63,089 nt of DNA from positions 1-63,089 of the forward strand of contig JABDBP010000007.1 of assembly GCA_013288565.1 (NCBI GenBank), given 5' to 3'. Positions within the stretch are counted from its first letter, which is position 1. The number at the start of each line of letters is the position of its first letter. A program made the translations under genes and the position numbers. Source of the stretch: Alphaproteobacteria bacterium. Lineage in GTDB: Bacteria > Pseudomonadota > Alphaproteobacteria > Rickettsiales > JABDBP01. The notes below the pieces were generated by a model. It ran no database searches. It was not told where the DNA came from and saw nothing but the letters and a program-made list of their open reading frames with translations. Positions 1 to 63,089 of this stretch are shown here, piece by piece.

Positions 1-561
1 ATCAACAATTATCTTCTGGGCCGCGAGCCGTTCCCCTTTGATCTTTTATATTGGAATTCCGACACTACCCGCATGCCAGCCAAAATGCACAGCTATTACC
101 TGCGTAATATGTATTTGAACAATATGATGATCCGGCGCGGCGGACTCAGGCTATGCGGCGTCGATATAGATTTATCCCAGGTAAAAACCCCGACATACAT
201 ACTTTCCACGCGCGAAGATCATATCGCTCCATGGGGCTCAACTTTCGCCGCGACAAAAATATATAAAGGCCCAGTGCGATTCGTTTTAAGCGCTTCCGGG
301 CATGTGGCGGGGGTGATAAACCATCCCGATAAAAAGAAATATTCTTACTGGACAGCGGACGATAAAATCCTGAAACGCAAAACCCTCGCGCCAGAACAAT
401 GGCTGGCGGCGATGAAGGAACATCACGGCTCCTGGTGGCCGGATTGGCTGGAATGGGCGAAAAAATACAGCGGCGAAAAAGTTGCGAAGCGCACACCTGG
501 CAAGGGGAAATTGAAAGCCATCGAAGACGCGCCGGGAAGTTACGTTAGGGTGAAGAGTTAG
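1..561 (+). CDS. phaC: Poly-beta-hydroxyalkanoate synthase, C-terminal part (gene truncated by window edge)
   Basis: The frame is open from base 1, so this is the last 186 residues of a longer protein; the first in-frame ATG (73) is internal. PHA synthase polymerises hydroxyacyl-CoA into storage polyester on the granule surface. The segment [20 protein letters not shown] near its start is typical of class I PhaC. The catalytic Asp lies in REDHIAPW and the catalytic His in [11 protein letters not shown]. The nucleophilic Cys would lie upstream of the window. The stop at 559-561 is followed at once by a heptad-repeat hairpin and then proS. Family assignment is strong; class I is inferred from the C-terminal sequence only. 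Confidence 0.93.
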
Positions 562-641
562 TTGCAAGTTTCAAGTTGCAAGTTTCAAGCCGAGTCCGTA
601 AAATTTGCAACTTGCACCTCCTACAACTTGCAACTTTTTTT
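560..641. repeat. Heptad-repeat hairpin, phaC/proS junction
   Basis: The left arm is four exact 7-nt units, AGTTGCA, AGTTTCA, AGTTGCA, AGTTTCA (560-587). The right arm (605-635) carries the complementary units TTGCAAC, TTGCACC and, after a slightly irregular stretch, ACTTGCA, and ends in a run of T (635-641). The proS ATG follows directly at 642. The arms pair into a long imperfect hairpin whose T run resembles an intrinsic terminator for phaC. The first unit overlaps the phaC stop codon. It is one of several hairpins in this window built the same way from different 7-mers. Confidence 0.8.
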
Positions 642-1925
642 ATGAAACTCTCTCAATATTTCCTCCCACTCCTGAAAGAAACACCGAACGATGCGCAGAT
701 TGTTTCGCACCGGCTGATGCTGCGCGCCGGGATGATTCGGCAGTTGCAAAGCGGGATATATAATTGGCTGCCGCTCGGCCTACGGGTTTTGAAAAAAATC
801 GAGACGATAATCCGTGATGAGATGGATAAAGCTGGCGGCTTGGAAATCCTAATGCCCACCATCCAGCCCGCCGAATTATGGCAGGAATCCGGGCGTTATG
901 ACGCATACGGCAAGGAAATGCTGCGGATAAAAGATCGTCACGAGCGCGAGATGTTATATGGGCCTACGGCTGAGGAAGTGGTCAGCGATATTTTCCGTAA
1001 GAATATAAAAAGCTACAAAGACTTGCCGAAAAATCTTTATAATATCCAGTGGAAATTCCGCGATGAAATCCGCCCGCGTTTCGGCGTCATGCGCGGCCGT
1101 GAATTCCTAATGAAGGATGCTTATTCCTTCGACATGGATTTTGAATCGGCAAAAAAATCCTATGATTCGATGTATAAAACTTACTTGAAAATTTTCAAGC
1201 GCATGGGATTGAAAGTTATCCCAGTTCAGGCCGATTCCGGTGCAATTGGTGGGAATTTGAGCCATGAATTCCAGGTGTTAGCGCAAACCGGCGAAAGCGA
1301 AATTTATTATGAAAAAGAATTGGAAACTTTGCTGTTGCAGGATGAAATTGACATAGAAAAACTACAAAAATATTACGCCGCTGCTGATGAAAAACATGAA
1401 ACCCAAGAGAATAAGCTCCCTCCGCATAAATTGAATAAAACGCGCGGCATCGAAGTTGGGCATGTATTTTATTTTGGCACCAAATATTCCAAGGCGATGA
1501 ATATCACCGTCAAAAATAATAAAGGCGAGGATGTTTTCCCGGAAATGGGTTCCTACGGAATCGGCGTTTCCCGGCTGGTAGCGGCGATCATTGAAGCAAA
1601 CCATGATGAAAACGGAATCATCTGGCCGGATAGTGTCGCACCATTCAAGGTTGGAATCATAAACCTAAAAACCAACGATGAAAGTTCCACAAAAATGTGC
1701 GATGAGATTTATGTAAAACTCCGCGAAAAAAATATCGAGGTTTTATATGACGACCGCGAGGAATCTACTGGCGCGAAATTCGCCGCGCAGGATTTAATCG
1801 GCACTCCATATCAAATCATCATCGGTCCGAGGGGCGCGGCTGTTGGAAAATTAGAGCTAAAAAAACGGGCGACGGGGGAGAAGGTGGAGATGCTACCGGA
1901 GATGGCATTGGGAAAATTGGTTTGA
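642..1925 (+). CDS. proS: Prolyl-tRNA synthetase (short alphaproteobacterial form)
   Basis: Charges tRNA-Pro in the cytoplasm. The ATG at 642 starts [13 protein letters not shown], the usual N-terminus of this family; an upstream extension would run back through the repeat hairpin and is not credible. At 427 residues it is the short form without the YbaK-like editing insertion. Visible class II motifs are the GPTAEE loop near residue 107, motif 2 ([19 protein letters not shown]) and motif 3 ([13 protein letters not shown]). There is no Shine-Dalgarno sequence before the ATG, because a T run of the hairpin lies there. Expression may therefore depend on hairpin structure or leaderless-type initiation (inference). 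Confidence 0.95.
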
Positions 1926-1928
1926 TTA

Positions 1929-2471
1929 TCAGCCTACACCCGGCCCCTGACCTGGTTTTTGGGGTGAATAAAATTGCACAAGTTGCTGGTATTGCGCTTC
2001 TGTCAGGTAGACGGTCAAAATATCATCTTTGACTAATTTACTGCGTGCAGTCGATTGCACAGCTTTTTTAAAAGCTTCATTTGTACTTGCAGCTTCAATT
2101 AACGCATATAAGGTTCTATATTCTGGAAAAGACCGGGAACTGCATCGTACCTTGTCCAATCCAAGCCCTGCATTCATAAAAATAGTAAAAATGGACATAG
2201 ATTCTCCAGCAACGGCTCCTACTTTTAAGCTTGCTGCATAAACATCTCCACTATATTCTCGGGAATACTCATCCGCTTCCTTACGAAATCTTGTTAATTG
2301 ATCCCTTGCTACTCTATTACGCTCATGATGCTCTTTGTTCACTGCATAAGCCGCGTCATTGGCAGCTTTCTCCTCATAAGTTAAAGGTTTTTTTTCTCCT
2401 TTCTGTATTCCCTTCTGCCAGTCTCTTGGATCATTTGGCCCCTTATACTCTCTATCGCTTCTATCCCCCAT
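1929..2471 (-). CDS. Hypothetical protein, AT-rich orphan of 180 residues
   Basis: I do not recognise this protein. It begins with a very charged, soluble stretch of about 80 residues rich in Lys, Arg, Asp and Glu (MGDRSDREYKGPNDPRDWQK and onward). A more hydrophobic middle follows (GAVAGESMSIFTIFMNAGLG, about residues 86-105), then a helical C-terminal half ending in a Pro/Gly-rich tail (SPQKPGQGPGVG). No signal peptide is seen. Base composition is clearly more AT-rich than proS or the permease gene. The stop lies only 3 bp beyond the proS stop on the other strand, leaving no terminator space. It belongs to the set of AT-rich antisense orphans in this window. Confidence 0.7.
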   Translation of the reverse strand: MGDRSDREYKGPNDPRDWQKGIQKGEKKPLTYEEKAANDAAYAVNKEHHERNRVARDQLTRFRKEADEYSREYSGDVYAASLKVGAVAGESMSIFTIFMNAGLGLDKVRCSSRSFPEYRTLYALIEAASTNEAFKKAVQSTARSKLVKDDILTVYLTEAQYQQLVQFYSPQKPGQGPGVG

Positions 2472-2565
2472 AATCTACCCCTTTAATATTGTTCCAATTG
2501 TAAATCACAAATTAAGTTATATGGTTGGTATCATATATTAATGGACAGTAATTTTGAACACTATA

Positions 2566-3822
2566 ATGCAATTAATACCGCTTTTTAGCCCCCTAGAACG
2601 CCTAATCGCATTTCGCTATCTCCGCTCACGGCGGCGGGATGGGTTCATCTCGGTGATCGCTGGGTTTTCGCTGACCGGAATCGCACTCGGCGTCGCAACT
2701 TTAATAGTCGTTATGGCAGTGATGAATGGGTTCCGGGACGAGTTGCTCTCACGCATACTCGGCATCAATGCCCACATCACCGTCGCTGGATATGCACCAA
2801 TAACCGATTACCTAAAACTTGCCGAAGATTTAAAAAAAATCCCCGGTGTGGTAGATGCAAGTCCGGTAGTGGAAGGCCAGGTAATGGTGCGGGCGAAGGG
2901 CGATTCAGCCGGCGCGCTGGTACGCGGCATTTCGCCTGATGATTTGCGCAGAAAAACTTTGATTGCGGATAATATAAAATCAGGAAACATTGCCGATTTC
3001 CAAGGAAAAGACACCGTTCTAATCGGCACGCGCATGGCAGAAAATTTTGGGCTGAAGCCCGGCGATTACATCACCCTCATCTCGCCGCAAACTACTGATA
3101 CGGTAATAGGCGCGATCCCAAGGCTTAAGGATTTTCGCATCGCCGGAACGTTTGAGGTCGGGATGTATGAATATGATAGCAGCAATATTTTCATGCCACT
3201 TGAGGCCGCGCAGGTTTATTTCAAATTGCCGAATGCCGCGAGCGAAATCGAAGTGATGGTGAACGATCCGGAAAAAGCCGGGGTGATCGCGGCAAAAATT
3301 TTCGCACAAACCGGGGGGAAATACCGCGTCAGCGACTGGAAACTCACCAATTCACATTTCTTCAACGCGCTGAATGTCGAGCGCAACGTGATGTTCTTGA
3401 TTCTCGCACTCATCATCCTAGTCGCAGCATTCAACATCATCTCCAGCCTCATTATGCTGGTAAAGGACAAGGCGAAAGCAATAGCCATCCTCCGCACAGT
3501 GGGGGCAACGCGCGGCTCAATCATGCGGATATTTTTCCTCTGCGGCGCCTCCGTTGGCGTAACTGGAACATTCCTGGGATTCCTCCTCGGCCTTGGATTC
3601 GCGCGGAATATTGACACGATAAAAGGCTGGCTTGAGCATTTAAGCGGAACCGAACTTTTCTCGCCGGAAATATATTTCCTCTCGCACTTGCCAGCGCGAG
3701 TGGAAGCGCATGATGTGATAATGATAGTCACCATGTCACTCGTACTTACCCTGCTTGCCACGATATATCCATCGCTCCGCGCCGCTAGCCTCGACCCAGC
3801 CGAAGGTTTGCGTTATGAGTAA
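2566..3822 (+). CDS. lolC: Lipoprotein-releasing ABC transporter permease, LolC/LolE family
   Basis: Inner-membrane permease of the Lol system, which extracts mature lipoproteins for delivery to LolA. The N-terminus (LERLIAFRYLRSRRRDGFIS) is typical of LolC/LolE and is followed by the first membrane helix. A periplasmic domain spans about residues 65-260, and three further helices carry the FtsX-type core (MFLILALIILVAAFNIISS). The ATG at 2566 is preferred over a TTG four codons upstream. LolC and LolE cannot be separated by eye, and alphaproteobacteria often have a single LolCE-type protein. No lolD ATPase gene is adjacent, which is unusual. The end overlaps aguB by 8 nt. Confidence 0.9.
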   Translation: MQLIPLFSPLERLIAFRYLRSRRRDGFISVIAGFSLTGIALGVATLIVVMAVMNGFRDELLSRILGINAHITVAGYAPITDYLKLAEDLKKIPGVVDASPVVEGQVMVRAKGDSAGALVRGISPDDLRRKTLIADNIKSGNIADFQGKDTVLIGTRMAENFGLKPGDYITLISPQTTDTVIGAIPRLKDFRIAGTFEVGMYEYDSSNIFMPLEAAQVYFKLPNAASEIEVMVNDPEKAGVIAAKIFAQTGGKYRVSDWKLTNSHFFNALNVERNVMFLILALIILVAAFNIISSLIMLVKDKAKAIAILRTVGATRGSIMRIFFLCGASVGVTGTFLGFLLGLGFARNIDTIKGWLEHLSGTELFSPEIYFLSHLPARVEAHDVIMIVTMSLVLTLLATIYPSLRAASLDPAEGLRYE

Positions 3823-4696
3823 AAAACCATTCAAGATCGGACTGATACAAATGCGCTGCTCGGACGATGCGGCAGAAAATCTTGCGAAAGCCACCAAAAT
3901 GCTAGAGCGCGCCGCGGCGGACGGTGTTCAAATCGCCTGCTTACCAGAATTATTCCTCACCGAGTATTTCTGCCAACGGGAAGATCCCGCCCTGTTCGAG
4001 CTCGCCGAACCCATCCCCGGCCCCACCACAGATGCGCTCGGCAAAATCGCCAAGAAAACCGGCATGGTGATTGTGGGTTCGATATTTGAGAGACGCACGG
4101 CAGGCGTTTATCATAATACGGCGGTTGTCATTGAGCGTGATGGCAGCGTTAAAGGAATCTACCGCAAAATGCACATCCCGCATGATCCGCTGTTTTATGA
4201 AAAATATTATTTTACTCCGGGCGATCTGGGATTCAAAGCATTCGCTACCAGTGCCGGAAAAATTGGGACGCTGGTGTGCTGGGACCAATGGTATCCGGAA
4301 GCGGCGCGGCTCACCGCCATGCAGGGCGCGGAAGTGTTATTTTATCCGACGGCGATCGGCTGGCATCCTAAGGAGAAGAAGGAGTTTGGCGAAGCTCAGG
4401 TTTCCGCGTGGGAGACGATGCAGCGCGCACATGCGATTTCCAATGGTGTTTATGTTGCAGCGGTAAATCGTATTGGACATGAAGTCTTGAGCGGTGATGG
4501 TCTGGAATTTTTTGGCCATTCGTTCATCTCAGATCCGTTTGGGCGGATATTGGCAATGGGTAGCCATGATAAAGAAGAAATAATCACCGCAACCATCGAC
4601 CCGGTATTAATCGAAGAAACCCGCCGCAACTGGCCGTTCTTCCGCGACCGCCGCGTTGACGCATACGGCGAGATTACCAAGCGTTTTGGAAATTAG
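3815..4696 (+). CDS. aguB: N-carbamoylputrescine amidase (nitrilase superfamily)
   Basis: Hydrolyses N-carbamoylputrescine to putrescine, CO2 and ammonia. The 293-residue protein has the full Glu-Lys-Cys triad of carbon-nitrogen hydrolases: E45 (CLPELFLTEYF), K118 (YRKMHIPHDP) and C155 (LVCWDQWYPEAARL). The last motif is characteristic of the AguB branch. The ATG at 3815 overlaps the permease stop and is followed by MSKKPFKIGLIQM, which matches family N-termini. aguA begins 1 nt after its stop, so the two successive steps of the agmatine route are encoded together and probably translationally coupled. Confidence 0.95.
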   Translation: MSKKPFKIGLIQMRCSDDAAENLAKATKMLERAAADGVQIACLPELFLTEYFCQREDPALFELAEPIPGPTTDALGKIAKKTGMVIVGSIFERRTAGVYHNTAVVIERDGSVKGIYRKMHIPHDPLFYEKYYFTPGDLGFKAFATSAGKIGTLVCWDQWYPEAARLTAMQGAEVLFYPTAIGWHPKEKKEFGEAQVSAWETMQRAHAISNGVYVAAVNRIGHEVLSGDGLEFFGHSFISDPFGRILAMGSHDKEEIITATIDPVLIEETRRNWPFFRDRRVDAYGEITKRFGN

Positions 4697-4697
4697 C

Positions 4698-5720
4698 ATG
4701 GCATCGCAATGGAGAATGCCTGCCGAGTGGGAGAAGCAGGAATCCATCCTGCTCGCCTGGCCGCATCATAAGGAAGATTGGCCGGGGAAGTTTGAGCCGA
4801 TTCCCTGGGTATATGCTGAGATCATACGACACATAGCCACGCATCAGAAGGTACGGCTGTTGGTACAGAATACAGACGCACAAAAACAAGCACAGAATAT
4901 GCTATCACGGGCGCATACGAACCTAAAGTATGTGGAGTTTTTTCATATCCCCACCAATCGTGGCTGGATGCGTGATACCGGGCCGATTTTCGTAAAGGGC
5001 ACCAATGGCAAAGAAACAATTCTAGATTTCAAAAGCACCGGCTGGGCCAAATATCCCAATCACCGGCTGGATAACAAGGTACGTGAGCGTCTTAATGAAA
5101 AACTGAAACTACCACTTGTTAAGCCGCGGCACAAAGGCCGCCATGTGGTGTTGGAAGGCGGCGGAATTGATGTGAACGGTAAAGGCGCGCTACTGACTAC
5201 TGAAGAATGGCTGCTATCCGACGTGCAGGTGCGCAACCCGGGATTTTCACGCGATGATTACGAGGAAATTTTTGCAAAATATTTGGGGATTAAACAAGTA
5301 ATTTGGCTTGGCAACGGCATCGTAGGAGATGATACCCGCGGCCATGTTGATGATATAACCCGGTTCGTGAATCCCAATACGATTATAACAATGGTCGAAA
5401 AAAATAAGCACGATCCTAACCACGCATCATTGAAGGAAAATCTGCGGCGGCTGAAAGGATTGAGGAAATTCAACATCGTCGAAATCCCAATGCCTAGGGC
5501 TTTATTTTTCGAGGGCCAGCGGCTGCCCGCCTCATACGCGAATTTCCTAATTACCAATGAATTGGTATTGGTTCCGACTTTCAACGACCCGAACGACCGA
5601 ATCGCGCTTTCCATATTGGCTGAATTATTCCCAAAACGCGAAGTGATCGGCATACATTCGGTCGATCTGGTGTGGGGACTCGGTACCATCCATTGCCTGA
5701 GCCAACAGGAGCCGAATTAA
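4698..5720 (+). CDS. aguA: Agmatine deiminase
   Basis: Converts agmatine to N-carbamoylputrescine and ammonia, the substrate of the aguB product just upstream. The 340-residue protein shows the N-terminal MPAEWEKQESILLAWPH motif, the EGGGIDVNGKGALLTTEEWLL region, GDDTRGHVDD, and the catalytic Cys close to the C-terminus (GTIHCLSQQEP). The ATG at 4698 lies 1 nt after the aguB stop. No arginine decarboxylase gene is in the window, so the source of agmatine is unknown here. The gene converges with acnA, and a large palindromic element separates them. Confidence 0.95.
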   Translation: MASQWRMPAEWEKQESILLAWPHHKEDWPGKFEPIPWVYAEIIRHIATHQKVRLLVQNTDAQKQAQNMLSRAHTNLKYVEFFHIPTNRGWMRDTGPIFVKGTNGKETILDFKSTGWAKYPNHRLDNKVRERLNEKLKLPLVKPRHKGRHVVLEGGGIDVNGKGALLTTEEWLLSDVQVRNPGFSRDDYEEIFAKYLGIKQVIWLGNGIVGDDTRGHVDDITRFVNPNTIITMVEKNKHDPNHASLKENLRRLKGLRKFNIVEIPMPRALFFEGQRLPASYANFLITNELVLVPTFNDPNDRIALSILAELFPKREVIGIHSVDLVWGLGTIHCLSQQEPN

Positions 5721-5731
5721 GAATAATTCAT

Positions 5732-5852
5732 GATCTCGCTAGGCCGCAGCGAAAAAGTGGTTTTTTCGAGAACCGAAGCGCAGTGTACAAAAAAGTACAT
5801 GAGCATCGGAAGCGCAGAAAAACCACTTTTGCAGCGCGGCCTAGTAGAGATC
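5732..5852. repeat. Nested palindromic element (type A) between aguA and acnA
   Basis: Three nested inverted repeats are visible. The outer arms are GATCTCGCTAGGCCGC (5732-5747) and GCGGCCTAGTAGAGATC (5836-5852). The middle arms AAAAGTGGTTTTT (5753-5765) and AAAAACCACTTTT (5818-5830) are a perfect 13-bp match. The core hairpin is TGTAC-AAAAAA-GTACA (5784-5799), flanked by two direct copies of GAAGCGCAG. The outer right arm overlaps the acnA stop codon by 2 nt. The core GAAGCGCAGTGTAC recurs, slightly altered, in the element near 56330, suggesting a dispersed family. As it lies between converging genes it may also act as a two-way terminator (inference). Confidence 0.8.
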
Positions 5853-8631
5853 ACGCCGCCTTCAGCATATTCCTGATAACATTCTGCAATATCCCGCCGT
5901 TACGATAATATTCCACTTCTTCCAGCGTGTCGATGCGGCAGAGGAGTTTGACGGTTTCGGTTTTGCCGCCGGCCCTGGCAATAACGCAATCCACATCCAT
6001 CCGCGGAGTTATGCTTCCGGAAATGCCTTCGATGCTGATGGTCTCGCTGCCATCCAGCTTCAAAGTTTTGCGGTTCGCATCACCTTTGAAAACCAACGGC
6101 AATATGCCCATTCCGACCAGGTTCGACCTATGGATGCGCTCGAATGACTCGGCGATTACCGCTTTCACGCCGAGCAGCAACGTACCCTTTGCCGCCCAGT
6201 CACGCGAGGAGCCGGTGCCGTATTCTTTGCCGGCGAAAATCACCAGCGGCGTTCCATCGGTTTTATATTTCATCGCAGCATCGTAAATCGGCATTGCTTC
6301 ACCATTCGGGATATATTTCGTCACGCCACCCTCGGTGCCTGGAGCCATCTCGTTTTTGATGCGGATATTGGCAAAGGTGCCGCGCATCATCACTTCATGG
6401 TTGCCGCGCCGCGCACCGTATGAATTGAAATCCTTTTGCTCGACACCGTGCTCTTTCAAATATTTTGCCGCCGGGCTAGTTTTGGAAATATTGCCCGCCG
6501 GGGAAATGTGATCAGTGGTTATCGAATCACCAAAAATGGCTAAAATCCTGGCGTTTTTCACATCGCCGGTTTTCACCCGTTCCATTTTCATGCCTTCAAA
6601 ATAAGGCGGATTCTGGATATAAGTGCTGTCATCGTTCCAGCTATAATTTTCGCCCTTGGAAATTTTTATTCCCTTCCAGCTTTTATCGCCGGCGAAAACA
6701 TCCGAGTATTTTTCCTTGAACATTTTCGGCGTGACGGTGGATAAAACCAATTCCTGCACCTCATGGTTAGTCGGCCAAATATCCTTCAAATATATCGGCT
6801 TGCCGTTCTTCCCCTTCCCTATCGCATCCTTGGTTAAATCAACATTCATCGAGCCTGCCAGTGCGTAAGCTACCACCAATGGCGGCGATGCGAGGTAATT
6901 GGCTTTGGTCAGCGGATGCACCCGGCCCTCGAAATTGCGGTTGCCGGAAAGCACAGCGGCCACGATCAAATCATTCGCGGTTATCGCCTCCTCGATTTCC
7001 GGCTTAAGAGGCCCGGAATTGCCGATACAGGTGGTACAGCCATAGCCAACCAATTCAAAACCGAGCTTATCCAGATATGTCTGGAGACCGGCTTTTTCCA
7101 GATATTCGGTGACAACTTTCGAGCCGGGTGCGAGAGAAGTTTTCACCCACGGCTGCACGTTCAACCCTAATTCCACCGCTTTTTTTGCAACTAAACCAGC
7201 CGCCAACATCACGCTCGGGTTGGATGTGTTGGTGCAGCTGGTGATTGCAGCAATAACGACGTTGCCGTGGTTCATGGCAAACTCGCCGTTCGTTTTCATG
7301 TCCACTGCGGATTCATTATAAATCTCCGGATCCCTCAACTGGGATTTCAACTTACTTTGGATCATCTCATCACCAGCGCGTTTTTTTGCTATATTCCCGC
7401 CCGGCGGTGGATTATGCGCAGAAAGCTCTCGCATATAGCTACCAAACGACTGCGCTGCATTGCTAAGTGCGATTTTATCCTGTGGGCGTTTTGGCCCGGC
7501 CAGGCTCGGCTCAACCTTGGATAAATCCAATTCCAGCACATCGGTGAATACCGGATCGGCCGATGTGGCGTCGTGCCACATGCCCTGCGCCTTGGCATAA
7601 GCCTCAACCAGCGCGATGGTTGCATCATCCCTGCCAGAAAGTTTTAAATATTTAATCGTCTCCGCATCTATCGGGAAAAACCCGCAGGTTGCGCCATATT
7701 CCGGCGCCATGTTGGCGATAGTCGCGCGGTCGGCGACCGGCAGGTTATTTAAGCCCGCCCCGAAAAACTCGACGAATTTATTCACCACGCCCTTAGCGCG
7801 GAGCATCTGCGTAACCGTTAAAACCAGGTCGGTCGCCGTGGTTCCCTCTTTCATCGATCCGTTCAATTTGAACCCGATAACTTCTGGTATGACCATCGAA
7901 ATTGGCTGGCCGAGCATCGCAGCTTCCGCCTCAATCCCACCAACACCCCAGCCGAGAACCGCCAGCCCGTTTATCATAGTCGTATGCGAATCGGTGCCGA
8001 CCAGCGTATCCGGGAAAGCCACGATTTTTCCGTTCTCTTTCTTCGTCCACACCACCTTAGCCAGATATTCCAGGTTCACTTGATGGCAAATGCCAGTCCC
8101 CGGTGGAACGACGCGGAAATTATCGAACGCCTCCTGCCCCCAGCGCAGGAATTCGTAGCGCTCGATGTTGCGTTCCATTTCCAGATGCACGTTTTCCCCG
8201 AAGGATTTTTTGCTGCCGTAACTATCCACCTGCACCGAATGGTCAATCACCAGATCAACCGGAGTCAGCGGATTTATTTTCTTGATGTCACCCTTCAGAC
8301 TCCTCACCGCATCGCGCATCGCCGCCAGATCTACCACCGCCGGAACGCCGGTAAAATCCTGCATCAATACCCTTGCCGGGCGATAAGCTATTTCGTGATC
8401 GGATTTTTTCTTATCCAGCCAAGATGCGATGGCCTGAATGTCAGCCTTCTTAACGCTCGAACCATCCTCAAACCTGAGCAAATTTTCCAGCAATACCTTT
8501 AATGAATAGGGCAGCCGAGATAAATCCTTCCCCATAGCTTTGCCCGCCACACTTATATCAAAATAATCATAGGCCTTGCCGCCGGCTTTTAATTCCTTCC
8601 TGGTTTTCAGGCTGTCGATGGATTTGCTCAT
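5851..8631 (-). CDS. acnA: Aconitate hydratase A
   Basis: TCA-cycle enzyme isomerising citrate and isocitrate through aconitate. At 926 residues it has full AcnA/IRP length. Ligands of the [4Fe-4S] cluster are visible as C466 (ITSCTNTSNPS) and the pair C532/C535 (GYGCTTCIGNSG). Substrate-loop motifs include LVGTDSHTTMINGLAVLGWG and, in the swivel domain, EYGTGSSRDWAAKG. The start MSKSIDSLKTRKEL fits the family. It is transcribed away from ccmA, an arrangement seen in other alphaproteobacteria, through an AT-rich 126-bp spacer. Confidence 0.97.
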   Translation of the reverse strand: MSKSIDSLKTRKELKAGGKAYDYFDISVAGKAMGKDLSRLPYSLKVLLENLLRFEDGSSVKKADIQAIASWLDKKKSDHEIAYRPARVLMQDFTGVPAVVDLAAMRDAVRSLKGDIKKINPLTPVDLVIDHSVQVDSYGSKKSFGENVHLEMERNIERYEFLRWGQEAFDNFRVVPPGTGICHQVNLEYLAKVVWTKKENGKIVAFPDTLVGTDSHTTMINGLAVLGWGVGGIEAEAAMLGQPISMVIPEVIGFKLNGSMKEGTTATDLVLTVTQMLRAKGVVNKFVEFFGAGLNNLPVADRATIANMAPEYGATCGFFPIDAETIKYLKLSGRDDATIALVEAYAKAQGMWHDATSADPVFTDVLELDLSKVEPSLAGPKRPQDKIALSNAAQSFGSYMRELSAHNPPPGGNIAKKRAGDEMIQSKLKSQLRDPEIYNESAVDMKTNGEFAMNHGNVVIAAITSCTNTSNPSVMLAAGLVAKKAVELGLNVQPWVKTSLAPGSKVVTEYLEKAGLQTYLDKLGFELVGYGCTTCIGNSGPLKPEIEEAITANDLIVAAVLSGNRNFEGRVHPLTKANYLASPPLVVAYALAGSMNVDLTKDAIGKGKNGKPIYLKDIWPTNHEVQELVLSTVTPKMFKEKYSDVFAGDKSWKGIKISKGENYSWNDDSTYIQNPPYFEGMKMERVKTGDVKNARILAIFGDSITTDHISPAGNISKTSPAAKYLKEHGVEQKDFNSYGARRGNHEVMMRGTFANIRIKNEMAPGTEGGVTKYIPNGEAMPIYDAAMKYKTDGTPLVIFAGKEYGTGSSRDWAAKGTLLLGVKAVIAESFERIHRSNLVGMGILPLVFKGDANRKTLKLDGSETISIEGISGSITPRMDVDCVIARAGGKTETVKLLCRIDTLEEVEYYRNGGILQNVIRNMLKAA

Positions 8632-8757
8632 AGATTAGACTCCTTTTTTATGCAACGTCGTGGCATTGTAATCTAAAAACTGAACGATATTCCGTTTATA
8701 TAACCATGGCCACATAAAAATTCCGTTTTGAAAATTAAAGTGTGTTAAAAACACTAT

Positions 8758-9327
8758 ATGATTTCGGTCAAAAATCTCGAATATCGGCGCGGGGAAAGGG
8801 TTATCCTGCAAAACCTAGATTTCGCCGTGAAACCAGGCGCCGGGCTGGTGATAACTGGCGCCAACGGCTCGGGGAAAACGACTGTATTGAAAATATTGGC
8901 CGAGTTAGTGGTGCCGCTTCATGGGGAAATAGAAATCCCGGGGGATATTCTCTATATCGGCCATAAAAATGCAATGAAGGAGGAGCTATCCGTTTTGGAA
9001 AACCTGGAATTCTGGGCGGATTTAGAGGGAAATGAAATACTGGTTCCCGCAAGCCTAGCCTATTTCCAGCTCGAGGATTATGCGGACTTGCCTTATAAGG
9101 CGCTTTCGCACGGATTACAGCGGCGGGCAGCACTGGCGCGGCTGATATTCTCTCCGCAAAAAACCTGGCTACTCGATGAGCCGTTCGCCCATATAGATAA
9201 GGAAACTGCCCAACGCTTGCGGAATTTGATAATCACCCGCACGGAGCAGGGCGGGATCGTTATATTATCCTCGCACCAGCCAGTCGATTTACCATTTAAG
9301 GAATTGGGGCTGGAATCACGGACTTGA
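8758..9327 (+). CDS. ccmA: Heme exporter ATP-binding protein CcmA, orphan with altered signature motif
   Basis: ATPase of the CcmABCD machinery that handles heme for cytochrome c maturation. The 189-residue protein has Walker A ITGANGSGKTT (near residue 40), the CcmA-type Q-loop region LYIGHKNAMKEELSVLENLEFW, and Walker B TWLLDEPFAHID. The ABC signature, usually LSAGQRRR or LSGGQ, reads LSHGLQRRAALARL, so the Gly-Gln pair is disturbed. ccmB, ccmC and ccmD, which normally follow, are absent; a convergent lipoprotein gene lies next instead. A small inverted repeat (AGTGT...ACACT) precedes the ATG. Either ccmBCD lie elsewhere or the gene has changed role. Confidence 0.82.
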   Translation: MISVKNLEYRRGERVILQNLDFAVKPGAGLVITGANGSGKTTVLKILAELVVPLHGEIEIPGDILYIGHKNAMKEELSVLENLEFWADLEGNEILVPASLAYFQLEDYADLPYKALSHGLQRRAALARLIFSPQKTWLLDEPFAHIDKETAQRLRNLIITRTEQGGIVILSSHQPVDLPFKELGLESRT

Positions 9328-9342
9328 AATTTACATCAAGAT

Positions 9343-9633
9343 TTACTGCTGATAAATCGGCTTCAGCTTTTCCGGCCCCAGGAACTTCAGCTCCCCATAT
9401 TCCCGTTGCCAACGCAATTCATTCATGCATTCATCGTTGGTGCGGTTATGCCACATTGCAAGGTTGTTGCATTGGTCTTTCGCGATCTGATAACCGTTTT
9501 CATTTTTGATGTAGTAAGGGCCAGAAGGCAACATCATCGCCTTGCCAACAAATTTTTCCTGCGGCGTCTGCCAATAATCCTGGCAGGCGGAGAGCAATAA
9601 ACCCAGTGATACAATGGCTAAGTATTTTTTCAT
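9343..9633 (-). CDS. Small predicted lipoprotein
   Basis: A 96-residue protein with a clear lipoprotein signal, MKKYLAIVSLGLLLSAC, whose lipobox LSAC puts the modified Cys at residue 17. The mature part is short and polar (about 80 residues) with two further Cys (DQCNNLAMW, NDECMNELRW) that could form a disulphide in the periplasm. I know no function for it. An alternative in-frame ATG 7 codons upstream (9654) has a better-placed purine-rich stretch, but the shorter form gives the more typical signal. It converges with ccmA and is divergent from dnaB by 57 bp. Confidence 0.75.
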   Translation of the reverse strand: MKKYLAIVSLGLLLSACQDYWQTPQEKFVGKAMMLPSGPYYIKNENGYQIAKDQCNNLAMWHNRTNDECMNELRWQREYGELKFLGPEKLKPIYQQ

Positions 9634-9690
9634 ATTTGCTGTTGTCATTTCCATCTTTAATTCTCTATATTGCCAAGTTCAATAGTTTTT

Positions 9691-11214
9691 ATGGCAGCCC
9701 AGCAGAAACAGATAGTCTTACTCGAGCGCAAGGAGGAAATTCCTTACCGCGAACTACCTTATAACGCCGAGGCGGAGCAGGTTTTGCTTGGGAGTTTGCT
9801 CACCAATAACGAGCTGTTAAACCGCATCGCCGATTTCCTCAACCAGGAGCATTTTTACGAGCCGGTGCATAAGCGGATTTATGAGGCGATCTCCCGCTAC
9901 CTGGAGCGTGGGCTGGCGGCGACGCCGGTTACGCTCAAAACCCAGTTCGACAAGGACGAAGCGCTGTCCGACATTGGCGGAGCAACATATTTAACTAAGT
10001 TGGCCGGGCTTTCCACCGGAATAATAAACATCCTTGATTATGCGCGGATTATTTATGATCTGGCGCTACGCCGCTCGCTGATTGAAATAGGCGGCGATTT
10101 GGTGAACGATGCGTATAAAGACGATGAAACCACTTCGCCAGCCACCGACCAGATAGAAAAAGTTGAGCACCGGCTTTTTTCGCTCGCCAGCGAGGGCTTA
10201 AGCGAACGGGCATTCCAGCATCTGAAAACATCGCTCGCTGAGGCGATCACCCGCGCCGAATTTGCGCTGAAAAACCAGGGAGGCATCAGCGGCGTGCCGA
10301 CCGGATTGCTCGATTTGGATAAGCTTCTCGGCGGGATGCATAAATCCGACCTGATAATCATTGCCGCCCGACCGTCGATGGGGAAAACCGCACTGGCCAT
10401 TAATGTCGCGCTGAATGCCGCCGAAGCTTTCCTGAAAGAACAGCAGCATAAAAAAGAAACGGAAACCGAGCCGGATTTTGTGGAGAAGGAAAAAAATCTG
10501 CCGAAATCTATCGGGTTTTTCTCGCTGGAAATGTCGGCGGAACAGATTGCCTCAAGGTTGCTTTCGATGAAATCCGGCATCAATTCCAGTAATATCCGGC
10601 GCGGGCGGCTGGATAAGGACAAGCGCGAATTCCACAAGCTGGTCGAGGCGAACCAGGAGCTTTACCAACTGCCATTTTTCATCGACGAAACCCCGGCGAT
10701 TTCGATTGCCGCATTGAGAACACGGGCACGGCGCTTAAAGCGCAAGCATAATCTGGGTTTGCTCGTGGTTGATTATTTGCAGCTTATCCGCGGCGTTGGT
10801 GATGCCGGGAAGGCAAACCGCGTGCAGGAAGTTTCCGAAATTACGCAAGGGCTAAAGGCTATCGCGAAAGAATTGGATATTCCCGTGGTGGCACTTTCGC
10901 AGCTCAGCCGTCAGGTGGAAACCCGTGACGATAAACGGCCGCAGCTGGCGGACTTGCGAGAATCGGGAACCATCGAGCAGGATGCCGACGTGGTGATGTT
11001 CATCTACCGCGAGGCTTATTATGTCGAGCGGGAAAAGCCCCAGGAATCCTCGGAAAAATTCCCGGCCTGGCAGGAAAAAATGGAGAAGATAAACAACGTC
11101 GCCGAAATAATGGTGGCAAAACACCGGAACGGTCCGATCGGCAATGTCGAACTATTTTTCGACAAATTCCTCACCACTTTCGGGAATTTGGATAAGGGAC
11201 ATGGGAAGTTTTAG
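9691..11214 (+). CDS. dnaB: Replicative DNA helicase DnaB
   Basis: Hexameric helicase that unwinds DNA at the replication fork. The 507-residue protein has the N-terminal primase-interaction domain (ELPYNAEAEQVLLGSLL onward) and a RecA-like motor with Walker A ARPSMGKTA (K232) and Walker B LLVVDYLQLI. It also has the conserved block QLADLRESGTIEQDADVVMF. The ATG at 9691 gives MAAQQKQIVLLERKE; an upstream TTG is possible but less likely. It is about 33 kb from dnaA in this window. Its stop is 10 bp from the stop of an antisense AT-rich orphan, with no terminator visible between. Confidence 0.96.
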   Translation: MAAQQKQIVLLERKEEIPYRELPYNAEAEQVLLGSLLTNNELLNRIADFLNQEHFYEPVHKRIYEAISRYLERGLAATPVTLKTQFDKDEALSDIGGATYLTKLAGLSTGIINILDYARIIYDLALRRSLIEIGGDLVNDAYKDDETTSPATDQIEKVEHRLFSLASEGLSERAFQHLKTSLAEAITRAEFALKNQGGISGVPTGLLDLDKLLGGMHKSDLIIIAARPSMGKTALAINVALNAAEAFLKEQQHKKETETEPDFVEKEKNLPKSIGFFSLEMSAEQIASRLLSMKSGINSSNIRRGRLDKDKREFHKLVEANQELYQLPFFIDETPAISIAALRTRARRLKRKHNLGLLVVDYLQLIRGVGDAGKANRVQEVSEITQGLKAIAKELDIPVVALSQLSRQVETRDDKRPQLADLRESGTIEQDADVVMFIYREAYYVEREKPQESSEKFPAWQEKMEKINNVAEIMVAKHRNGPIGNVELFFDKFLTTFGNLDKGHGKF

Positions 11215-11224
11215 CTAATGTTTT

Positions 11225-11563
11225 TTATTTAGCTCCGGCTCCACCACGCCCGCCTTTTTCTATTATTATTTTCTCAACCTTGCCACCTGGAGGAGGAATA
11301 ACATCTTCATAGTCAGTACTAATGAATATAATATGAGTTCTCTCACTACCGCCACCAAACTCAACTGCCCGTATATAAGTGCCAAGCTGTAGACTACCGT
11401 CACCGTCACCTATTATCATACGATTTTTTAGCCACCCAATTTTAGTGCCATTAATAGTAGCCCCTCTTGGCGTTTTGTCGCCTTCCCACTCCATTCGGAA
11501 TGTGTTTTTTTGAGCGTCTGACCGCAATGCATTAATTAAATCAACGTATTTTGTATTATCCAT
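11225..11563 (-). CDS. Hypothetical protein, AT-rich orphan of 112 residues with CtrA-type promoter
   Basis: I do not recognise this protein. It is soluble, without signal peptide or membrane segment, and ends in a Gly/Lys-rich tail (KIIIEKGGRGGAGAK). The middle alternates short hydrophobic strands (GTYIRAVEF, RTHIIFIS), suggesting a small beta-rich domain. A good Shine-Dalgarno (GGGAG) lies 8 nt before the ATG. A CtrA box (11623-11638) lies 59 bp upstream of the start. The gene is antisense to dnaB and separated from it by 10 bp. Composition is more AT-rich than its neighbours. Confidence 0.72.
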   Translation of the reverse strand: MDNTKYVDLINALRSDAQKNTFRMEWEGDKTPRGATINGTKIGWLKNRMIIGDGDGSLQLGTYIRAVEFGGGSERTHIIFISTDYEDVIPPPGGKVEKIIIEKGGRGGAGAK

Positions 11564-11622
11564 AGACTAACTCTCCCATACTGGATTCATTTCAGAACCT
11601 AGCTATCATATGGGATAAATGG

Positions 11623-11638
11623 TTAATAAAACGTTAAG
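11623..11638 (-). promoter_or_regulatory. Predicted CtrA binding site
   Basis: On the minus strand this region reads TTAACGTTTTATTAAC (shifted by 2 bases), matching the CtrA consensus TTAA-N7-TTAAC. It lies 59 bp before the start codon of the 112-residue orphan and 80 bp before alr. The orientation shared with the other boxes in this window points to the orphan as target. No strong -10 box is evident downstream. Assignment rests on the motif and on the recurring spacing. Confidence 0.7.
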
Positions 11639-11718
11639 ATTTTGTGAATTTTTACAGTTTCTAAAATTCATTGGTTAAATAACTGGAATATAATGGAGAA
11701 TTGAGTTATTTCAGAAAC

Positions 11719-12765
11719 ATGACTAGCCAATATTCTGACTCCACCCTTTATATAAACCTTGCCGCCGTCCGCGATAATTACCTGCTGCTGAAATCAAAAG
11801 CTAAGGGAGCTGAAACCGCGGCGGTGGTGAAGGCGAATGGTTATGGACTCGGTGTTAAGGAAATCGCCGGAACACTTAAAAAAGCGGGTTGCAAAAAATT
11901 CTTTGTCGCCACGCTGGATGAGGCGTTGGAGCTAAAAGATTCCTGCTTTCGCAGGAATGACGGCGTGGAAATCCTTGCTTTCAACGGCATCCGCAAGGGC
12001 CAGGAGAAAATCTTTTGTGAGAATAAAATAATCCCGGTGCTGAACACATTGGAAGAAGCCAAATTATGGGGGAAAAACGGCAACAACCTTCCCGCTTGCC
12101 TACATGTCGATACCGGGATGAATCGGCTGGGCCTTGGTCTTAAAGAAGCGGAAAATTTTGAATCTAAAATCAACATTAAATACCTGATGAGCCACTTGGC
12201 TTGTGCTGATCAGCCAGATCATCCGAAGAACGCAGAGCAATTGAAAGCGTTCCGCAATATTGAAAAATTTTTCCCCAATGCAAAAAAATCCCTGGCTAAT
12301 TCGGCTGGGATTGTCCTGGGTAAGGGCTATCATTTCGATCTAGTGAGGCCGGGAATTGCGCTTTATGCCGGAGCAAATACGGTGGTAACGCTCAAAGCAA
12401 AAATCATCCAAATCCGTAAGATTGACAGGCCTACAACCGTTGGCTATGGTGCAACCGCAAACGTGGCGAAAGGAACAATTATCGCCACTTTGCCAGTCGG
12501 TTATGCTGATGGTTATTTGCGGGTTTTAGGCAATACCGGCCATTGTTTTATCGGTGGGGTGAAAGTTCCGGTAATCGGCCGGGTTTCGATGGATTTGCTG
12601 ACGTTGGATGTGACTAAAGTTAAAAATCCGCATGTAGGGATGGAAGTAGAATTGATCGGGAAACACTTGAGCGTTGATGAAATCGCAGGTCAGGCCGAAA
12701 CGATAAGTTATGAAATTTTGACGCGGCTGGGAAGCCGGTTCGACAGAATATACCTGGAGAAATAA
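11719..12765 (+). CDS. alr: Alanine racemase, with a REP-like insertion in frame
   Basis: PLP enzyme making D-alanine for peptidoglycan. The PLP lysine is K38 (AVVKANGYGLG). Other motifs are HVDTGMNRLGL, GYGATANVAKG and LPVGYADGYLR, the last near the catalytic centre. Length is 348 residues from the ATG at 11719; a TTG at 11701 is the alternative. Residues 74-82 (DSCFRRNDG) are encoded by a small palindrome, ATTCCTGC-TTTC-GCAGGAAT (11939-11958), of the type dispersed between genes in many bacteria. It falls in a surface region before the next beta strand (VEILAFNG). mlaE follows 1 nt after the stop. Confidence 0.95.
   Translation: MTSQYSDSTLYINLAAVRDNYLLLKSKAKGAETAAVVKANGYGLGVKEIAGTLKKAGCKKFFVATLDEALELKDSCFRRNDGVEILAFNGIRKGQEKIFCENKIIPVLNTLEEAKLWGKNGNNLPACLHVDTGMNRLGLGLKEAENFESKINIKYLMSHLACADQPDHPKNAEQLKAFRNIEKFFPNAKKSLANSAGIVLGKGYHFDLVRPGIALYAGANTVVTLKAKIIQIRKIDRPTTVGYGATANVAKGTIIATLPVGYADGYLRVLGNTGHCFIGGVKVPVIGRVSMDLLTLDVTKVKNPHVGMEVELIGKHLSVDEIAGQAETISYEILTRLGSRFDRIYLEK
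11938..11961. repeat. REP-like palindrome inside the alr coding sequence
   Basis: ATTCCTGC (11939-11946) and GCAGGAAT (11951-11958) form a perfect 8-bp stem with a TTTC loop, followed by GAC. The stem-loop upstream of gyrB (46678-46697) has the same layout, ATTCCCGC-CTTT-GCGGGAAT-GAC, differing by compensating changes. The element is read in frame as DSCFRRNDG. This resembles the way palindromic elements are tolerated inside Rickettsia genes. Confidence 0.75.
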
Positions 12766-12766
12766 A

Positions 12767-13561
12767 ATGATTGCAGTCGCCGAAAGATTCAATGATTTTC
12801 TGCAAATCCTCGGGAAAGTTTTCCTCTCTTTCCTGAATGCGCTCGGGCGGTTGGCGATTTTTGCCGGCGAGGTTTTTAAAAGCGTTATCCCGCCGTTTTA
12901 TTTTCGGAGTTTCATGCGCCAGGTGGTCGAGGTTGGTTATAATTCGCTGCCGATCGTGGGGCTCACCGCTATCTTCACCGGTGCGGTGTTGGTACTGCAA
13001 ACCTATACCGGATTCTCGCGGTTCAATGCTGAAAGCTCTATAGCAAACGTAGTGGTTATAGCACTCACGCGGGAATTGGCCCCAGTTATCGTAGGCTTGG
13101 TAATCTCCGGCCGCATCGGCGCATCGATAGCCTCGGAAATTGGCACTATGCGGGTAACCGAACAGATCGACGCGCTTGCCACATTATCCACTAATCCATT
13201 GAAATATCTCGTCGTCCCGCGCGTCTTAGCCGGGCTTCTGATGATGCCGTTCTTAGTCGCCGTCGCCGACATCATCGGCGTTTACGGCGGTTACCTGGTG
13301 GCAATACACAAACTGGGATTCAACCCCACCACTTATATCCATAAAACTTTGGAAGTCCTACAAACCAAGGACGTAGTTTCCGGTCTGGTCAAAGGCTCGG
13401 TATTCGGATTCATCATCTCATTAGTCGGCTGCTACCAGGGATTCCATTCGAAGGGCGGCGCGCAAGGCGTTGGCCAGGCGACAATGATGGCAGTAGTAAG
13501 CTCCTCTATATTAATTCTTCTCACTAATTACATAATTACCAGCATGTTTTTCGGGATATAA
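12767..13561 (+). CDS. mlaE: Lipid-asymmetry ABC transporter permease MlaE
   Basis: Inner-membrane permease of the Mla phospholipid transport system (DUF140 family, 264 residues). Characteristic stretches are LTAIFTGAVLVLQTYTGFSR, the conserved LTRELAPVIVGLVISGRIGA and the EIGTMRVTEQIDAL cytoplasmic loop. About five hydrophobic segments are visible. The ATG lies 1 nt after the alr stop, and mlaF starts 1 nt after the mlaE stop, so the three genes are one transcript. As I recall, the order alr-mlaE-mlaF is also found in Rickettsia. No mlaD (MCE-domain) gene follows, although one is usually close. Confidence 0.94.
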   Translation: MIAVAERFNDFLQILGKVFLSFLNALGRLAIFAGEVFKSVIPPFYFRSFMRQVVEVGYNSLPIVGLTAIFTGAVLVLQTYTGFSRFNAESSIANVVVIALTRELAPVIVGLVISGRIGASIASEIGTMRVTEQIDALATLSTNPLKYLVVPRVLAGLLMMPFLVAVADIIGVYGGYLVAIHKLGFNPTTYIHKTLEVLQTKDVVSGLVKGSVFGFIISLVGCYQGFHSKGGAQGVGQATMMAVVSSSILILLTNYIITSMFFGI

Positions 13562-13562
13562 A

Positions 13563-14339
13563 ATGGCTGGAAACAAAATCGAAATTCGCGGCTTGCGCAA
13601 ATATTTCGGCCATAAAAAAGTGCTGGATGGGATTGACCTTGATGTGCGGCAAGGCGAGTCGCTGGCAGTTATCGGCGGTTCTGGTTCGGGCAAATCCGTT
13701 CTGATAAAAAACATCACCGGGCTAATGCGGCCGACTGCCGGCAACATAAAAATCAACGGGAATGAAACCGCCGGAATCAGGGGAAAAGCGCGGGATGAAT
13801 TGATGGAAAGATTTGGGTTTTTATTCCAGGGTGGCGCGCTGTTCGATAGTTTGAAAGTGTGGGAAAATATCGCCTTTGCGCTCATCAACGGCCGGAAAAA
13901 AATGGCGAAAGACGAGGCGAAAAAAATCGCGCTGCAGAAATTAACTTCTGTTGGTCTGGGTGCTGAAGTTGGAGACCTGATGCCAGCGGAGCTTTCCGGC
14001 GGGATGCAGAAACGCGTTGCATTGGCGCGAGCTATTGCCATTCAGCCGGAAATCATCTTTTTCGACGAGCCGACGACGGGTCTTGACCCTATCATGTCGG
14101 ACGTCATAAATAACCTGATCGTGAAACTTTCCAAGGAACTCGGCGCCACCACCGTCACCATCACCCACGATATGGCAAGCGTGCGCAAAATCGCCGATAA
14201 AGTGGCGATGCTCTATGGCGGCAAAATCATCTGGCAGGGCGGAATAAAGGAAATTGACAAAAGCGGCAATCCCTACGTCGAGCAATTCATCCACGGCCGC
14301 GCCGAAGGTCCGATAGAGATAAAATTACAGGATCATTAG
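13563..14339 (+). CDS. mlaF: Lipid-asymmetry ABC transporter ATPase MlaF
   Basis: ATPase partner of MlaE, 258 residues, cytoplasmic face of the inner membrane. It has Walker A VIGGSGSGKSVLIKNI (near residue 38), signature LSGGMQKRVALARA, Walker B EIIFFDEPTTGLDP and the switch histidine in TITHDMAS. The SGGMQKR form of the signature is typical of the Mla branch. It converges with purF only 6 bp away, without a recognisable terminator. Confidence 0.95.
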   Translation: MAGNKIEIRGLRKYFGHKKVLDGIDLDVRQGESLAVIGGSGSGKSVLIKNITGLMRPTAGNIKINGNETAGIRGKARDELMERFGFLFQGGALFDSLKVWENIAFALINGRKKMAKDEAKKIALQKLTSVGLGAEVGDLMPAELSGGMQKRVALARAIAIQPEIIFFDEPTTGLDPIMSDVINNLIVKLSKELGATTVTITHDMASVRKIADKVAMLYGGKIIWQGGIKEIDKSGNPYVEQFIHGRAEGPIEIKLQDH

Positions 14340-14345
14340 GCTACG

Positions 14346-15812
14346 TCAGTTCACCGGCTCCCGATCAAACAACGGCAATATATCCTTCCTCCTATCAGCA
14401 ATCGGGATCGGGTAATCGCCGGTGAAGCAGGCATCGCAATATTGCGATGCGCCGGAGTTGCGGCGGGTTTCACCAACCGCTTTGTATAGTCCATCGATGC
14501 TCAGGAATTTGAGCGAATCGACACCGATGAATTCCTCCATGCCTTTCACGTCCATCCGGTAGGCGAGTAATTTATCGCGCTCCGGCGTATCGACGCCGTA
14601 GAAGCAGGAATTGGTGGTGGGCGGGCTGGAAATCAGCATATGTACCTCTTTCGCTCCGGCTTCGCGCATCATGTTGACGATTTTTTTTGAAGTGGTGCCG
14701 CGCACGATGCTGTCATCTACCAACACCACGCGCTTGCCTTTAATCACCGCCGAATTGGCATTGTGTTTCAATTTCACGCCGAGGTGGCGCACCTGGTCGC
14801 TTGGCTCGATGAAGGTGCGGCCGACATAATGGTTGCGGATGATGCCAAGCTCGAACGGAATGCCGGATTTTGCGGAAAATCCCATCGCCGCCGGGATGCC
14901 GGAATCCGGCACGGGAACAACCACATCAGCTTTCAGTTTCGAGTTTTCCACGGCTAACTGGCTGCCCATGCTTTTCCGGAAATCATAAACGTTTTTGCCT
15001 TCGACCAGGCTATCGGGGCGCGCGAAATAGACATATTCGAATATGCAGAATTTCTGGGGAGTTTTTGGGAACGGGAAATAGCTTTCGGTTTTGCCATCCG
15101 CGCCGATGATGATTATCTCGCCCGGATTGATCTCGCGCTCGTAAGTTGCGCCGATGATGTCGAACGCGCAGGTTTCCGAAGCGAGCACATATGAATCCCC
15201 AAGTTTCCCAAGAACTAGCGGGCGGACGCCGAACGGATCGCGCGCACCGATCAAGCTATCCTTGGTCATGGCTACCAAAGAATATGCGCCTTCCACCTGC
15301 TTCAGCGCATCAATCAGCGCGTCGAGCAGGGTTTTATGCTCACTCATGGCAATCAAATGGATGATTACTTCGGTATCCATCGTGGTGCGGAATAGGCAGC
15401 CCATATCCACCAGTTTTTCGCGTAATATCGCGGCGTTAGTCAGGTTGCCGTTATGGCCGAGTGCAAATCCGCCGAAACCTAATTCGGCGAAAAGCGGCTG
15501 AACGTTGCGGAGATTTTTGCGGCCAGTAGTGGAATAGCGCACATGGCCGATTGCCATATGCCCTTCGAGGCTTTTTATCACTTCCGCCGAATTAAAATTA
15601 TCGCCGACCAAGCCAACCGCCGAGTGGTTATGGAAAAATTCGCCATCGGTAGAAACGATGCCTGCTGCTTCCTGCCCACGATGTTGGAGTGCATGCAAGC
15701 CCAAAGCCGTATGTGCCGCCGCTTCGGCCTGGCCGGTAATACCGAAAACCCCGCATTCCTCGCGGAGTTTGTCGTCATCAAAGGGGTGTAATGAGAAATC
15801 ATTTTTCAGCAT
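14346..15812 (-). CDS. purF: Amidophosphoribosyltransferase
   Basis: First committed step of purine synthesis: transfers glutamine amide nitrogen to PRPP. The 488-residue precursor has the Ntn nucleophile at C20 (REECGVFGITG), so a 19-residue propeptide would be removed. The phosphoribosyltransferase site is visible as VVLVDDSIVRGTTSKKIV. FCIFEYVYFARPDS and YCDACFTGDYPI contain Cys of the type that bind the [4Fe-4S] cluster in Bacillus-type PurF. It is last in the run radA-cvpA-purF, starting 3 bp after the cvpA stop. That order is common in alphaproteobacteria. Confidence 0.96.
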   Translation of the reverse strand: MLKNDFSLHPFDDDKLREECGVFGITGQAEAAAHTALGLHALQHRGQEAAGIVSTDGEFFHNHSAVGLVGDNFNSAEVIKSLEGHMAIGHVRYSTTGRKNLRNVQPLFAELGFGGFALGHNGNLTNAAILREKLVDMGCLFRTTMDTEVIIHLIAMSEHKTLLDALIDALKQVEGAYSLVAMTKDSLIGARDPFGVRPLVLGKLGDSYVLASETCAFDIIGATYEREINPGEIIIIGADGKTESYFPFPKTPQKFCIFEYVYFARPDSLVEGKNVYDFRKSMGSQLAVENSKLKADVVVPVPDSGIPAAMGFSAKSGIPFELGIIRNHYVGRTFIEPSDQVRHLGVKLKHNANSAVIKGKRVVLVDDSIVRGTTSKKIVNMMREAGAKEVHMLISSPPTTNSCFYGVDTPERDKLLAYRMDVKGMEEFIGVDSLKFLSIDGLYKAVGETRRNSGASQYCDACFTGDYPIPIADRRKDILPLFDREPVN

Positions 15813-15814
15813 TT

Positions 15815-16744
15815 TTATTTCACCACCTTGGGAAGATCAATATCCAAATCCTCGTCTTTAGTGGTATCTGGCGCATCTTTTATCACCTTCTTCTGCAACC
15901 CTTTAATGGCGGAGTCGAGAATCGGTTTTTCATCATCATTCAACCGGTTTTCCTTCTTTATCAGGCTGGCCTGGTCAGCCTTTTTATATAAAACCAACAT
16001 TTCCAGCGTCGTTTCCGAAATTTCCTCATAGGCCGGCTTTTCACCCATATCAGCAAGTTTCTTGGCCAGCCTTTCCTTATCTTTTTCCGGTAATCCCTTT
16101 ATCACTTTGCGGAAAACTTGGTTGCGTTCAGTATTCGAATATTCCGCGTCCTTCAATGCGTCTGCGAAAGATGGAGTGAGTTTGCGGCTTAAAGCATTGG
16201 CGTCGATTTTTGACGGCGAGTGACCGCCAGGAATGTAATCATCAACGACAGCTTTTAAATCTCCTGCACCATTCTGCAAAATACCGGCGCCGAATGCGGT
16301 GAGGTTATAGGTTTTCGCTTCTGTCAGCCACGCAGGCTCAGGCCGGTTTTCCCCCTCAGCCTTGGTCATTATAGCAAAATGGATGATGGATACAATAATC
16401 AAGCCGCGCGCGAAACCGAATGCCAGGCCAAGTGTCCGATCTATCACCCCTAACCGCACCTCGCGCGAGAAATCTAGGATTATCACATTAATGATGTGGA
16501 TTAGTATCAAAGATACGATATAAACGCTGATGATGGCGATGATTTTCGCCGCCGTCTTGCTTTCGACATATCCGCCTAGGAAGGTCGCGGCCTTGGAAAA
16601 ATAAAGGAAGGTTATCAGCCCGGCGCCAAGCCAGGCTACAGCCGAGAAAAACTCGCGGATGAATCCGCGCAACAGCGACAATAGCGACGAAGCTAGTATA
16701 ACGAGCAGTACGACTACGTCATATTCGTTGAATGAAGATTCCAT
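15815..16744 (-). CDS. cvpA: CvpA family membrane protein
   Basis: The first 125 residues carry four hydrophobic segments of the CvpA/colicin V production family, including LVILASSLLSLLRGFIREF and IISVYIVSLILIHIINVII, with the conserved DRTLGLAFGFARGLI. The remaining 180 residues form a polar, charged cytoplasmic or periplasmic extension, longer than in E. coli CvpA (about 160 residues in total). The function is not settled; in many proteobacteria the gene adjoins purF, as here. A heptad-repeat hairpin lies between radA and this start codon. Confidence 0.88.
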   Translation of the reverse strand: MESSFNEYDVVVLLVILASSLLSLLRGFIREFFSAVAWLGAGLITFLYFSKAATFLGGYVESKTAAKIIAIISVYIVSLILIHIINVIILDFSREVRLGVIDRTLGLAFGFARGLIIVSIIHFAIMTKAEGENRPEPAWLTEAKTYNLTAFGAGILQNGAGDLKAVVDDYIPGGHSPSKIDANALSRKLTPSFADALKDAEYSNTERNQVFRKVIKGLPEKDKERLAKKLADMGEKPAYEEISETTLEMLVLYKKADQASLIKKENRLNDDEKPILDSAIKGLQKKVIKDAPDTTKDEDLDIDLPKVVK

Positions 16745-16748
16745 TTAC

Positions 16749-16833
16749 GAGTGCCTAGTTATGAGTGCCGAGTGCTGAGTGTAAATGCAGTGATAAGGTG
16801 CTCATCACTCTGCACTCTACACTAGGCACTCCT
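16749..16833. repeat. Heptad-repeat hairpin, radA/cvpA junction
   Basis: Left arm in exact 7-nt register (16749-16783): GAGTGCC, TAGTTAT, GAGTGCC, GAGTGCT, GAGTGTA. Right arm (16806-16833): CACTCTG, CACTCTA, CACTAGG, CACTCCT. The outermost 11 bp (GAGTGCCTAGT with ACTAGGCACTC) pair perfectly, and the inner units pair with few mismatches. The right arm encodes the last residues of RadA (ECLV, then the stop), so the repeat has invaded or grown into the gene end. Its position inside an operon suggests an effect on cvpA-purF readthrough (inference). Confidence 0.85.
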
Positions 16834-18187
16834 TCAGCCGGTTTATATGATTAATCTCGGTTAAAATAAAGCCATTATTGGTTTTATATTTTGGTTTAGT
16901 GCCCATAGGGACGATGGCGCGGGAAAACCCAAGCTTTTCCGCCTCTTTCAACCGAACGTCGGCATGCGCCACCTTCCGCACCTCGCCCGATAGGCCAATT
17001 TCACCGAATATCACGGTCTGGCCGGGCAGGGGAATATTCCCTAGAGAGGACATAATCGAAGCCGCGACCGCTAAATCCGCCGCCGGCTCGGTGACTCTTA
17101 AGCCTCCAGCAACGTTCAGATAAACTTCCTTATCATAAATCTGCGCCCCAGCGCGCGTCCCAAGCACCGCGATAATCATAGCCAGTCGGTTGATGTCCCA
17201 GCCAACAACAGCTCGCCGCGGCGTGGCCAGGAATGACGGCGCGACCAGCGCCTGGATTTCCACCAATAACGGCCGTGTTCCCTCGATTCCAGCGAAAATC
17301 GAAGAGCCGCTGACGTTTCCGTGAGATTCGGAAATGAACAGTGCCGAGGGATTTTCCACCTCGGTCAATCCTTTTTCCGTCATCTCGAAAACGCCGATCT
17401 CGTTGGCCGGGCCGAACCGGTTTTTCACCGAGCGCAGGATGCGGAACTGGTGACCACGCTCACCCTCGAAATAAAGCACGGTGTCAACCATATGCTCCAG
17501 AACTTTAGGGCCAGCGATCTGCCCATCCTTGGTAACGTGGCCAACCAGTAGCATCGCCGCGCCGCTCTGCTTTGCAAAATTTATCAATTCATACGCTGAG
17601 CTGCGCACCTGTGAAACTGTGCCCGGCGCCGATTCTACCGAATCGAGATACATGGTTTGTATCGAATCTATTATCACCGCGCGCGGCGACGATCCTTTTT
17701 TCATGGTGTGGAGGATATCCTTCACCGAAGTCGCAGCGGCGATGGCGATCGGCGATTTGCCAAGGCCGAGCCGGGTGGCGCGCATTTTTATCTGCTCCAC
17801 CGATTCTTCGCCGGTGATATAAAGGCAAGCCTCACCCTTGGATGCTATGGCCGCAGCCAATTGTAGCAGCAGCGTTGATTTGCCAATGCCTGGATCACCC
17901 CCAATCAAAACACCCGAGCCGGAAACCAGACCGCCACCTAAAACCCTATCCAACTCCTTTATTCCGGTTGGTGCATATGACGTGAGATCGGTGGGTTTAT
18001 CCAACCCCGTTATCTCGATTTCTCGCACCCCTTTTTTTCCGGAAATGTTGGAAACTTTGGAAAATGCGGCGGAGGACTTTTCTTCGACCACACTGTTCCA
18101 CTCGCCGCAATCCTCGCACTTTCCCGCCCATTTGGCATAAACCGCACCGCATGATTGGCAGACATATTGGATTTGGGGTTTTGCCAT
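16817..18187 (-). CDS. radA: DNA repair protein RadA
   Basis: RecA-like helicase that branch-migrates recombination intermediates. The 456-residue protein has an N-terminal zinc finger (CQSCGAVYAKWAGKCEDCGEW), Walker A IGGDPGIGKSTLLLQ, the RadA-specific KNRFGPANEIGVFEM motif, and a C-terminal Lon-like domain (AADLAVAASIMSSL...GEIGLSGEVRKV). The last four codons are shared with the arm of a heptad-repeat hairpin, but the protein length is normal. First gene of the radA-cvpA-purF group. Confidence 0.96.
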   Translation of the reverse strand: MAKPQIQYVCQSCGAVYAKWAGKCEDCGEWNSVVEEKSSAAFSKVSNISGKKGVREIEITGLDKPTDLTSYAPTGIKELDRVLGGGLVSGSGVLIGGDPGIGKSTLLLQLAAAIASKGEACLYITGEESVEQIKMRATRLGLGKSPIAIAAATSVKDILHTMKKGSSPRAVIIDSIQTMYLDSVESAPGTVSQVRSSAYELINFAKQSGAAMLLVGHVTKDGQIAGPKVLEHMVDTVLYFEGERGHQFRILRSVKNRFGPANEIGVFEMTEKGLTEVENPSALFISESHGNVSGSSIFAGIEGTRPLLVEIQALVAPSFLATPRRAVVGWDINRLAMIIAVLGTRAGAQIYDKEVYLNVAGGLRVTEPAADLAVAASIMSSLGNIPLPGQTVIFGEIGLSGEVRKVAHADVRLKEAEKLGFSRAIVPMGTKPKYKTNNGFILTEINHINRLKECLV

Positions 18188-18240
18188 GTGGAGAATAGTA
18201 GCTACTCTCCGGCAGCGATCAACCTAAAACTTTTTTGCGA

Positions 18241-18705
18241 TTATGCCGACGTGGATTGGGATGGGAGAGATATTTGTGCTGTGGTGGTTGCGTTATTATA
18301 AGCCTTTATCACTGCCTGTAACGGGTCGGTGGTAAGTTGCGAATTAGCTGATTTCTGGGCGGCCGCATTATCGGAAGCTCCTGATATCGAAGAAGTGACC
18401 GCAGTAAGCAGCAAGTTGGTGTAGAGGCTGGTCACGCTGCCGCCCGCGCTGTTACCGCTATTACCGCCGAGCAGTCTTGAAATCGGATCAGCCCCAGACG
18501 AGGAACCGGTGCCTTGGAGCAAGCTCAATATATCGGGGCTGAGCGATACGCTATTTGCCGACGATAGAACGCCGGTGCTGGTATTGCCGCTAGCCGTTGT
18601 AGGGCCGGTTGTTTGAGCGGAAGCGGTTTGCGGCTTGCCAGTAACCGGATTTAGCGGGTTTAGCAACTGGCCGACCGACGGGAGCATACTTATTGAACTT
18701 ACCAT
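18241..18705 (-). CDS. Low-complexity Ser/Thr/Gly/Ala-rich protein, CtrA-type promoter
   Basis: A 154-residue protein of unknown function, more than half Ser, Thr, Ala, Gly and Asn, with no hydrophobic signal. The central motif NSVSLSPDILSLLQG (about residues 51-65) resembles the VSLSPEA-type motif in several flagellum-associated and secreted proteins of alphaproteobacteria. This is a resemblance only. The start is well supported by AAGGAG 6 nt before the ATG. A CtrA box lies 59 bp upstream with a plausible -10 (TACAAT, 18739-18744 on the minus strand). CtrA control would suit an envelope or flagellar role, but the function is open. Confidence 0.72.
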   Translation of the reverse strand: MVSSISMLPSVGQLLNPLNPVTGKPQTASAQTTGPTTASGNTSTGVLSSANSVSLSPDILSLLQGTGSSSGADPISRLLGGNSGNSAGGSVTSLYTNLLLTAVTSSISGASDNAAAQKSANSQLTTDPLQAVIKAYNNATTTAQISLPSQSTSA

Positions 18706-18764
18706 TTCTCACTCCTTCGTTTATTATTGCCGACTAACATTGTAGCATAATAACACGATGATAG

Positions 18765-18780
18765 TTAATAAATCGTTAAC
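18765..18780 (-). promoter_or_regulatory. Predicted CtrA binding site and promoter
   Basis: The minus strand reads TTAACGATTTATTAAC, a full match to TTAA-N7-TTAAC. The 3' half, TTAACT, lies 18 bp before TACAAT (18739-18744), so the box covers the -35 position, the usual place for an activating CtrA site. It is 59 bp before the start of the Ser/Thr-rich protein gene and 138 bp before the divergent DUF1800 gene. The rest of the 213-bp spacer is AT-rich with nothing else I recognise. Confidence 0.75.
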
Positions 18781-18918
18781 GAATAATAATCATCATAAAT
18801 CAGAATATTATGTGTCCATTCGATGCATTTTGCCTAAAAAATAGTCATAAATGTTACAAAATAATCAGTATTTTCGTTTTCCGGTGATTTTTCGGCGTGA
18901 AAATAGTAGGGTGGGGTC

Positions 18919-20247
18919 ATGAACAAGGAAGGGTTCATAGCGGCCAACCGGTTCGGGATGGGCGCCAGACCGGACGATGCGGAGGAGGTTTTTCGCCAGC
19001 CGATGCAGTGGTTGCTCACACAAATCGAGCGGCCGGAGGATGATTTTTCTGATTTCGCCGCACTTACTTCTTCCCGCGACAATGCGGTGAAAATAATGCA
19101 AGCGCGGAAATCCGGGGATGAATCCAAGCAAGAAATCCGCTCCAATATCAAAGAGATAGCCCTGGATGAAATCCGCGCCCGCGCCAAGCATGCAATAAAC
19201 ACACGCATTCCATTTTATGAAAGGCTAGTTGATTTCTGGAGCAATCATTTCACGGTTTCGGCAAAGAAAGGAGCAGTGGCGGCGCTGGCCGGAAGTTTCG
19301 AGCGCGAGGCGATTCGGCCAAATGTCACCAGTAATTTTTCCGATTTATTGCTCGCGGTTTACCATCATCCGGCGATGCTGATGTATCTGGATAATGCCCA
19401 GTCAAGCGGACCGGATTCGCAAGCGGGAATCAGGCGCGGCTTGGGACTCAACGAAAATCTGGCGCGTGAGATCATGGAATTGCACACACTCGGCGTCGAT
19501 GGCGGATACACGCAGGAAGACGTCACCAATTTCGCCAAAATATTGACCGGCTGGGGCATCGGCAGGCTGGAATCAGGAAATCCCGGCGTATTCGAGTTCG
19601 CAGAAAACCGGCACGAGCCGGGCGACCAAACCCTCCTCGGCAAAACTTATTTGGGTGACGGCGAAAAGCAGGGCATAGCGGTTTTACAGGATTTCGCCGC
19701 GAATCCGGCTACAGCGCATCACATTGCGTTTAAACTTGCTAGGCATTTCATCGCCGATAATCCGCCGCAGGCGGCGGTCGGCAAGCTGCAAGCCGCGTTC
19801 CAGAAAACCGGCGGGAATTTGAAATCGGTTTATCAAGCGCTGCTGGAATTGCCTGATGCCTGGAGTTTTAAAAATCTGAAGATCAAAAACGGTTACGACC
19901 TGGTGATTTCCGCCGCGCGGCTGGCCGGTGGGAAAAACGACCCGAACCTGGATTATTGCCTGCAATCACTGAAATTTTTAGGTGGCCTGCCGTTCACCGC
20001 CGATTCGCCCACTGGATTCCCTGACGTGGCGCAGGATACCGCCGGGCCGGAAAACGTGATGCGCCGTGTCGAATGGGCGCAGCTCGCCGCGGTAAAACTC
20101 ACTCCCGGTTATGGTTATAAGGAATTGGCTGGGCTTGCGATTGCGCCTATAATATCGGAGGAAACTAGGGATGCCCTAGAATCTGCCACTGGTGAGCGCG
20201 AAGGCCTGGCGTTGTTACTAGCATCACCGGAATTTCAGAAGAGGTGA
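18919..20247 (+). CDS. DUF1800 domain protein
   Basis: A 442-residue member of the DUF1800 family, recognisable by the start FIAANRFGMGARPDDAEE, the stretch PFYERLVDFWSNHFTVS, and the central ENLAREIMELHTLGVDGGYTQEDVTNFAKILTGWGI. Family members almost always sit beside a DUF1501 gene, as here. The pair is thought to act on exported or envelope substrates, but the biochemistry is not established. There is no obvious N-terminal signal in this copy. A 279-residue AT-rich gene separates it from its partner, starting 3 bp after its stop. Confidence 0.9.
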   Translation: MNKEGFIAANRFGMGARPDDAEEVFRQPMQWLLTQIERPEDDFSDFAALTSSRDNAVKIMQARKSGDESKQEIRSNIKEIALDEIRARAKHAINTRIPFYERLVDFWSNHFTVSAKKGAVAALAGSFEREAIRPNVTSNFSDLLLAVYHHPAMLMYLDNAQSSGPDSQAGIRRGLGLNENLAREIMELHTLGVDGGYTQEDVTNFAKILTGWGIGRLESGNPGVFEFAENRHEPGDQTLLGKTYLGDGEKQGIAVLQDFAANPATAHHIAFKLARHFIADNPPQAAVGKLQAAFQKTGGNLKSVYQALLELPDAWSFKNLKIKNGYDLVISAARLAGGKNDPNLDYCLQSLKFLGGLPFTADSPTGFPDVAQDTAGPENVMRRVEWAQLAAVKLTPGYGYKELAGLAIAPIISEETRDALESATGEREGLALLLASPEFQKR

Positions 20248-20250
20248 TTT

Positions 20251-21090
20251 ATGAGTAAGGGATTGGTAATGATTCATCGCTGGTTTAACAATGGAGAAGG
20301 CTGGGCGTATCATTCTGATCTTATAACGCAAAAACAATCAGAAAAAAGCCTTGCTATTAATATTATAGATTTTTTATCCAAGCTGCCTGGTAGTGAAAAT
20401 TTTCAATTCGGTAAGCTTCGAAATTTCTCAAAGAATTTTAATGACGGCACTTTATGCGTCGTCCGTGAAGATGAAGATCCGGCAAAATGTTTGTTCGAAC
20501 TAGCAAAAAAGCGGCTCCCTTTTATATATATGGCAGCCTATTTCCCAGGAAAACTATTAAAAGAAGAAGAAAAAGAAAAGGCCTATGAAAGATTGCGGAT
20601 GCTGGCTATTCCTGATAAGGAAGGCCAAAATAATCAGTTGCTAGTAGATATTGCTAAGCCGGTTGAAATCATACCAGGCACAATTACCATAGAAACCCTG
20701 AAATTAAAGTCTGAGGCGAAATCGGAACCCATTTCGCCAATATTTAAGGGAACAACTATAGACAATAGTGTAAAAGGCAAAAGCCTACCATTGTCGGAAG
20801 GCGGCATCAATATTTTCATGTTGCTCAGAATGCAACCTGGTCCTAATACAACGCCCGAGGCGGCCACTAATTTCATTAATGAAAATCTTCCAACTGCTCC
20901 TTTTATCGCAAAAACCGATGAAGATATAGTGGTTCTTTCCATACCTTATCCTGCTAAGAAAGCCGTTCAAGTACTTGAAAATTTGCTTTGTCAGAATGGG
21001 CTTGACACAGGGCTTGGAAAAAAACTTGTTGGTTGCGCCAAGCTGTTTGACGATATGTTAGAAGGAAAGAAGGAGAAGCGGGGAAAATAA
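20251..21090 (+). CDS. Hypothetical protein, AT-rich orphan inserted between DUF1800 and DUF1501 genes
   Basis: I do not recognise this 279-residue protein. It is soluble, lysine-rich and without signal or membrane helices. Notable stretches are MIHRWFNNGEGWAYHS at the N-terminus, a charged helix KLLKEEEKEKAYERLRML (near residue 100), and a C-terminal domain beginning SEGGINIFMLLRMQPGP. Base composition is much more AT-rich than the two flanking genes, which share the local average. The start is 3 bp after the DUF1800 stop and the stop 1 bp before the DUF1501 start, so it is embedded seamlessly in the operon and probably co-expressed. A late insertion is inferred. Confidence 0.75.
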   Translation: MSKGLVMIHRWFNNGEGWAYHSDLITQKQSEKSLAINIIDFLSKLPGSENFQFGKLRNFSKNFNDGTLCVVREDEDPAKCLFELAKKRLPFIYMAAYFPGKLLKEEEKEKAYERLRMLAIPDKEGQNNQLLVDIAKPVEIIPGTITIETLKLKSEAKSEPISPIFKGTTIDNSVKGKSLPLSEGGINIFMLLRMQPGPNTTPEAATNFINENLPTAPFIAKTDEDIVVLSIPYPAKKAVQVLENLLCQNGLDTGLGKKLVGCAKLFDDMLEGKKEKRGK

Positions 21091-21091
21091 T

Positions 21092-22297
21092 ATGCTCACC
21101 CGGCGTAATTTCATAAAATCCACCGGCCTACTAGCAGCGGGGACGCTATTAGCCGGGTTCCCACGGCTCACCTTCGCCGATCTGCCGACCGATAACCGGT
21201 TCATCCTGGTAATCCTGCGCGGTGCGCTAGATGGCCTCGCCGCCGTTCCGCCCTATGCCGATAAATCATATGCCGAACAGCGGAAAGGTTTGGCCTTCGC
21301 CATGCCGGGCGAGCCTGACGGGGCGCTTGACTTGAACGGATTTTTCGGGCTGCATCCGTCGCTCGAGCCTTTGCTCGTTCATTTCCAGACCGGGCAGATG
21401 GCCATCATCCACGCCGCTGCCACGCCATACCGTGAGCGCTCGCATTTCGATGCGCAGAATCTGCTGGAAAACGGCACCACGAAACCGGGCGGGGATACTG
21501 GTTGGCTGAATCGGGCGCTGGTTGCCATGGGTGGCAATGCCACTTCCGCCATCGCCATGAACCAGCAGGTGCCGCTGGTATTGCAGGGCGAGTTGCAGGC
21601 AGCATCCTGGGCACCGAAAAAGAACCAAAAAAACAACGAAAATTTCATGGAAAAAATCTCGGCGCTTTATAAAAACGATGCGGCGCTCGGGCCAGCTTTC
21701 GCCGAAGCCATGCGTGCTGATGCACTAGTAAAAAACGCACTGCCGGAGGAGGATTTATTATCGGCAGGCAAGGCGCAGGGCGTCGATCATTTATATGGTG
21801 CAGCCAGGGCGGCAGCGATTTTCTTAACCCAAGAAAACGGCCCGCGCGTTGCGGTTTTGGAGGCCGGCGGCTGGGATACCCATGCCAACCAAGGAACCGC
21901 CAACGGCCAGCTCGCCAACCGGCTGGCTGATCTAGGGCAGGGCTTAAGCGCGTTGCCGGAATTGCTACGGCCGGTATGGCGGAAAACGGTGATAATCGTC
22001 GTCACTGAATTCGGGCGTACCGTAGCGGAAAACGGCACCAAGGGCACTGATCACGGTACTGGCTCGGCGGTTTTCCTGATGGGCGGAAATATAAACGGAG
22101 GCAAGGTTTACGGCCAATGGCCGGGGCTGGATTCGGGGAACTTATACCAGGGCCGCGATCTGATGCCCACTACTGACATGCGGAGCATCTTCAAAACCAT
22201 CCTCTACGCGCATTTGAACGCGCCGAAGGATAAGCTGGAAAACACAATTTTCCCCGGCAGCGGGGATGCGGCAATATTCAAAGGGATTGTTGGTTGA
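21092..22297 (+). CDS. DUF1501 domain protein with Tat-type signal
   Basis: A 401-residue DUF1501 protein related to the sulfatase/alkaline-phosphatase fold. The N-terminus LTRRNFIKSTGLLAAGTLLAG is a twin-arginine signal (RRNFIK followed by a hydrophobic stretch), indicating export in folded form. Family motifs include FILVILRGALDGLAAVPPYAD, YRERSHFDAQNLLENG, GGWDTHANQG and VTEFGRTVAENGTKGTDHG. It is the partner of the DUF1800 gene upstream, now separated by the 279-residue orphan. The substrate is unknown. Confidence 0.92.
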   Translation: MLTRRNFIKSTGLLAAGTLLAGFPRLTFADLPTDNRFILVILRGALDGLAAVPPYADKSYAEQRKGLAFAMPGEPDGALDLNGFFGLHPSLEPLLVHFQTGQMAIIHAAATPYRERSHFDAQNLLENGTTKPGGDTGWLNRALVAMGGNATSAIAMNQQVPLVLQGELQAASWAPKKNQKNNENFMEKISALYKNDAALGPAFAEAMRADALVKNALPEEDLLSAGKAQGVDHLYGAARAAAIFLTQENGPRVAVLEAGGWDTHANQGTANGQLANRLADLGQGLSALPELLRPVWRKTVIIVVTEFGRTVAENGTKGTDHGTGSAVFLMGGNINGGKVYGQWPGLDSGNLYQGRDLMPTTDMRSIFKTILYAHLNAPKDKLENTIFPGSGDAAIFKGIVG

Positions 22298-22338
22298 TTG
22301 TTGCCAACCCTTTTATGCTTCTATAAAGTCGGCAGCTT

Positions 22339-23055
22339 ATGCCAAATCCCATCATCATCGCCAACTGGAAGATGAATTGCACCAGGGCAGAAAGCCTGGA
22401 AATCGCACGCGCCATCGCGGGTTACGCCGGGAATCACAATATAGTCGTCTGCCCGCCGTTCACCGTGCTGTTTCCGTTGGTACAGGCGCTGAAAAACCTA
22501 AAACTCGGTGGGCAGGATTGTTCCGCCCATGAAAAAGGCGCGCATACCGGGGAAATTTCCGCATCCCAACTGAAAGACGCCGGATGCAGTTACGTCATCC
22601 TCGGCCATTCGGAGCGGCGAAGAAACTTAAATGAGCAGAGCGAGTTGATAAGGGAAAAAGCTACACGAGCGCTGAACTCTGGCCTTATTCCTATAATCTG
22701 CGTCGGCGAGACGGCGGAGGAAAAGAAACTTGGGCATACACTGGAAATAATCGGTGAGCAACTGCTTAGCTCGGTGCCCGCTGGTGCAAATCCCGGCAAT
22801 GCTATCATCGCCTATGAGCCGGTATGGTCGATCGGAACCGGCGTTGTTCCCAAGGATGCGGAAGTCGCTCAGGCAGCGGAATTCATTGTCCGGGCGACAA
22901 AGAATATCCCGATAATCTATGGCGGGTCGGTGAATGGCGATAACGCGGCGGATTTATTGAAGATCAAAAACATCTCCGGTCTCCTGGTTGGTGGCGCCAG
23001 CCTTAATCCCAAGGAATTCTGGAAAATCGTAAACTCTGTGAATGTGACGGTATGA
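22339..23055 (+). CDS. tpiA: Triose-phosphate isomerase
   Basis: Interconverts dihydroxyacetone phosphate and glyceraldehyde 3-phosphate. At 238 residues it is slightly short for the family (about 250). Catalytic residues are visible: K11 (ANWKMN), H90 (LGHSERR) and E160 (AYEPVWSIGTG), as is the phosphate loop YGGSVNGDNA. It begins the tpiA-(flavoprotein)-secG-pyrG group; tpiA-secG-pyrG is a common alphaproteobacterial order. The next gene overlaps its stop by 4 nt (ATGA). Confidence 0.96.
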   Translation: MPNPIIIANWKMNCTRAESLEIARAIAGYAGNHNIVVCPPFTVLFPLVQALKNLKLGGQDCSAHEKGAHTGEISASQLKDAGCSYVILGHSERRRNLNEQSELIREKATRALNSGLIPIICVGETAEEKKLGHTLEIIGEQLLSSVPAGANPGNAIIAYEPVWSIGTGVVPKDAEVAQAAEFIVRATKNIPIIYGGSVNGDNAADLLKIKNISGLLVGGASLNPKEFWKIVNSVNVTV

Positions 23056-23558
23056 AAATTTTAATTCTATTCGCCAGTTCAAGAAACAACGGCAATACCA
23101 GGAAAGCGCTGGATGCGGTGATAAACGGGCACCGGCCGGAAATCATCGACCTAGCGAAAAAAAACATCACGCCGTACGATTACCATAACCGCAACCGCGA
23201 TGATGATTTCCGGAAAATCGCTGAAAAGATGGCGGAGTCGGACATAATAGTTTTCGCCACGCCTGTTTACTGGTACACAATGAGCGCGCAGCTCAAAACC
23301 TTCTTCGATCGCTTCACCGATTTAATCAGCATCCGCAAGGATTTGGGGCGGCGCTTGAAGGGCAAAACCTGCTATGTGATATCGACCGGGTCCGATTCCG
23401 AATTGCCGCCAGGGTTTGAATCGCCCATCGCCGCCACTTGCGGATATATGGATATGGTATATAAAGGTGCGTTTTATTGCCCTATCGGGAAGGATGGCAC
23501 ATTTGCGCCCGATGGAAAGGAGAAGGCGAAGGAATTCGCGGAAAAACTGTTTAACTAA
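23052..23558 (+). CDS. Flavodoxin-fold NAD(P)H-dependent FMN reductase family protein
   Basis: A 168-residue protein with the flavodoxin-like layout of NADPH-dependent FMN reductases and multimeric flavodoxin WrbA-like proteins. The N-terminal phosphate loop is FASSRNNGNTRKALD (residues 7-21). The flavin-contact stretch is IIVFATPVYWYTMSAQLKTFFDRFTDL (quoted in part as family signature PVYWYTMSAQLKTFFDR). Physiological substrate unknown. Its ATG overlaps the tpiA stop by 4 nt, an unusual guest between tpiA and secG. Composition matches its neighbours. Confidence 0.85.
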   Translation: MKILILFASSRNNGNTRKALDAVINGHRPEIIDLAKKNITPYDYHNRNRDDDFRKIAEKMAESDIIVFATPVYWYTMSAQLKTFFDRFTDLISIRKDLGRRLKGKTCYVISTGSDSELPPGFESPIAATCGYMDMVYKGAFYCPIGKDGTFAPDGKEKAKEFAEKLFN

Positions 23559-23568
23559 AGGATAAAAA

Positions 23569-25508
<1,940 letters not shown>

Positions 25509-25530
25509 GGAAAATCACAGGAACTCTCTA

Positions 25531-26394
25531 ATGGCCAATCTCAAATCCCTTAAAATCCGAATAAAATCGGTTAAATCGACGCAGAAGATCACCAAGGCGA
25601 TGAAGATGGTGGCTGCATCGAAACTGCGGCGCGCGCAAACTGCGGCGGAAAATGCCAGGCCATATACGAAAGCAATGGAAGAGATGCTGCAAAATCTCGC
25701 AGCCTCATTTTCCGGGAATGACAATGCGCCTGAGTTGCTGGTTGGGAACGGGCGGGATGGTTCGTATCTTTTAGTTGTCGCAACTAGCGATCGTGGTCTG
25801 GCCGGGGCTTTCAACGGCTCGATAATCAAAGGCGCCCGGGTGAAAATCCGAGAATTGGCAAGCGCAGGAAAAAAAGTGCGGTTGTTCAACGTCGGCAAAA
25901 AAGCCGGCGAGGGCCTCAAGAAAAACGATATCGTCGAAACCGTCACCGGGCTTTCCCGCCGCGCCCCGCAATTCAAGGATGCGGAGCATATCGCTGAGAA
26001 AATAATTTCCATGTACACCCATGGCGAATTCGATGTATGCGGGATTTTTTATAATAGGTTCAAATCCGCGATTTCACAGGAAGTTACTTACCAACAATTG
26101 ATTCCGCTGGAAGTAAAACAGGATGAAAAATCCGCGCTTATTCCTTATGAATACGAGCCGAACGCCGAAGAGATTTTACAGGAATTATTGCCGCAGAATA
26201 TAGCGGTGCAGATTTACCGGGCGCTACTGGAAAATGCCGCCAGCGAACATGCCAGCCGCATGACGGCGATGGATAATGCAACCAGAAATGCCGGAGATAT
26301 GATAAAGGATTTAACTTTGGTGTATAACAGAACGCGCCAGGCTGTTATAACCAAGGAATTGATTGAGATTATATCGGGAGCAGAGGCGGTTTAG
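25531..26394 (+). CDS. atpG: ATP synthase F1 gamma subunit
   Basis: Central rotor shaft of F1, 287 residues, normal length. The N-terminal helix LKSLKIRIKSVKSTQKITKA and C-terminal helix ending RQAVITKELIEIISGAEA are diagnostic. In most alphaproteobacteria atpG follows atpH-atpA and precedes atpD directly. Here the upstream neighbour is pyrG (22 bp away), atpH and atpA are absent, and a 2.2-kb antisense gene separates it from atpD. Its stop overlaps the stop of that antisense gene by 4 nt. Confidence 0.96.
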   Translation: MANLKSLKIRIKSVKSTQKITKAMKMVAASKLRRAQTAAENARPYTKAMEEMLQNLAASFSGNDNAPELLVGNGRDGSYLLVVATSDRGLAGAFNGSIIKGARVKIRELASAGKKVRLFNVGKKAGEGLKKNDIVETVTGLSRRAPQFKDAEHIAEKIISMYTHGEFDVCGIFYNRFKSAISQEVTYQQLIPLEVKQDEKSALIPYEYEPNAEEILQELLPQNIAVQIYRALLENAASEHASRMTAMDNATRNAGDMIKDLTLVYNRTRQAVITKELIEIISGAEAV

Positions 26395-28580
26395 CTGGGG
26401 AACGGGCTAGGAAATCGGTTGGGTCGCCCAAGACTTTCTACCAGAATTTTTCTTAGATCATATACAGTATCGCGCATATGTTCATCGTTCTCTACTATGA
26501 ACAATCCTTTTTCCCTTAGTTTGCTCTCCGGGATGGTTCTGTAATCACGGCCTTTCAGCATTATCTTAAACAGATTGTCCCATAAAGGTTTTGCCTCGCT
26601 GTTTCTTACTTGTGCAGTTTCGATTATCAAAGGCCTACCCTGGATAAGCTCGCGATTATGTACCATCATGTAAATGACTTTTAGAATTTCCTGCGCTGTA
26701 CCGATACCTCCATCTCCTTCTACGGCTATGGCGTGGCTGTTGCCAATTATGCATCTCATGCGATGGGTTATGGTGGGAGCGAGATAGAAATTTTCATCTT
26801 TTATGCGTTCAGGCTTTTTTCCTCTCACCGATTCCGCAGTCAGAATGTTTGGGACGCTTGACCCGCCTACAAAATAATCCCGTCCAGGATTTTTTTGTTC
26901 AAACTTTAGTCCTGCGTGGTAAATTGCACCCATCGCATTGGGGCGATCTGCGATGCCGAATACCAATCCAATGTTTGCCTCAAGTAGCTTCAGTGCTGAT
27001 TCATAATTCATCCTGTGGAAATATCCCTCAAGGGAGGCTGAAGTGAAAATTCCCAACATATATTGACCGGAATCAAATTTTTTAATCTCCCCTTCTTTCT
27101 GTGCATCAGGTTCAACTTTATAATACCTTTTTGAGAACTGCTGGAATTCCGGACTTTTCAAATAAAGTAATAATTCATTGTTACTTTGGCACACCTTTAG
27201 AAACTGAGATGGGTGCTCCCCAAAAGCGCCTTGACGTGACATATCGTATATCAAATCCAGCTGGGGTGTTCGCGATTCATTCTCGTTTACTGCTAGTATC
27301 ATTTTTTGCCGTCCTGTTGGGTCCAATTGTTTATGCACCATGGCGTACGCAAGGGACAATGTATCGAAAATTGCCGGAAAATCGAAAATCTCCTGGTCAT
27401 CATCAGAATGACCATTTTTGCTGCCATTAGTTCCATTACCGTTATTAGGCCGTGCTGGAAAAATAAGAACATCGTCAACAAGAACCTGTTCTTCAGGAAG
27501 TTTTGTTGAATCCTCTATGGTTCTGGTCTGAAGCTTTATCCCTATTTCATTACAGGTATGCGACAATGCTCCGATAAGCCCAGTAGGCCTACCTATTGTT
27601 GCTATGGAGATAGGTTGTGCGATACCCTGGGAGATTTTAGAAGGGAGATTTTTTGCTACTTTCAAAGTTTTAAATAACTCTTCCAGTGCCTTAGCCCTGA
27701 CATGAGGAGTTAAATAATCGCCACCCAATTCTCCCTGACTTTTACGAGAATTATTCTGAAAAAGCTTCCATGGTATCAGGTAATCATAAAATTGAGGTGA
27801 AGGTACGTTGGGTTCATCAAAGCGCATAACGCTAGTAGTAGCAAAGGTTTTTTCAAAGTCGTATTTGCCATAAGTGAACGGGCGTCTGGGTTGCCAATAT
27901 GTTGCAAATAGTGTGCATTTATCATTGAAAACCAGGCAGTTTTCGCGCCTGGTCTTCGTTATGTCAGTTTCAATTCCAGCATATTCGCAGGCTTCCTTGA
28001 ACATTCGTATTACATTCTTGACACCTCCTATTGCGGATAATAGATGCACCAACTCAGCACCCGGGAAATTGGGATTTTCAGGGTTTATCAATGCTTTTCC
28101 CCCATGATCGGGAGGTGTTATCAATCCAAAAATCAAATCATGATCTTTTTTCTGTTTGGGATTTTCTAAATCGAAGCGTTTTAGGTTGAAAAAAGCTTGC
28201 TGAAATCTCTCCTTAACACCCGAATAATAGTCATCTGGCGAGTTCATGAAGGTGCCACCGCTATCGTCTACAAGTAGAATAATTCTACGGCCCGCAAATT
28301 TTGAATCGGAGGATAACATACGATTCAAAGCCGTTTTAGAACGGAGATCCGGAGTAAGAGCCTTTAAGTAGTCATAAAATTCATCCATTTTCTGGGCGGC
28401 GTTGCCTGGTTGCGTTCCGGCATCTTCTTCCGCAGAGTGTATTGGTCTGCTCAGGACAGTCGAAGGATAAAATACTGCATCATAGCCATTACTATCCGCC
28501 CATCCCTGCATTCTTGCTATTTTTTCCCATTTACTAGTATTAACCAAAAAGGCTACCGGGGAAGATTTGGGTTTTTTCAT
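26391..28580 (-). CDS. Large orphan with two LOG/SLOG-like (lysine decarboxylase-like) domains
   Basis: A 729-residue AT-rich protein without signal or membrane segments. The C-terminal domain (about 505-715) looks like a LOG/PpnN Rossmann fold: FGIADRPNAMGAIYHAGL (541-558) resembles the glycine loop, THRMR (605-609) the MHxRK motif, and GDGGIGTAQE (622-631) the PGGxGTxxE motif. A second, degenerate copy precedes it: IGRPTGLIGALS (329-340), a low-complexity Asn/Gly insert at the expected PGG site (378-390), and the family-like end MILAVNENE...LLLYLKS (427-476). Residues 1-320 are unrecognised. LOG enzymes cleave nucleotide monophosphates, and SLOG relatives sense nucleotides in conflict systems. 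Function here is inferred. It is antisense between atpG and atpD with a CtrA box 60 bp upstream. Confidence 0.6.
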   Translation of the reverse strand: MKKPKSSPVAFLVNTSKWEKIARMQGWADSNGYDAVFYPSTVLSRPIHSAEEDAGTQPGNAAQKMDEFYDYLKALTPDLRSKTALNRMLSSDSKFAGRRIILLVDDSGGTFMNSPDDYYSGVKERFQQAFFNLKRFDLENPKQKKDHDLIFGLITPPDHGGKALINPENPNFPGAELVHLLSAIGGVKNVIRMFKEACEYAGIETDITKTRRENCLVFNDKCTLFATYWQPRRPFTYGKYDFEKTFATTSVMRFDEPNVPSPQFYDYLIPWKLFQNNSRKSQGELGGDYLTPHVRAKALEELFKTLKVAKNLPSKISQGIAQPISIATIGRPTGLIGALSHTCNEIGIKLQTRTIEDSTKLPEEQVLVDDVLIFPARPNNGNGTNGSKNGHSDDDQEIFDFPAIFDTLSLAYAMVHKQLDPTGRQKMILAVNENESRTPQLDLIYDMSRQGAFGEHPSQFLKVCQSNNELLLYLKSPEFQQFSKRYYKVEPDAQKEGEIKKFDSGQYMLGIFTSASLEGYFHRMNYESALKLLEANIGLVFGIADRPNAMGAIYHAGLKFEQKNPGRDYFVGGSSVPNILTAESVRGKKPERIKDENFYLAPTITHRMRCIIGNSHAIAVEGDGGIGTAQEILKVIYMMVHNRELIQGRPLIIETAQVRNSEAKPLWDNLFKIMLKGRDYRTIPESKLREKGLFIVENDEHMRDTVYDLRKILVESLGRPNRFPSPFPS

Positions 28581-28640
28581 AATGCTGTTTAAGGTTTATA
28601 TTGAAATACTGCCTAAGAATTGTATTTAAGCATAAAATGG

Positions 28641-28656
28641 TTAATAAATGGTTAAC
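28641..28656 (-). promoter_or_regulatory. Predicted CtrA binding site
   Basis: The minus strand reads TTAACCATTTATTAAC, identical to the classical form (TTAACCAT then TTAAC). It lies 60 bp before the start of the 729-residue orphan. TACAAT occurs at 28619-28624 (minus strand), but only 14 bp from the TTAACC half. The site is also 114 bp upstream of atpD on the other strand, so an effect on atpD expression cannot be excluded. Confidence 0.78.
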
Positions 28657-28764
28657 GTGAGGTAATTTCTGGAAAATATCTATTTATGGGAAGAAATTCG
28701 TAGACAAATCTTGGCCTATTCACTAGATAAGTGGCGGGATTTACAAAGAATCATCGGGTAATAA

Positions 28765-30551
<1,787 letters not shown>

Positions 30552-30552
30552 A

Positions 30553-30957
30553 ATGCTCCAATTCAACCTCATAACCCCCGAAAAAACCCTCATCTCCCAG
30601 AATGCCGAAATGGTTGTAATACCCGGCAAGGAAGGCGATTTCGGGGTGATGGAAGGCCATATGCCACTGATTTCCACTATCCGTCCCGGGGTGCTGGAAA
30701 TTTATGAGGGCGAGAAAGTTCTGGAGAGCATTTTTATCTCCAGCGGTTTTGCCGAAGCCGGCGGTGATAAATTAACGGTGCTGGCGCATGAGGCAATTCC
30801 GGTGAAAGACATCATCCTCGAAGATGCCCGCGCCAAGCTGAAAGATGCTGAGGAAAAATTAGTGGCACTCGAAGAAAAGCACCCCGACCGCCACCATTTC
30901 GAAGTGAAAGTCGTTATCGCCGAAACCATGATTCGGATAAAGGAAAGCCGGAACTAA
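30553..30957 (+). CDS. atpC: ATP synthase F1 epsilon subunit
   Basis: Rotor subunit that can inhibit ATP hydrolysis; 134 residues. The beta-sandwich N-terminal domain is recognisable from LQFNLITPEKTLISQNAEMVVIPGKEGDFGVMEGHMPLISTIRPG (family hallmark GKEGDFGVMEGHMPL). The C-terminal helical region (about 85-134) is intact. It normally follows atpD immediately; here the 115-residue gene intervenes with 1 nt to the atpC start. A 77-bp spacer follows. Confidence 0.94.
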   Translation: MLQFNLITPEKTLISQNAEMVVIPGKEGDFGVMEGHMPLISTIRPGVLEIYEGEKVLESIFISSGFAEAGGDKLTVLAHEAIPVKDIILEDARAKLKDAEEKLVALEEKHPDRHHFEVKVVIAETMIRIKESRN

Positions 30958-31034
30958 CTATAGCAATGTAATCGCCGGGCTTTCTTGCTAAACCAACTGG
31001 AAAACTTGCGGTGGCGATGGTATAATCGCCGTGA

Positions 31035-31862
31035 ATGACCGATAATCCTTATGTGATAAACCTTAACGGGTTTCATAAAACCGATGCCAGGAGATTGCTT
31101 GTAAGCATCTCACCGGTAGATGAGATTAAGTCTCTGAAAGATAGTCATAATCTACATTCGGTTGCAGCAGCATATTTGTTTACTAATAATGCCAATCCGG
31201 TTTTTAGCGATATAGCGGAGAAAATAAGTGAGGTAGCTAGAGGGAAAATTCCCGGAATATGTATTCATGGCTTTCCGATAGGAAAATTTAATAAGCTACC
31301 ACCAGATAGGATTTATAATTATATTAATTGGGCACTTTGGGCGGAAAGAAGTTCGCAGTTACTTTCTGCCATAACGGGAATGATAGGTCATCCAATTGCA
31401 TCTGCAGAAATGCTCAATGACTATTCATATTATGTGCCACCTGAAAAAGAAATTAATCTTGGCATAGAATTCAGGTATAAACACAAAATAAAATGGAATC
31501 ACCTTGTTGATCTAGGAGTTCCAACTTCAGAAAGCGTGCCACACACACATTTAATGACTGCGCTTTTTGGTGTAAATAGCGGCGGACCAGATATTGAAGG
31601 AAATGATCGCAACGCTACAACCGTTTATAATAGCGATAGAAGTGTGTTTTTAAGCGAACCTATTGGACGCGGTACATTCATATTAATAGGAGACGGAGTA
31701 GAGCACGGCAGAATTCCAGGATTCAAAAAGACAAATATGTTTTTGCGAGATGTGAGAGCGGTAAATTTTTCTACTGATAAACTATCAAGATTTAGCGAAG
31801 ACGAAATTAAGGAATATATAAAAGAGCATTTCACATCAAGAGAAGTGCGGGTGAGAAAATAA
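31035..31862 (+). CDS. AT-rich orphan, possible clavaminate-synthase-like Fe(II)/2-oxoglutarate oxygenase
   Basis: A 275-residue soluble protein with faint resemblance to the TauD/clavaminate-synthase-like family, especially asparagine oxygenase types. ICIHGFPIGKFNKLPPD (76-92) resembles their early LLLRGLPVG...LPPTP segment. PHTHLMTALFGV (169-180) sits where a His-x-Glu/Asp metal motif is expected, and GDGVEHGRIPGF (219-230) resembles the distal His-Gly-Arg, followed by LRDVRAV. If the alignment is right, the metal carboxylate is replaced by H172 (H170-T-H172). This is tentative; it may be unrelated. It is AT-rich, lies between atpC and map, and its stop is 10 bp before map. Confidence 0.45.
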   Translation: MTDNPYVINLNGFHKTDARRLLVSISPVDEIKSLKDSHNLHSVAAAYLFTNNANPVFSDIAEKISEVARGKIPGICIHGFPIGKFNKLPPDRIYNYINWALWAERSSQLLSAITGMIGHPIASAEMLNDYSYYVPPEKEINLGIEFRYKHKIKWNHLVDLGVPTSESVPHTHLMTALFGVNSGGPDIEGNDRNATTVYNSDRSVFLSEPIGRGTFILIGDGVEHGRIPGFKKTNMFLRDVRAVNFSTDKLSRFSEDEIKEYIKEHFTSREVRVRK

Positions 31863-31872
31863 AGCTTAACAC

Positions 31873-32667
31873 ATGGACGCTCGTAAAATCACTATCCATA
31901 CCCCGGAGGATTTCGCCGGAATGCGGCGCGCGGGAAAACTTGCGGCGGAGGTTTTGGATTACATCGCACCATTCGTGAAACCTGGCGTCGCCACCGAGCA
32001 TCTGGATAAATTATGCCATAACATGATCGTAGAAAACGGCGCAATTCCGGCACCACTCGGCTATAAGGGCTTCCCGAAATCGATCTGCACATCAGTAAAT
32101 CACGTCATCTGCCATGGCATCCCGGACGAAAAAAAATTGCAGGACGGCGATATCGTGAACATTGATGTCACCGTCATAGTCGACGGCTGGCACGGAGATA
32201 CTAGCCGCATGTTCTGGGCTGGCGAACCGGCGATAAAAGCAAAACGCCTCTGTCAGATCACATATGATGCGATGATGCTGGGAATTGCCGAAGTAGCACC
32301 GCGGAAAACCAGCGGTGACATCGGCCATGCCATCCAGACTCACGTAGAAAAACACGGGTTTTCGGTGGTGCGCGATTATTGCGGACATGGATTGGGAAAA
32401 GTTTTTCACACCGCGCCAAATATTTTGCATTACGGCAAAAAAGGTGAAGGCGTGCGGCTGGAAGAAGGAATGTTTTTCACCGTCGAGCCGATGGTGAACG
32501 TGGGCGGATACGAAACCCGGCTGAATAAGGTGGATAAATGGACGGTGACAACGCGTGATCGCTCACTATCCGCCCAGTTCGAGCATAGTTTGGGCGTCAC
32601 CGCGACCGGATATGAGATTTTTACCACATCGCCGAAGGGCCTAAATTTCCCGCCTTATTCCTTTTGA
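31873..32667 (+). CDS. map: Methionine aminopeptidase, type I
   Basis: Removes N-terminal Met from new proteins; 264 residues. Metal ligands are visible in VNIDVTVIVDGWHGDTSRMF (two Asp), the His in YCGHGLGKVFHTAP, and Glu residues in FTVEPMVNVG and SAQFEHSLGVT. The HGIPDEKKLQDGDIVNIDV stretch is typical. It starts 10 bp after the AT-rich orphan stop and is followed 3 bp later by radC. Confidence 0.96.
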   Translation: MDARKITIHTPEDFAGMRRAGKLAAEVLDYIAPFVKPGVATEHLDKLCHNMIVENGAIPAPLGYKGFPKSICTSVNHVICHGIPDEKKLQDGDIVNIDVTVIVDGWHGDTSRMFWAGEPAIKAKRLCQITYDAMMLGIAEVAPRKTSGDIGHAIQTHVEKHGFSVVRDYCGHGLGKVFHTAPNILHYGKKGEGVRLEEGMFFTVEPMVNVGGYETRLNKVDKWTVTTRDRSLSAQFEHSLGVTATGYEIFTTSPKGLNFPPYSF

Positions 32668-32670
32668 GCC

Positions 32671-33351
32671 ATGAAAGAAAAACCGCATTATCTCGGGCAC
32701 CGCAAACGCGTCAGGGAAAAATTCCTGAAAATCGGTGCAGCCGGTTTCGCCGACTACGAGATATTGGAAATTCTCCTGTTTTCCGCAAAGCCACGCGATG
32801 ACGTAAAACCGCTGGCGAAAAAATTAATCGCCAAATTCGGGAGCCTAGCCAAGGCACTAAGCGCCGATGCGGATGAACTTGCAAAAATCGAGGGTGTCGG
32901 CGAGGCGGCTATAGTTGCGTTAAAAATCACCCAGGAAGTTTGCTTGCGGATGCTGAAAGACGAGATCGAGAAGAAGCAGATAATCGGCTCATGGAAAGCA
33001 CTGCTAGAATATTGCCGCGCCAGCATGGGTCACAATAAAACTGAGCAGTTCCGCATATTTTTCCTAGATCTGAAAAACCGCCTGATCGCCGATGAATTGC
33101 AGCAGAAGGGAACGATTGATCATACTCCCGTTTATCCGCGCGAGGTGATAAAACGGGCGCTGGAACTAGGGAGCACTTCGATAATTTTAGCGCATAACCA
33201 TCCGAGCGGCGACCCGGAGCCATCGAAGGCCGATATAGAAATGACCAGGAAAATTATGTCGGCCGCTGCTCCGGTCAATATCCAAATTCACGACCACATC
33301 GTCATCGGTGGCGCCAAGCATTATTCATTCAAGGCGAATGGATTGATATAA
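32671..33351 (+). CDS. radC: RadC family JAB/MPN-domain protein
   Basis: A 226-residue RadC protein with an N-terminal helix-hairpin-helix region (LAKIEGVGEAAIVALK) and a C-terminal JAMM metal motif HNHPSGDPEPSKAD (about residues 173-186). The name comes from an old repair phenotype later traced to another gene; the true role of RadC is unclear. It begins 3 bp after map, and the map-radC pairing occurs in other alphaproteobacteria. Complete and of normal length. Confidence 0.93.
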   Translation: MKEKPHYLGHRKRVREKFLKIGAAGFADYEILEILLFSAKPRDDVKPLAKKLIAKFGSLAKALSADADELAKIEGVGEAAIVALKITQEVCLRMLKDEIEKKQIIGSWKALLEYCRASMGHNKTEQFRIFFLDLKNRLIADELQQKGTIDHTPVYPREVIKRALELGSTSIILAHNHPSGDPEPSKADIEMTRKIMSAAAPVNIQIHDHIVIGGAKHYSFKANGLI

Positions 33352-33410
33352 AGAGACCATGAGTTGTAGCCAACCACTCTAATCTATACTATTGATGTGG
33401 CCGTAATTGA

Positions 33411-34370
33411 ATGAAGATACTTTTTGTTACTTGGAATCGTATCGGGGACGCGGTTCTTTCAACCGGGCTGCTGTCGTACCTGATTACGAAGCATCCGGGG
33501 GCGAGAATCACCGTTGCCTGCGGCGAAATTTCCGAGCCGATATTCAAGAATCTGCCTGGTCTGGAGCGGATAATAACAGTCCGTAAAAGACGTTTTAAAT
33601 TTCACTGGCTGTTACTATACAAAGAAGTGTGCCGGGAGCGGTGGGACCTTGTGGTGGATTTAAAAAATTCGCCGATATCGTATTTGCTTATGACCAAGAA
33701 GAGAAAGATTTACCGCTCATCGCCCAGGAGAAAAAACCACAAAGTCGAGCAGCTTGCTAAATTATTTGGTGTCAGTGGCAGAGAAGCCCGACCGACTCTA
33801 TGGATAAGCCACGAAGAACAAGAAAGGGCGGCGTCCATGCTACCGCCGGGGCCGAACTATATAGTAATTGCGCCGACCGCAAACTGGCCTGGCAAAGAGT
33901 GGCCACTTTCATATTTTTCTGAGCTGGTGTCGCGGCTGCTTTCCGTAGAATCGCGGCTTAAGGGCATAAAGTTCGTTGTACTTGCGGCGGAAGGCGAGAA
34001 GGAAAGGATATTGCCTTTCATAAATTCCCTACCACACGGATCATATATAGACCTTGCCGGCCGGACTGAATTGTCAATCGTGCCGGCGATATTGTCTAGA
34101 GCCTCGCTTTTCATCGGAAATGATTCCGGGCTTATGCACATGGCCACTGCCTCCAGAATACCGACTATCGCCCTATTTGGCCCCACCAACGATGCGGTTT
34201 ACGGGCCATGGGGCGACAAAGCGATAGTAATAAGATCGGAAAAATCTTGGCAGGAATTGTTCAAATCCTACGCTGGCGATAGTTTGATGAGGGACATAAG
34301 CCCGGCAAAAGTGGAAGCCGCGGTATATCAAATTTCACAGAAAGCGCCAATGATGGAGAATGTAGCTTAA
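33411..34370 (+). CDS. Glycosyltransferase family 9 (heptosyltransferase-like)
   Basis: A 319-residue GT9 protein of the ADP-heptose:LPS heptosyltransferase type, acting on the inner face of the inner membrane. The start MKILFVTWNRIGDAVLSTGLL gives the N-terminal Rossmann loop. The acceptor/donor region GNDSGLMHMATASRIPTIALFGPTNDAVYGPW is diagnostic of the family. The residues between contain NWPGKEWPLSYFSELV. It could be WaaC, WaaF or another GT9. Its end overlaps the argF end (converging) by 4 nt. A HAD phosphatase resembling GmhB is at 50499-51059. Confidence 0.88.
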   Translation: MKILFVTWNRIGDAVLSTGLLSYLITKHPGARITVACGEISEPIFKNLPGLERIITVRKRRFKFHWLLLYKEVCRERWDLVVDLKNSPISYLLMTKKRKIYRSSPRRKNHKVEQLAKLFGVSGREARPTLWISHEEQERAASMLPPGPNYIVIAPTANWPGKEWPLSYFSELVSRLLSVESRLKGIKFVVLAAEGEKERILPFINSLPHGSYIDLAGRTELSIVPAILSRASLFIGNDSGLMHMATASRIPTIALFGPTNDAVYGPWGDKAIVIRSEKSWQELFKSYAGDSLMRDISPAKVEAAVYQISQKAPMMENVA

Positions 34371-35287
34371 AGTTTTCCCAAGCACCAGAGCATGATCGCT
34401 TTCTGCGCGTGAAGCCGGTTTTCCGCCTCGTCCCACACTACCGATTGCGGCCCGTCGATTACTTCGGCAGTAACTTCTTCGCCACGGTGCGCTGGCAGGC
34501 AGTGCATGAAAATTGCATCCTTTTTCGCTAGTGCCATCAGTTTTTTATTCACCTGAAAAGCTTTTAATTCCTCGATTTTTTTCCGCGCGATTACGTCGTC
34601 CAAATGTTCCTCGCCCATCGAAAGCCAGCAATCGGTGACAATGCAATCGGCGTTTTCCAGCGCTTTTTTTAAAGACAGAATTGCCACGTTATCACTATTT
34701 TTTTTCGCCCATTTCAGAATTTCCAAAGAGGGACGCACCGATTCCGGCGTTGCTATCTTAAGCGTGAAATCCAGGCGGCAGGCGGCGTGAATCCAGGAGT
34801 TCAGCACGTTATTGCTATCGCCGACCCAGGTTACGTTTTTGCCTTTTATACTGCCTTTTTTCTCTTCGAAAGTGAGGATATCGGCCATTATCTGGCAGGG
34901 ATGGCTGTAATCGGTCAGGCCGTTTATCACCGGAACACTCGAGTTTTCCGCCATTTCCAGTAATGTTTCGTGGCGGAAACAGCGGATCATTATCAGGTCA
35001 ACGTAACGCGAAATGACGCGTGCGGTATCGGCGACGGTCTCGCCGCGTCCGAGCTGGATGTCGGTATGATTCAAGGAGATCGCGCTGCCGCCCTGTTCGA
35101 TGATTCCTGCCTCGAATGAAATACGGGTGCGCGTGGAGGGTTTCTCGAAGATCATCGCAATTTTTTTGTCTTTTAGCAGTTTTCCGTAGCGATTTTTCTT
35201 AACCTTTTCCGCGGCTTTCAGGATCTTTCGCAAAGACACTGCGTCAAAATTATCGAGATCGAGGAAATGGTTTGGGGATTTTTTCAT
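34367..35287 (-). CDS. argF: Ornithine carbamoyltransferase
   Basis: Makes citrulline from ornithine and carbamoyl phosphate in arginine synthesis; 306 residues. The carbamoyl-phosphate motif STRTR is in [12 protein letters not shown], the second substrate motif is [11 protein letters not shown], and the ornithine-site motif is [11 protein letters not shown]. The ATG overlaps the argD stop by 4 nt, so argD-argF is one coupled unit, the usual alphaproteobacterial order. Confidence 0.96.
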
Positions 35288-36456
35288 TTTTTTATCTCCG
35301 CACAGGCCAGACCAATCAATTCTACTGCCCGGTAGATATGCTCGTTTTCGACGATGAGCGGCGGCAATATCCGCACCACATTATCCGAAGCGGGCGCGGT
35401 GAGCAATCCGAGATCGCGAAGTTTTGCGGTGAAATCCTTGCTCTCGCCCACAACCTTCAGGCCAAGCATCAGACCAACCCCACGCACTTCCTTGATTATC
35501 GATGGGTATAATTTCTGCAAACCCTCCAGCCGGGATTTTAAAAACTCACCTTTTTCCACGACGTTTTTTAAGAAACCCGATTTAAGTATCGTATCCATCA
35601 CCGCATTGCCGACTGCCATTGCCAAGGGGTTTGAGCCGTAAGTTGAGCCGTGGCTGCCGGGTTTCATCCCTTGCGCCGCTTTTTCATTGGCGAGGCAAGC
35701 CCCAAGCGGAAATCCGCCACCGATTCCCTTCGCTGCTGCTACGATATCCGGCTTGATTCCGGCCAGTTCATGCGCGAATAATTTTCCGCTGCGACCCATA
35801 CCGGATTGGATTTCGTCAAGGAAGAGCAGTAGCTCATTTTCGTCGCAGATTTTTCTTAAATTCTGCAAAAATTCTTTCGGTGCGACGCGAATGCCACCTT
35901 CGCCCTGTATTGGCTCAATGAGGATAGCAGCGGTTTTTGGGTTGATCGCATTTTTTACTGCCTCTATGTCCAAAAACGGCACGTGATCGAAACCATCGAC
36001 CTCCGGCTCGAATCCTTTGAGCAGTTTTTCTTCGCCCGCTGCGGAAATTGTTGCAAGCGTCCGGCCGTGGAAACTGCCTTTGAAAGTGATGATGCGATAA
36101 CGCTTCGGCTGGCCTATTTCATCGAAATACTTCCGTACCATTTTTATTCCGCATTCCACCGCCTCAGCACCGGAATTGCAGAAAAAAACTGTATCGGCGA
36201 AAGTGTTCCCAGTGAGCTTCCCCGCTAATTCATCCAGCCCAGGGATTTGGTATAAATTAGAAAGGTGCCAGAATTTTTTCGCCTGCCGAGTTAGCGCCCG
36301 CACCAATTTCGGATGCGAATAACCGAGCGCGTTCACAGCGATTCCAGCTGCGAAATCTAGGTACTTCCGGCCGTTTTCGGCATAAAGCCATACACCCTTG
36401 CCGTGGGTGAAGCTTAAAGACGAACGGTTATAAACTGGTAGGACGTGCGGAATCAA
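35284..36456 (-). CDS. argD: Acetylornithine aminotransferase
   Basis: PLP aminotransferase of arginine (and possibly lysine) synthesis; 390 residues. The PLP lysine is in [15 protein letters not shown], preceded by [15 protein letters not shown]; the cofactor loop is [16 protein letters not shown]. The likely start is a TTG at 36454-36456, giving (M)[15 protein letters not shown], which matches family N-termini. GAGGGG lies about 9 nt upstream on the minus strand. First gene of the argD-argF pair. Confidence 0.95.
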
Positions 36457-36542
36457 TTTGCTAAATCCCCTCTAAAAACTTGAGTATATCAGTCGATTAT
36501 GCGGTATTGTCAATAAACTATTGTTCCTGTTATTAAGGGTGC

Positions 36543-36725
36543 ATGAGCGACGAAGGATACATAATAGAATACCGAAAAGTCGGCAATTCGGTGAAGGTTA
36601 GCGCCATCGATACCGCAAGCATGACAGAAGTTTCCGTGATCGCCCCACCACGCATGAGCCGGAAAAATATGGCCAATCTGGCTATAAAAAAATTATTGTA
36701 CGTGATGGGAAAAGCGAAGCGCTGA
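36543..36725 (+). CDS. Conserved small alphaproteobacterial protein (DUF6898-like)
   Basis: A 60-residue protein, MSDEGYIIEYRKVGNSVKVS and onward, resembling a small conserved alphaproteobacterial family (DUF6898, often misannotated as serine hydroxymethyltransferase). It has the pattern (E/G)xYIExRxVGNSVKVxAID followed by a short basic helix (NLAIKKLLYVMGKAKR). Function unknown. It has no signal or membrane segment. The stop codon directly abuts the pmbA stop on the other strand, with no intervening base. It supports the class assignment of the genome. Confidence 0.72.
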   Translation: MSDEGYIIEYRKVGNSVKVSAIDTASMTEVSVIAPPRMSRKNMANLAIKKLLYVMGKAKR

Positions 36726-38078
36726 CTAATCCCCCGCGACCGTCATTCCTTCTATCCGTAGTGTTGGGGAGTTGGTGGAATGCAGGAATTCCAAATCGTT
36801 AGCCGGTGTCAGGTTTGCAAACATTTCCGCTAGGTTCCCCGCGATGGTGACTTCACTAACCGGATATGTAATCTCGCCGTTTTCGATCCAGAATCCTGAA
36901 GCACCCTGGCTGTAATCGCCGGTGATGATGTTGATTCCCATGCCGAACGCCTCGGTGATATAAAACCCGTTTTTTATTTCCGCAATCATTTGCTTAACCG
37001 GGATTTTGCCGTTTTCCATGTATAGGTTGGTGGAATGCGGCAAGGGAGGCGATGAAATGCCGCGCGATGCGCGCCCGTTGGTTTTCAATCTCAGTTGATT
37101 GGCCGAGCGGATATCCAACAGCCAGCTTTTCAAGATTCCGTTTTCCACCAGCACGATTTTCTTGCCCGTGACGCCCTCGCCGTCGAACGGCCTAGAGGCC
37201 AGTCCGCGTTTCCGTTCCGGGTCGTCGATGATGTTGATGCCTGGGCCAAAAATCTTTTCTCCCATTTTATCCTTGAGGAAGCTGGTTTTTCTGGCGATGG
37301 ACGCACCGTTTATCGCCGATGCAAAAGTGCCGACCAGCTCCCTGGCGATGCGCGCTTCGAATATCACCGGGACCTGCGCTGTGGCAACCTTCCTCGGATT
37401 TAATTTCGCTGCTGCTCGCCCACCCGCCGTTTTTCCTATTTCCTCTGGGGATTTCAGGTCGGAGAAGAAAATGGCGCTGCTGTAATCGTAATCGGTTTCC
37501 ATTTTGCCGTCTTTCCCGGCGATGACTGAAACCGATACAGAAGAATTTGAAGTATCGAACTGATGCGCGAATTTCTTACTCGTCGCCAACGAAATTTTAT
37601 TTTGCCCGTAATGCGCTTCCGCGCCTTCGGAATTGATAACGTTTTTCACGTTAAGCGCTGCCGTCTCGGTCTTTTTCGCATTTTCGATGAGAGTTTCTAT
37701 CGAGGGTTCTTTTGCATCATAAATTTCCAAATTCTTTGTTTTTTCTGGCGATTTTGAATGATTGGCGAGGGAAACATACGGGTCTTCCGGCGCAGCTTTC
37801 GCCATTGCGATTCCCTGATCGATCATGCGGTCCAAAACTTTTTTGGTTACATCATTCGATGAAACTATCGCCTGTTTCATCCCTTTGTTCGTGGCAAAAA
37901 ATATGCGGATGCCGAGGTCTTTTGATTCTGAACGCTCGACGGTTTCGGTCGCCCCTAGCCGGGTTCTGACGCTCAATTCCCGGCTCTCGACCATGAACGC
38001 ATCGGCGCTGTCAGCGCCGTCGGAGCGGATTTTTTTTATGCAGTAATGGAGGGTTTCGAGTGCGTTCTGGTTTTTCAT
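36726..38078 (-). CDS. pmbA: Metalloprotease-related protein PmbA/TldE
   Basis: Partner of TldD in a two-protein complex that trims peptides and antitoxins; PmbA/TldE itself lacks the zinc site. The ATG at 38078 gives 450 residues (MKNQNALETLHYCIKK), the family length; an upstream extension would run into nadA and looks spurious. Family features are RLGATETVERSESKDLGIRIF near the N-terminus and SGFWIENGEITYPVSEVTIAGNLAEMF (GxxVENGE-type block) near the C-terminus. It starts 7 nt after the nadA stop. No tldD gene is in the window. Confidence 0.92.
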   Translation of the reverse strand: MKNQNALETLHYCIKKIRSDGADSADAFMVESRELSVRTRLGATETVERSESKDLGIRIFFATNKGMKQAIVSSNDVTKKVLDRMIDQGIAMAKAAPEDPYVSLANHSKSPEKTKNLEIYDAKEPSIETLIENAKKTETAALNVKNVINSEGAEAHYGQNKISLATSKKFAHQFDTSNSSVSVSVIAGKDGKMETDYDYSSAIFFSDLKSPEEIGKTAGGRAAAKLNPRKVATAQVPVIFEARIARELVGTFASAINGASIARKTSFLKDKMGEKIFGPGINIIDDPERKRGLASRPFDGEGVTGKKIVLVENGILKSWLLDIRSANQLRLKTNGRASRGISSPPLPHSTNLYMENGKIPVKQMIAEIKNGFYITEAFGMGINIITGDYSQGASGFWIENGEITYPVSEVTIAGNLAEMFANLTPANDLEFLHSTNSPTLRIEGMTVAGD

Positions 38079-38085
38079 GATAACA

Positions 38086-39048
38086 CTATTTAGACATCTC
38101 CAGCATCTTATCCAGCGATTTCTTCGCGGCAATACGGATGTTTTCATCCAGCTCCAGCGCCGGGGATTTCGCCGCCATGCACATATATAATTTCTCCAGC
38201 GTATTCAACTTCATATGCGGACAATCGTTGCAGGTGGCGCAGGCGCCTTCCGAGGTGCCGGGGACGGTGAAAAACACACTGCCCGGCGATTTCGCTTTCA
38301 TTTGATGAATGATTCCCGACTCGGTAAGCACGATGAATTTTTTGCCCGAGTGCTCGGCGGCGAATTTCAATAGCGATGATGTCGAACCGATATGGTCGGC
38401 GCGTGCCAGCAAGTTTTCCGGGCATTCCGGATGGGCAATGGTGAAAGCATCCGGATGATTCGTCTGTAATTTTATCAATTCTCGCTCAGAAAACTGCTCA
38501 TGCACGATGCAGGTTCCCTCCCACAGTAGCATTTTCCGTCCAGTTTTTTTCTCCAGGTATTTTCCCAGATATTTATCCGGTGCAAACAGAATCGGCTGGT
38601 TTTCCGGGATTTGCCGGATGATGGATTCGGCGTTGGCGCTGGTGACGATAATGTCCGAAAGCGCCTTCACTTCAGCCGAGCAATTAATATATGTGAGTGC
38701 GATGTGATCAGGGTTTTGCTCGCGGAATTTTTTGAAAGCGGCGGGCGGGCATGAGGTCTCTAACGAGCATCCGGCGTTTAAATCTGGCAATAACACCAGC
38801 TTTTGTGGCGAAAGGATTTTCGCCACTTCCGCCATGAATTTCACGCCGCAGAAAACGATGACGTCGGCCTTTGCCGCCGCCGCTTTGCGCGATAAATCCA
38901 GCGAATCGCCGACGAAATCCGCGATATCCTGTATATCCCCGTCCTGATAATAATGCGCCAGGATGACGGCATTCATCTCACGCCGCAGCCGGTTTATCTC
39001 ATCTTCCAGGTCGAGATATGGGTTGATTTTTAATGCGGTATTGGGCAT
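38086..39048 (-). CDS. nadA: Quinolinate synthase A
   Basis: Condenses iminoaspartate and dihydroxyacetone phosphate to quinolinate, an early NAD step; 320 residues. It needs a [4Fe-4S] cluster held by three Cys, seen in [13 protein letters not shown], in the central [11 protein letters not shown] region, and in the C-terminal half ([20 protein letters not shown] and [13 protein letters not shown]). [25 protein letters not shown] is the family N-terminus. No nadB or nadC gene is nearby; the downstream gene is pmbA. A CtrA box lies 32 bp upstream of the start but points the other way. Confidence 0.95.
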
Positions 39049-39080
39049 TTATAAAAAATTTCCATGGCTTTTTGCCATCG

Positions 39081-39096
39081 TTAACCTTTTATTAAC
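39081..39096 (+). promoter_or_regulatory. Predicted CtrA binding site
   Basis: The plus strand reads TTAACCTTTTATTAAC, a match to TTAA-N7-TTAAC. Compared with the other boxes in this window, its asymmetric part faces the NlpD-like lipoprotein gene (start 39196, 99 bp away). On the other side it is 32 bp before the nadA start, close enough to affect that promoter. A cell-envelope division gene would be a sensible CtrA target. Confidence 0.68.
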
Positions 39097-39195
39097 TATT
39101 TTATGACGCTATTTGCAAGAATATATTGTAAAAAATTGCGGAAAATCAATAAGGCAGATTCAATTAATAGTGAAATGGTTATATAGTCCACACAA

Positions 39196-39900
39196 ATGAA
39201 AATTTTTCTCAGCATTTTTTTCGCCACCCTGCTGGCCGCGTGTGCCGTATCGGATGAGGCGCCGGTAAAACCTACGGAAATCAACCCAGCAGAGGCGATA
39301 TATATAGTAAAGGATAACGATACGCTGCCGATTATCGCAAAAAAACTAGCGGTGGATTTGCCGGCGCTGGCGGCGGTGAATAATCTAGAATCACCGTATG
39401 AACTACATCAGGGCCAGGAATTGAAATTGCCATCTAGTCCCGTCCCCCCGTCAGCCGTGAAATCGGCGCCCTCGCCGCCGGTTAAAATCGTCGTAAAACC
39501 AAAGGAATTGCCTAAGAAACTCACACCACAGAAATTCATCTGGCCGCTGAAAGGTAAGGTAACAGCTAAGTTTGGGCCTTTGAATGGTGGCATGTTCAAC
39601 AATGGAATAAACATAGTGGGAACCGAAGGCCAGGAAGTAAAAGCCATAGCCGACGGCGAAATCATCTATATCGGAACCAACATCAAAGGTTACGGAAACC
39701 TACTGGTACTAAAGCATTACGGCGGCTGGTTCAGTGCCTATTCATGTAAGAAAATCGCCGCAGTCAAAAAAGGTGAAATAGTGGGTCAGGGCCAAATCAT
39801 CAGCTATATTGGTGCAACGGAAGAGCGTAAGGTACCCCAGTTGCACCTGGTTTTACGGAAGAAAAAGAAACTCGTTGATCCGCTGGTTTATCTGCACTAG
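39196..39900 (+). CDS. LysM/M23-domain lipoprotein with degenerate peptidase site (NlpD-like)
   Basis: A 234-residue lipoprotein. The signal ends in the lipobox LAAC (C16), a LysM domain covers about residues 35-78 (YIVKDNDTLPIIAKK...), and a Pro-rich linker leads to an M23 domain (about 113-234). All zinc positions are altered: HxGxD has become NNGIN (135-139), the YAHL-type motif reads YSC (182-184), and the HLHF motif reads QLHL (215-218). Such inactive M23 proteins (NlpD, EnvC) activate cell-wall amidases at division rather than cut peptidoglycan. The gene precedes yajC-secD, its usual alphaproteobacterial neighbourhood. A CtrA box is upstream. Confidence 0.88.
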   Translation: MKIFLSIFFATLLAACAVSDEAPVKPTEINPAEAIYIVKDNDTLPIIAKKLAVDLPALAAVNNLESPYELHQGQELKLPSSPVPPSAVKSAPSPPVKIVVKPKELPKKLTPQKFIWPLKGKVTAKFGPLNGGMFNNGINIVGTEGQEVKAIADGEIIYIGTNIKGYGNLLVLKHYGGWFSAYSCKKIAAVKKGEIVGQGQIISYIGATEERKVPQLHLVLRKKKKLVDPLVYLH

Positions 39901-39955
39901 ACGATTGCAACTTCACCCATTATGTTCCATCCATTAAAACAAGGAGGGTATTATT

Positions 39956-40297
39956 ATGTCTTTAATCAATGAAGCTTTTGCCGATAGCGGTGCGGCGAGT
40001 TCGGCTGGATTTGCTGGTTTGGGTGGGAATTTGACCGGCCTGATGCCAATTCTGCTGATCTTTGTAATTTTTTATTTCATGCTTATCCGCCCGCAGCAGA
40101 AAAAATTGCGTGAGCATAAGGAGATGGTGAAAAACCTGAAGCGCGGCGATAAGGTCATCACCAGCGGCGGAATCGTTGGCACCGTGCAGAAAGCCGATGC
40201 TGAGCCGGATATCGCACTGGTGGAAATCGCGCCGGAAATCCAGGTGAAAATCGTCAAATCCACCATCAGCGAAGTTATAGTAAAACCGGAAAAATAA
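39956..40297 (+). CDS. yajC: Sec translocon accessory subunit YajC
   Basis: Small single-pass membrane protein of the SecDF-YajC complex, 113 residues. The helix is LMPILLIFVIFYFMLIRPQQKK, followed by the conserved MVKNLKRGDKVITSGGIVGTV. A very strong Shine-Dalgarno (AAGGAGGGT) lies just before the ATG, the best in this region. secD follows immediately (stop 40297, ATG 40298). Confidence 0.95.
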   Translation: MSLINEAFADSGAASSAGFAGLGGNLTGLMPILLIFVIFYFMLIRPQQKKLREHKEMVKNLKRGDKVITSGGIVGTVQKADAEPDIALVEIAPEIQVKIVKSTISEVIVKPEK

Positions 40298-41863
40298 ATG
40301 CTTAATTTCCCGAAGTGGAAAATCTTCCTGGTCTTCGCAGTTTGCATAGCAGGATTTGTTATTGCGTTGCCGAATTTCATTGGCGATGCTGGCGGGAGAT
40401 TGGCCAGTGCGCTAAATTTAAACCGTATCAATCTGGGTTTAGACCTGCGCGGCGGATCGTACCTTCTGCTTGAAATCGATTTTGATTCCTATTTGAAAGA
40501 CCAGTTGCAGAACTTGGGCGAGGAAGTGAAATCAGCGCTGCATGGAAAAAGAATCGGCTACCAGAACCTTAGCGTCCGGGAAAACAAAATTTTCTTTTCG
40601 CTCCGCGAGCCTAATGATGCCGATGCAGTGATGGCAGCGATAAGAGATATTTCTCGCGAGTTGAATATAGATAAAGTTTCCGATGGTTTCTCTATAAGTT
40701 TTTCCGAGGACTCGCTTAAAGACCTGAAGAAAAAAGTCGTCGAGCAATCGCTGGAAATCGTGCGCCGCCGGGTCGATGAGACCGGCACAAAAGAGCCGAT
40801 TCTTCAAGCTCAGGGCGATCTCCGCATCCTGCTGCAGGTTCCCGGCCTGGATAATCCGGAGTCTTTAAAAAACCTACTTGGGCAAACCGCGAAGCTGACG
40901 TTTCACCTGATGGACGAAGCCAATCCGTTCCCTGGCGAAAATTTCATCCCAACCGGGGATATTCGGCTGCTGACCGGCGAGGAACATGACCGCCAGGGGA
41001 GTTTAAGGAATTACGCGGTGCACCGCCAGCCGATACTTTCCGGCGACATGCTGGTGGATGCGCATGCCTCGTTCGAGGGTTCAATGCCGGTGGTGAATTT
41101 CCGGTTCAACAATATCGGCGCGAAGAAATTCGGCGACGTGACGCGGGAAAATGTCGGCAAGCCGTTCGCAATCGTGCTGGACGATAAAGTCATCAGCGCG
41201 CCGGTGATACGCGAGCCGATACTGGGCGGTTCGGGCATGATTTCCGGTAATTTCACCGTGCAATCGGCCAGCGATCTGTCCCTGTTGCTCCGTGCCGGGG
41301 CGCTGCCGGCGCCGATAAAAATATTGGAGGAGCGGACTGTTGGGCCATCACTCGGCGCCGATTCCATCAAGGCCGGTACCAAGGCGGCGCTGATCGGAAC
41401 CACGCTGGTTTCCCTGTTCATGATATTAAGTTATGGTCTGTTCGGGCTGTTTGCCAACATTGCGCTAGTGATAAACGTTATGCTGCTGATTGCGGCGCTA
41501 ACGCTGTTCCAAGCGACTTTGACGTTGCCAGGAATCGCCGGAATCGTACTGACGCTCGGCATGGCGGTCGATACCAACGTGTTGGTTTATGAACGCATAC
41601 GCGAGGAAATCCGCTCCGGAAAAACGCCAATTGCGGCGGTGGATCACGGGTTCCGCCATGCGTTTCAGACCATCATCGATACCCACATCACCGGCCTGAT
41701 TTCGGCGGTTATACTATATATAATCGGCACCGGGATGGTTAAAGGCTTCGCGGTGACGCTGACGATTGGTATCATGGCATCGCTGTTCACCGCGATAATG
41801 CTGACGCGGCTGATGGTGGTGACGTGGCTCAGGAAAGCCAAGCCGAAGAGAATTCCGATTTGA
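40298..41863 (+). CDS. secD: Protein translocase subunit SecD
   Basis: Membrane protein using the proton-motive force to help complete Sec export; 521 residues. An N-terminal helix is followed by the family motif LDLRGGSYLLLEID, the periplasmic P1 domain, and five or six C-terminal helices with GTTLVSLFMILSYGLFG and GMAVDTNVLVYERIREE. It ends normally (LMVVTWLRKAKPKRIPI), so it is not fused to SecF. secF, which normally follows, is absent; the stop leads straight into a heptad-repeat hairpin and the Mth938 gene. Confidence 0.96.
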   Translation: MLNFPKWKIFLVFAVCIAGFVIALPNFIGDAGGRLASALNLNRINLGLDLRGGSYLLLEIDFDSYLKDQLQNLGEEVKSALHGKRIGYQNLSVRENKIFFSLREPNDADAVMAAIRDISRELNIDKVSDGFSISFSEDSLKDLKKKVVEQSLEIVRRRVDETGTKEPILQAQGDLRILLQVPGLDNPESLKNLLGQTAKLTFHLMDEANPFPGENFIPTGDIRLLTGEEHDRQGSLRNYAVHRQPILSGDMLVDAHASFEGSMPVVNFRFNNIGAKKFGDVTRENVGKPFAIVLDDKVISAPVIREPILGGSGMISGNFTVQSASDLSLLLRAGALPAPIKILEERTVGPSLGADSIKAGTKAALIGTTLVSLFMILSYGLFGLFANIALVINVMLLIAALTLFQATLTLPGIAGIVLTLGMAVDTNVLVYERIREEIRSGKTPIAAVDHGFRHAFQTIIDTHITGLISAVILYIIGTGMVKGFAVTLTIGIMASLFTAIMLTRLMVVTWLRKAKPKRIPI

Positions 41864-41923
41864 GGTTTTAGGTTCTAGGTGTTAGGTGTTATTAGCCCCT
41901 AGAACCTAGCCCTTAGAACCTAT
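41863..41923. repeat. Heptad-repeat hairpin, secD/Mth938 junction
   Basis: Left arm, exact 7-nt register from 41863: AGGTTTT, AGGTTCT, AGGTGTT, AGGTGTT. After ATTAG comes the right arm from 41896: CCCCTAG, AACCTAG, CCCTTAG, AACCTAT. The arms are complementary over about 28 nt with a few mismatches. The ATG of the next gene (41922) is inside the right arm, and the left arm begins within the secD stop codon, so the hairpin fills the whole intergenic space where secF would be expected. Confidence 0.85.
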
Positions 41924-42275
41924 GGTAGATATCACCCCCCTAATTCCGAAAGAAAAACAAGTCATCACCACATACGGCAATGGCGGGTTCATTGTCAGCG
42001 GGCGAAGGTATAATTCGTCAGTAATTGTTTTTCCCGACCACACTACCCTCTGGGATGGCGAGGATTTTTCTGAAATCATCGCCAAGAAAGATAAAATTGA
42101 AATATTGCTGTTTGGCTCGGGCGCGAAAATTATTTTTCCGTCCGAGGAAATTTCTAAGGCATTGAAATCGGCCGGGATCGCGCTGGAAACCTTGGATACC
42201 GGCGCCGCCTGCCGCACCTATAACATCTTGCTTGCCGAGGAAAGAAAAGTCGCTTGCGCGCTGGTTGCGGTTTAA
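41922..42275 (+). CDS. Mth938-like domain protein (NDUFAF3/DUF498 family)
   Basis: A 117-residue protein of the Mth938 family; the human relative NDUFAF3 assists complex I assembly. Recognisable stretches are YGNGGFIVSGRRYNSSVIVFPD, a central ILLFGSGAKIIFPSEEI, and DTGAACRTYNILLAEERKVACALV at the end. In alphaproteobacteria it commonly follows secD-secF. Here it follows secD directly, with its start codon inside the hairpin arm. Function in bacteria is not established. Confidence 0.9.
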   Translation: MVDITPLIPKEKQVITTYGNGGFIVSGRRYNSSVIVFPDHTTLWDGEDFSEIIAKKDKIEILLFGSGAKIIFPSEEISKALKSAGIALETLDTGAACRTYNILLAEERKVACALVAV

Positions 42276-42400
42276 ACATCTGAAAAAATTCAAATCATTC
42301 ATTGTCAATAAATTTATTTGCCAAAAGCACAAATAAAATTGGTTTACGAAAAATCTTTTCGGCGTAGTTTGTCCTTCCCTTAAATAAATTATTTTTAGAC

Positions 42401-42799
42401 ATGCCCGCCCAACCAATGCCAAACGATTCCTACGCTGGCGATATAGATTCCAAAACTGCCTGGAAATTGCTCGAGAGAACATTTGGCGCACTGCTGGTGG
42501 ATGTGCGGACGAAAGATGAATGGGCAGCAGTCGGCCAGCCGGATGTCGAAAAATCGAAGATGTTGAGCATAACTTTCTGCAGCTATCCAGAAATGCAGGT
42601 AAATAAAAATTTCGCCCGCGAAATGGAAAATAAAGTTAAGGATAAATCGATACCGCTATTGTTTATCTGCAAGGGCGGCGGGCGCAGCCGGGCGGCGGCG
42701 GAATTGATGGCCGCGCGCGGATACCGGAATTGCTACAATATATATGACGGCTATGAAGGTGGCTGGAAGAATTCCCTGCCATGGCGTGCGACATTATGA
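42401..42799 (+). CDS. Rhodanese-like domain protein
   Basis: A single-domain rhodanese of 132 residues. The active-site loop is [19 protein letters not shown], with Cys followed by a Gly-rich loop rather than the usual CxxGxRS spacing; other motifs are [20 protein letters not shown] near the N-terminus and [12 protein letters not shown] at the end. Such proteins carry persulfide sulfur; the partner is unknown. The stop overlaps the dnaA start (ATGA), so it is probably transcribed with dnaA. The AT-rich 125-bp upstream spacer holds a small hairpin (CGAAAA...TTTTCG near 42347) but no consensus DnaA box. Confidence 0.87.
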
Positions 42800-44178
42800 T
42801 TAACACCGCTATCCAGGTTGATTCGGGCGCGGACAAATTCTCCGAGGCGCTAAAGAAATTAAAAACGCATTTCGGCGAAGCAGCGTTCAATAGTTGGCTC
42901 AAGCATTTAAAGTTGGTCGGCTATGGTAATGGGCAGGTCGAGGCTTCGGTTCCAACGCGATTCATCCGGGATTGGATAGAGGCGCATTACGCGGAAGAGA
43001 TAAAATCGGCCCTGAGTGCGGAGGATTCTTCCATTCACAGCCTGGACATACTGGTGCGGACGGAAATCCAGGAAAAGCAGCCGCCGCTGAACGATCTGCC
43101 GCAACACAGCAACATCGTAGATATTTCCATCCGCACCAGCGCGGAACAACTCGGTTCGCCGCTTGATCCACGATTTACGTTCGAGAATTTCGTAGTCGGA
43201 AAACCCAACGAGTTGGCGCATGCAGCATCGCAAAGCGTCGCGGAGGCAAAAGAGGTGAATGTCGGCAGCAATCCACTGTTTCTCTATGGCGGTGTTGGTC
43301 TCGGTAAAACGCATTTAATGCATGCCATTGCCTGGCATATCAGAAAAAACAACCCAGAGCGTCAGGTAGTTTATCTCTCAGCGGAAAAGTTCATGTATCA
43401 GTTCATCCGAGCGCTGCGCAACAAGGATATAATGTCGTTCAAGGAACAGTTCCGTTCTGTGGACGTGCTGATGATCGATGACGTGCAATTCATCGGCGGC
43501 AAGGATTCGACGCAGGAGGAATTCTTCCACACTTTCAATGCACTGATCGACCAAAACAAGCAGTTGGTGATTTCTGCCGACCGCTCGCCCTCAGATCTCG
43601 AAGGCATTGAGGAGCGAATCCGCTCGCGTCTGGGCTGGGGCTTAGTCGCTGACGTCAACACTACAACATACGAACTCCGGCTTGGCATTTTGCAATCGAA
43701 GTTGGAATTATTGAAGATGGAAGTGCCGAAGCAGGTGCTGGAATTCCTCGCGCACCGGATCGTTTCCAACGTGCGCGAGTTGGAAGGCGCGCTAAACAAG
43801 GTTATCGCCCATTCCAACCTGTTCGGCCGTGAAATTAGCCTGGAGAATACCCAGGAAATATTACAGGATCTGCTGCGCTCCAATATCCGCACTATCACCA
43901 TTGAGGATATAAAAAAGAAAGTCTGCGACAGGTATAACATTAAAATGTCGGATTTGAATTCGGCCAGGCGTTCGCGTTCAATCGCGCGGCCCAGGCAAAT
44001 TGCCATGTATCTGACGAAAAAGCTTACGACCTTAAGCCTGCCGGAAATCGGACGTAATTTCGGCGGGAAAGACCATACCACCGTTATCCATGCGATAAAA
44101 AAAGTCGAGGCGCTAGCCAAAGAAACCAAGGAACTCTCAGACGATCTGGCGCTGCTTCAGAGGATTTTGCAGAATTAG
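42796..44178 (+). CDS. dnaA: Chromosomal replication initiator DnaA
   Basis: AAA+ protein that opens the origin; 460 residues from the ATG at 42796, which overlaps the rhodanese stop. A start 5 codons upstream is possible. Domain I spans about residues 10-80 ([16 protein letters not shown]). Domain III has Walker [10 protein letters not shown] (K171) and Walker [13 protein letters not shown]. The DNA-binding domain IV ends with [21 protein letters not shown]. It heads dnaA-dnaN-recF-gyrB, the classic origin-type cluster, although I see no array of DnaA boxes around it. Confidence 0.97.
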
Positions 44179-44181
44179 AGG

Positions 44182-44231
44182 TAGGGTTTTTTTGCCAACC
44201 CCTCCCGATCCCCTGACCCCTGCCCCTCTGC
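44182..44231. repeat. C-rich heptad stretch with G-quadruplex potential on the minus strand, dnaA/dnaN spacer
   Basis: After the dnaA stop, GAGGTAGGGTT pairs imperfectly with AACCCCTC across a T-rich loop. The right side continues as C4-T-C3-GAT-C4-TGA-C4-TG-C4 (44199-44226), partly in 7-nt register (TCCCCTG, ACCCCTG, CCCCTCT). The minus strand therefore has five G tracts with loops of 1-3 nt, a strong quadruplex pattern. It resembles a one-armed version of the heptad hairpins elsewhere in this window. Function unknown; it could act as a terminator or affect replication. Confidence 0.65.
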
Positions 44232-44258
44232 TTTTTTCTATTGGCACCTATAAAAAAA

Positions 44259-44287
44259 CGTTGTAATCTCCCCGAAGAATTACAACG
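44259..44287. promoter_or_regulatory. Perfect inverted repeat just before dnaN
   Basis: CGTTGTAAT (44259-44267) and ATTACAACG (44279-44287) form a perfect 9-bp inverted repeat with an 11-nt spacer. It ends 9 nt before the dnaN ATG, where the ribosome site should be. It could be an operator or an RNA hairpin limiting dnaN translation. No other copy was noticed in the window. Confidence 0.55.
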
Positions 44288-44296
44288 GTAAAAATT

Positions 44297-45460
44297 ATGC
44301 CAGCAAAATCCGCCGCCGCCAACGTCAATTTGGCAAATTTCGACAATATAAAGCTGACCATCGACCGCGCTGCTTTCCTGCGCTCACTCGGCCGGCTGCA
44401 AAGCATAGTCGAAAAGCGCAACACCATCCCGATCCTTTCCAACGTGAAAATCGAGGCGCACGGCAGCCATCTGGCCTTGACGGTGACGGATATGGATATC
44501 GCCGCCAGTGAAAAAGTCGAGGCGAAAATTGCCAAGGAAGGCGCAGTTACGGTTCCCGCCCACACGCTTTACGACATAGTGCGAAAACTTCCCGAGGGCG
44601 CGGAAATCGAGCTTTCGCTAGACGCGGAAAAGAGCGGCCAGCTTAAGGTAAAATCCGGCAATTCAAAATTCCGGCTTTCCTGCCTGCCTGCCAACGATTT
44701 CCCGGTGATTTCGGAAGGCCAGCTCACCCACCATTTTTCTTTGAGCAAGGCGGAATTCAACGCGCTGATTAAGAAAACGCGATTCTCCATCTCTACCGAG
44801 GAAACGCGCTATTACCTGAACGGCGTTTACCTGCACATCACCCCAGATACCCAGGCGCTCCGCGCGGTTTCGACCGACGGGCACCGACTGGCACGCATCG
44901 AAGTGCCGCTGCCCGGCGGCGCGGCCGGGATGCCGGGCATCATCATCCCGCGCAAAACCGCGATCGAAGTGAAAAAAATCTCCGACGAGGGGGGGGAGAT
45001 AATCAATATTTCCCTCTCGAAAACCAAGATAAAGTTCGATTCCGGCAATATTACGCTGGTATCGAAACTGATCGACGGCACTTTCCCCGATTACGAAAAA
45101 GTTATCCCCAAGGAAAACAATAAATTGATGGAAGTGGACAGCAAATTACTGGCCCAGGCGGTTGACCGCGTTTCCACCATTGCTACCGAAAACCGGGCAA
45201 TTAAATTCGCATTGGAAAAAGGCAAGCTGACGCTCTCCGCCAACAGCCAGGACAGCGGCACGGCATCTGAGGAAATCGCGGTGAATTATTCTGCCGACAC
45301 CATCGAAACCGGGTTCAATTTCCGCTACGTGCTGGAAATGATGGCAGAACTGGAGGGCGAAACCGCGCAGTTCCTGTTTTCCGATTCCACCTCACCCGCA
45401 CTGGTGCGCGACCCAGCGGATGTTACCGCGCTTTACGTGATAATGCCAATGCGGGTGTGA
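44297..45460 (+). CDS. dnaN: DNA polymerase III beta subunit (sliding clamp)
   Basis: Ring-shaped clamp tethering polymerase to DNA; 387 residues, slightly longer than usual because about 16 residues (MPAKSAAANVNLANFD) precede the family start (IKLTIDRAAFLRSLGRLQSIVEKRNTIPIL). There is no later Met that would remove the extension. The end, ALYVIMPMRV, is the normal clamp C-terminus. A run of eight G lies at about 44989-44996 within GAC GAG GGG GGG GAG and is in frame. The recF start (GTG) overlaps its stop by 4 nt. Confidence 0.96.
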   Translation: MPAKSAAANVNLANFDNIKLTIDRAAFLRSLGRLQSIVEKRNTIPILSNVKIEAHGSHLALTVTDMDIAASEKVEAKIAKEGAVTVPAHTLYDIVRKLPEGAEIELSLDAEKSGQLKVKSGNSKFRLSCLPANDFPVISEGQLTHHFSLSKAEFNALIKKTRFSISTEETRYYLNGVYLHITPDTQALRAVSTDGHRLARIEVPLPGGAAGMPGIIIPRKTAIEVKKISDEGGEIINISLSKTKIKFDSGNITLVSKLIDGTFPDYEKVIPKENNKLMEVDSKLLAQAVDRVSTIATENRAIKFALEKGKLTLSANSQDSGTASEEIAVNYSADTIETGFNFRYVLEMMAELEGETAQFLFSDSTSPALVRDPADVTALYVIMPMRV

Positions 45461-46593
45461 ACAGCGCCTTCTGGATATCGAATCTTACCCTCACCAATTT
45501 TCGCAGCTACGATCATTTGAAATTGGAGTTCGATCCCTCACCGGTTGTGATAACCGGGCCTAACGGATCTGGAAAAACCAATATTCTCGAAGCCGTTTCG
45601 CTGCTTGCCTCCGGTCGGGGGCTACGTATGGCACGGCTTTCGGAAATCGATAAGCGGCAAAAATCCGATTCGCCATATAACGTCTTCGGCTGGGCCATAA
45701 ACGCAGCAGTGAACCTAGGCGAAAATCAAACCGTTATCAGCACCGCGCGCGAAACATCGCGTGATAACATCGACAAACGCATCATAAAAATCGACGGCGA
45801 AATAAAAAGAAATTCCAGCGCACTGGAATCTGCTTTTTCCCTCATTTATTTCGTCCCACAGATGAACCATATATTCACCGAGGGTCGGAGGACACGTCTG
45901 GCGTTCCTAGACCGCCTGACCATGCTTTTCGACTATGGACATCCGAAACGCTTGGGCGTTTATGAAAAATACAGTGCCGAGCGTCGGCGGTTGCTTAAGG
46001 AAAATCCTGACGAAATCTGGCTTTCCGCTACCGAAAGCACGATGGCGGAACAGGCGGTGGCAATAGCGGCGAGCCGACTGGAAGCGCTCGAATATATAGG
46101 AAAAGCGCTGGCCGAATTCGATTCCCGGTTTCCGCGAGCGCGGATGGAGGTGAAGGGTTTGGTTGAGGATAATTTTCCGAAAATGCCAGCTCTGCAATTA
46201 GAGGAGTTTTTTAAAGCCAAGTTGGAGGAGGCAAGAAAGCTAGACTTTTTCAGCGGCCGCACCAATTATGGAGTGCATCGCAGCGATTTTTCGGTGGTTT
46301 ATGCGGAAAACGGCGCGTTGGCAGAAAATTGCTCGACGGGCGAGCAAAAAGCGCTCCTGCTCTCGATAATTTTGGGAGCAGCACGGGCGAAAGCCACCTG
46401 GTTCAATGCGGCCCCGGTAGTGCTGCTCGATGAAATCGTAGCACATCTGGATGATGAAAGAAGGGAAGAATTATTTGGGCAAATCGCCAGTTTGGGTATC
46501 CAAGCTTGGATGACAGCCACCCACCCAAAATTTTTCAAAAATTTCGCCGGAAAAATGCAGTTTTTTAGTGTACATGACTCGGTAATTTGCTAG
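45457..46593 (+). CDS. recF: DNA replication and repair protein RecF
   Basis: SMC-like ATPase that helps load RecA at gaps; 378 residues. Walker A is VVITGPNGSGKTNILEAVSLLASGRGLR (core GPNGSGKTN, near residue 36), the signature STGEQKALLLSIILG, and Walker B PVVLLDEIVAHLDDERR. The start is GTG at 45457, overlapping the dnaN stop in GTGA and giving MNSAFWISNLTLTNFRSYD, as expected. A 102-bp repeat element follows before gyrB. Confidence 0.94.
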   Translation: MNSAFWISNLTLTNFRSYDHLKLEFDPSPVVITGPNGSGKTNILEAVSLLASGRGLRMARLSEIDKRQKSDSPYNVFGWAINAAVNLGENQTVISTARETSRDNIDKRIIKIDGEIKRNSSALESAFSLIYFVPQMNHIFTEGRRTRLAFLDRLTMLFDYGHPKRLGVYEKYSAERRRLLKENPDEIWLSATESTMAEQAVAIAASRLEALEYIGKALAEFDSRFPRARMEVKGLVEDNFPKMPALQLEEFFKAKLEEARKLDFFSGRTNYGVHRSDFSVVYAENGALAENCSTGEQKALLLSIILGAARAKATWFNAAPVVLLDEIVAHLDDERREELFGQIASLGIQAWMTATHPKFFKNFAGKMQFFSVHDSVIC

Positions 46594-46600
46594 AACTGCA

Positions 46601-46702
46601 TTGTCATTCCCGGGAGGGTCAAAGGTCCTTAGTCGGGAATTCATCGCGCAACAAACCGTGAAGCCTCTGGAATATAGATTCCCGCCTTTGCGGGAATGAC
46701 AA
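46601..46702. repeat. REP/MITE-like element between recF and gyrB
   Basis: The 102-bp stretch is bounded by perfect 12-bp inverted ends, TTGTCATTCCCG (46601-46612) and CGGGAATGACAA (46691-46702). A compact hairpin ATTCCCGC-CTTT-GCGGGAAT (46678-46697) forms its right end, and a third CGGGAAT lies at 46634-46640. The same stem-loop in a diverged form is inside alr. The ends resemble a widespread class of small palindromic repeats. No coding sequence lies within. Confidence 0.8.
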
Positions 46703-46711
46703 CAGGATTAA

Positions 46712-49126
<2,415 letters not shown>

Positions 49127-49130
49127 TGAT

Positions 49131-49197
49131 AAGAGTTTGAGAATCTAAGAGTATAAGCAAAGAAGAAGTTTTTGCTCATACTCTCAATCTCCTGCTC
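49131..49197. repeat. Heptad-repeat hairpin between converging gyrB and plsC
   Basis: Left arm (about 49138-49161) has 7-nt units such as GAGAATC, TAAGAGT, ATAAGCA. The right arm (49172-49197) read on the minus strand gives AGGAGAT, TGAGAGT, ATGAGCA in the same register. The loop is an A/G-rich stretch followed by five T. The right arm encodes the last residues of the plsC product (RRLRV). Its position between two ends suggests a two-way terminator. Units are less regular than at the other heptad sites. Confidence 0.72.
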
Positions 49198-49883
49198 GCC
49201 CCTTCTATCCTCTCCTCTAGCACTCGCATAAACTCACCTTGTTCTAGTCCCGGCGGTATTTCCGGCAATATTTCAATAATTATTTCCCCAGGTTCTTTCA
49301 GAAAAGAATTTTTTGGCCAGCACAACCCGGAGTTTAGGGCAACCGGAATTACACTGACGCCCGCACGCTGGTAAACTCCGGCGATTCCACTGTGATAATG
49401 CGGTGTGGCTCCGGGAACCATCCTGGTGCCCTCCGGAAAAATCACGATGGAATTGCCTTTCTGCAAAGTCGTGACCGAATCGGCCAGCATTTTCCGCATT
49501 GCCTTCGCCCCGGATTTTCGGTTGATGGCCACCGCGCCCATTGCCCATATGTAAAAATTTATCACCGGAACCAGGTAAAGCTCGCGCTTCAATATGTAAA
49601 CCGGCCGGGTAAAAAATATAAAAAAAGCAATGGTTTCCCAGGCTGACTGATGCTTAGAAGCTATGATAACGGGCCCAAGCGGGATATTTTCTAACCCGCG
49701 CACTTCGTATGTGATGCCGCAGATTATTTTCAGGAAAAAAAGCGTGCCCCGCGCCCAGGTTTTCCCGGCCAGGAAAGCGCCGTTTTTCAGCGGCAATAGC
49801 AAAAGGCAGGCGATACCGATGCAAGCCGTCCATAATGCGAAAACAATATTGAATAATGCGGAGCGGAGGATGGGAATCATCAT
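49176..49883 (-). CDS. plsC: 1-acyl-sn-glycerol-3-phosphate acyltransferase
   Basis: Membrane acyltransferase converting lysophosphatidate to phosphatidate; 235 residues. An N-terminal helix (LFNIVFALWTACIGIACLLLL) precedes the catalytic block IASKHQSAWETIAFF (H-x4-E form of the HX4D motif) and the substrate motif VIFPEGTRMVPG. It is last in the minus-strand group HAD phosphatase-DUF218-plsC, its start overlapping the DUF218 stop in ATGA. Its final codons lie within the hairpin shared with gyrB. Confidence 0.93.
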   Translation of the reverse strand: MMIPILRSALFNIVFALWTACIGIACLLLLPLKNGAFLAGKTWARGTLFFLKIICGITYEVRGLENIPLGPVIIASKHQSAWETIAFFIFFTRPVYILKRELYLVPVINFYIWAMGAVAINRKSGAKAMRKMLADSVTTLQKGNSIVIFPEGTRMVPGATPHYHSGIAGVYQRAGVSVIPVALNSGLCWPKNSFLKEPGEIIIEILPEIPPGLEQGEFMRVLEERIEGASRRLRV

Positions 49884-50482
49884 TCAAAATATATCTGTGC
49901 CCGAGCCCACAGATATTTATCATATTCGCTAATGACGAGCCTGAGCGATGGGTAATGCCGCCACCATTGTTCCGGTTTAAAATCCTGGGGAAACACCGGA
50001 TAGGGATAGAAAGCTGCGCCGGGCATTGTCAACTGAAATTCCAAGAGAGCACGCGGCATATGGTAATTAGCGGTAACGAGATAAAGTTTTTTGTAGCGGC
50101 TTTCCTCTGCCCAACGTGCCACTTCCCAGGCATTGCTCCAGGTGGAAAATGCCATGAAGCCAAGGACTATATCGTTTTGCCGTGCCAGCGCTTTTTCTTT
50201 CATTTCCTTGGGAATGCCGGAACCGGAAAGAAGTGTCTTCAAGCTGGTACCCTTGCTGACGCCGGAGACGAACAATTTTCCAGCGATTCCGTTGGCGAGT
50301 AGGAAAATCCCAGATTCCAGCCTGCCGCCGCCACCGGTCAGCACCACTATCGCATCGGCGTCACTATAGCGGCTATGCCCAAGCGAGCGCGGAATCTGCT
50401 CGACGAACCACAACAAACCTACGAACCATAGCAGTGCCGCCATGCAGGAAAAAACAAGCAAAACCTTTGGTAATTTTCCCAT
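49880..50482 (-). CDS. YdcF/DUF218 family membrane protein
   Basis: A 200-residue protein with one N-terminal helix (VLLVFSCMAALLWFVGLLWFV) and a DUF218 domain beginning DADAIVVLTGGGGRLESGIFLL, followed by NDIVLGFMAFSTWSNAWEVARW and YLVTANYHMPRALLEFQ. Relatives (SanA, YdcF, ElyC) act in envelope homeostasis, but the reaction is unknown. In alphaproteobacteria a YdcF gene often sits between ftsX and plsC; here plsC follows but ftsEX is not present. Confidence 0.88.
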   Translation of the reverse strand: MGKLPKVLLVFSCMAALLWFVGLLWFVEQIPRSLGHSRYSDADAIVVLTGGGGRLESGIFLLANGIAGKLFVSGVSKGTSLKTLLSGSGIPKEMKEKALARQNDIVLGFMAFSTWSNAWEVARWAEESRYKKLYLVTANYHMPRALLEFQLTMPGAAFYPYPVFPQDFKPEQWWRHYPSLRLVISEYDKYLWARAQIYFE

Positions 50483-50498
50483 TACGAGCCTATACCCG

Positions 50499-51059
50499 TC
50501 ATCCCTTAGGTTTAATGCGGCCGCTTAAGATGTTATCGACCGCCTGCATCAGTGTTACGGCAACGTTCACCGGCTGCAACTCCTTGGGGATACCGTCATC
50601 CAGGGTTTTCCGGCCCTTGCCGGTCAATATCAGCATACGGTGGCATTTGACCCTGGCTGCGGCCTGGAGGTCAATTAGAGAATCACCGATCATTATGGTG
50701 CGGTTGGGGTCGGAATCGAAATGCAGCATGGCTTCCGTCAACATCCTACCGCCCGGTTTCCTGCGGTCGGTCGGACGATCGGGGTGGTCGCCGCAATAGA
50801 TTATCTTGTCGATTTTTGCGCCGTTTTTCGCCAGCAACTGCCGCATCCTTTCATGGATTTTATCCAGCATCATTTCGTTTATGATTTTCCGGCCGACCGC
50901 CGACTGGTTGGTGACCAGCGCTACACGTATATTGTGTTCGTTCAGCCTGCTGATGCTCTCGCCAACGGCGGGCAGCAACACCAGTTCTTCCGGAGTTTTC
51001 ACGAAATCCGGCTGATCTTCGTTTATTACCCCATCCCTGTCGAGAAGAACCAGTTTCAT
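50499..51059 (-). CDS. HAD phosphatase, histidinol-phosphatase/heptose-bisphosphatase (GmhB) type without zinc-loop cysteines
   Basis: A 186-residue HAD enzyme. Motif I is LLDRDGVINED, motif II VTNQSAVGR, motif III is carried by DRRKPGGRML, and motif IV is MIGDSLIDLQAA, the pattern of GmhB, which dephosphorylates heptose 1,7-bisphosphate for LPS. In GmhB a loop of three Cys and a His binds zinc (Cys-x-His...Cys-x-Cys before RKP). Here it reads YCGDHPDRPTDRRKP, keeping a single Cys. Heptose phosphatase is the best guess, consistent with the GT9 gene at 33411; another sugar phosphate is possible. Confidence 0.75.
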   Translation of the reverse strand: MKLVLLDRDGVINEDQPDFVKTPEELVLLPAVGESISRLNEHNIRVALVTNQSAVGRKIINEMMLDKIHERMRQLLAKNGAKIDKIIYCGDHPDRPTDRRKPGGRMLTEAMLHFDSDPNRTIMIGDSLIDLQAAARVKCHRMLILTGKGRKTLDDGIPKELQPVNVAVTLMQAVDNILSGRIKPKG

Positions 51060-51108
51060 AAATCCTCTTGCGGGATATTAAAAATTTATCCTACTATACG
51101 GTACGATT

Positions 51109-51768
51109 ATGATTGTCACCTGCGAAAAATGCAACACCGGATACGAACTGGACAGCGCCGCCATCGGCGCGGGCGGCAGAATGGTAAAATGCAGCGATTG
51201 CGGTCATATCTGGCGCCAGTTTCCGCCTGAAGACGAATCACCAGAAAGAGACTTAAGAGAAGCAACCTTTGGCAAAAGCATATTCCGGGAGTCAAGATTG
51301 CCGATGACGGCAAAACCGCCCGTCGCGTCTTTTATAGGGCCTTTTCCCAAGTTCTTGTTTATCGTTCTACTGATATTAAATCTGGCGGGCGGACTGCTGG
51401 TATTCGGCGATGATGTATTGATGGACTATCCCCGTCTGGAGAAAAAAATCAGGGTATATTCCTCGCGCGGGGTGCAATTCCATGACGTGAAATACCAGCG
51501 CGAAATCACCGACGACAAGGCGACACTGCTGGTAAACGGCGAAATCGTGAATAGTTCGGATGAAATAAGGAAAGCGCCGGAAATTCTGATAAGTTTCATA
51601 GATAGGGATGGCAAAAAGCTCCTATCGCGCAATTATCCGCTCGAGATAAAATATATGAATCCCGGGCAAAAAATCCCATTCGCACCAAAGATAAGCGATA
51701 TCCCGGCATCCAAAGTTTCCGCAATTTACCTAGATATGGGAAACAGCCTGGAAATGCTGTTCCGCTAA
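51109..51768 (+). CDS. MJ0042-type zinc-ribbon / DUF3426 membrane protein
   Basis: A 219-residue protein with an N-terminal zinc ribbon (two CxxC pairs in MIVTCEKCNTGYELDS...VKCSDCGHIWRQ), a polar linker, one membrane helix (LFIVLLILNLAGGLLVFG, about residues 83-100) and a DUF3426 periplasmic domain. The family is common in proteobacteria and of unknown function, possibly linking cytoplasmic redox or metal state to the envelope. Its TAATG junction overlaps the hpt start. In other alphaproteobacteria this gene neighbours ftsEX. Confidence 0.87.
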   Translation: MIVTCEKCNTGYELDSAAIGAGGRMVKCSDCGHIWRQFPPEDESPERDLREATFGKSIFRESRLPMTAKPPVASFIGPFPKFLFIVLLILNLAGGLLVFGDDVLMDYPRLEKKIRVYSSRGVQFHDVKYQREITDDKATLLVNGEIVNSSDEIRKAPEILISFIDRDGKKLLSRNYPLEIKYMNPGQKIPFAPKISDIPASKVSAIYLDMGNSLEMLFR

Positions 51769-52340
51769 TGCAAACACAGATAAAAAAAGACCCTCCCGCG
51801 CAGAAATTGACGGTATTTTATAACAGCGACGAAATAAGCCGCCGCGTGGTCAGCCTGGCTCAGGAAATCGGCGAAGCCCTGCGGGCAGAAAACATCGCGA
51901 GCGATAAACTAATCATCATCTCGTTGCTTAAAGGCGGGTTTGTTTTCACCGCCGATTTAATTCGCGCGTTATACGCGGAAGGCATCCACCCTCAGGTTGA
52001 TTTCATGGCGTTATCAAGCTACGGCATGGGCAAAAAAAGCTCTGGCAAAGTGGAGATAATAGGCGACACGCGGGAAAATTTCAAAGGCCGTCACGCTTTG
52101 ATCGTCGATGACATATTAGAATCGGGCCACACATTGGCGTTTGTAAAAAACCTGCTGAAAAAGCGCGGTGCGAAATCGGCGAAAACCGTGGTATTCCTGG
52201 AAAAACCTGGCAAGCGCGAAACCGAGATCGAAGCCGATTTTGTCGGGTTTATGGTGCCGGATAAATTTGTAGTCGGCTACGGCCTGGATTCCGCCCACAA
52301 CTTCCGCGAACTCCCCTTCATCGCGGTTTTGGGGGATTAA
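51768..52340 (+). CDS. hpt: Hypoxanthine phosphoribosyltransferase
   Basis: Purine salvage enzyme transferring phosphoribosyl from PRPP to hypoxanthine or guanine; 190 residues. The PRPP motif is ALIVDDILESGHTL, preceded by the ISLLKGGFVFTADLIRAL block and the flexible-loop segment MALSSYGMGKKSSGKV. DKFVVGYGLDSAHNFRELPFIAVL is the typical C-terminus. The start overlaps the upstream stop by 1 nt, indicating coupled expression. Confidence 0.94.
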   Translation: MQTQIKKDPPAQKLTVFYNSDEISRRVVSLAQEIGEALRAENIASDKLIIISLLKGGFVFTADLIRALYAEGIHPQVDFMALSSYGMGKKSSGKVEIIGDTRENFKGRHALIVDDILESGHTLAFVKNLLKKRGAKSAKTVVFLEKPGKRETEIEADFVGFMVPDKFVVGYGLDSAHNFRELPFIAVLGD

Positions 52341-52435
52341 TTTTGGATCACTAGCGGGGAGTGAGCCGAGGAAGAATTGGCGGAGTAGATGGAAGCTAAT
52401 TTGTGAAACTTTTACTTCGTTTATAATAACCGCGC

Positions 52436-53998
52436 TTAATCTTTTCTTTGGCCTAATCTTTGTCCGCCACTATAGATTCCTGTTGTTTCCAGTGCTTTTA
52501 ACTTAACAACATCCGCTTTGGTGGTGAGTCCGCGCAGGCGAACGCCATCAAGTTCTGGTAAGGCTTCAACATCTTTCAGAAACCTAGTTCTCTCAGCCTC
52601 GGAAACAACACCCGTAGTTAAATCAGTAAGTTTCCTAACATACTGTGGGCGCTGCCATGGGGAAGAGCCGAACGAATGCGCGTTTGCCCGTTCCTTCTCT
52701 GCCTCAATTTTAGTACCATCCTTAAAAGTAATTACCATCTTTCCGCCAAATGCCTGCTTTGCAGGGTCTTGGTCGTGGTACATATCCTCCCATCTTTGAT
52801 CGAAGGAAGTTCTCACTTTTAATAGCAAATCCTGTAAAGGCTGGTTTCCAACTAAACCCTGATAGCTTCTTTCATGATGCCATTCACCGGTTTCTAGTGT
52901 CCTGGCAATGGCGAACATAATGCTGTGATCAAGTGTTCCTCTGCTTGATTCCAAATCTGATTTTTGCGGGTCATTAGCATCCGTGCCGATGACATGATGC
53001 GTATGGTGGCTGGTTTGCAGTTCTATGGATGCAACTTCGCTGATACCGCCTTTATCAAGAACCTGCTTTCGCATTTCAAGGGCAAGATCGATGACAGCCT
53101 GTCCTTGATACTCAAATGAATGTTCTTTTGGATATGTCAGCAATATCCTGCGCATTTTTTCGCCAGGCGCAATCAAATCAACCTTGTACTGCGCATCCTT
53201 GCCGTCAAGGAATTGCGCAATAATGCTATCCACTCCCTCATATACCGGGTTAGGACCGACAAGGCCGTGCATGGCGGCATTGACAGCATCAATAGCAATT
53301 TCCGCTGAAAATCCTGGTACAAACTCTTTCTGCGAACCGATCATGCCTTTTCGGGATTGACGGGAGGAAACGGCATTGTGTACTGCAAAATTCACCGCAT
53401 GATAAATCTGTTCCGTTGAAAGGTTTAACATGGCTCCAATTCCAGCAGCAGTTCCGGCAGCAATATGCGTCATATGGTCAACTTTATGTTTATGCAAGCA
53501 GATGCCGGTGCCTTTTCCCGTACCAACCAATGAAACATGCACTTCATATGCTGTAACGATCCCCCTTATCAAATCTTTTCCACTAAGCCCCATATGTTGA
53601 GCAACTGCCAATAACGGGGATATATTATCATCCGGGTGCGAATACTCGGCTGCAAGATATGTATCGTCTTGATCAAGGAACCTAACGGCCACAGCATTTG
53701 CAAATGCCGCTTCTTTCGAGCCAAAACTTTTTTTGTTATCAACGCCGTAAACGGTAGCCCCACCAACGCCCTCGGTTTGTAATGCCTTATCACGCGCCAC
53801 TAATACAGCTTGTTCATTAATCGCCGCCATAGCTATCGCCGCATTATCGATGATGCGATTTATTACCATTGCCTGCACATCAGGGTCTATTTCCACATCC
53901 TTGGCTTTTGCGGCGATCTCCGCAATTTTCCATGCCAGCTGTTGTTCCCTTGGCAGTTCGCCGCTTTTCTTTTCAACTTTTACAACGTGTTCAACCAT
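52436..53998 (-). CDS. prpD: MmgE/PrpD family protein, AT-richer than surroundings
   Basis: A 520-residue member of the 2-methylcitrate dehydratase (PrpD) family. It shows the helical N-terminal domain with DQDDTYLAAEYSHPDDNISPLLAVA, and LHKHKVDHMTHIAAGTAAGIGAMLNLS and AFGGKMVITFKDG later on. PrpD dehydrates 2-methylcitrate in propionate degradation, but the family also contains iminodisuccinate epimerases and cis-aconitate decarboxylases, and no prpB, prpC or acnD is nearby, so the substrate is uncertain. Composition is more AT-rich than its neighbours. GGGGAG and a CtrA box (52 bp) lie upstream of the ATG. Confidence 0.85.
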   Translation of the reverse strand: MVEHVVKVEKKSGELPREQQLAWKIAEIAAKAKDVEIDPDVQAMVINRIIDNAAIAMAAINEQAVLVARDKALQTEGVGGATVYGVDNKKSFGSKEAAFANAVAVRFLDQDDTYLAAEYSHPDDNISPLLAVAQHMGLSGKDLIRGIVTAYEVHVSLVGTGKGTGICLHKHKVDHMTHIAAGTAAGIGAMLNLSTEQIYHAVNFAVHNAVSSRQSRKGMIGSQKEFVPGFSAEIAIDAVNAAMHGLVGPNPVYEGVDSIIAQFLDGKDAQYKVDLIAPGEKMRRILLTYPKEHSFEYQGQAVIDLALEMRKQVLDKGGISEVASIELQTSHHTHHVIGTDANDPQKSDLESSRGTLDHSIMFAIARTLETGEWHHERSYQGLVGNQPLQDLLLKVRTSFDQRWEDMYHDQDPAKQAFGGKMVITFKDGTKIEAEKERANAHSFGSSPWQRPQYVRKLTDLTTGVVSEAERTRFLKDVEALPELDGVRLRGLTTKADVVKLKALETTGIYSGGQRLGQRKD

Positions 53999-54050
53999 AA
54001 TACCGCTCCCCGTGTAAGCTCATTTAAGAAATGAAAATAACATGAATTTA

Positions 54051-54066
54051 TTAACAAAACGTTAAC
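54051..54066 (-). promoter_or_regulatory. Predicted CtrA binding site
   Basis: TTAACAAAACGTTAAC on the plus strand matches TTAA-N7-TTAAC. Its centre (read on the minus strand, GTTTTG) is closest to the box before the 112-residue orphan. It lies 52 bp before the PrpD-like gene, slightly closer than the 59-60 bp seen elsewhere. The rest of the 143-bp spacer is very AT-rich with nothing further recognised. Confidence 0.68.
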
Positions 54067-54141
54067 AACAGTTGATTAATTATTGGAAAATTTTTTAATT
54101 AATTGATATTTAAGGAAATATTCGATGACAAATCAATTTGC

Positions 54142-55005
54142 TTATTTCCTTAACCACCCACTCACCTCTTCCACTTGCGCCTCCTCCATCAGTGACGGCG
54201 CGTGACCAATGCCGGGAAATTCGATAAGGCGCGCGCGCGGACCGGTTTGGGTCATTTTTTCCGCCGTTTCCTCAGATAAAATATCTGATTCCGCGCCACG
54301 CAACAGCAAAACCGGGCAGGTGATTTTTTCCCAATATTGCCATAAATCCATGTCGGGAAAATCTTTCAAATTACCTTTTTCATCACGGAAAGCAGCCCCA
54401 ATGCCAGGATCATTGTTCATAGCGAATCCACCAGGAACCGCGTTTAGGCCATATTTCATCATATGCTCAAGCGCGAAATCATTGACCTTCCACGGGGAAT
54501 ATATTTTTTTGAAATGAACTTTAGCCGCCGCTACGTCCGGGAACGTTTCATTTTTCCCGGTATATTCGGCGATTCTTTTTAACGCCTCTTTTGTGATGAA
54601 CGGGCCAACGTCGTTTATCACCATTTTTCTGATCACTCCAGGTCGCAACGCCGCGACAATCATACCGATCAGCCCACCCATCGAAGTCCCGATCCAATAA
54701 ATTTCTTGCAACCGCAAAAAGCTGATCAATCGCAACATATCAACAGCATAGGTGAAATTATGATACCCGGATTTATCCTTGATCCATCCGCTTGTGCCGC
54801 GCCCAGCCACGTCCGGGCAGATGACCCGGAAATCCGGCATGAATCGACGTGCCAGGAAATCGAAATCGCGGCCGTTGCGCGTCATGCCATGCAGGCAGAA
54901 AATCACTTTTTTCGCCGCCACGTCACCCCAGCTCCAATAACCTACTATTCGCCCTGAGCCATCATTTTCGCGTACCAAAAAGCTGTATAATTGCGGCTCG
55001 GTCAT
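54142..55005 (-). CDS. Alpha/beta hydrolase
   Basis: A 287-residue alpha/beta-hydrolase-fold enzyme. The oxyanion region is FCLHGMTRNGRDFDFLA, the nucleophile elbow is WIGTSMGGLIGM (Ser), the acid is probably in LLRGAESDILS, and the His in FPGIGHAPSLM. The substrate cannot be deduced; relatives include esterases and C-C hydrolases. Its ATG overlaps the dadA stop by 4 nt, so it is co-expressed with a D-amino-acid dehydrogenase, a link that might be meaningful. Confidence 0.88.
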   Translation of the reverse strand: MTEPQLYSFLVRENDGSGRIVGYWSWGDVAAKKVIFCLHGMTRNGRDFDFLARRFMPDFRVICPDVAGRGTSGWIKDKSGYHNFTYAVDMLRLISFLRLQEIYWIGTSMGGLIGMIVAALRPGVIRKMVINDVGPFITKEALKRIAEYTGKNETFPDVAAAKVHFKKIYSPWKVNDFALEHMMKYGLNAVPGGFAMNNDPGIGAAFRDEKGNLKDFPDMDLWQYWEKITCPVLLLRGAESDILSEETAEKMTQTGPRARLIEFPGIGHAPSLMEEAQVEEVSGWLRK

Positions 55006-56243
55006 GATAACGTCAATCCTGTGAGGTCGATTTCCGCCGGTTTGTCGTCGATGAAATCAGCCAGAATCCTGGCGCTTCCGGCAGCCAAAGTCCAGCCCAA
55101 AGTCCCGTGCCCAGTGTTTAGGAAAAGATTCTTGAATTTCGTCCGGCCCAAAACCGGCGTGCCTCCCGGCGTAGAAGGACGCAGGCACGCCCATTTCGTG
55201 ACGTTCGCAAAATCCCCGGCTTCCGGGAAAAGATTTTTCGCATGGCGCAGAATCGAAGTCGTCCTGAATTCGTCGATAGACGTGTCATACTTGGCGAATT
55301 CCGCTGTTCCCGCCACGCGTAAAATATTGCCGAGTCGGCTGTAAACCAGTTTCTGCGATTGATCGGTGATGCTTACCTGCGGAGCTTTTCCAACATTCAC
55401 GGGAATCGAAACACTGTAACCTTTCATCGGGTATATATGGGTTTTGACGCCGAGTTTATTCAAAAAAACCGAGCTGTAAGAGCCGAGTGCGACGATATAT
55501 TTATCGGCAGTGAAAACGCCGTCGCCCGCCAGCACCCCGGAAACTTCGTCACCAACTGTGTCGATGCCTAATATTGCGTGATCATATTTGAACACTACGC
55601 CTATCGTCTGGCATTTTTTCGCGAGATGCCTGGTGAAGGCGAAAATATCGCCGCTCTCATCTAGCGGGAAATGGATGCCGCCTATAATGCGATCGTTGGC
55701 GGAAAGCAGCATTGGTTCCAGTTCCATGCATTCCTGATAAGTCATAGATTTATAGGACGCGCCGAATTCCTGCTGCATTTTGGCTTGCAAGAGCGCCGAC
55801 TCGAAGTTCTTGTCGTCTTTGAAAATATGCAGAATTCCAGCATCCCGGAACGCGAAATCCACGCCAGTTTTCCCGCGTAGGTATTTCATAATTTCACGCG
55901 AATAAAGCGCCAGGCGGAGCGTGTTGATGGTGTGGTACCGCGCACGCGCCTTGGTGCAATTCCTCAAGAAACGCAACCCCCAAAGCCACATTGCCAGATC
56001 AAAACCCGGATGCAAAACCAGCGGTGCATCTTTTCGCCCCAGCCATTTTACGATTTTCGGCAAGACTTCCGGGTTCGCCCAGGGTTCGGCATGGCAATAA
56101 CTGAGCTGGCCGCCGTTGGCGAAACTGGTTTCCATGCCGCTGCCGCTTTGACGCTCAATCACGGTCACTTCATGCCCGCGCTCCGCCAGAATATAGGCGG
56201 AAGTGACGCCGATCACGCCGCTGCCGAGAATAACGATTTTCAT
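55002..56243 (-). CDS. dadA: D-amino acid dehydrogenase, DadA family
   Basis: FAD enzyme oxidising D-amino acids (mainly D-alanine) to keto acids at the inner membrane; 413 residues. The N-terminal FAD loop is MKIVILGSGVIGVTSAYILAERGHEVTVIER (GxGxxG at residues 7-12), followed by ETSFANGGQLSYCHAEPWANP. The C-terminal flavin motif is NTGHGTLGWTLAAGSARILAD. Alanine racemase (11719-12765) could supply its substrate, but the two are far apart, unlike dadAX of E. coli. A large palindromic element lies upstream. Confidence 0.94.
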   Translation of the reverse strand: MKIVILGSGVIGVTSAYILAERGHEVTVIERQSGSGMETSFANGGQLSYCHAEPWANPEVLPKIVKWLGRKDAPLVLHPGFDLAMWLWGLRFLRNCTKARARYHTINTLRLALYSREIMKYLRGKTGVDFAFRDAGILHIFKDDKNFESALLQAKMQQEFGASYKSMTYQECMELEPMLLSANDRIIGGIHFPLDESGDIFAFTRHLAKKCQTIGVVFKYDHAILGIDTVGDEVSGVLAGDGVFTADKYIVALGSYSSVFLNKLGVKTHIYPMKGYSVSIPVNVGKAPQVSITDQSQKLVYSRLGNILRVAGTAEFAKYDTSIDEFRTTSILRHAKNLFPEAGDFANVTKWACLRPSTPGGTPVLGRTKFKNLFLNTGHGTLGWTLAAGSARILADFIDDKPAEIDLTGLTLS

Positions 56244-56257
56244 AGTTGGAATTTTTG

Positions 56258-56533
56258 TTATAGCCGATTAACCAAATATATTTGCATTTGTTGCGTGACG
56301 AAAATTGCTGCCCCGCTAGGAGAAGCGCGAAGAGCGCAGTTTACGCTCCGGTCGAGCGCTTCGACACCGCGGACAGCAATTTTCTCCGCAACCCTCGGGG
56401 CATGGGAAGAAATGAAAAAATTACGGCGTAAAAAATTTTCCATGTAGGGTAAACTACCTGCAAAATTTTTTACTTGTCCTTTTTTCATTTCTTCCTCCTG
56501 CAAATATAAATATATTAGGTTAATCGGCTATAC
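56258..56533. repeat. Composite nested palindrome between dadA and hisN-like gene
   Basis: This fills most of the 311-bp divergent spacer. Outer ends: TATAGCCGATTAACC (56259-56273) and its perfect complement (56518-56532). Inside are two separate hairpins. The first has perfect arms AAAATTGCTG / CAGCAATTTT (56301-56310, 56374-56383) around GAAGCGC / GCGCTTC and GAGCG / CGCTC. The second has perfect 15-bp arms GAAGAAATGAAAAAA / TTTTTTCATTTCTTC (56406-56420, 56480-56494) around a perfect 12-bp pair, GTAAAAAATTTT / AAAATTTTTTAC (56428-56439, 56462-56473), and GTAG-GGTAAA-CTAC. Folded, it is a three-way junction. Both promoters must lie in or beside it. Confidence 0.85.
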
Positions 56534-56554
56534 ATTATAAAAAAATAAAAGCAT

Positions 56555-57325
56555 ATGAAAAAATGCCCTGAAGAATTCATCGATTTCGCCGGAAAACTCG
56601 CTGATATTTCCGGCCGTGTCATCCGGCGCTATTTCCGGCAGCCGAATGGCCTGTCTGCGAAAGACGATCTTTCGCCTGTCACCACCGCAGATTTAGAGGC
56701 GGAACAAGAAATGCGTATGGCCATCGCGGCGGCATACCCGGAACATGGCATAATCGGCGAGGAATTCGGGAACGTGCAAACAAAATCTGATTATACATGG
56801 ATGCTTGATCCCATCGATGGTACTGCTTCCTTTATGATCGGACGCCCAATTTTCGGCACCCTCATTTCGCTGCTGAAAAATGGAACTCCCATTCTCGGAA
56901 TCATCAACCAGCCGATAACGGCAGAAAGGTGGATAGGCGCGAACGGCCAATCCATTTTGAATGGCGAAAAAATTTCCACACGAAAAAACTTGCCGCTTTC
57001 CCAAGCGGTGCTCTGCACCACTTCGCCAGATTATTTGTTTTCTGAAAAGGCCAAAGAATTTTTCGCGAGCGTTAGCAAAAAAGCCAGGTATACGGTTTAT
57101 GGTGGCGATTGTTATTCGTATGGATTGCTGGCGGCTGGGCTGGTTGATGCGGTAATAGAATCTGGCCTGAAACCACATGACTTCTGTGCACTTCGGCCAA
57201 TTATCGAAGGTGCTGGCGGGGTTTTTGCCGATTGGCGTGGCCAGGAAATCACGTTAGATTCATCCGGGGACGTAATCGCAGCGGGAAACAGGAAATTGCT
57301 GGAGGAAATCCTTAAATCAGCCTAG
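56555..57325 (+). CDS. Inositol-monophosphatase-family phosphatase, probably histidinol-phosphatase HisN
   Basis: A 256-residue metal-dependent phosphatase. Metal ligands lie in IIGEEFGN (Glu) and WMLDPIDGTASF (DPxDGT), with the third motif in YSYGLLAAGLVDAVIE...LKPHDFCALRPIIEGAGG. The short loop IDGTASFMIGRPIFGTLISL fits HisN, the alphaproteobacterial histidinol-phosphatase, better than SuhB, but this is judged by eye. No other his genes are nearby. It is transcribed away from dadA and converges with the DsbA gene. Confidence 0.85.
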   Translation: MKKCPEEFIDFAGKLADISGRVIRRYFRQPNGLSAKDDLSPVTTADLEAEQEMRMAIAAAYPEHGIIGEEFGNVQTKSDYTWMLDPIDGTASFMIGRPIFGTLISLLKNGTPILGIINQPITAERWIGANGQSILNGEKISTRKNLPLSQAVLCTTSPDYLFSEKAKEFFASVSKKARYTVYGGDCYSYGLLAAGLVDAVIESGLKPHDFCALRPIIEGAGGVFADWRGQEITLDSSGDVIAAGNRKLLEEILKSA

Positions 57326-57374
57326 GGCCGTGGGCCCCTGTCGCAACCTCGTGCTGAGTGTCGACAGGCCTTGG
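57326..57374. terminator. Weak hairpin between converging hisN-like and dsbA-like genes
   Basis: CCTGTCG (57337-57343) and CGACAGG (57362-57368) form a perfect 7-bp stem with an 18-nt loop in the 49-bp space between two stops. There is no T run on either side, so termination would be weak or Rho-assisted. Offered as a possibility only. Confidence 0.4.
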
Positions 57375-58211
57375 TTACTCAGCCGGGGGTGTTTCGCCTT
57401 CCGACTTTTCCTTATCGCCGCCACCTTTCTTGTCTTCAGCCGGTTTTTCGCCGCCGGAGGTCTTGCGCGCCTCATCAACTTTCTGTTTTAACTGGTCATA
57501 AGGCAATGCACCGGGAATAAGCTCGCCGCCGATGATGAATCCGGGAGTGCCGCGGACGCCGAGGCTACCCGCCAGCGCCCGGTTGGCAGCAATTATTTCG
57601 GCCACTTCCGGCTTGTTCATCTCTTCCTTGACCTTGGATGGGCTAAGGCCCAGTTTTTTCGCCTGATCCAGCACTACCTCCTCGGATTTCTGGCCCGGAA
57701 GCTGTATCAGCACAGCATGATAGGCAAAATATTTCTTCGGATCGAGCTTGAACACAGCTATCGCTGCTTTCGCCGCGGTTTCTGAATCCGGACCGAGTAT
57801 CGGGAATTCCTTGAGGATGAGTTTCACGCCTTTATCCTCATCCAACAACTTTTTCAAATCCGGGAAAACATTCTTGCAATAATGGCAGGAATAATCAAAG
57901 AATTCCACGATGGCGACGTCACCATCCGGATTGCCGCCAAAGCCACTGTTTTTATCGTTCAGAAGCTGTTCCTTGGAGGCAACAATGGTTTTCTTGGCAC
58001 TCTCAGACGTCACCCCCGCTTGCTTTTTCTGCATATTCTGTAATGAGGCGATTATTTTTTCTGGGTTGTCCTGGATATATTTCTCCACGATTTTCTTTAC
58101 GCCCTCTTCGCTGTTTGTGCCAGGCGACCATGGCCGGTTGCTATAAATAAGCACGCCGACCGCAACAATCAGCACGTACAGCAGGAAATTGGAAAATCCA
58201 GATTTACGCAT
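57375..58211 (-). CDS. Thiol:disulfide interchange protein, DsbA family
   Basis: A 278-residue periplasmic oxidoreductase anchored by an N-terminal helix (FLLYVLIVAVGVLIYS, residues 9-24). A helical segment (about 35-90) of the ScsC/BdbD type precedes the thioredoxin fold with active site FFDYSCHYCKNVFPDL (C109-x-x-C112). The cis-Pro loop is RGTPGFIIGGELIPGALP. The C-terminal tail (about 245-278) is low-complexity Lys, Glu and Gly (EKPAEDKKGGGDKEKSEGE), which is unusual. It is probably a disulfide oxidase or isomerase. It starts 71 bp from the M48 protease stop. Confidence 0.9.
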   Translation of the reverse strand: MRKSGFSNFLLYVLIVAVGVLIYSNRPWSPGTNSEEGVKKIVEKYIQDNPEKIIASLQNMQKKQAGVTSESAKKTIVASKEQLLNDKNSGFGGNPDGDVAIVEFFDYSCHYCKNVFPDLKKLLDEDKGVKLILKEFPILGPDSETAAKAAIAVFKLDPKKYFAYHAVLIQLPGQKSEEVVLDQAKKLGLSPSKVKEEMNKPEVAEIIAANRALAGSLGVRGTPGFIIGGELIPGALPYDQLKQKVDEARKTSGGEKPAEDKKGGGDKEKSEGETPPAE

Positions 58212-58282
58212 ATAAAATTCCTATGGGGTTTTTGAAAACACCGGCCATGATTGACTATACCCTAAATAAAATCAAGGGGTTT

Positions 58283-59653
58283 TTACGGGATTCTTGACTG
58301 GGACCCCAGTTTCTTCTCATCCTTTTTCTTATCGAGATTCGCCACGGCGATTATGTCTCCAGCCCGGATGTAGGCGGGCGAGCCTTCCGGCAATCCTTTC
58401 TTCGCCATGGCGGCAAACCGCCCGGCATCCTTCTTGTCGCCCTCGAGCATCGCTTCCTCGGCCAGCGCCAGCATGGATTCAGGGATTTGATTCAATTGGC
58501 CGTGAGCGGTTGCCAATTGATGCCAGATCATGGCGTTATCCGGTTCGATCTGCACCGCCTGCTTCAATTGCTGCACTGCCGCCTTATTCAATTCCGGTTG
58601 GTTGATAGCAGTTTCCGAAGTAGCAAGACCCAGTTTTATCAGCGCCGAATCCGGTGCCAATTCTACAGCTTTGCGATATGGCGCAACCGATTCCTTGATC
58701 CGCCCGTTCTCAAATAAAATCTGGCCCTTCAGTTCGTAAAAATAAGGATCGTTCGGATTTTCTTTTATGATTTCATCCAATAAGGCAAACGACTTTTGCA
58801 ATTCCGGTATCTTATAATAGGCGATGGCCCGGGCGTAGCGGGCGGGAAGGGATTTATCGCTCTCTGGATAATCGCGCATAGTCTCGCTCGGCTCCTGCAT
58901 GAAGGCTTTCAATTTCGCGACGGCCCTGGGATAGCATTTCAGCAGATTTTCCGGGGCTGGGTTATTGGAATATGGCGAAGTCTCCACGGCGGCGCGCACA
59001 TTTTCAATGCGCTCCCTGGAAAGCGGGTGGGTCATCAGATAGGGATTCAGCTTATCGTAAAACAGATTTTCCTGGCTGTTCAAATATTGTAATAATTTCA
59101 GCATCCCCTCTGCCGAAAGTTTCAGTCGTGCGAGGAACCGGATGCCGGCATTATCAGCCGAAGCCTCCTGCACACGCGAATATTGCAGCATATTCCTCTC
59201 AGCCACCTGTCCGGTTCCCATCATCACCGCCGGTCCCGCCGATCCGCCACCAGCCACCATCGTTGCCGCACCTAGCAGCATACCAAGTATAGTGCCGGTG
59301 CTGATATTCTCCATCTCCTCTTTCCGGCGAATCAAGTGCCCGCCAGCGATGTGGCCGGTTTCGTGCGCCAACACGCCCATCAGCACCATAGGGTCGTCGC
59401 TGTGGGCAATGATGCCGGTGTTGACGAATATGTTCATCCCTTCGGCGACAAAGGCGTTTATGTTTGGATCGGCGATAATGTGGATGGAGACGTTTCTCGG
59501 CTCCAGCCCGGCAGCTTTCCATATCGGTTCGGCCATCTGACGCACGCAGGATTCGATTTCGGCATCGCGGATGAACGACATGCCTTCCGCCCAAGTTCCC
59601 ATGGGGAAAAGTACGAGAGAGAGGATGATGAGAGAATTAATTGCCGCCCGCAT
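58283..59653 (-). CDS. M48 family metalloprotease with TPR repeats (BepA/YfgC-like)
   Basis: A 456-residue exported protein. The signal peptide is MRAAINSLIILSLVLFPMGTWAEG. The M48 zinc site HETGHIAGGH (His97, Glu98, His101) lies in the first third, with the third ligand probably in ASADNAGIRFLAR. The C-terminal half has several TPR-like repeats (NPNDPYFYELKGQILFENGR, AVELAPDSALIKLGLATSE). BepA relatives guard outer-membrane protein assembly. Complete; it ends LGSQSRIP. Confidence 0.92.
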   Translation of the reverse strand: MRAAINSLIILSLVLFPMGTWAEGMSFIRDAEIESCVRQMAEPIWKAAGLEPRNVSIHIIADPNINAFVAEGMNIFVNTGIIAHSDDPMVLMGVLAHETGHIAGGHLIRRKEEMENISTGTILGMLLGAATMVAGGGSAGPAVMMGTGQVAERNMLQYSRVQEASADNAGIRFLARLKLSAEGMLKLLQYLNSQENLFYDKLNPYLMTHPLSRERIENVRAAVETSPYSNNPAPENLLKCYPRAVAKLKAFMQEPSETMRDYPESDKSLPARYARAIAYYKIPELQKSFALLDEIIKENPNDPYFYELKGQILFENGRIKESVAPYRKAVELAPDSALIKLGLATSETAINQPELNKAAVQQLKQAVQIEPDNAMIWHQLATAHGQLNQIPESMLALAEEAMLEGDKKDAGRFAAMAKKGLPEGSPAYIRAGDIIAVANLDKKKDEKKLGSQSRIP

Positions 59654-59721
59654 TCACCAGAAAATTGCAAGGATTCTAGCCGAATGCAAGTAAGAAAAGA
59701 CGGGTTGGTCTTCAACAATAC

Positions 59722-62700
59722 CTAAACCGTCCTGATCGAACTCAAATTATCCACTGCAACTATGAGCGTTGCCGAATCTAGTGCGGACTGGGCTTTCAGG
59801 TCATTTATGAGAGTGTAATAGCGGCTTAGCTGTTTTTCGTTAGAACGCTCCCAATTTTCCAGCGCCATCTCGCACTTGTTACCTTGGCAGAAGGATTTTA
59901 TCACCTCGCCGGTAAGCCGCATCTGCTGGTCGTATATCTGGTTGGTGAGCGTTTTGCAGGACAAACGCTGCCAGTAATTATCCCCAGCCAGGCGCGCTGC
60001 CGAATAGCGCAGCCAGCCGAGCGAAAGCCTGGTGCCGAGCGCGAAATAAACTTCGCCCGCTATTGATGGCGACAGCTTCGACGATTGCGCCATTTTGACG
60101 ATGTCAGGCGCACTTGAAAGCGGCTCCAGATAGGCGACCTTCTTCGCCAAGGCATCCGGTGCGCCATCGGAACGGTATTTTTTATAGCGGTCCTCGAAGG
60201 CCTTTTTATTCACGTTTTTCATCAGCCGATGCAGGGATTTTTCCACTTCCTCCACACCGTCCCGATATACCCCGACGATTGCTGCGACTTCCAGCGGTTG
60301 CGGACTGTTGCGCAGGAACCAGGCGGTGGCGCGCTCGATCAGGTTCCCGATGTCGCCGAACATTGCAATCTGCGTTTCCACCTTCACCTTGCCGTCCAAT
60401 GCCTCGATTTCCCGCCACAAAGGCCGAAGGTTGAAGATATCTCGGGTTATGGTATAGGCCCGCGCCACGTCACAGCCCTGCATTCCAGTATCCTCGATCA
60501 TACTCTGCGAGAAGGTGCTACCGACGCGGTTTACCATACTGTTGGCAACGAAAGTGGCGATGATTTCCCGTCGCAAAGTATGAGCTTCAATCTCGCGCGC
60601 GAAACTCTTCCGCATGCGCTCTGGGAAGTAGAGCGCCAGATCGCTGGAGAAATAAGGATCGTCCGGCAGGTTGGATTCAAGCAATTCATTATAAAGGGCG
60701 ATTTTGCTGTAACTGAATAAAACCGCGATTTCCGGCCGGGTGAGGCCGGTTTTGGCGGCAAACCGGAGACCGATTTCCTCATCATTCGGCAGGAATTCTA
60801 TACGGCGGTCAAGAAGGCTTAAGCGCTCTAATTTTGTCATCAGCCGCGCCTGCTGTTCCAGCAACCCGACCCCCTGCGATTCGGAAATGCTGATCGCCTG
60901 GGTCTGGAGGAAATTATCGCGCAGCACCAGCTCGGCTATGTCACCCGTCATTTCGATGAGCAGAGCGTTGCGTTTTTCCAGGGTGATTTTTTTCGCCTGC
61001 ATCGCATGCCGGAATGCGATTTTGATGTTCACCTCATGGTCGGAGCAATCGACCCCGGCAGAGTTATCTATGGCGTCGGTATTTATTTTCCCGCCGTGCA
61101 TGGCGTATTCGATACGGCCGAGCTGGGTGAACCCGAGATTTCCACCTTCCGCTGCAACTTTGCAACGCAGATCGTTGCCGTTTACGCGCAGCATATCGTT
61201 GGTGCGGTCGCCGGCGGCCTCATGCGATTCATGCGAGGATTTGACGTAAGTTCCGATTCCACCGTTCCACAATAAATCCACTTTTGCCTTCAATATGGCA
61301 CGGATTAATTCTTCCGGCGTGACCGTATCTTTCGCCAGTTCCAGAAACTTCATAATTTCAAGAGAGAGCTTCAGGAATTTTGCTTTGCGGTCGAAAATAC
61401 CGCCGCCTTTAGAGACGAGTTTTATGTTATAATCGCCCCAGCCCGAGCGCGGCAATTTGAATAATCTTTTGCGCTCCTTGAACGATTCCGCCGGATCGGG
61501 ATTAGGGTCGATGAAAATATGCTGGTGGTTGAATGCAGCAAGCAGCTTGATACGTTTGGAAAGCAACATCCCATTGCCAAAAACATCGCCCGACATGTCG
61601 CCGATGCCGACCACGGTAAAATCCTCCGCTTCTATATCGACGCCGATTTCGTTGAAATGTCGGACGACGGAAATCCAGGCACCTTTCGCGGTGATGCCCA
61701 TCTTTTTGTGGTCATAGCCCGCCGAGCCGCCGGAAGCGAAAGCGTCGCCGAGCCAGAAATTATATTCGGCGGAAACCGAATTGGCGATGTCAGAAAAAGT
61801 CGCAGTGCCCTTATCGGCAGCGACCACCAGGTAAGGATCGTCATCGTCATGCCTTGTAACGTTTTTCGGCGGGACGATTTTTCCATCGACTATATTATCA
61901 GTTATGTCCAAAAGCCCGCTGAGCAGGGTTTTATAGCTCTGCACCCCGTTTTGCAGAACTTCCTCACGGGTCAGGTTATCGGGCTGGTGCTTGACCACAA
62001 ACCCACCCTTCGAGCCAACCGGGACGATAACGGAATTCTTCACCATCTGCGCTTTCATCAGCCCTAAGATTTCGGTGCGGAAATCCTCCTTGCGATCCGA
62101 CCAGCGGATGCCACCGCGTGCCACTTTCCCACCGCGCAGATGGATTCCCTCCATGCCGTAGCCATAGACGAAAATCTCAGCATACGGCTTGGGCAGGGGC
62201 AAATCCGGCACCTGCGAGGAAGCGAATTTGAAAGAAATATAATTTCTTTCCCCGCCACTTTTATTCTTCTGGAAGAAGTTGGTGCGCATCATCGCCATTA
62301 TGGTGTCTGCAAACCGCCGGGCGATCCTGTCTTCGGCAACACCGGTCACGGTGGAGAGTTTTTTATCCAATTCTTTCAATATGCCGCTGGTTTCGTCACG
62401 CCCGGTTTTTTTGCCTAGTGCGAACCGTTTATAAAATAATTGCACCAGTAGTGCAGCGATATCCGGGTTTCTCGCCAACCTCTCCGCCATAAAAGCATGG
62501 CTGTAGGTGAACGAGGTCTGCGCCAGGTATTTGCTTAAGCCACGCAACATCTCAGTATCGCGCCTTTTCATCCCGGCACGCAGCATCAGCTTGTTGAACG
62601 CATCGTCCTCCATTTTCCTGCTATGGACGCGGAGTAGTGCATCCTCGAATTCCGGCTTAATCAGGGCGAAATCGACTTCCCTGATATTTTTTTCCGGGCG

Positions 62701-63089
62701 GCTATCCTTAAGCGAAAAATGGTGCAGCCATATGCCGTCCGCCCCGGCGCGCGGCTGAATCAGGAACGAGGTTTCATCGATGACGTGGAACCCCATATTT
62801 TCCAGCAGCGGTAGTATTTCAGAAAGAGTAATCTGGGTTTTCGGATGATAGATTTTCAGTTGGTAATTCTCCTCCCTGTCTTCGATCAACCGGTAGAGAT
62901 CAATGGCGGTTCTGTTTTTTTGCAGCGCCTCCTCCATCTTCATTATGTCACATACCGCGCCGCCGAAATGATAGCGTGCCATGTACGTTTCGGGAAAGCG
63001 CTCGGCATATTTGTAGGAAAGCCCTTCACCTTCGCGCTCGCCCAAACGCTTCACCAGGCCTCCGAGCAGCCCTTCCGACCAGCTCGTTA
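59722..63089 (-). CDS. gdhB: NAD-specific glutamate dehydrogenase, large type (5' end outside window)
   Basis: The frame stays open to the window edge, so at least 1122 C-terminal residues of a protein normally about 1600 long are present; an internal GTG near 63054 is not a real start. The catalytic core includes GGVARGGIRWSDRKEDFRTE, KNSVIVPVGSKGGFVVK and IVVGIGDMSGDVFGNGML-like sequence (FTVVGIGDMSGDVFGNGML), then NGGIGTYVKSSHE. It deaminates glutamate to 2-oxoglutarate. This large form is common in alphaproteobacteria. It ends SATLIVAVDNLSSIRTV, 68 bp before the M48 gene. Confidence 0.93.
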   Translation of the reverse strand, partial: TSWSEGLLGGLVKRLGEREGEGLSYKYAERFPETYMARYHFGGAVCDIMKMEEALQKNRTAIDLYRLIEDREENYQLKIYHPKTQITLSEILPLLENMGFHVIDETSFLIQPRAGADGIWLHHFSLKDSRPEKNIREVDFALIKPEFEDALLRVHSRKMEDDAFNKLMLRAGMKRRDTEMLRGLSKYLAQTSFTYSHAFMAERLARNPDIAALLVQLFYKRFALGKKTGRDETSGILKELDKKLSTVTGVAEDRIARRFADTIMAMMRTNFFQKNKSGGERNYISFKFASSQVPDLPLPKPYAEIFVYGYGMEGIHLRGGKVARGGIRWSDRKEDFRTEILGLMKAQMVKNSVIVPVGSKGGFVVKHQPDNLTREEVLQNGVQSYKTLLSGLLDITDNIVDGKIVPPKNVTRHDDDDPYLVVAADKGTATFSDIANSVSAEYNFWLGDAFASGGSAGYDHKKMGITAKGAWISVVRHFNEIGVDIEAEDFTVVGIGDMSGDVFGNGMLLSKRIKLLAAFNHQHIFIDPNPDPAESFKERKRLFKLPRSGWGDYNIKLVSKGGGIFDRKAKFLKLSLEIMKFLELAKDTVTPEELIRAILKAKVDLLWNGGIGTYVKSSHESHEAAGDRTNDMLRVNGNDLRCKVAAEGGNLGFTQLGRIEYAMHGGKINTDAIDNSAGVDCSDHEVNIKIAFRHAMQAKKITLEKRNALLIEMTGDIAELVLRDNFLQTQAISISESQGVGLLEQQARLMTKLERLSLLDRRIEFLPNDEEIGLRFAAKTGLTRPEIAVLFSYSKIALYNELLESNLPDDPYFSSDLALYFPERMRKSFAREIEAHTLRREIIATFVANSMVNRVGSTFSQSMIEDTGMQGCDVARAYTITRDIFNLRPLWREIEALDGKVKVETQIAMFGDIGNLIERATAWFLRNSPQPLEVAAIVGVYRDGVEEVEKSLHRLMKNVNKKAFEDRYKKYRSDGAPDALAKKVAYLEPLSSAPDIVKMAQSSKLSPSIAGEVYFALGTRLSLGWLRYSAARLAGDNYWQRLSCKTLTNQIYDQQMRLTGEVIKSFCQGNKCEMALENWERSNEKQLSRYYTLINDLKAQSALDSATLIVAVDNLSSIRTV

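Follow-up and report, generated by a model that had tools for sequence, protein, structure and literature searches.

A palindrome between two divergent genes

The window (the entire 63,089-nucleotide stretch of alphaproteobacterial DNA analysed here) contains a DAO-type oxidoreductase gene (55002-56243, minus strand) and an inositol-monophosphatase gene (56555-57325, plus strand), between whose starts lies a large palindrome (Table 1). Its outer repeat and the two hairpins enclosed by it are located where the first-pass annotation had placed them, but the outer stem is longer than claimed there, the 15 perfect base pairs forming part of a stem of ~32 bp. The palindrome is branched as proposed, although not as a three-way junction: owing to a fourth, small hairpin at the centre of the element, it has four arms. 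Folding of both strands, the check suggested at the time, gives strong support for structure. As RNA, the plus strand folds with -127 kcal/mol compared to -64 +/- 4.8 for shuffles (z -13.3) and the minus strand with z -12.1, while DNA parameters give z -11.4.

Hairpin A has an internal loop GCTAGGA / GACACCGC and an apical internal loop GCGAAG / GAGC; the corresponding loop in hairpin B is GGACAAGTA / TACGCCGTA. A covariance model of the hairpin derived from 65 arms (R2) matches the window at 56287-56403 on the plus strand and at 56389-56504 on the minus strand, confirming that both hairpins are homologous and inverted relative to each other. The element is laid out as two inverted end units of ~135 bp, each comprising a terminal repeat and a hairpin, that meet at the mini-hairpin.

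Table 1 Features of the palindrome and of a related hairpin in the window.
Feature	Position	Strand	Remarks
Solo-hairpin relative (5.7-kb element)	5739-5851	+	Ends CTAGGCC...GGCCTAG; R2 36.5 bits
Whole element	56258-56533	.	Core 56259-56532 (TATAG...CTATA); same-length copies in own genome
Left arm of outer terminal inverted repeat (P1)	56259-56290	+	Pairs with 56501-56532
Hairpin A	56290-56392	+	Motif sense on plus strand; R2 106.3 bits, E 1e-27 in window
Tiny central hairpin (CC..GG)	56393-56400	.	Symmetry centre; CC and GG nearly invariant in 65 arms
Hairpin B	56401-56501	-	Hairpin A motif on minus strand; R2 75 bits, E 8e-19
Right arm of outer terminal inverted repeat	56501-56532	+	Pairs with 56259-56290

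Since the divergent promoter region is occupied by the element, both neighbouring genes may be influenced by it. Sequences resembling promoters are found across or next to its edges, but these are weak and about as numerous as in shuffles. On the minus strand (56258-56488), an ORF of ~76 codons follows a strong AGGAGG site and stays open to the last bases of the element, its TAA stop being supplied by the terminal repeat. Comparable frames are open in the copies on contigs C9, C20 and C4 of the same genome (see below) and frameshifted or absent in those on C10 and C1. We rejected this Shine-Dalgarno-preceded ORF as a gene: across the family, 13 of 64 elements have one at p <= 0.05 relative to shuffles, a modest excess, and in others it is frameshifted or absent.

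The palindrome belongs to a dispersed family

The assembly from which the window is taken (1.34 Mb, 70% complete) holds five more copies of the same length that are detectable by DNA search (C9:27204-27479, C20:5047-5323, C10:45983-46258, C1:60076-60353 and C4:16201-16475), and a covariance model (R1) finds 16 elements with the hairpin motif in this genome, many of them matched in both hairpins. The aligned copies share the fold even though the sequences of their outer stems differ. Of the 36 pairs in hairpin A, 23 have changed on both sides in a compensatory manner among six own-genome copies, and this in a MAFFT alignment that was not fitted to the covariance model.

Outside this genome, searching 35 relatives from the order at the DNA level gave no matches, and the family becomes visible only with the structure model. 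R1 has matches in 16 of the 131 genomes from the order (own genome included). The order is alphaproteobacterial, the best matches of the window's aconitase being MAGs from that class. With R2, at E <= 1e-3, matches occur in 54 of 385 genomes at class level and in 102 of 398, about a quarter of the sample, at the level of the phylum (Pseudomonadota). Plasmids of Pseudomonas aeruginosa PA83, Azotobacter chroococcum and Halomonas carry full-length relatives in intergenic positions. Nearly all full copies measure 265-281 bp, nearly all phylum-level loci have the inverted pair of arms, and the role of P1 is kept in every full copy despite its differing sequence. The contexts, judged by a simple ORF test, are mixed (divergent, tandem and convergent), mostly intergenic, and frequently only a few bases away from an ORF boundary.

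The first-pass annotation had also considered a composite of two family members captured inside a third inverted repeat. This is contradicted by the recurrence of the whole unit (outer repeat, hairpin, mini-hairpin and inverted hairpin) in 64 elements with definable ends; the outer repeat has the character of a terminal inverted repeat. A candidate plasmid pair for the empty-site comparison had spacers that could not be aligned. The kinship with the 5.7-kb palindrome, on the other hand, holds. The core shared with it is above chance, R2 giving E 3e-10 in a 351-base search (~5e-8 when scaled to the whole window) and R1 35.7 bits with filters off. By DNA search this element is a single copy in its genome; similar solo forms occur at two other loci (L058 and L059).

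Several shorter sequences were noted as well. A 79-bp, internally deleted form at C11:28119-28197 (L014 720-798) consists of the outer stem only and adjoins a tRNA-like sequence, and two derivatives of 191 and 177 bp (L045 1469-1659 and L080 1529-1705) carry a single hairpin within the same terminal repeats. A solo terminal repeat, TTAGGTACTGTTAACA, is found in the window's own genome (G000) at C9:11607-11622 (L170), immediately before an AGGAGG-ATG gene start, and is possibly a relic that provides leader sequence. Finally, a 31-bp inverted repeat with 84% complementarity (GAGTGCCTAG...CTAGGCACTC) lies between two minus-strand genes at 16749-16831 of the window; it does not match the hairpin model and includes CTAGGCACT, which resembles the ends of the family.

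Element ends and their relation to IS5-family insertion sequences

The ends of the elements are clustered at TA. TAG is present at the left end of 39 of the 64 elements and at the right end of 43, compared to 3 and 4 of 64 in the flanks, and about half of the copies have TA at both ends. The outer-repeat termini of the pseudomonad-type copies match short stretches in Pseudomonas avellanae plasmids, and these stretches are the ends of an 863-bp IS5-family insertion sequence (IS) that encodes a transposase with DUF4096 and DDE_Tnp_1 domains. In one genome (G790), the element has the IS ends (CTAGGGTCTGTTCCCGTTTC) at both of its termini, with identity at 20 of 20 bases, and the ends of several other elements are close to them. 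The outer repeat corresponds to IS5-family ends in Pseudomonas-, Azotobacter- and Halomonas-type copies, that is, within the Gammaproteobacteria only.

Elements in the window's order commonly have the ends TTAGGCACTGTTARCA, and those of its own subgroup TATAGYC..., a sequence that presumably resembles the ends of Correia elements. A search for an IS with either the termini TTAGGCACTGTTARCA or the TATAGCC of the window gave none at IS distance. IS5-type transposases (PF13340 and PF01609, i.e. DUF4096 and DDE_Tnp_1) and Y1 transposases (Y1_Tnp) are both absent from the 70% complete own assembly. Among 12 relatives from the order, PF13340 was absent from all and PF01609 from 11, the remaining one matching below the cut-off. 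MITEs can outlive their IS, so that this absence weakens the IS5 claim for the window's copy while not excluding it. An IS5-type mobiliser is therefore supported for the gammaproteobacterial branch and can be extended only putatively to the window's copy, since no IS shares its ends and the assembly lacks the transposases.

Other candidates were discarded. PF13340 transposases in two genomes (G494 and G832) come without matching ends, and a Dolichospermum match to the terminal repeat of the order, with no transposase nearby, was judged to be due to chance. In two Azotobacter plasmids, near-identical IS630 copies (L207 2768-3954 and L209 1316-2504) sit exactly at the CTAG of an element end. Because they are inserted at opposite ends of the element, IS630 is a neighbour and not the mobiliser; the ends of the element serve as IS630 targets.

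Conservation of the folded interior

Two alignments were used to assess the fold across genomes, the second (A4) consisting of loci left out of model building; both are fitted to the model, which inflates the pairing. In the first (A3), 91.8% of cells are paired, against 62.8% in shuffled and 36-44% in slid controls, with 658 double-change cells compared to 167 in shuffles. For A4 the corresponding values are 92.3% against 54.2% and 32-42%, with 921 double-change cells compared to 279. The internal loops are likewise conserved, with the forms C[T/A]AGGA / GACG and GCA / AA. Several of the best conserved positions overall are unpaired, namely A and G in C[T/A]AGG, A and C in GAC, the second-loop A and the CC/GG at the centre; the A in column 32 is present in 64 of 65 arms. 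The mean advantage of unpaired over paired positions is small, however (0.76 vs. 0.72 bits).

In the stems, read in the direction of the motif, G-U pairs outnumber A-C mismatches 104:30 and 84:30 (~3:1), with the proviso that related copies are not independent; in A4, 40 sequences show the G-U bias and 7 the opposite. Because of this asymmetry, a folded single strand, either RNA or ssDNA, seems to be under selection. A structured RNA, as suggested earlier, is favoured by the covariation and the G-U bias, although the bias is expected for an ssDNA hairpin too and does not tell the two apart. The preservation of shape and key bases across the phylum suggests that the folded strand has a role of its own.

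A probable MITE family with a structured interior

We consider it likely that the window's element is one copy from a family of non-autonomous, IS5-type MITEs whose structured interior is unusually well conserved, that an IS5 transposase acting in trans mobilises it and that its hairpin is selected as a folded strand. The reading as a MITE is based on the family copies, the IS5-like ends in some lineages and the clustering of ends at TA. The elements are also short (below the ~400 bp usual for MITEs), lack a transposase gene and contain only short ORFs, and they combine terminal inverted repeats with multiple dispersed copies. IS5-family transposases of the DUF4096 + DDE_Tnp_1 type would act on the terminal repeats, and the element would have inserted at TA or CTAG. 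Given the inverted layout the motif is independent of orientation: the element being nearly its own reverse complement, either strand, or a transcript entering from either side, would present the motif sense first. On this view, selection would act on the hairpin in its single-stranded folded form, RNA being more likely, and the hairpin probably binds a factor from the host or one associated with the transposase.

It is unlikely that the family is instead a non-mobile, host-encoded structured RNA or regulatory element present in many genomes, with the outer stem merely a part of the RNA. The conserved loops, the covariation, the G-U bias and the intergenic positions, often a few bases from ORF ends, would all fit such an RNA, but it would not explain the scattered multi-copy presence, the mixed gene contexts, the plasmid copies, the identity of the outer repeat with IS5 ends in some lineages, or the near-perfect reverse-complement symmetry. 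A rather improbable explanation is that the elements are old MITE relics in which only template-switch correction or gene conversion between the arms keeps the palindromes perfect, giving structure without function. Template-switch correction can yield compensatory changes in long palindromes, and the own genome has no mobiliser. However, correction would erase mismatches, whereas unpaired loop positions (the column 32 A, GG and GAC) are conserved in distant genomes, and it does not account for the G-U over A-C asymmetry. Very improbable, finally, are ssDNA signals for a Y1/TnpA-REP-like or other single-strand transposase (REP/PATE-like): apical stems of the form GTAG..CTAC and mismatches in the hairpins are reminiscent of REP elements (PMC3733652) and the DNA fold is stable, but REPs are 20-40 bp, the own genome has no Y1_Tnp, and long terminal repeats with TA ends suit DDE transposases.

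More tentatively, the family could represent a phylum-wide mobile structured-RNA module: a hairpin with fixed internal loops, present as an inverted duplicate and thus read correctly in both directions, that is recognised by a conserved protein and has persisted by swapping its outer repeats to suit whichever IS5-type transposase is present. If so, it would amount to the bacterial counterpart of a SINE with its RNA fold under selection.

Comparison with known repeats

In most descriptions, bacterial MITE families are passive and limited to a genus. No Rfam family matches at its gathering score; the sub-gathering hits to plant and animal microRNA hairpins are weak and were judged to be due to chance, and a separate flanking tRNA is unrelated. 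The CIR elements of Caulobacter and Brucella likewise have two hairpin arms with a linker and occur in Alphaproteobacteria, but they carry GANTC in the terminal loop and have no end-to-end stem, whereas here GANTC is found in 0 of 65 and 1 of 68 apical loops and the outer stem is long. The Y1 transposase partner of REP/REPIN elements with RAYT is missing as far as the own genome is concerned.

MITEPsy1 of P. syringae is similar in its IS5-type ends, CTAG/YTAA-type target, small size and lack of coding capacity, but is 100 bp long with 18-bp ends, has no reported conserved double hairpin and is well conserved in only a few P. syringae pathovars (PMC3189936). Correia/NEMIS, RUP and RU-1/ERIC elements are also short, with TA termini, terminal inverted repeats and a stable RNA fold, but are described as single long stem-loops at genus level (PMC2229807), unlike the two inverted homologous hairpins with conserved loops found here across a phylum. 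The RPEs of Rickettsia share the palindromic form, a Rickettsiales-like setting and occasional open frames, yet they measure 105-146 bp (PMC2229807) and are often inside genes, whereas this family is ~270 bp long, mostly between genes and phylum-wide. QMITE1/2 of Coxiella, which are transcribed as small RNAs, have very stable folds too and are set apart, by description, by their TIRs and flanking repeats (PMC5896051).

While a MITE is a known kind of element, the combination of a double-hairpin interior conserved across the phylum with IS5-type ends that are lineage-specific seems to be new; we found no account of the family, but only of related kinds of element, in the part of the literature covered, which excludes most subscription journals and preprints. 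The retention of detailed structure and unpaired loops in Alpha- and Gammaproteobacteria, with outer repeats that differ by lineage, points to a shared binding factor or an RNA function. For annotators, the family adds a repeat found in about one in four of the sampled Pseudomonadota genomes.
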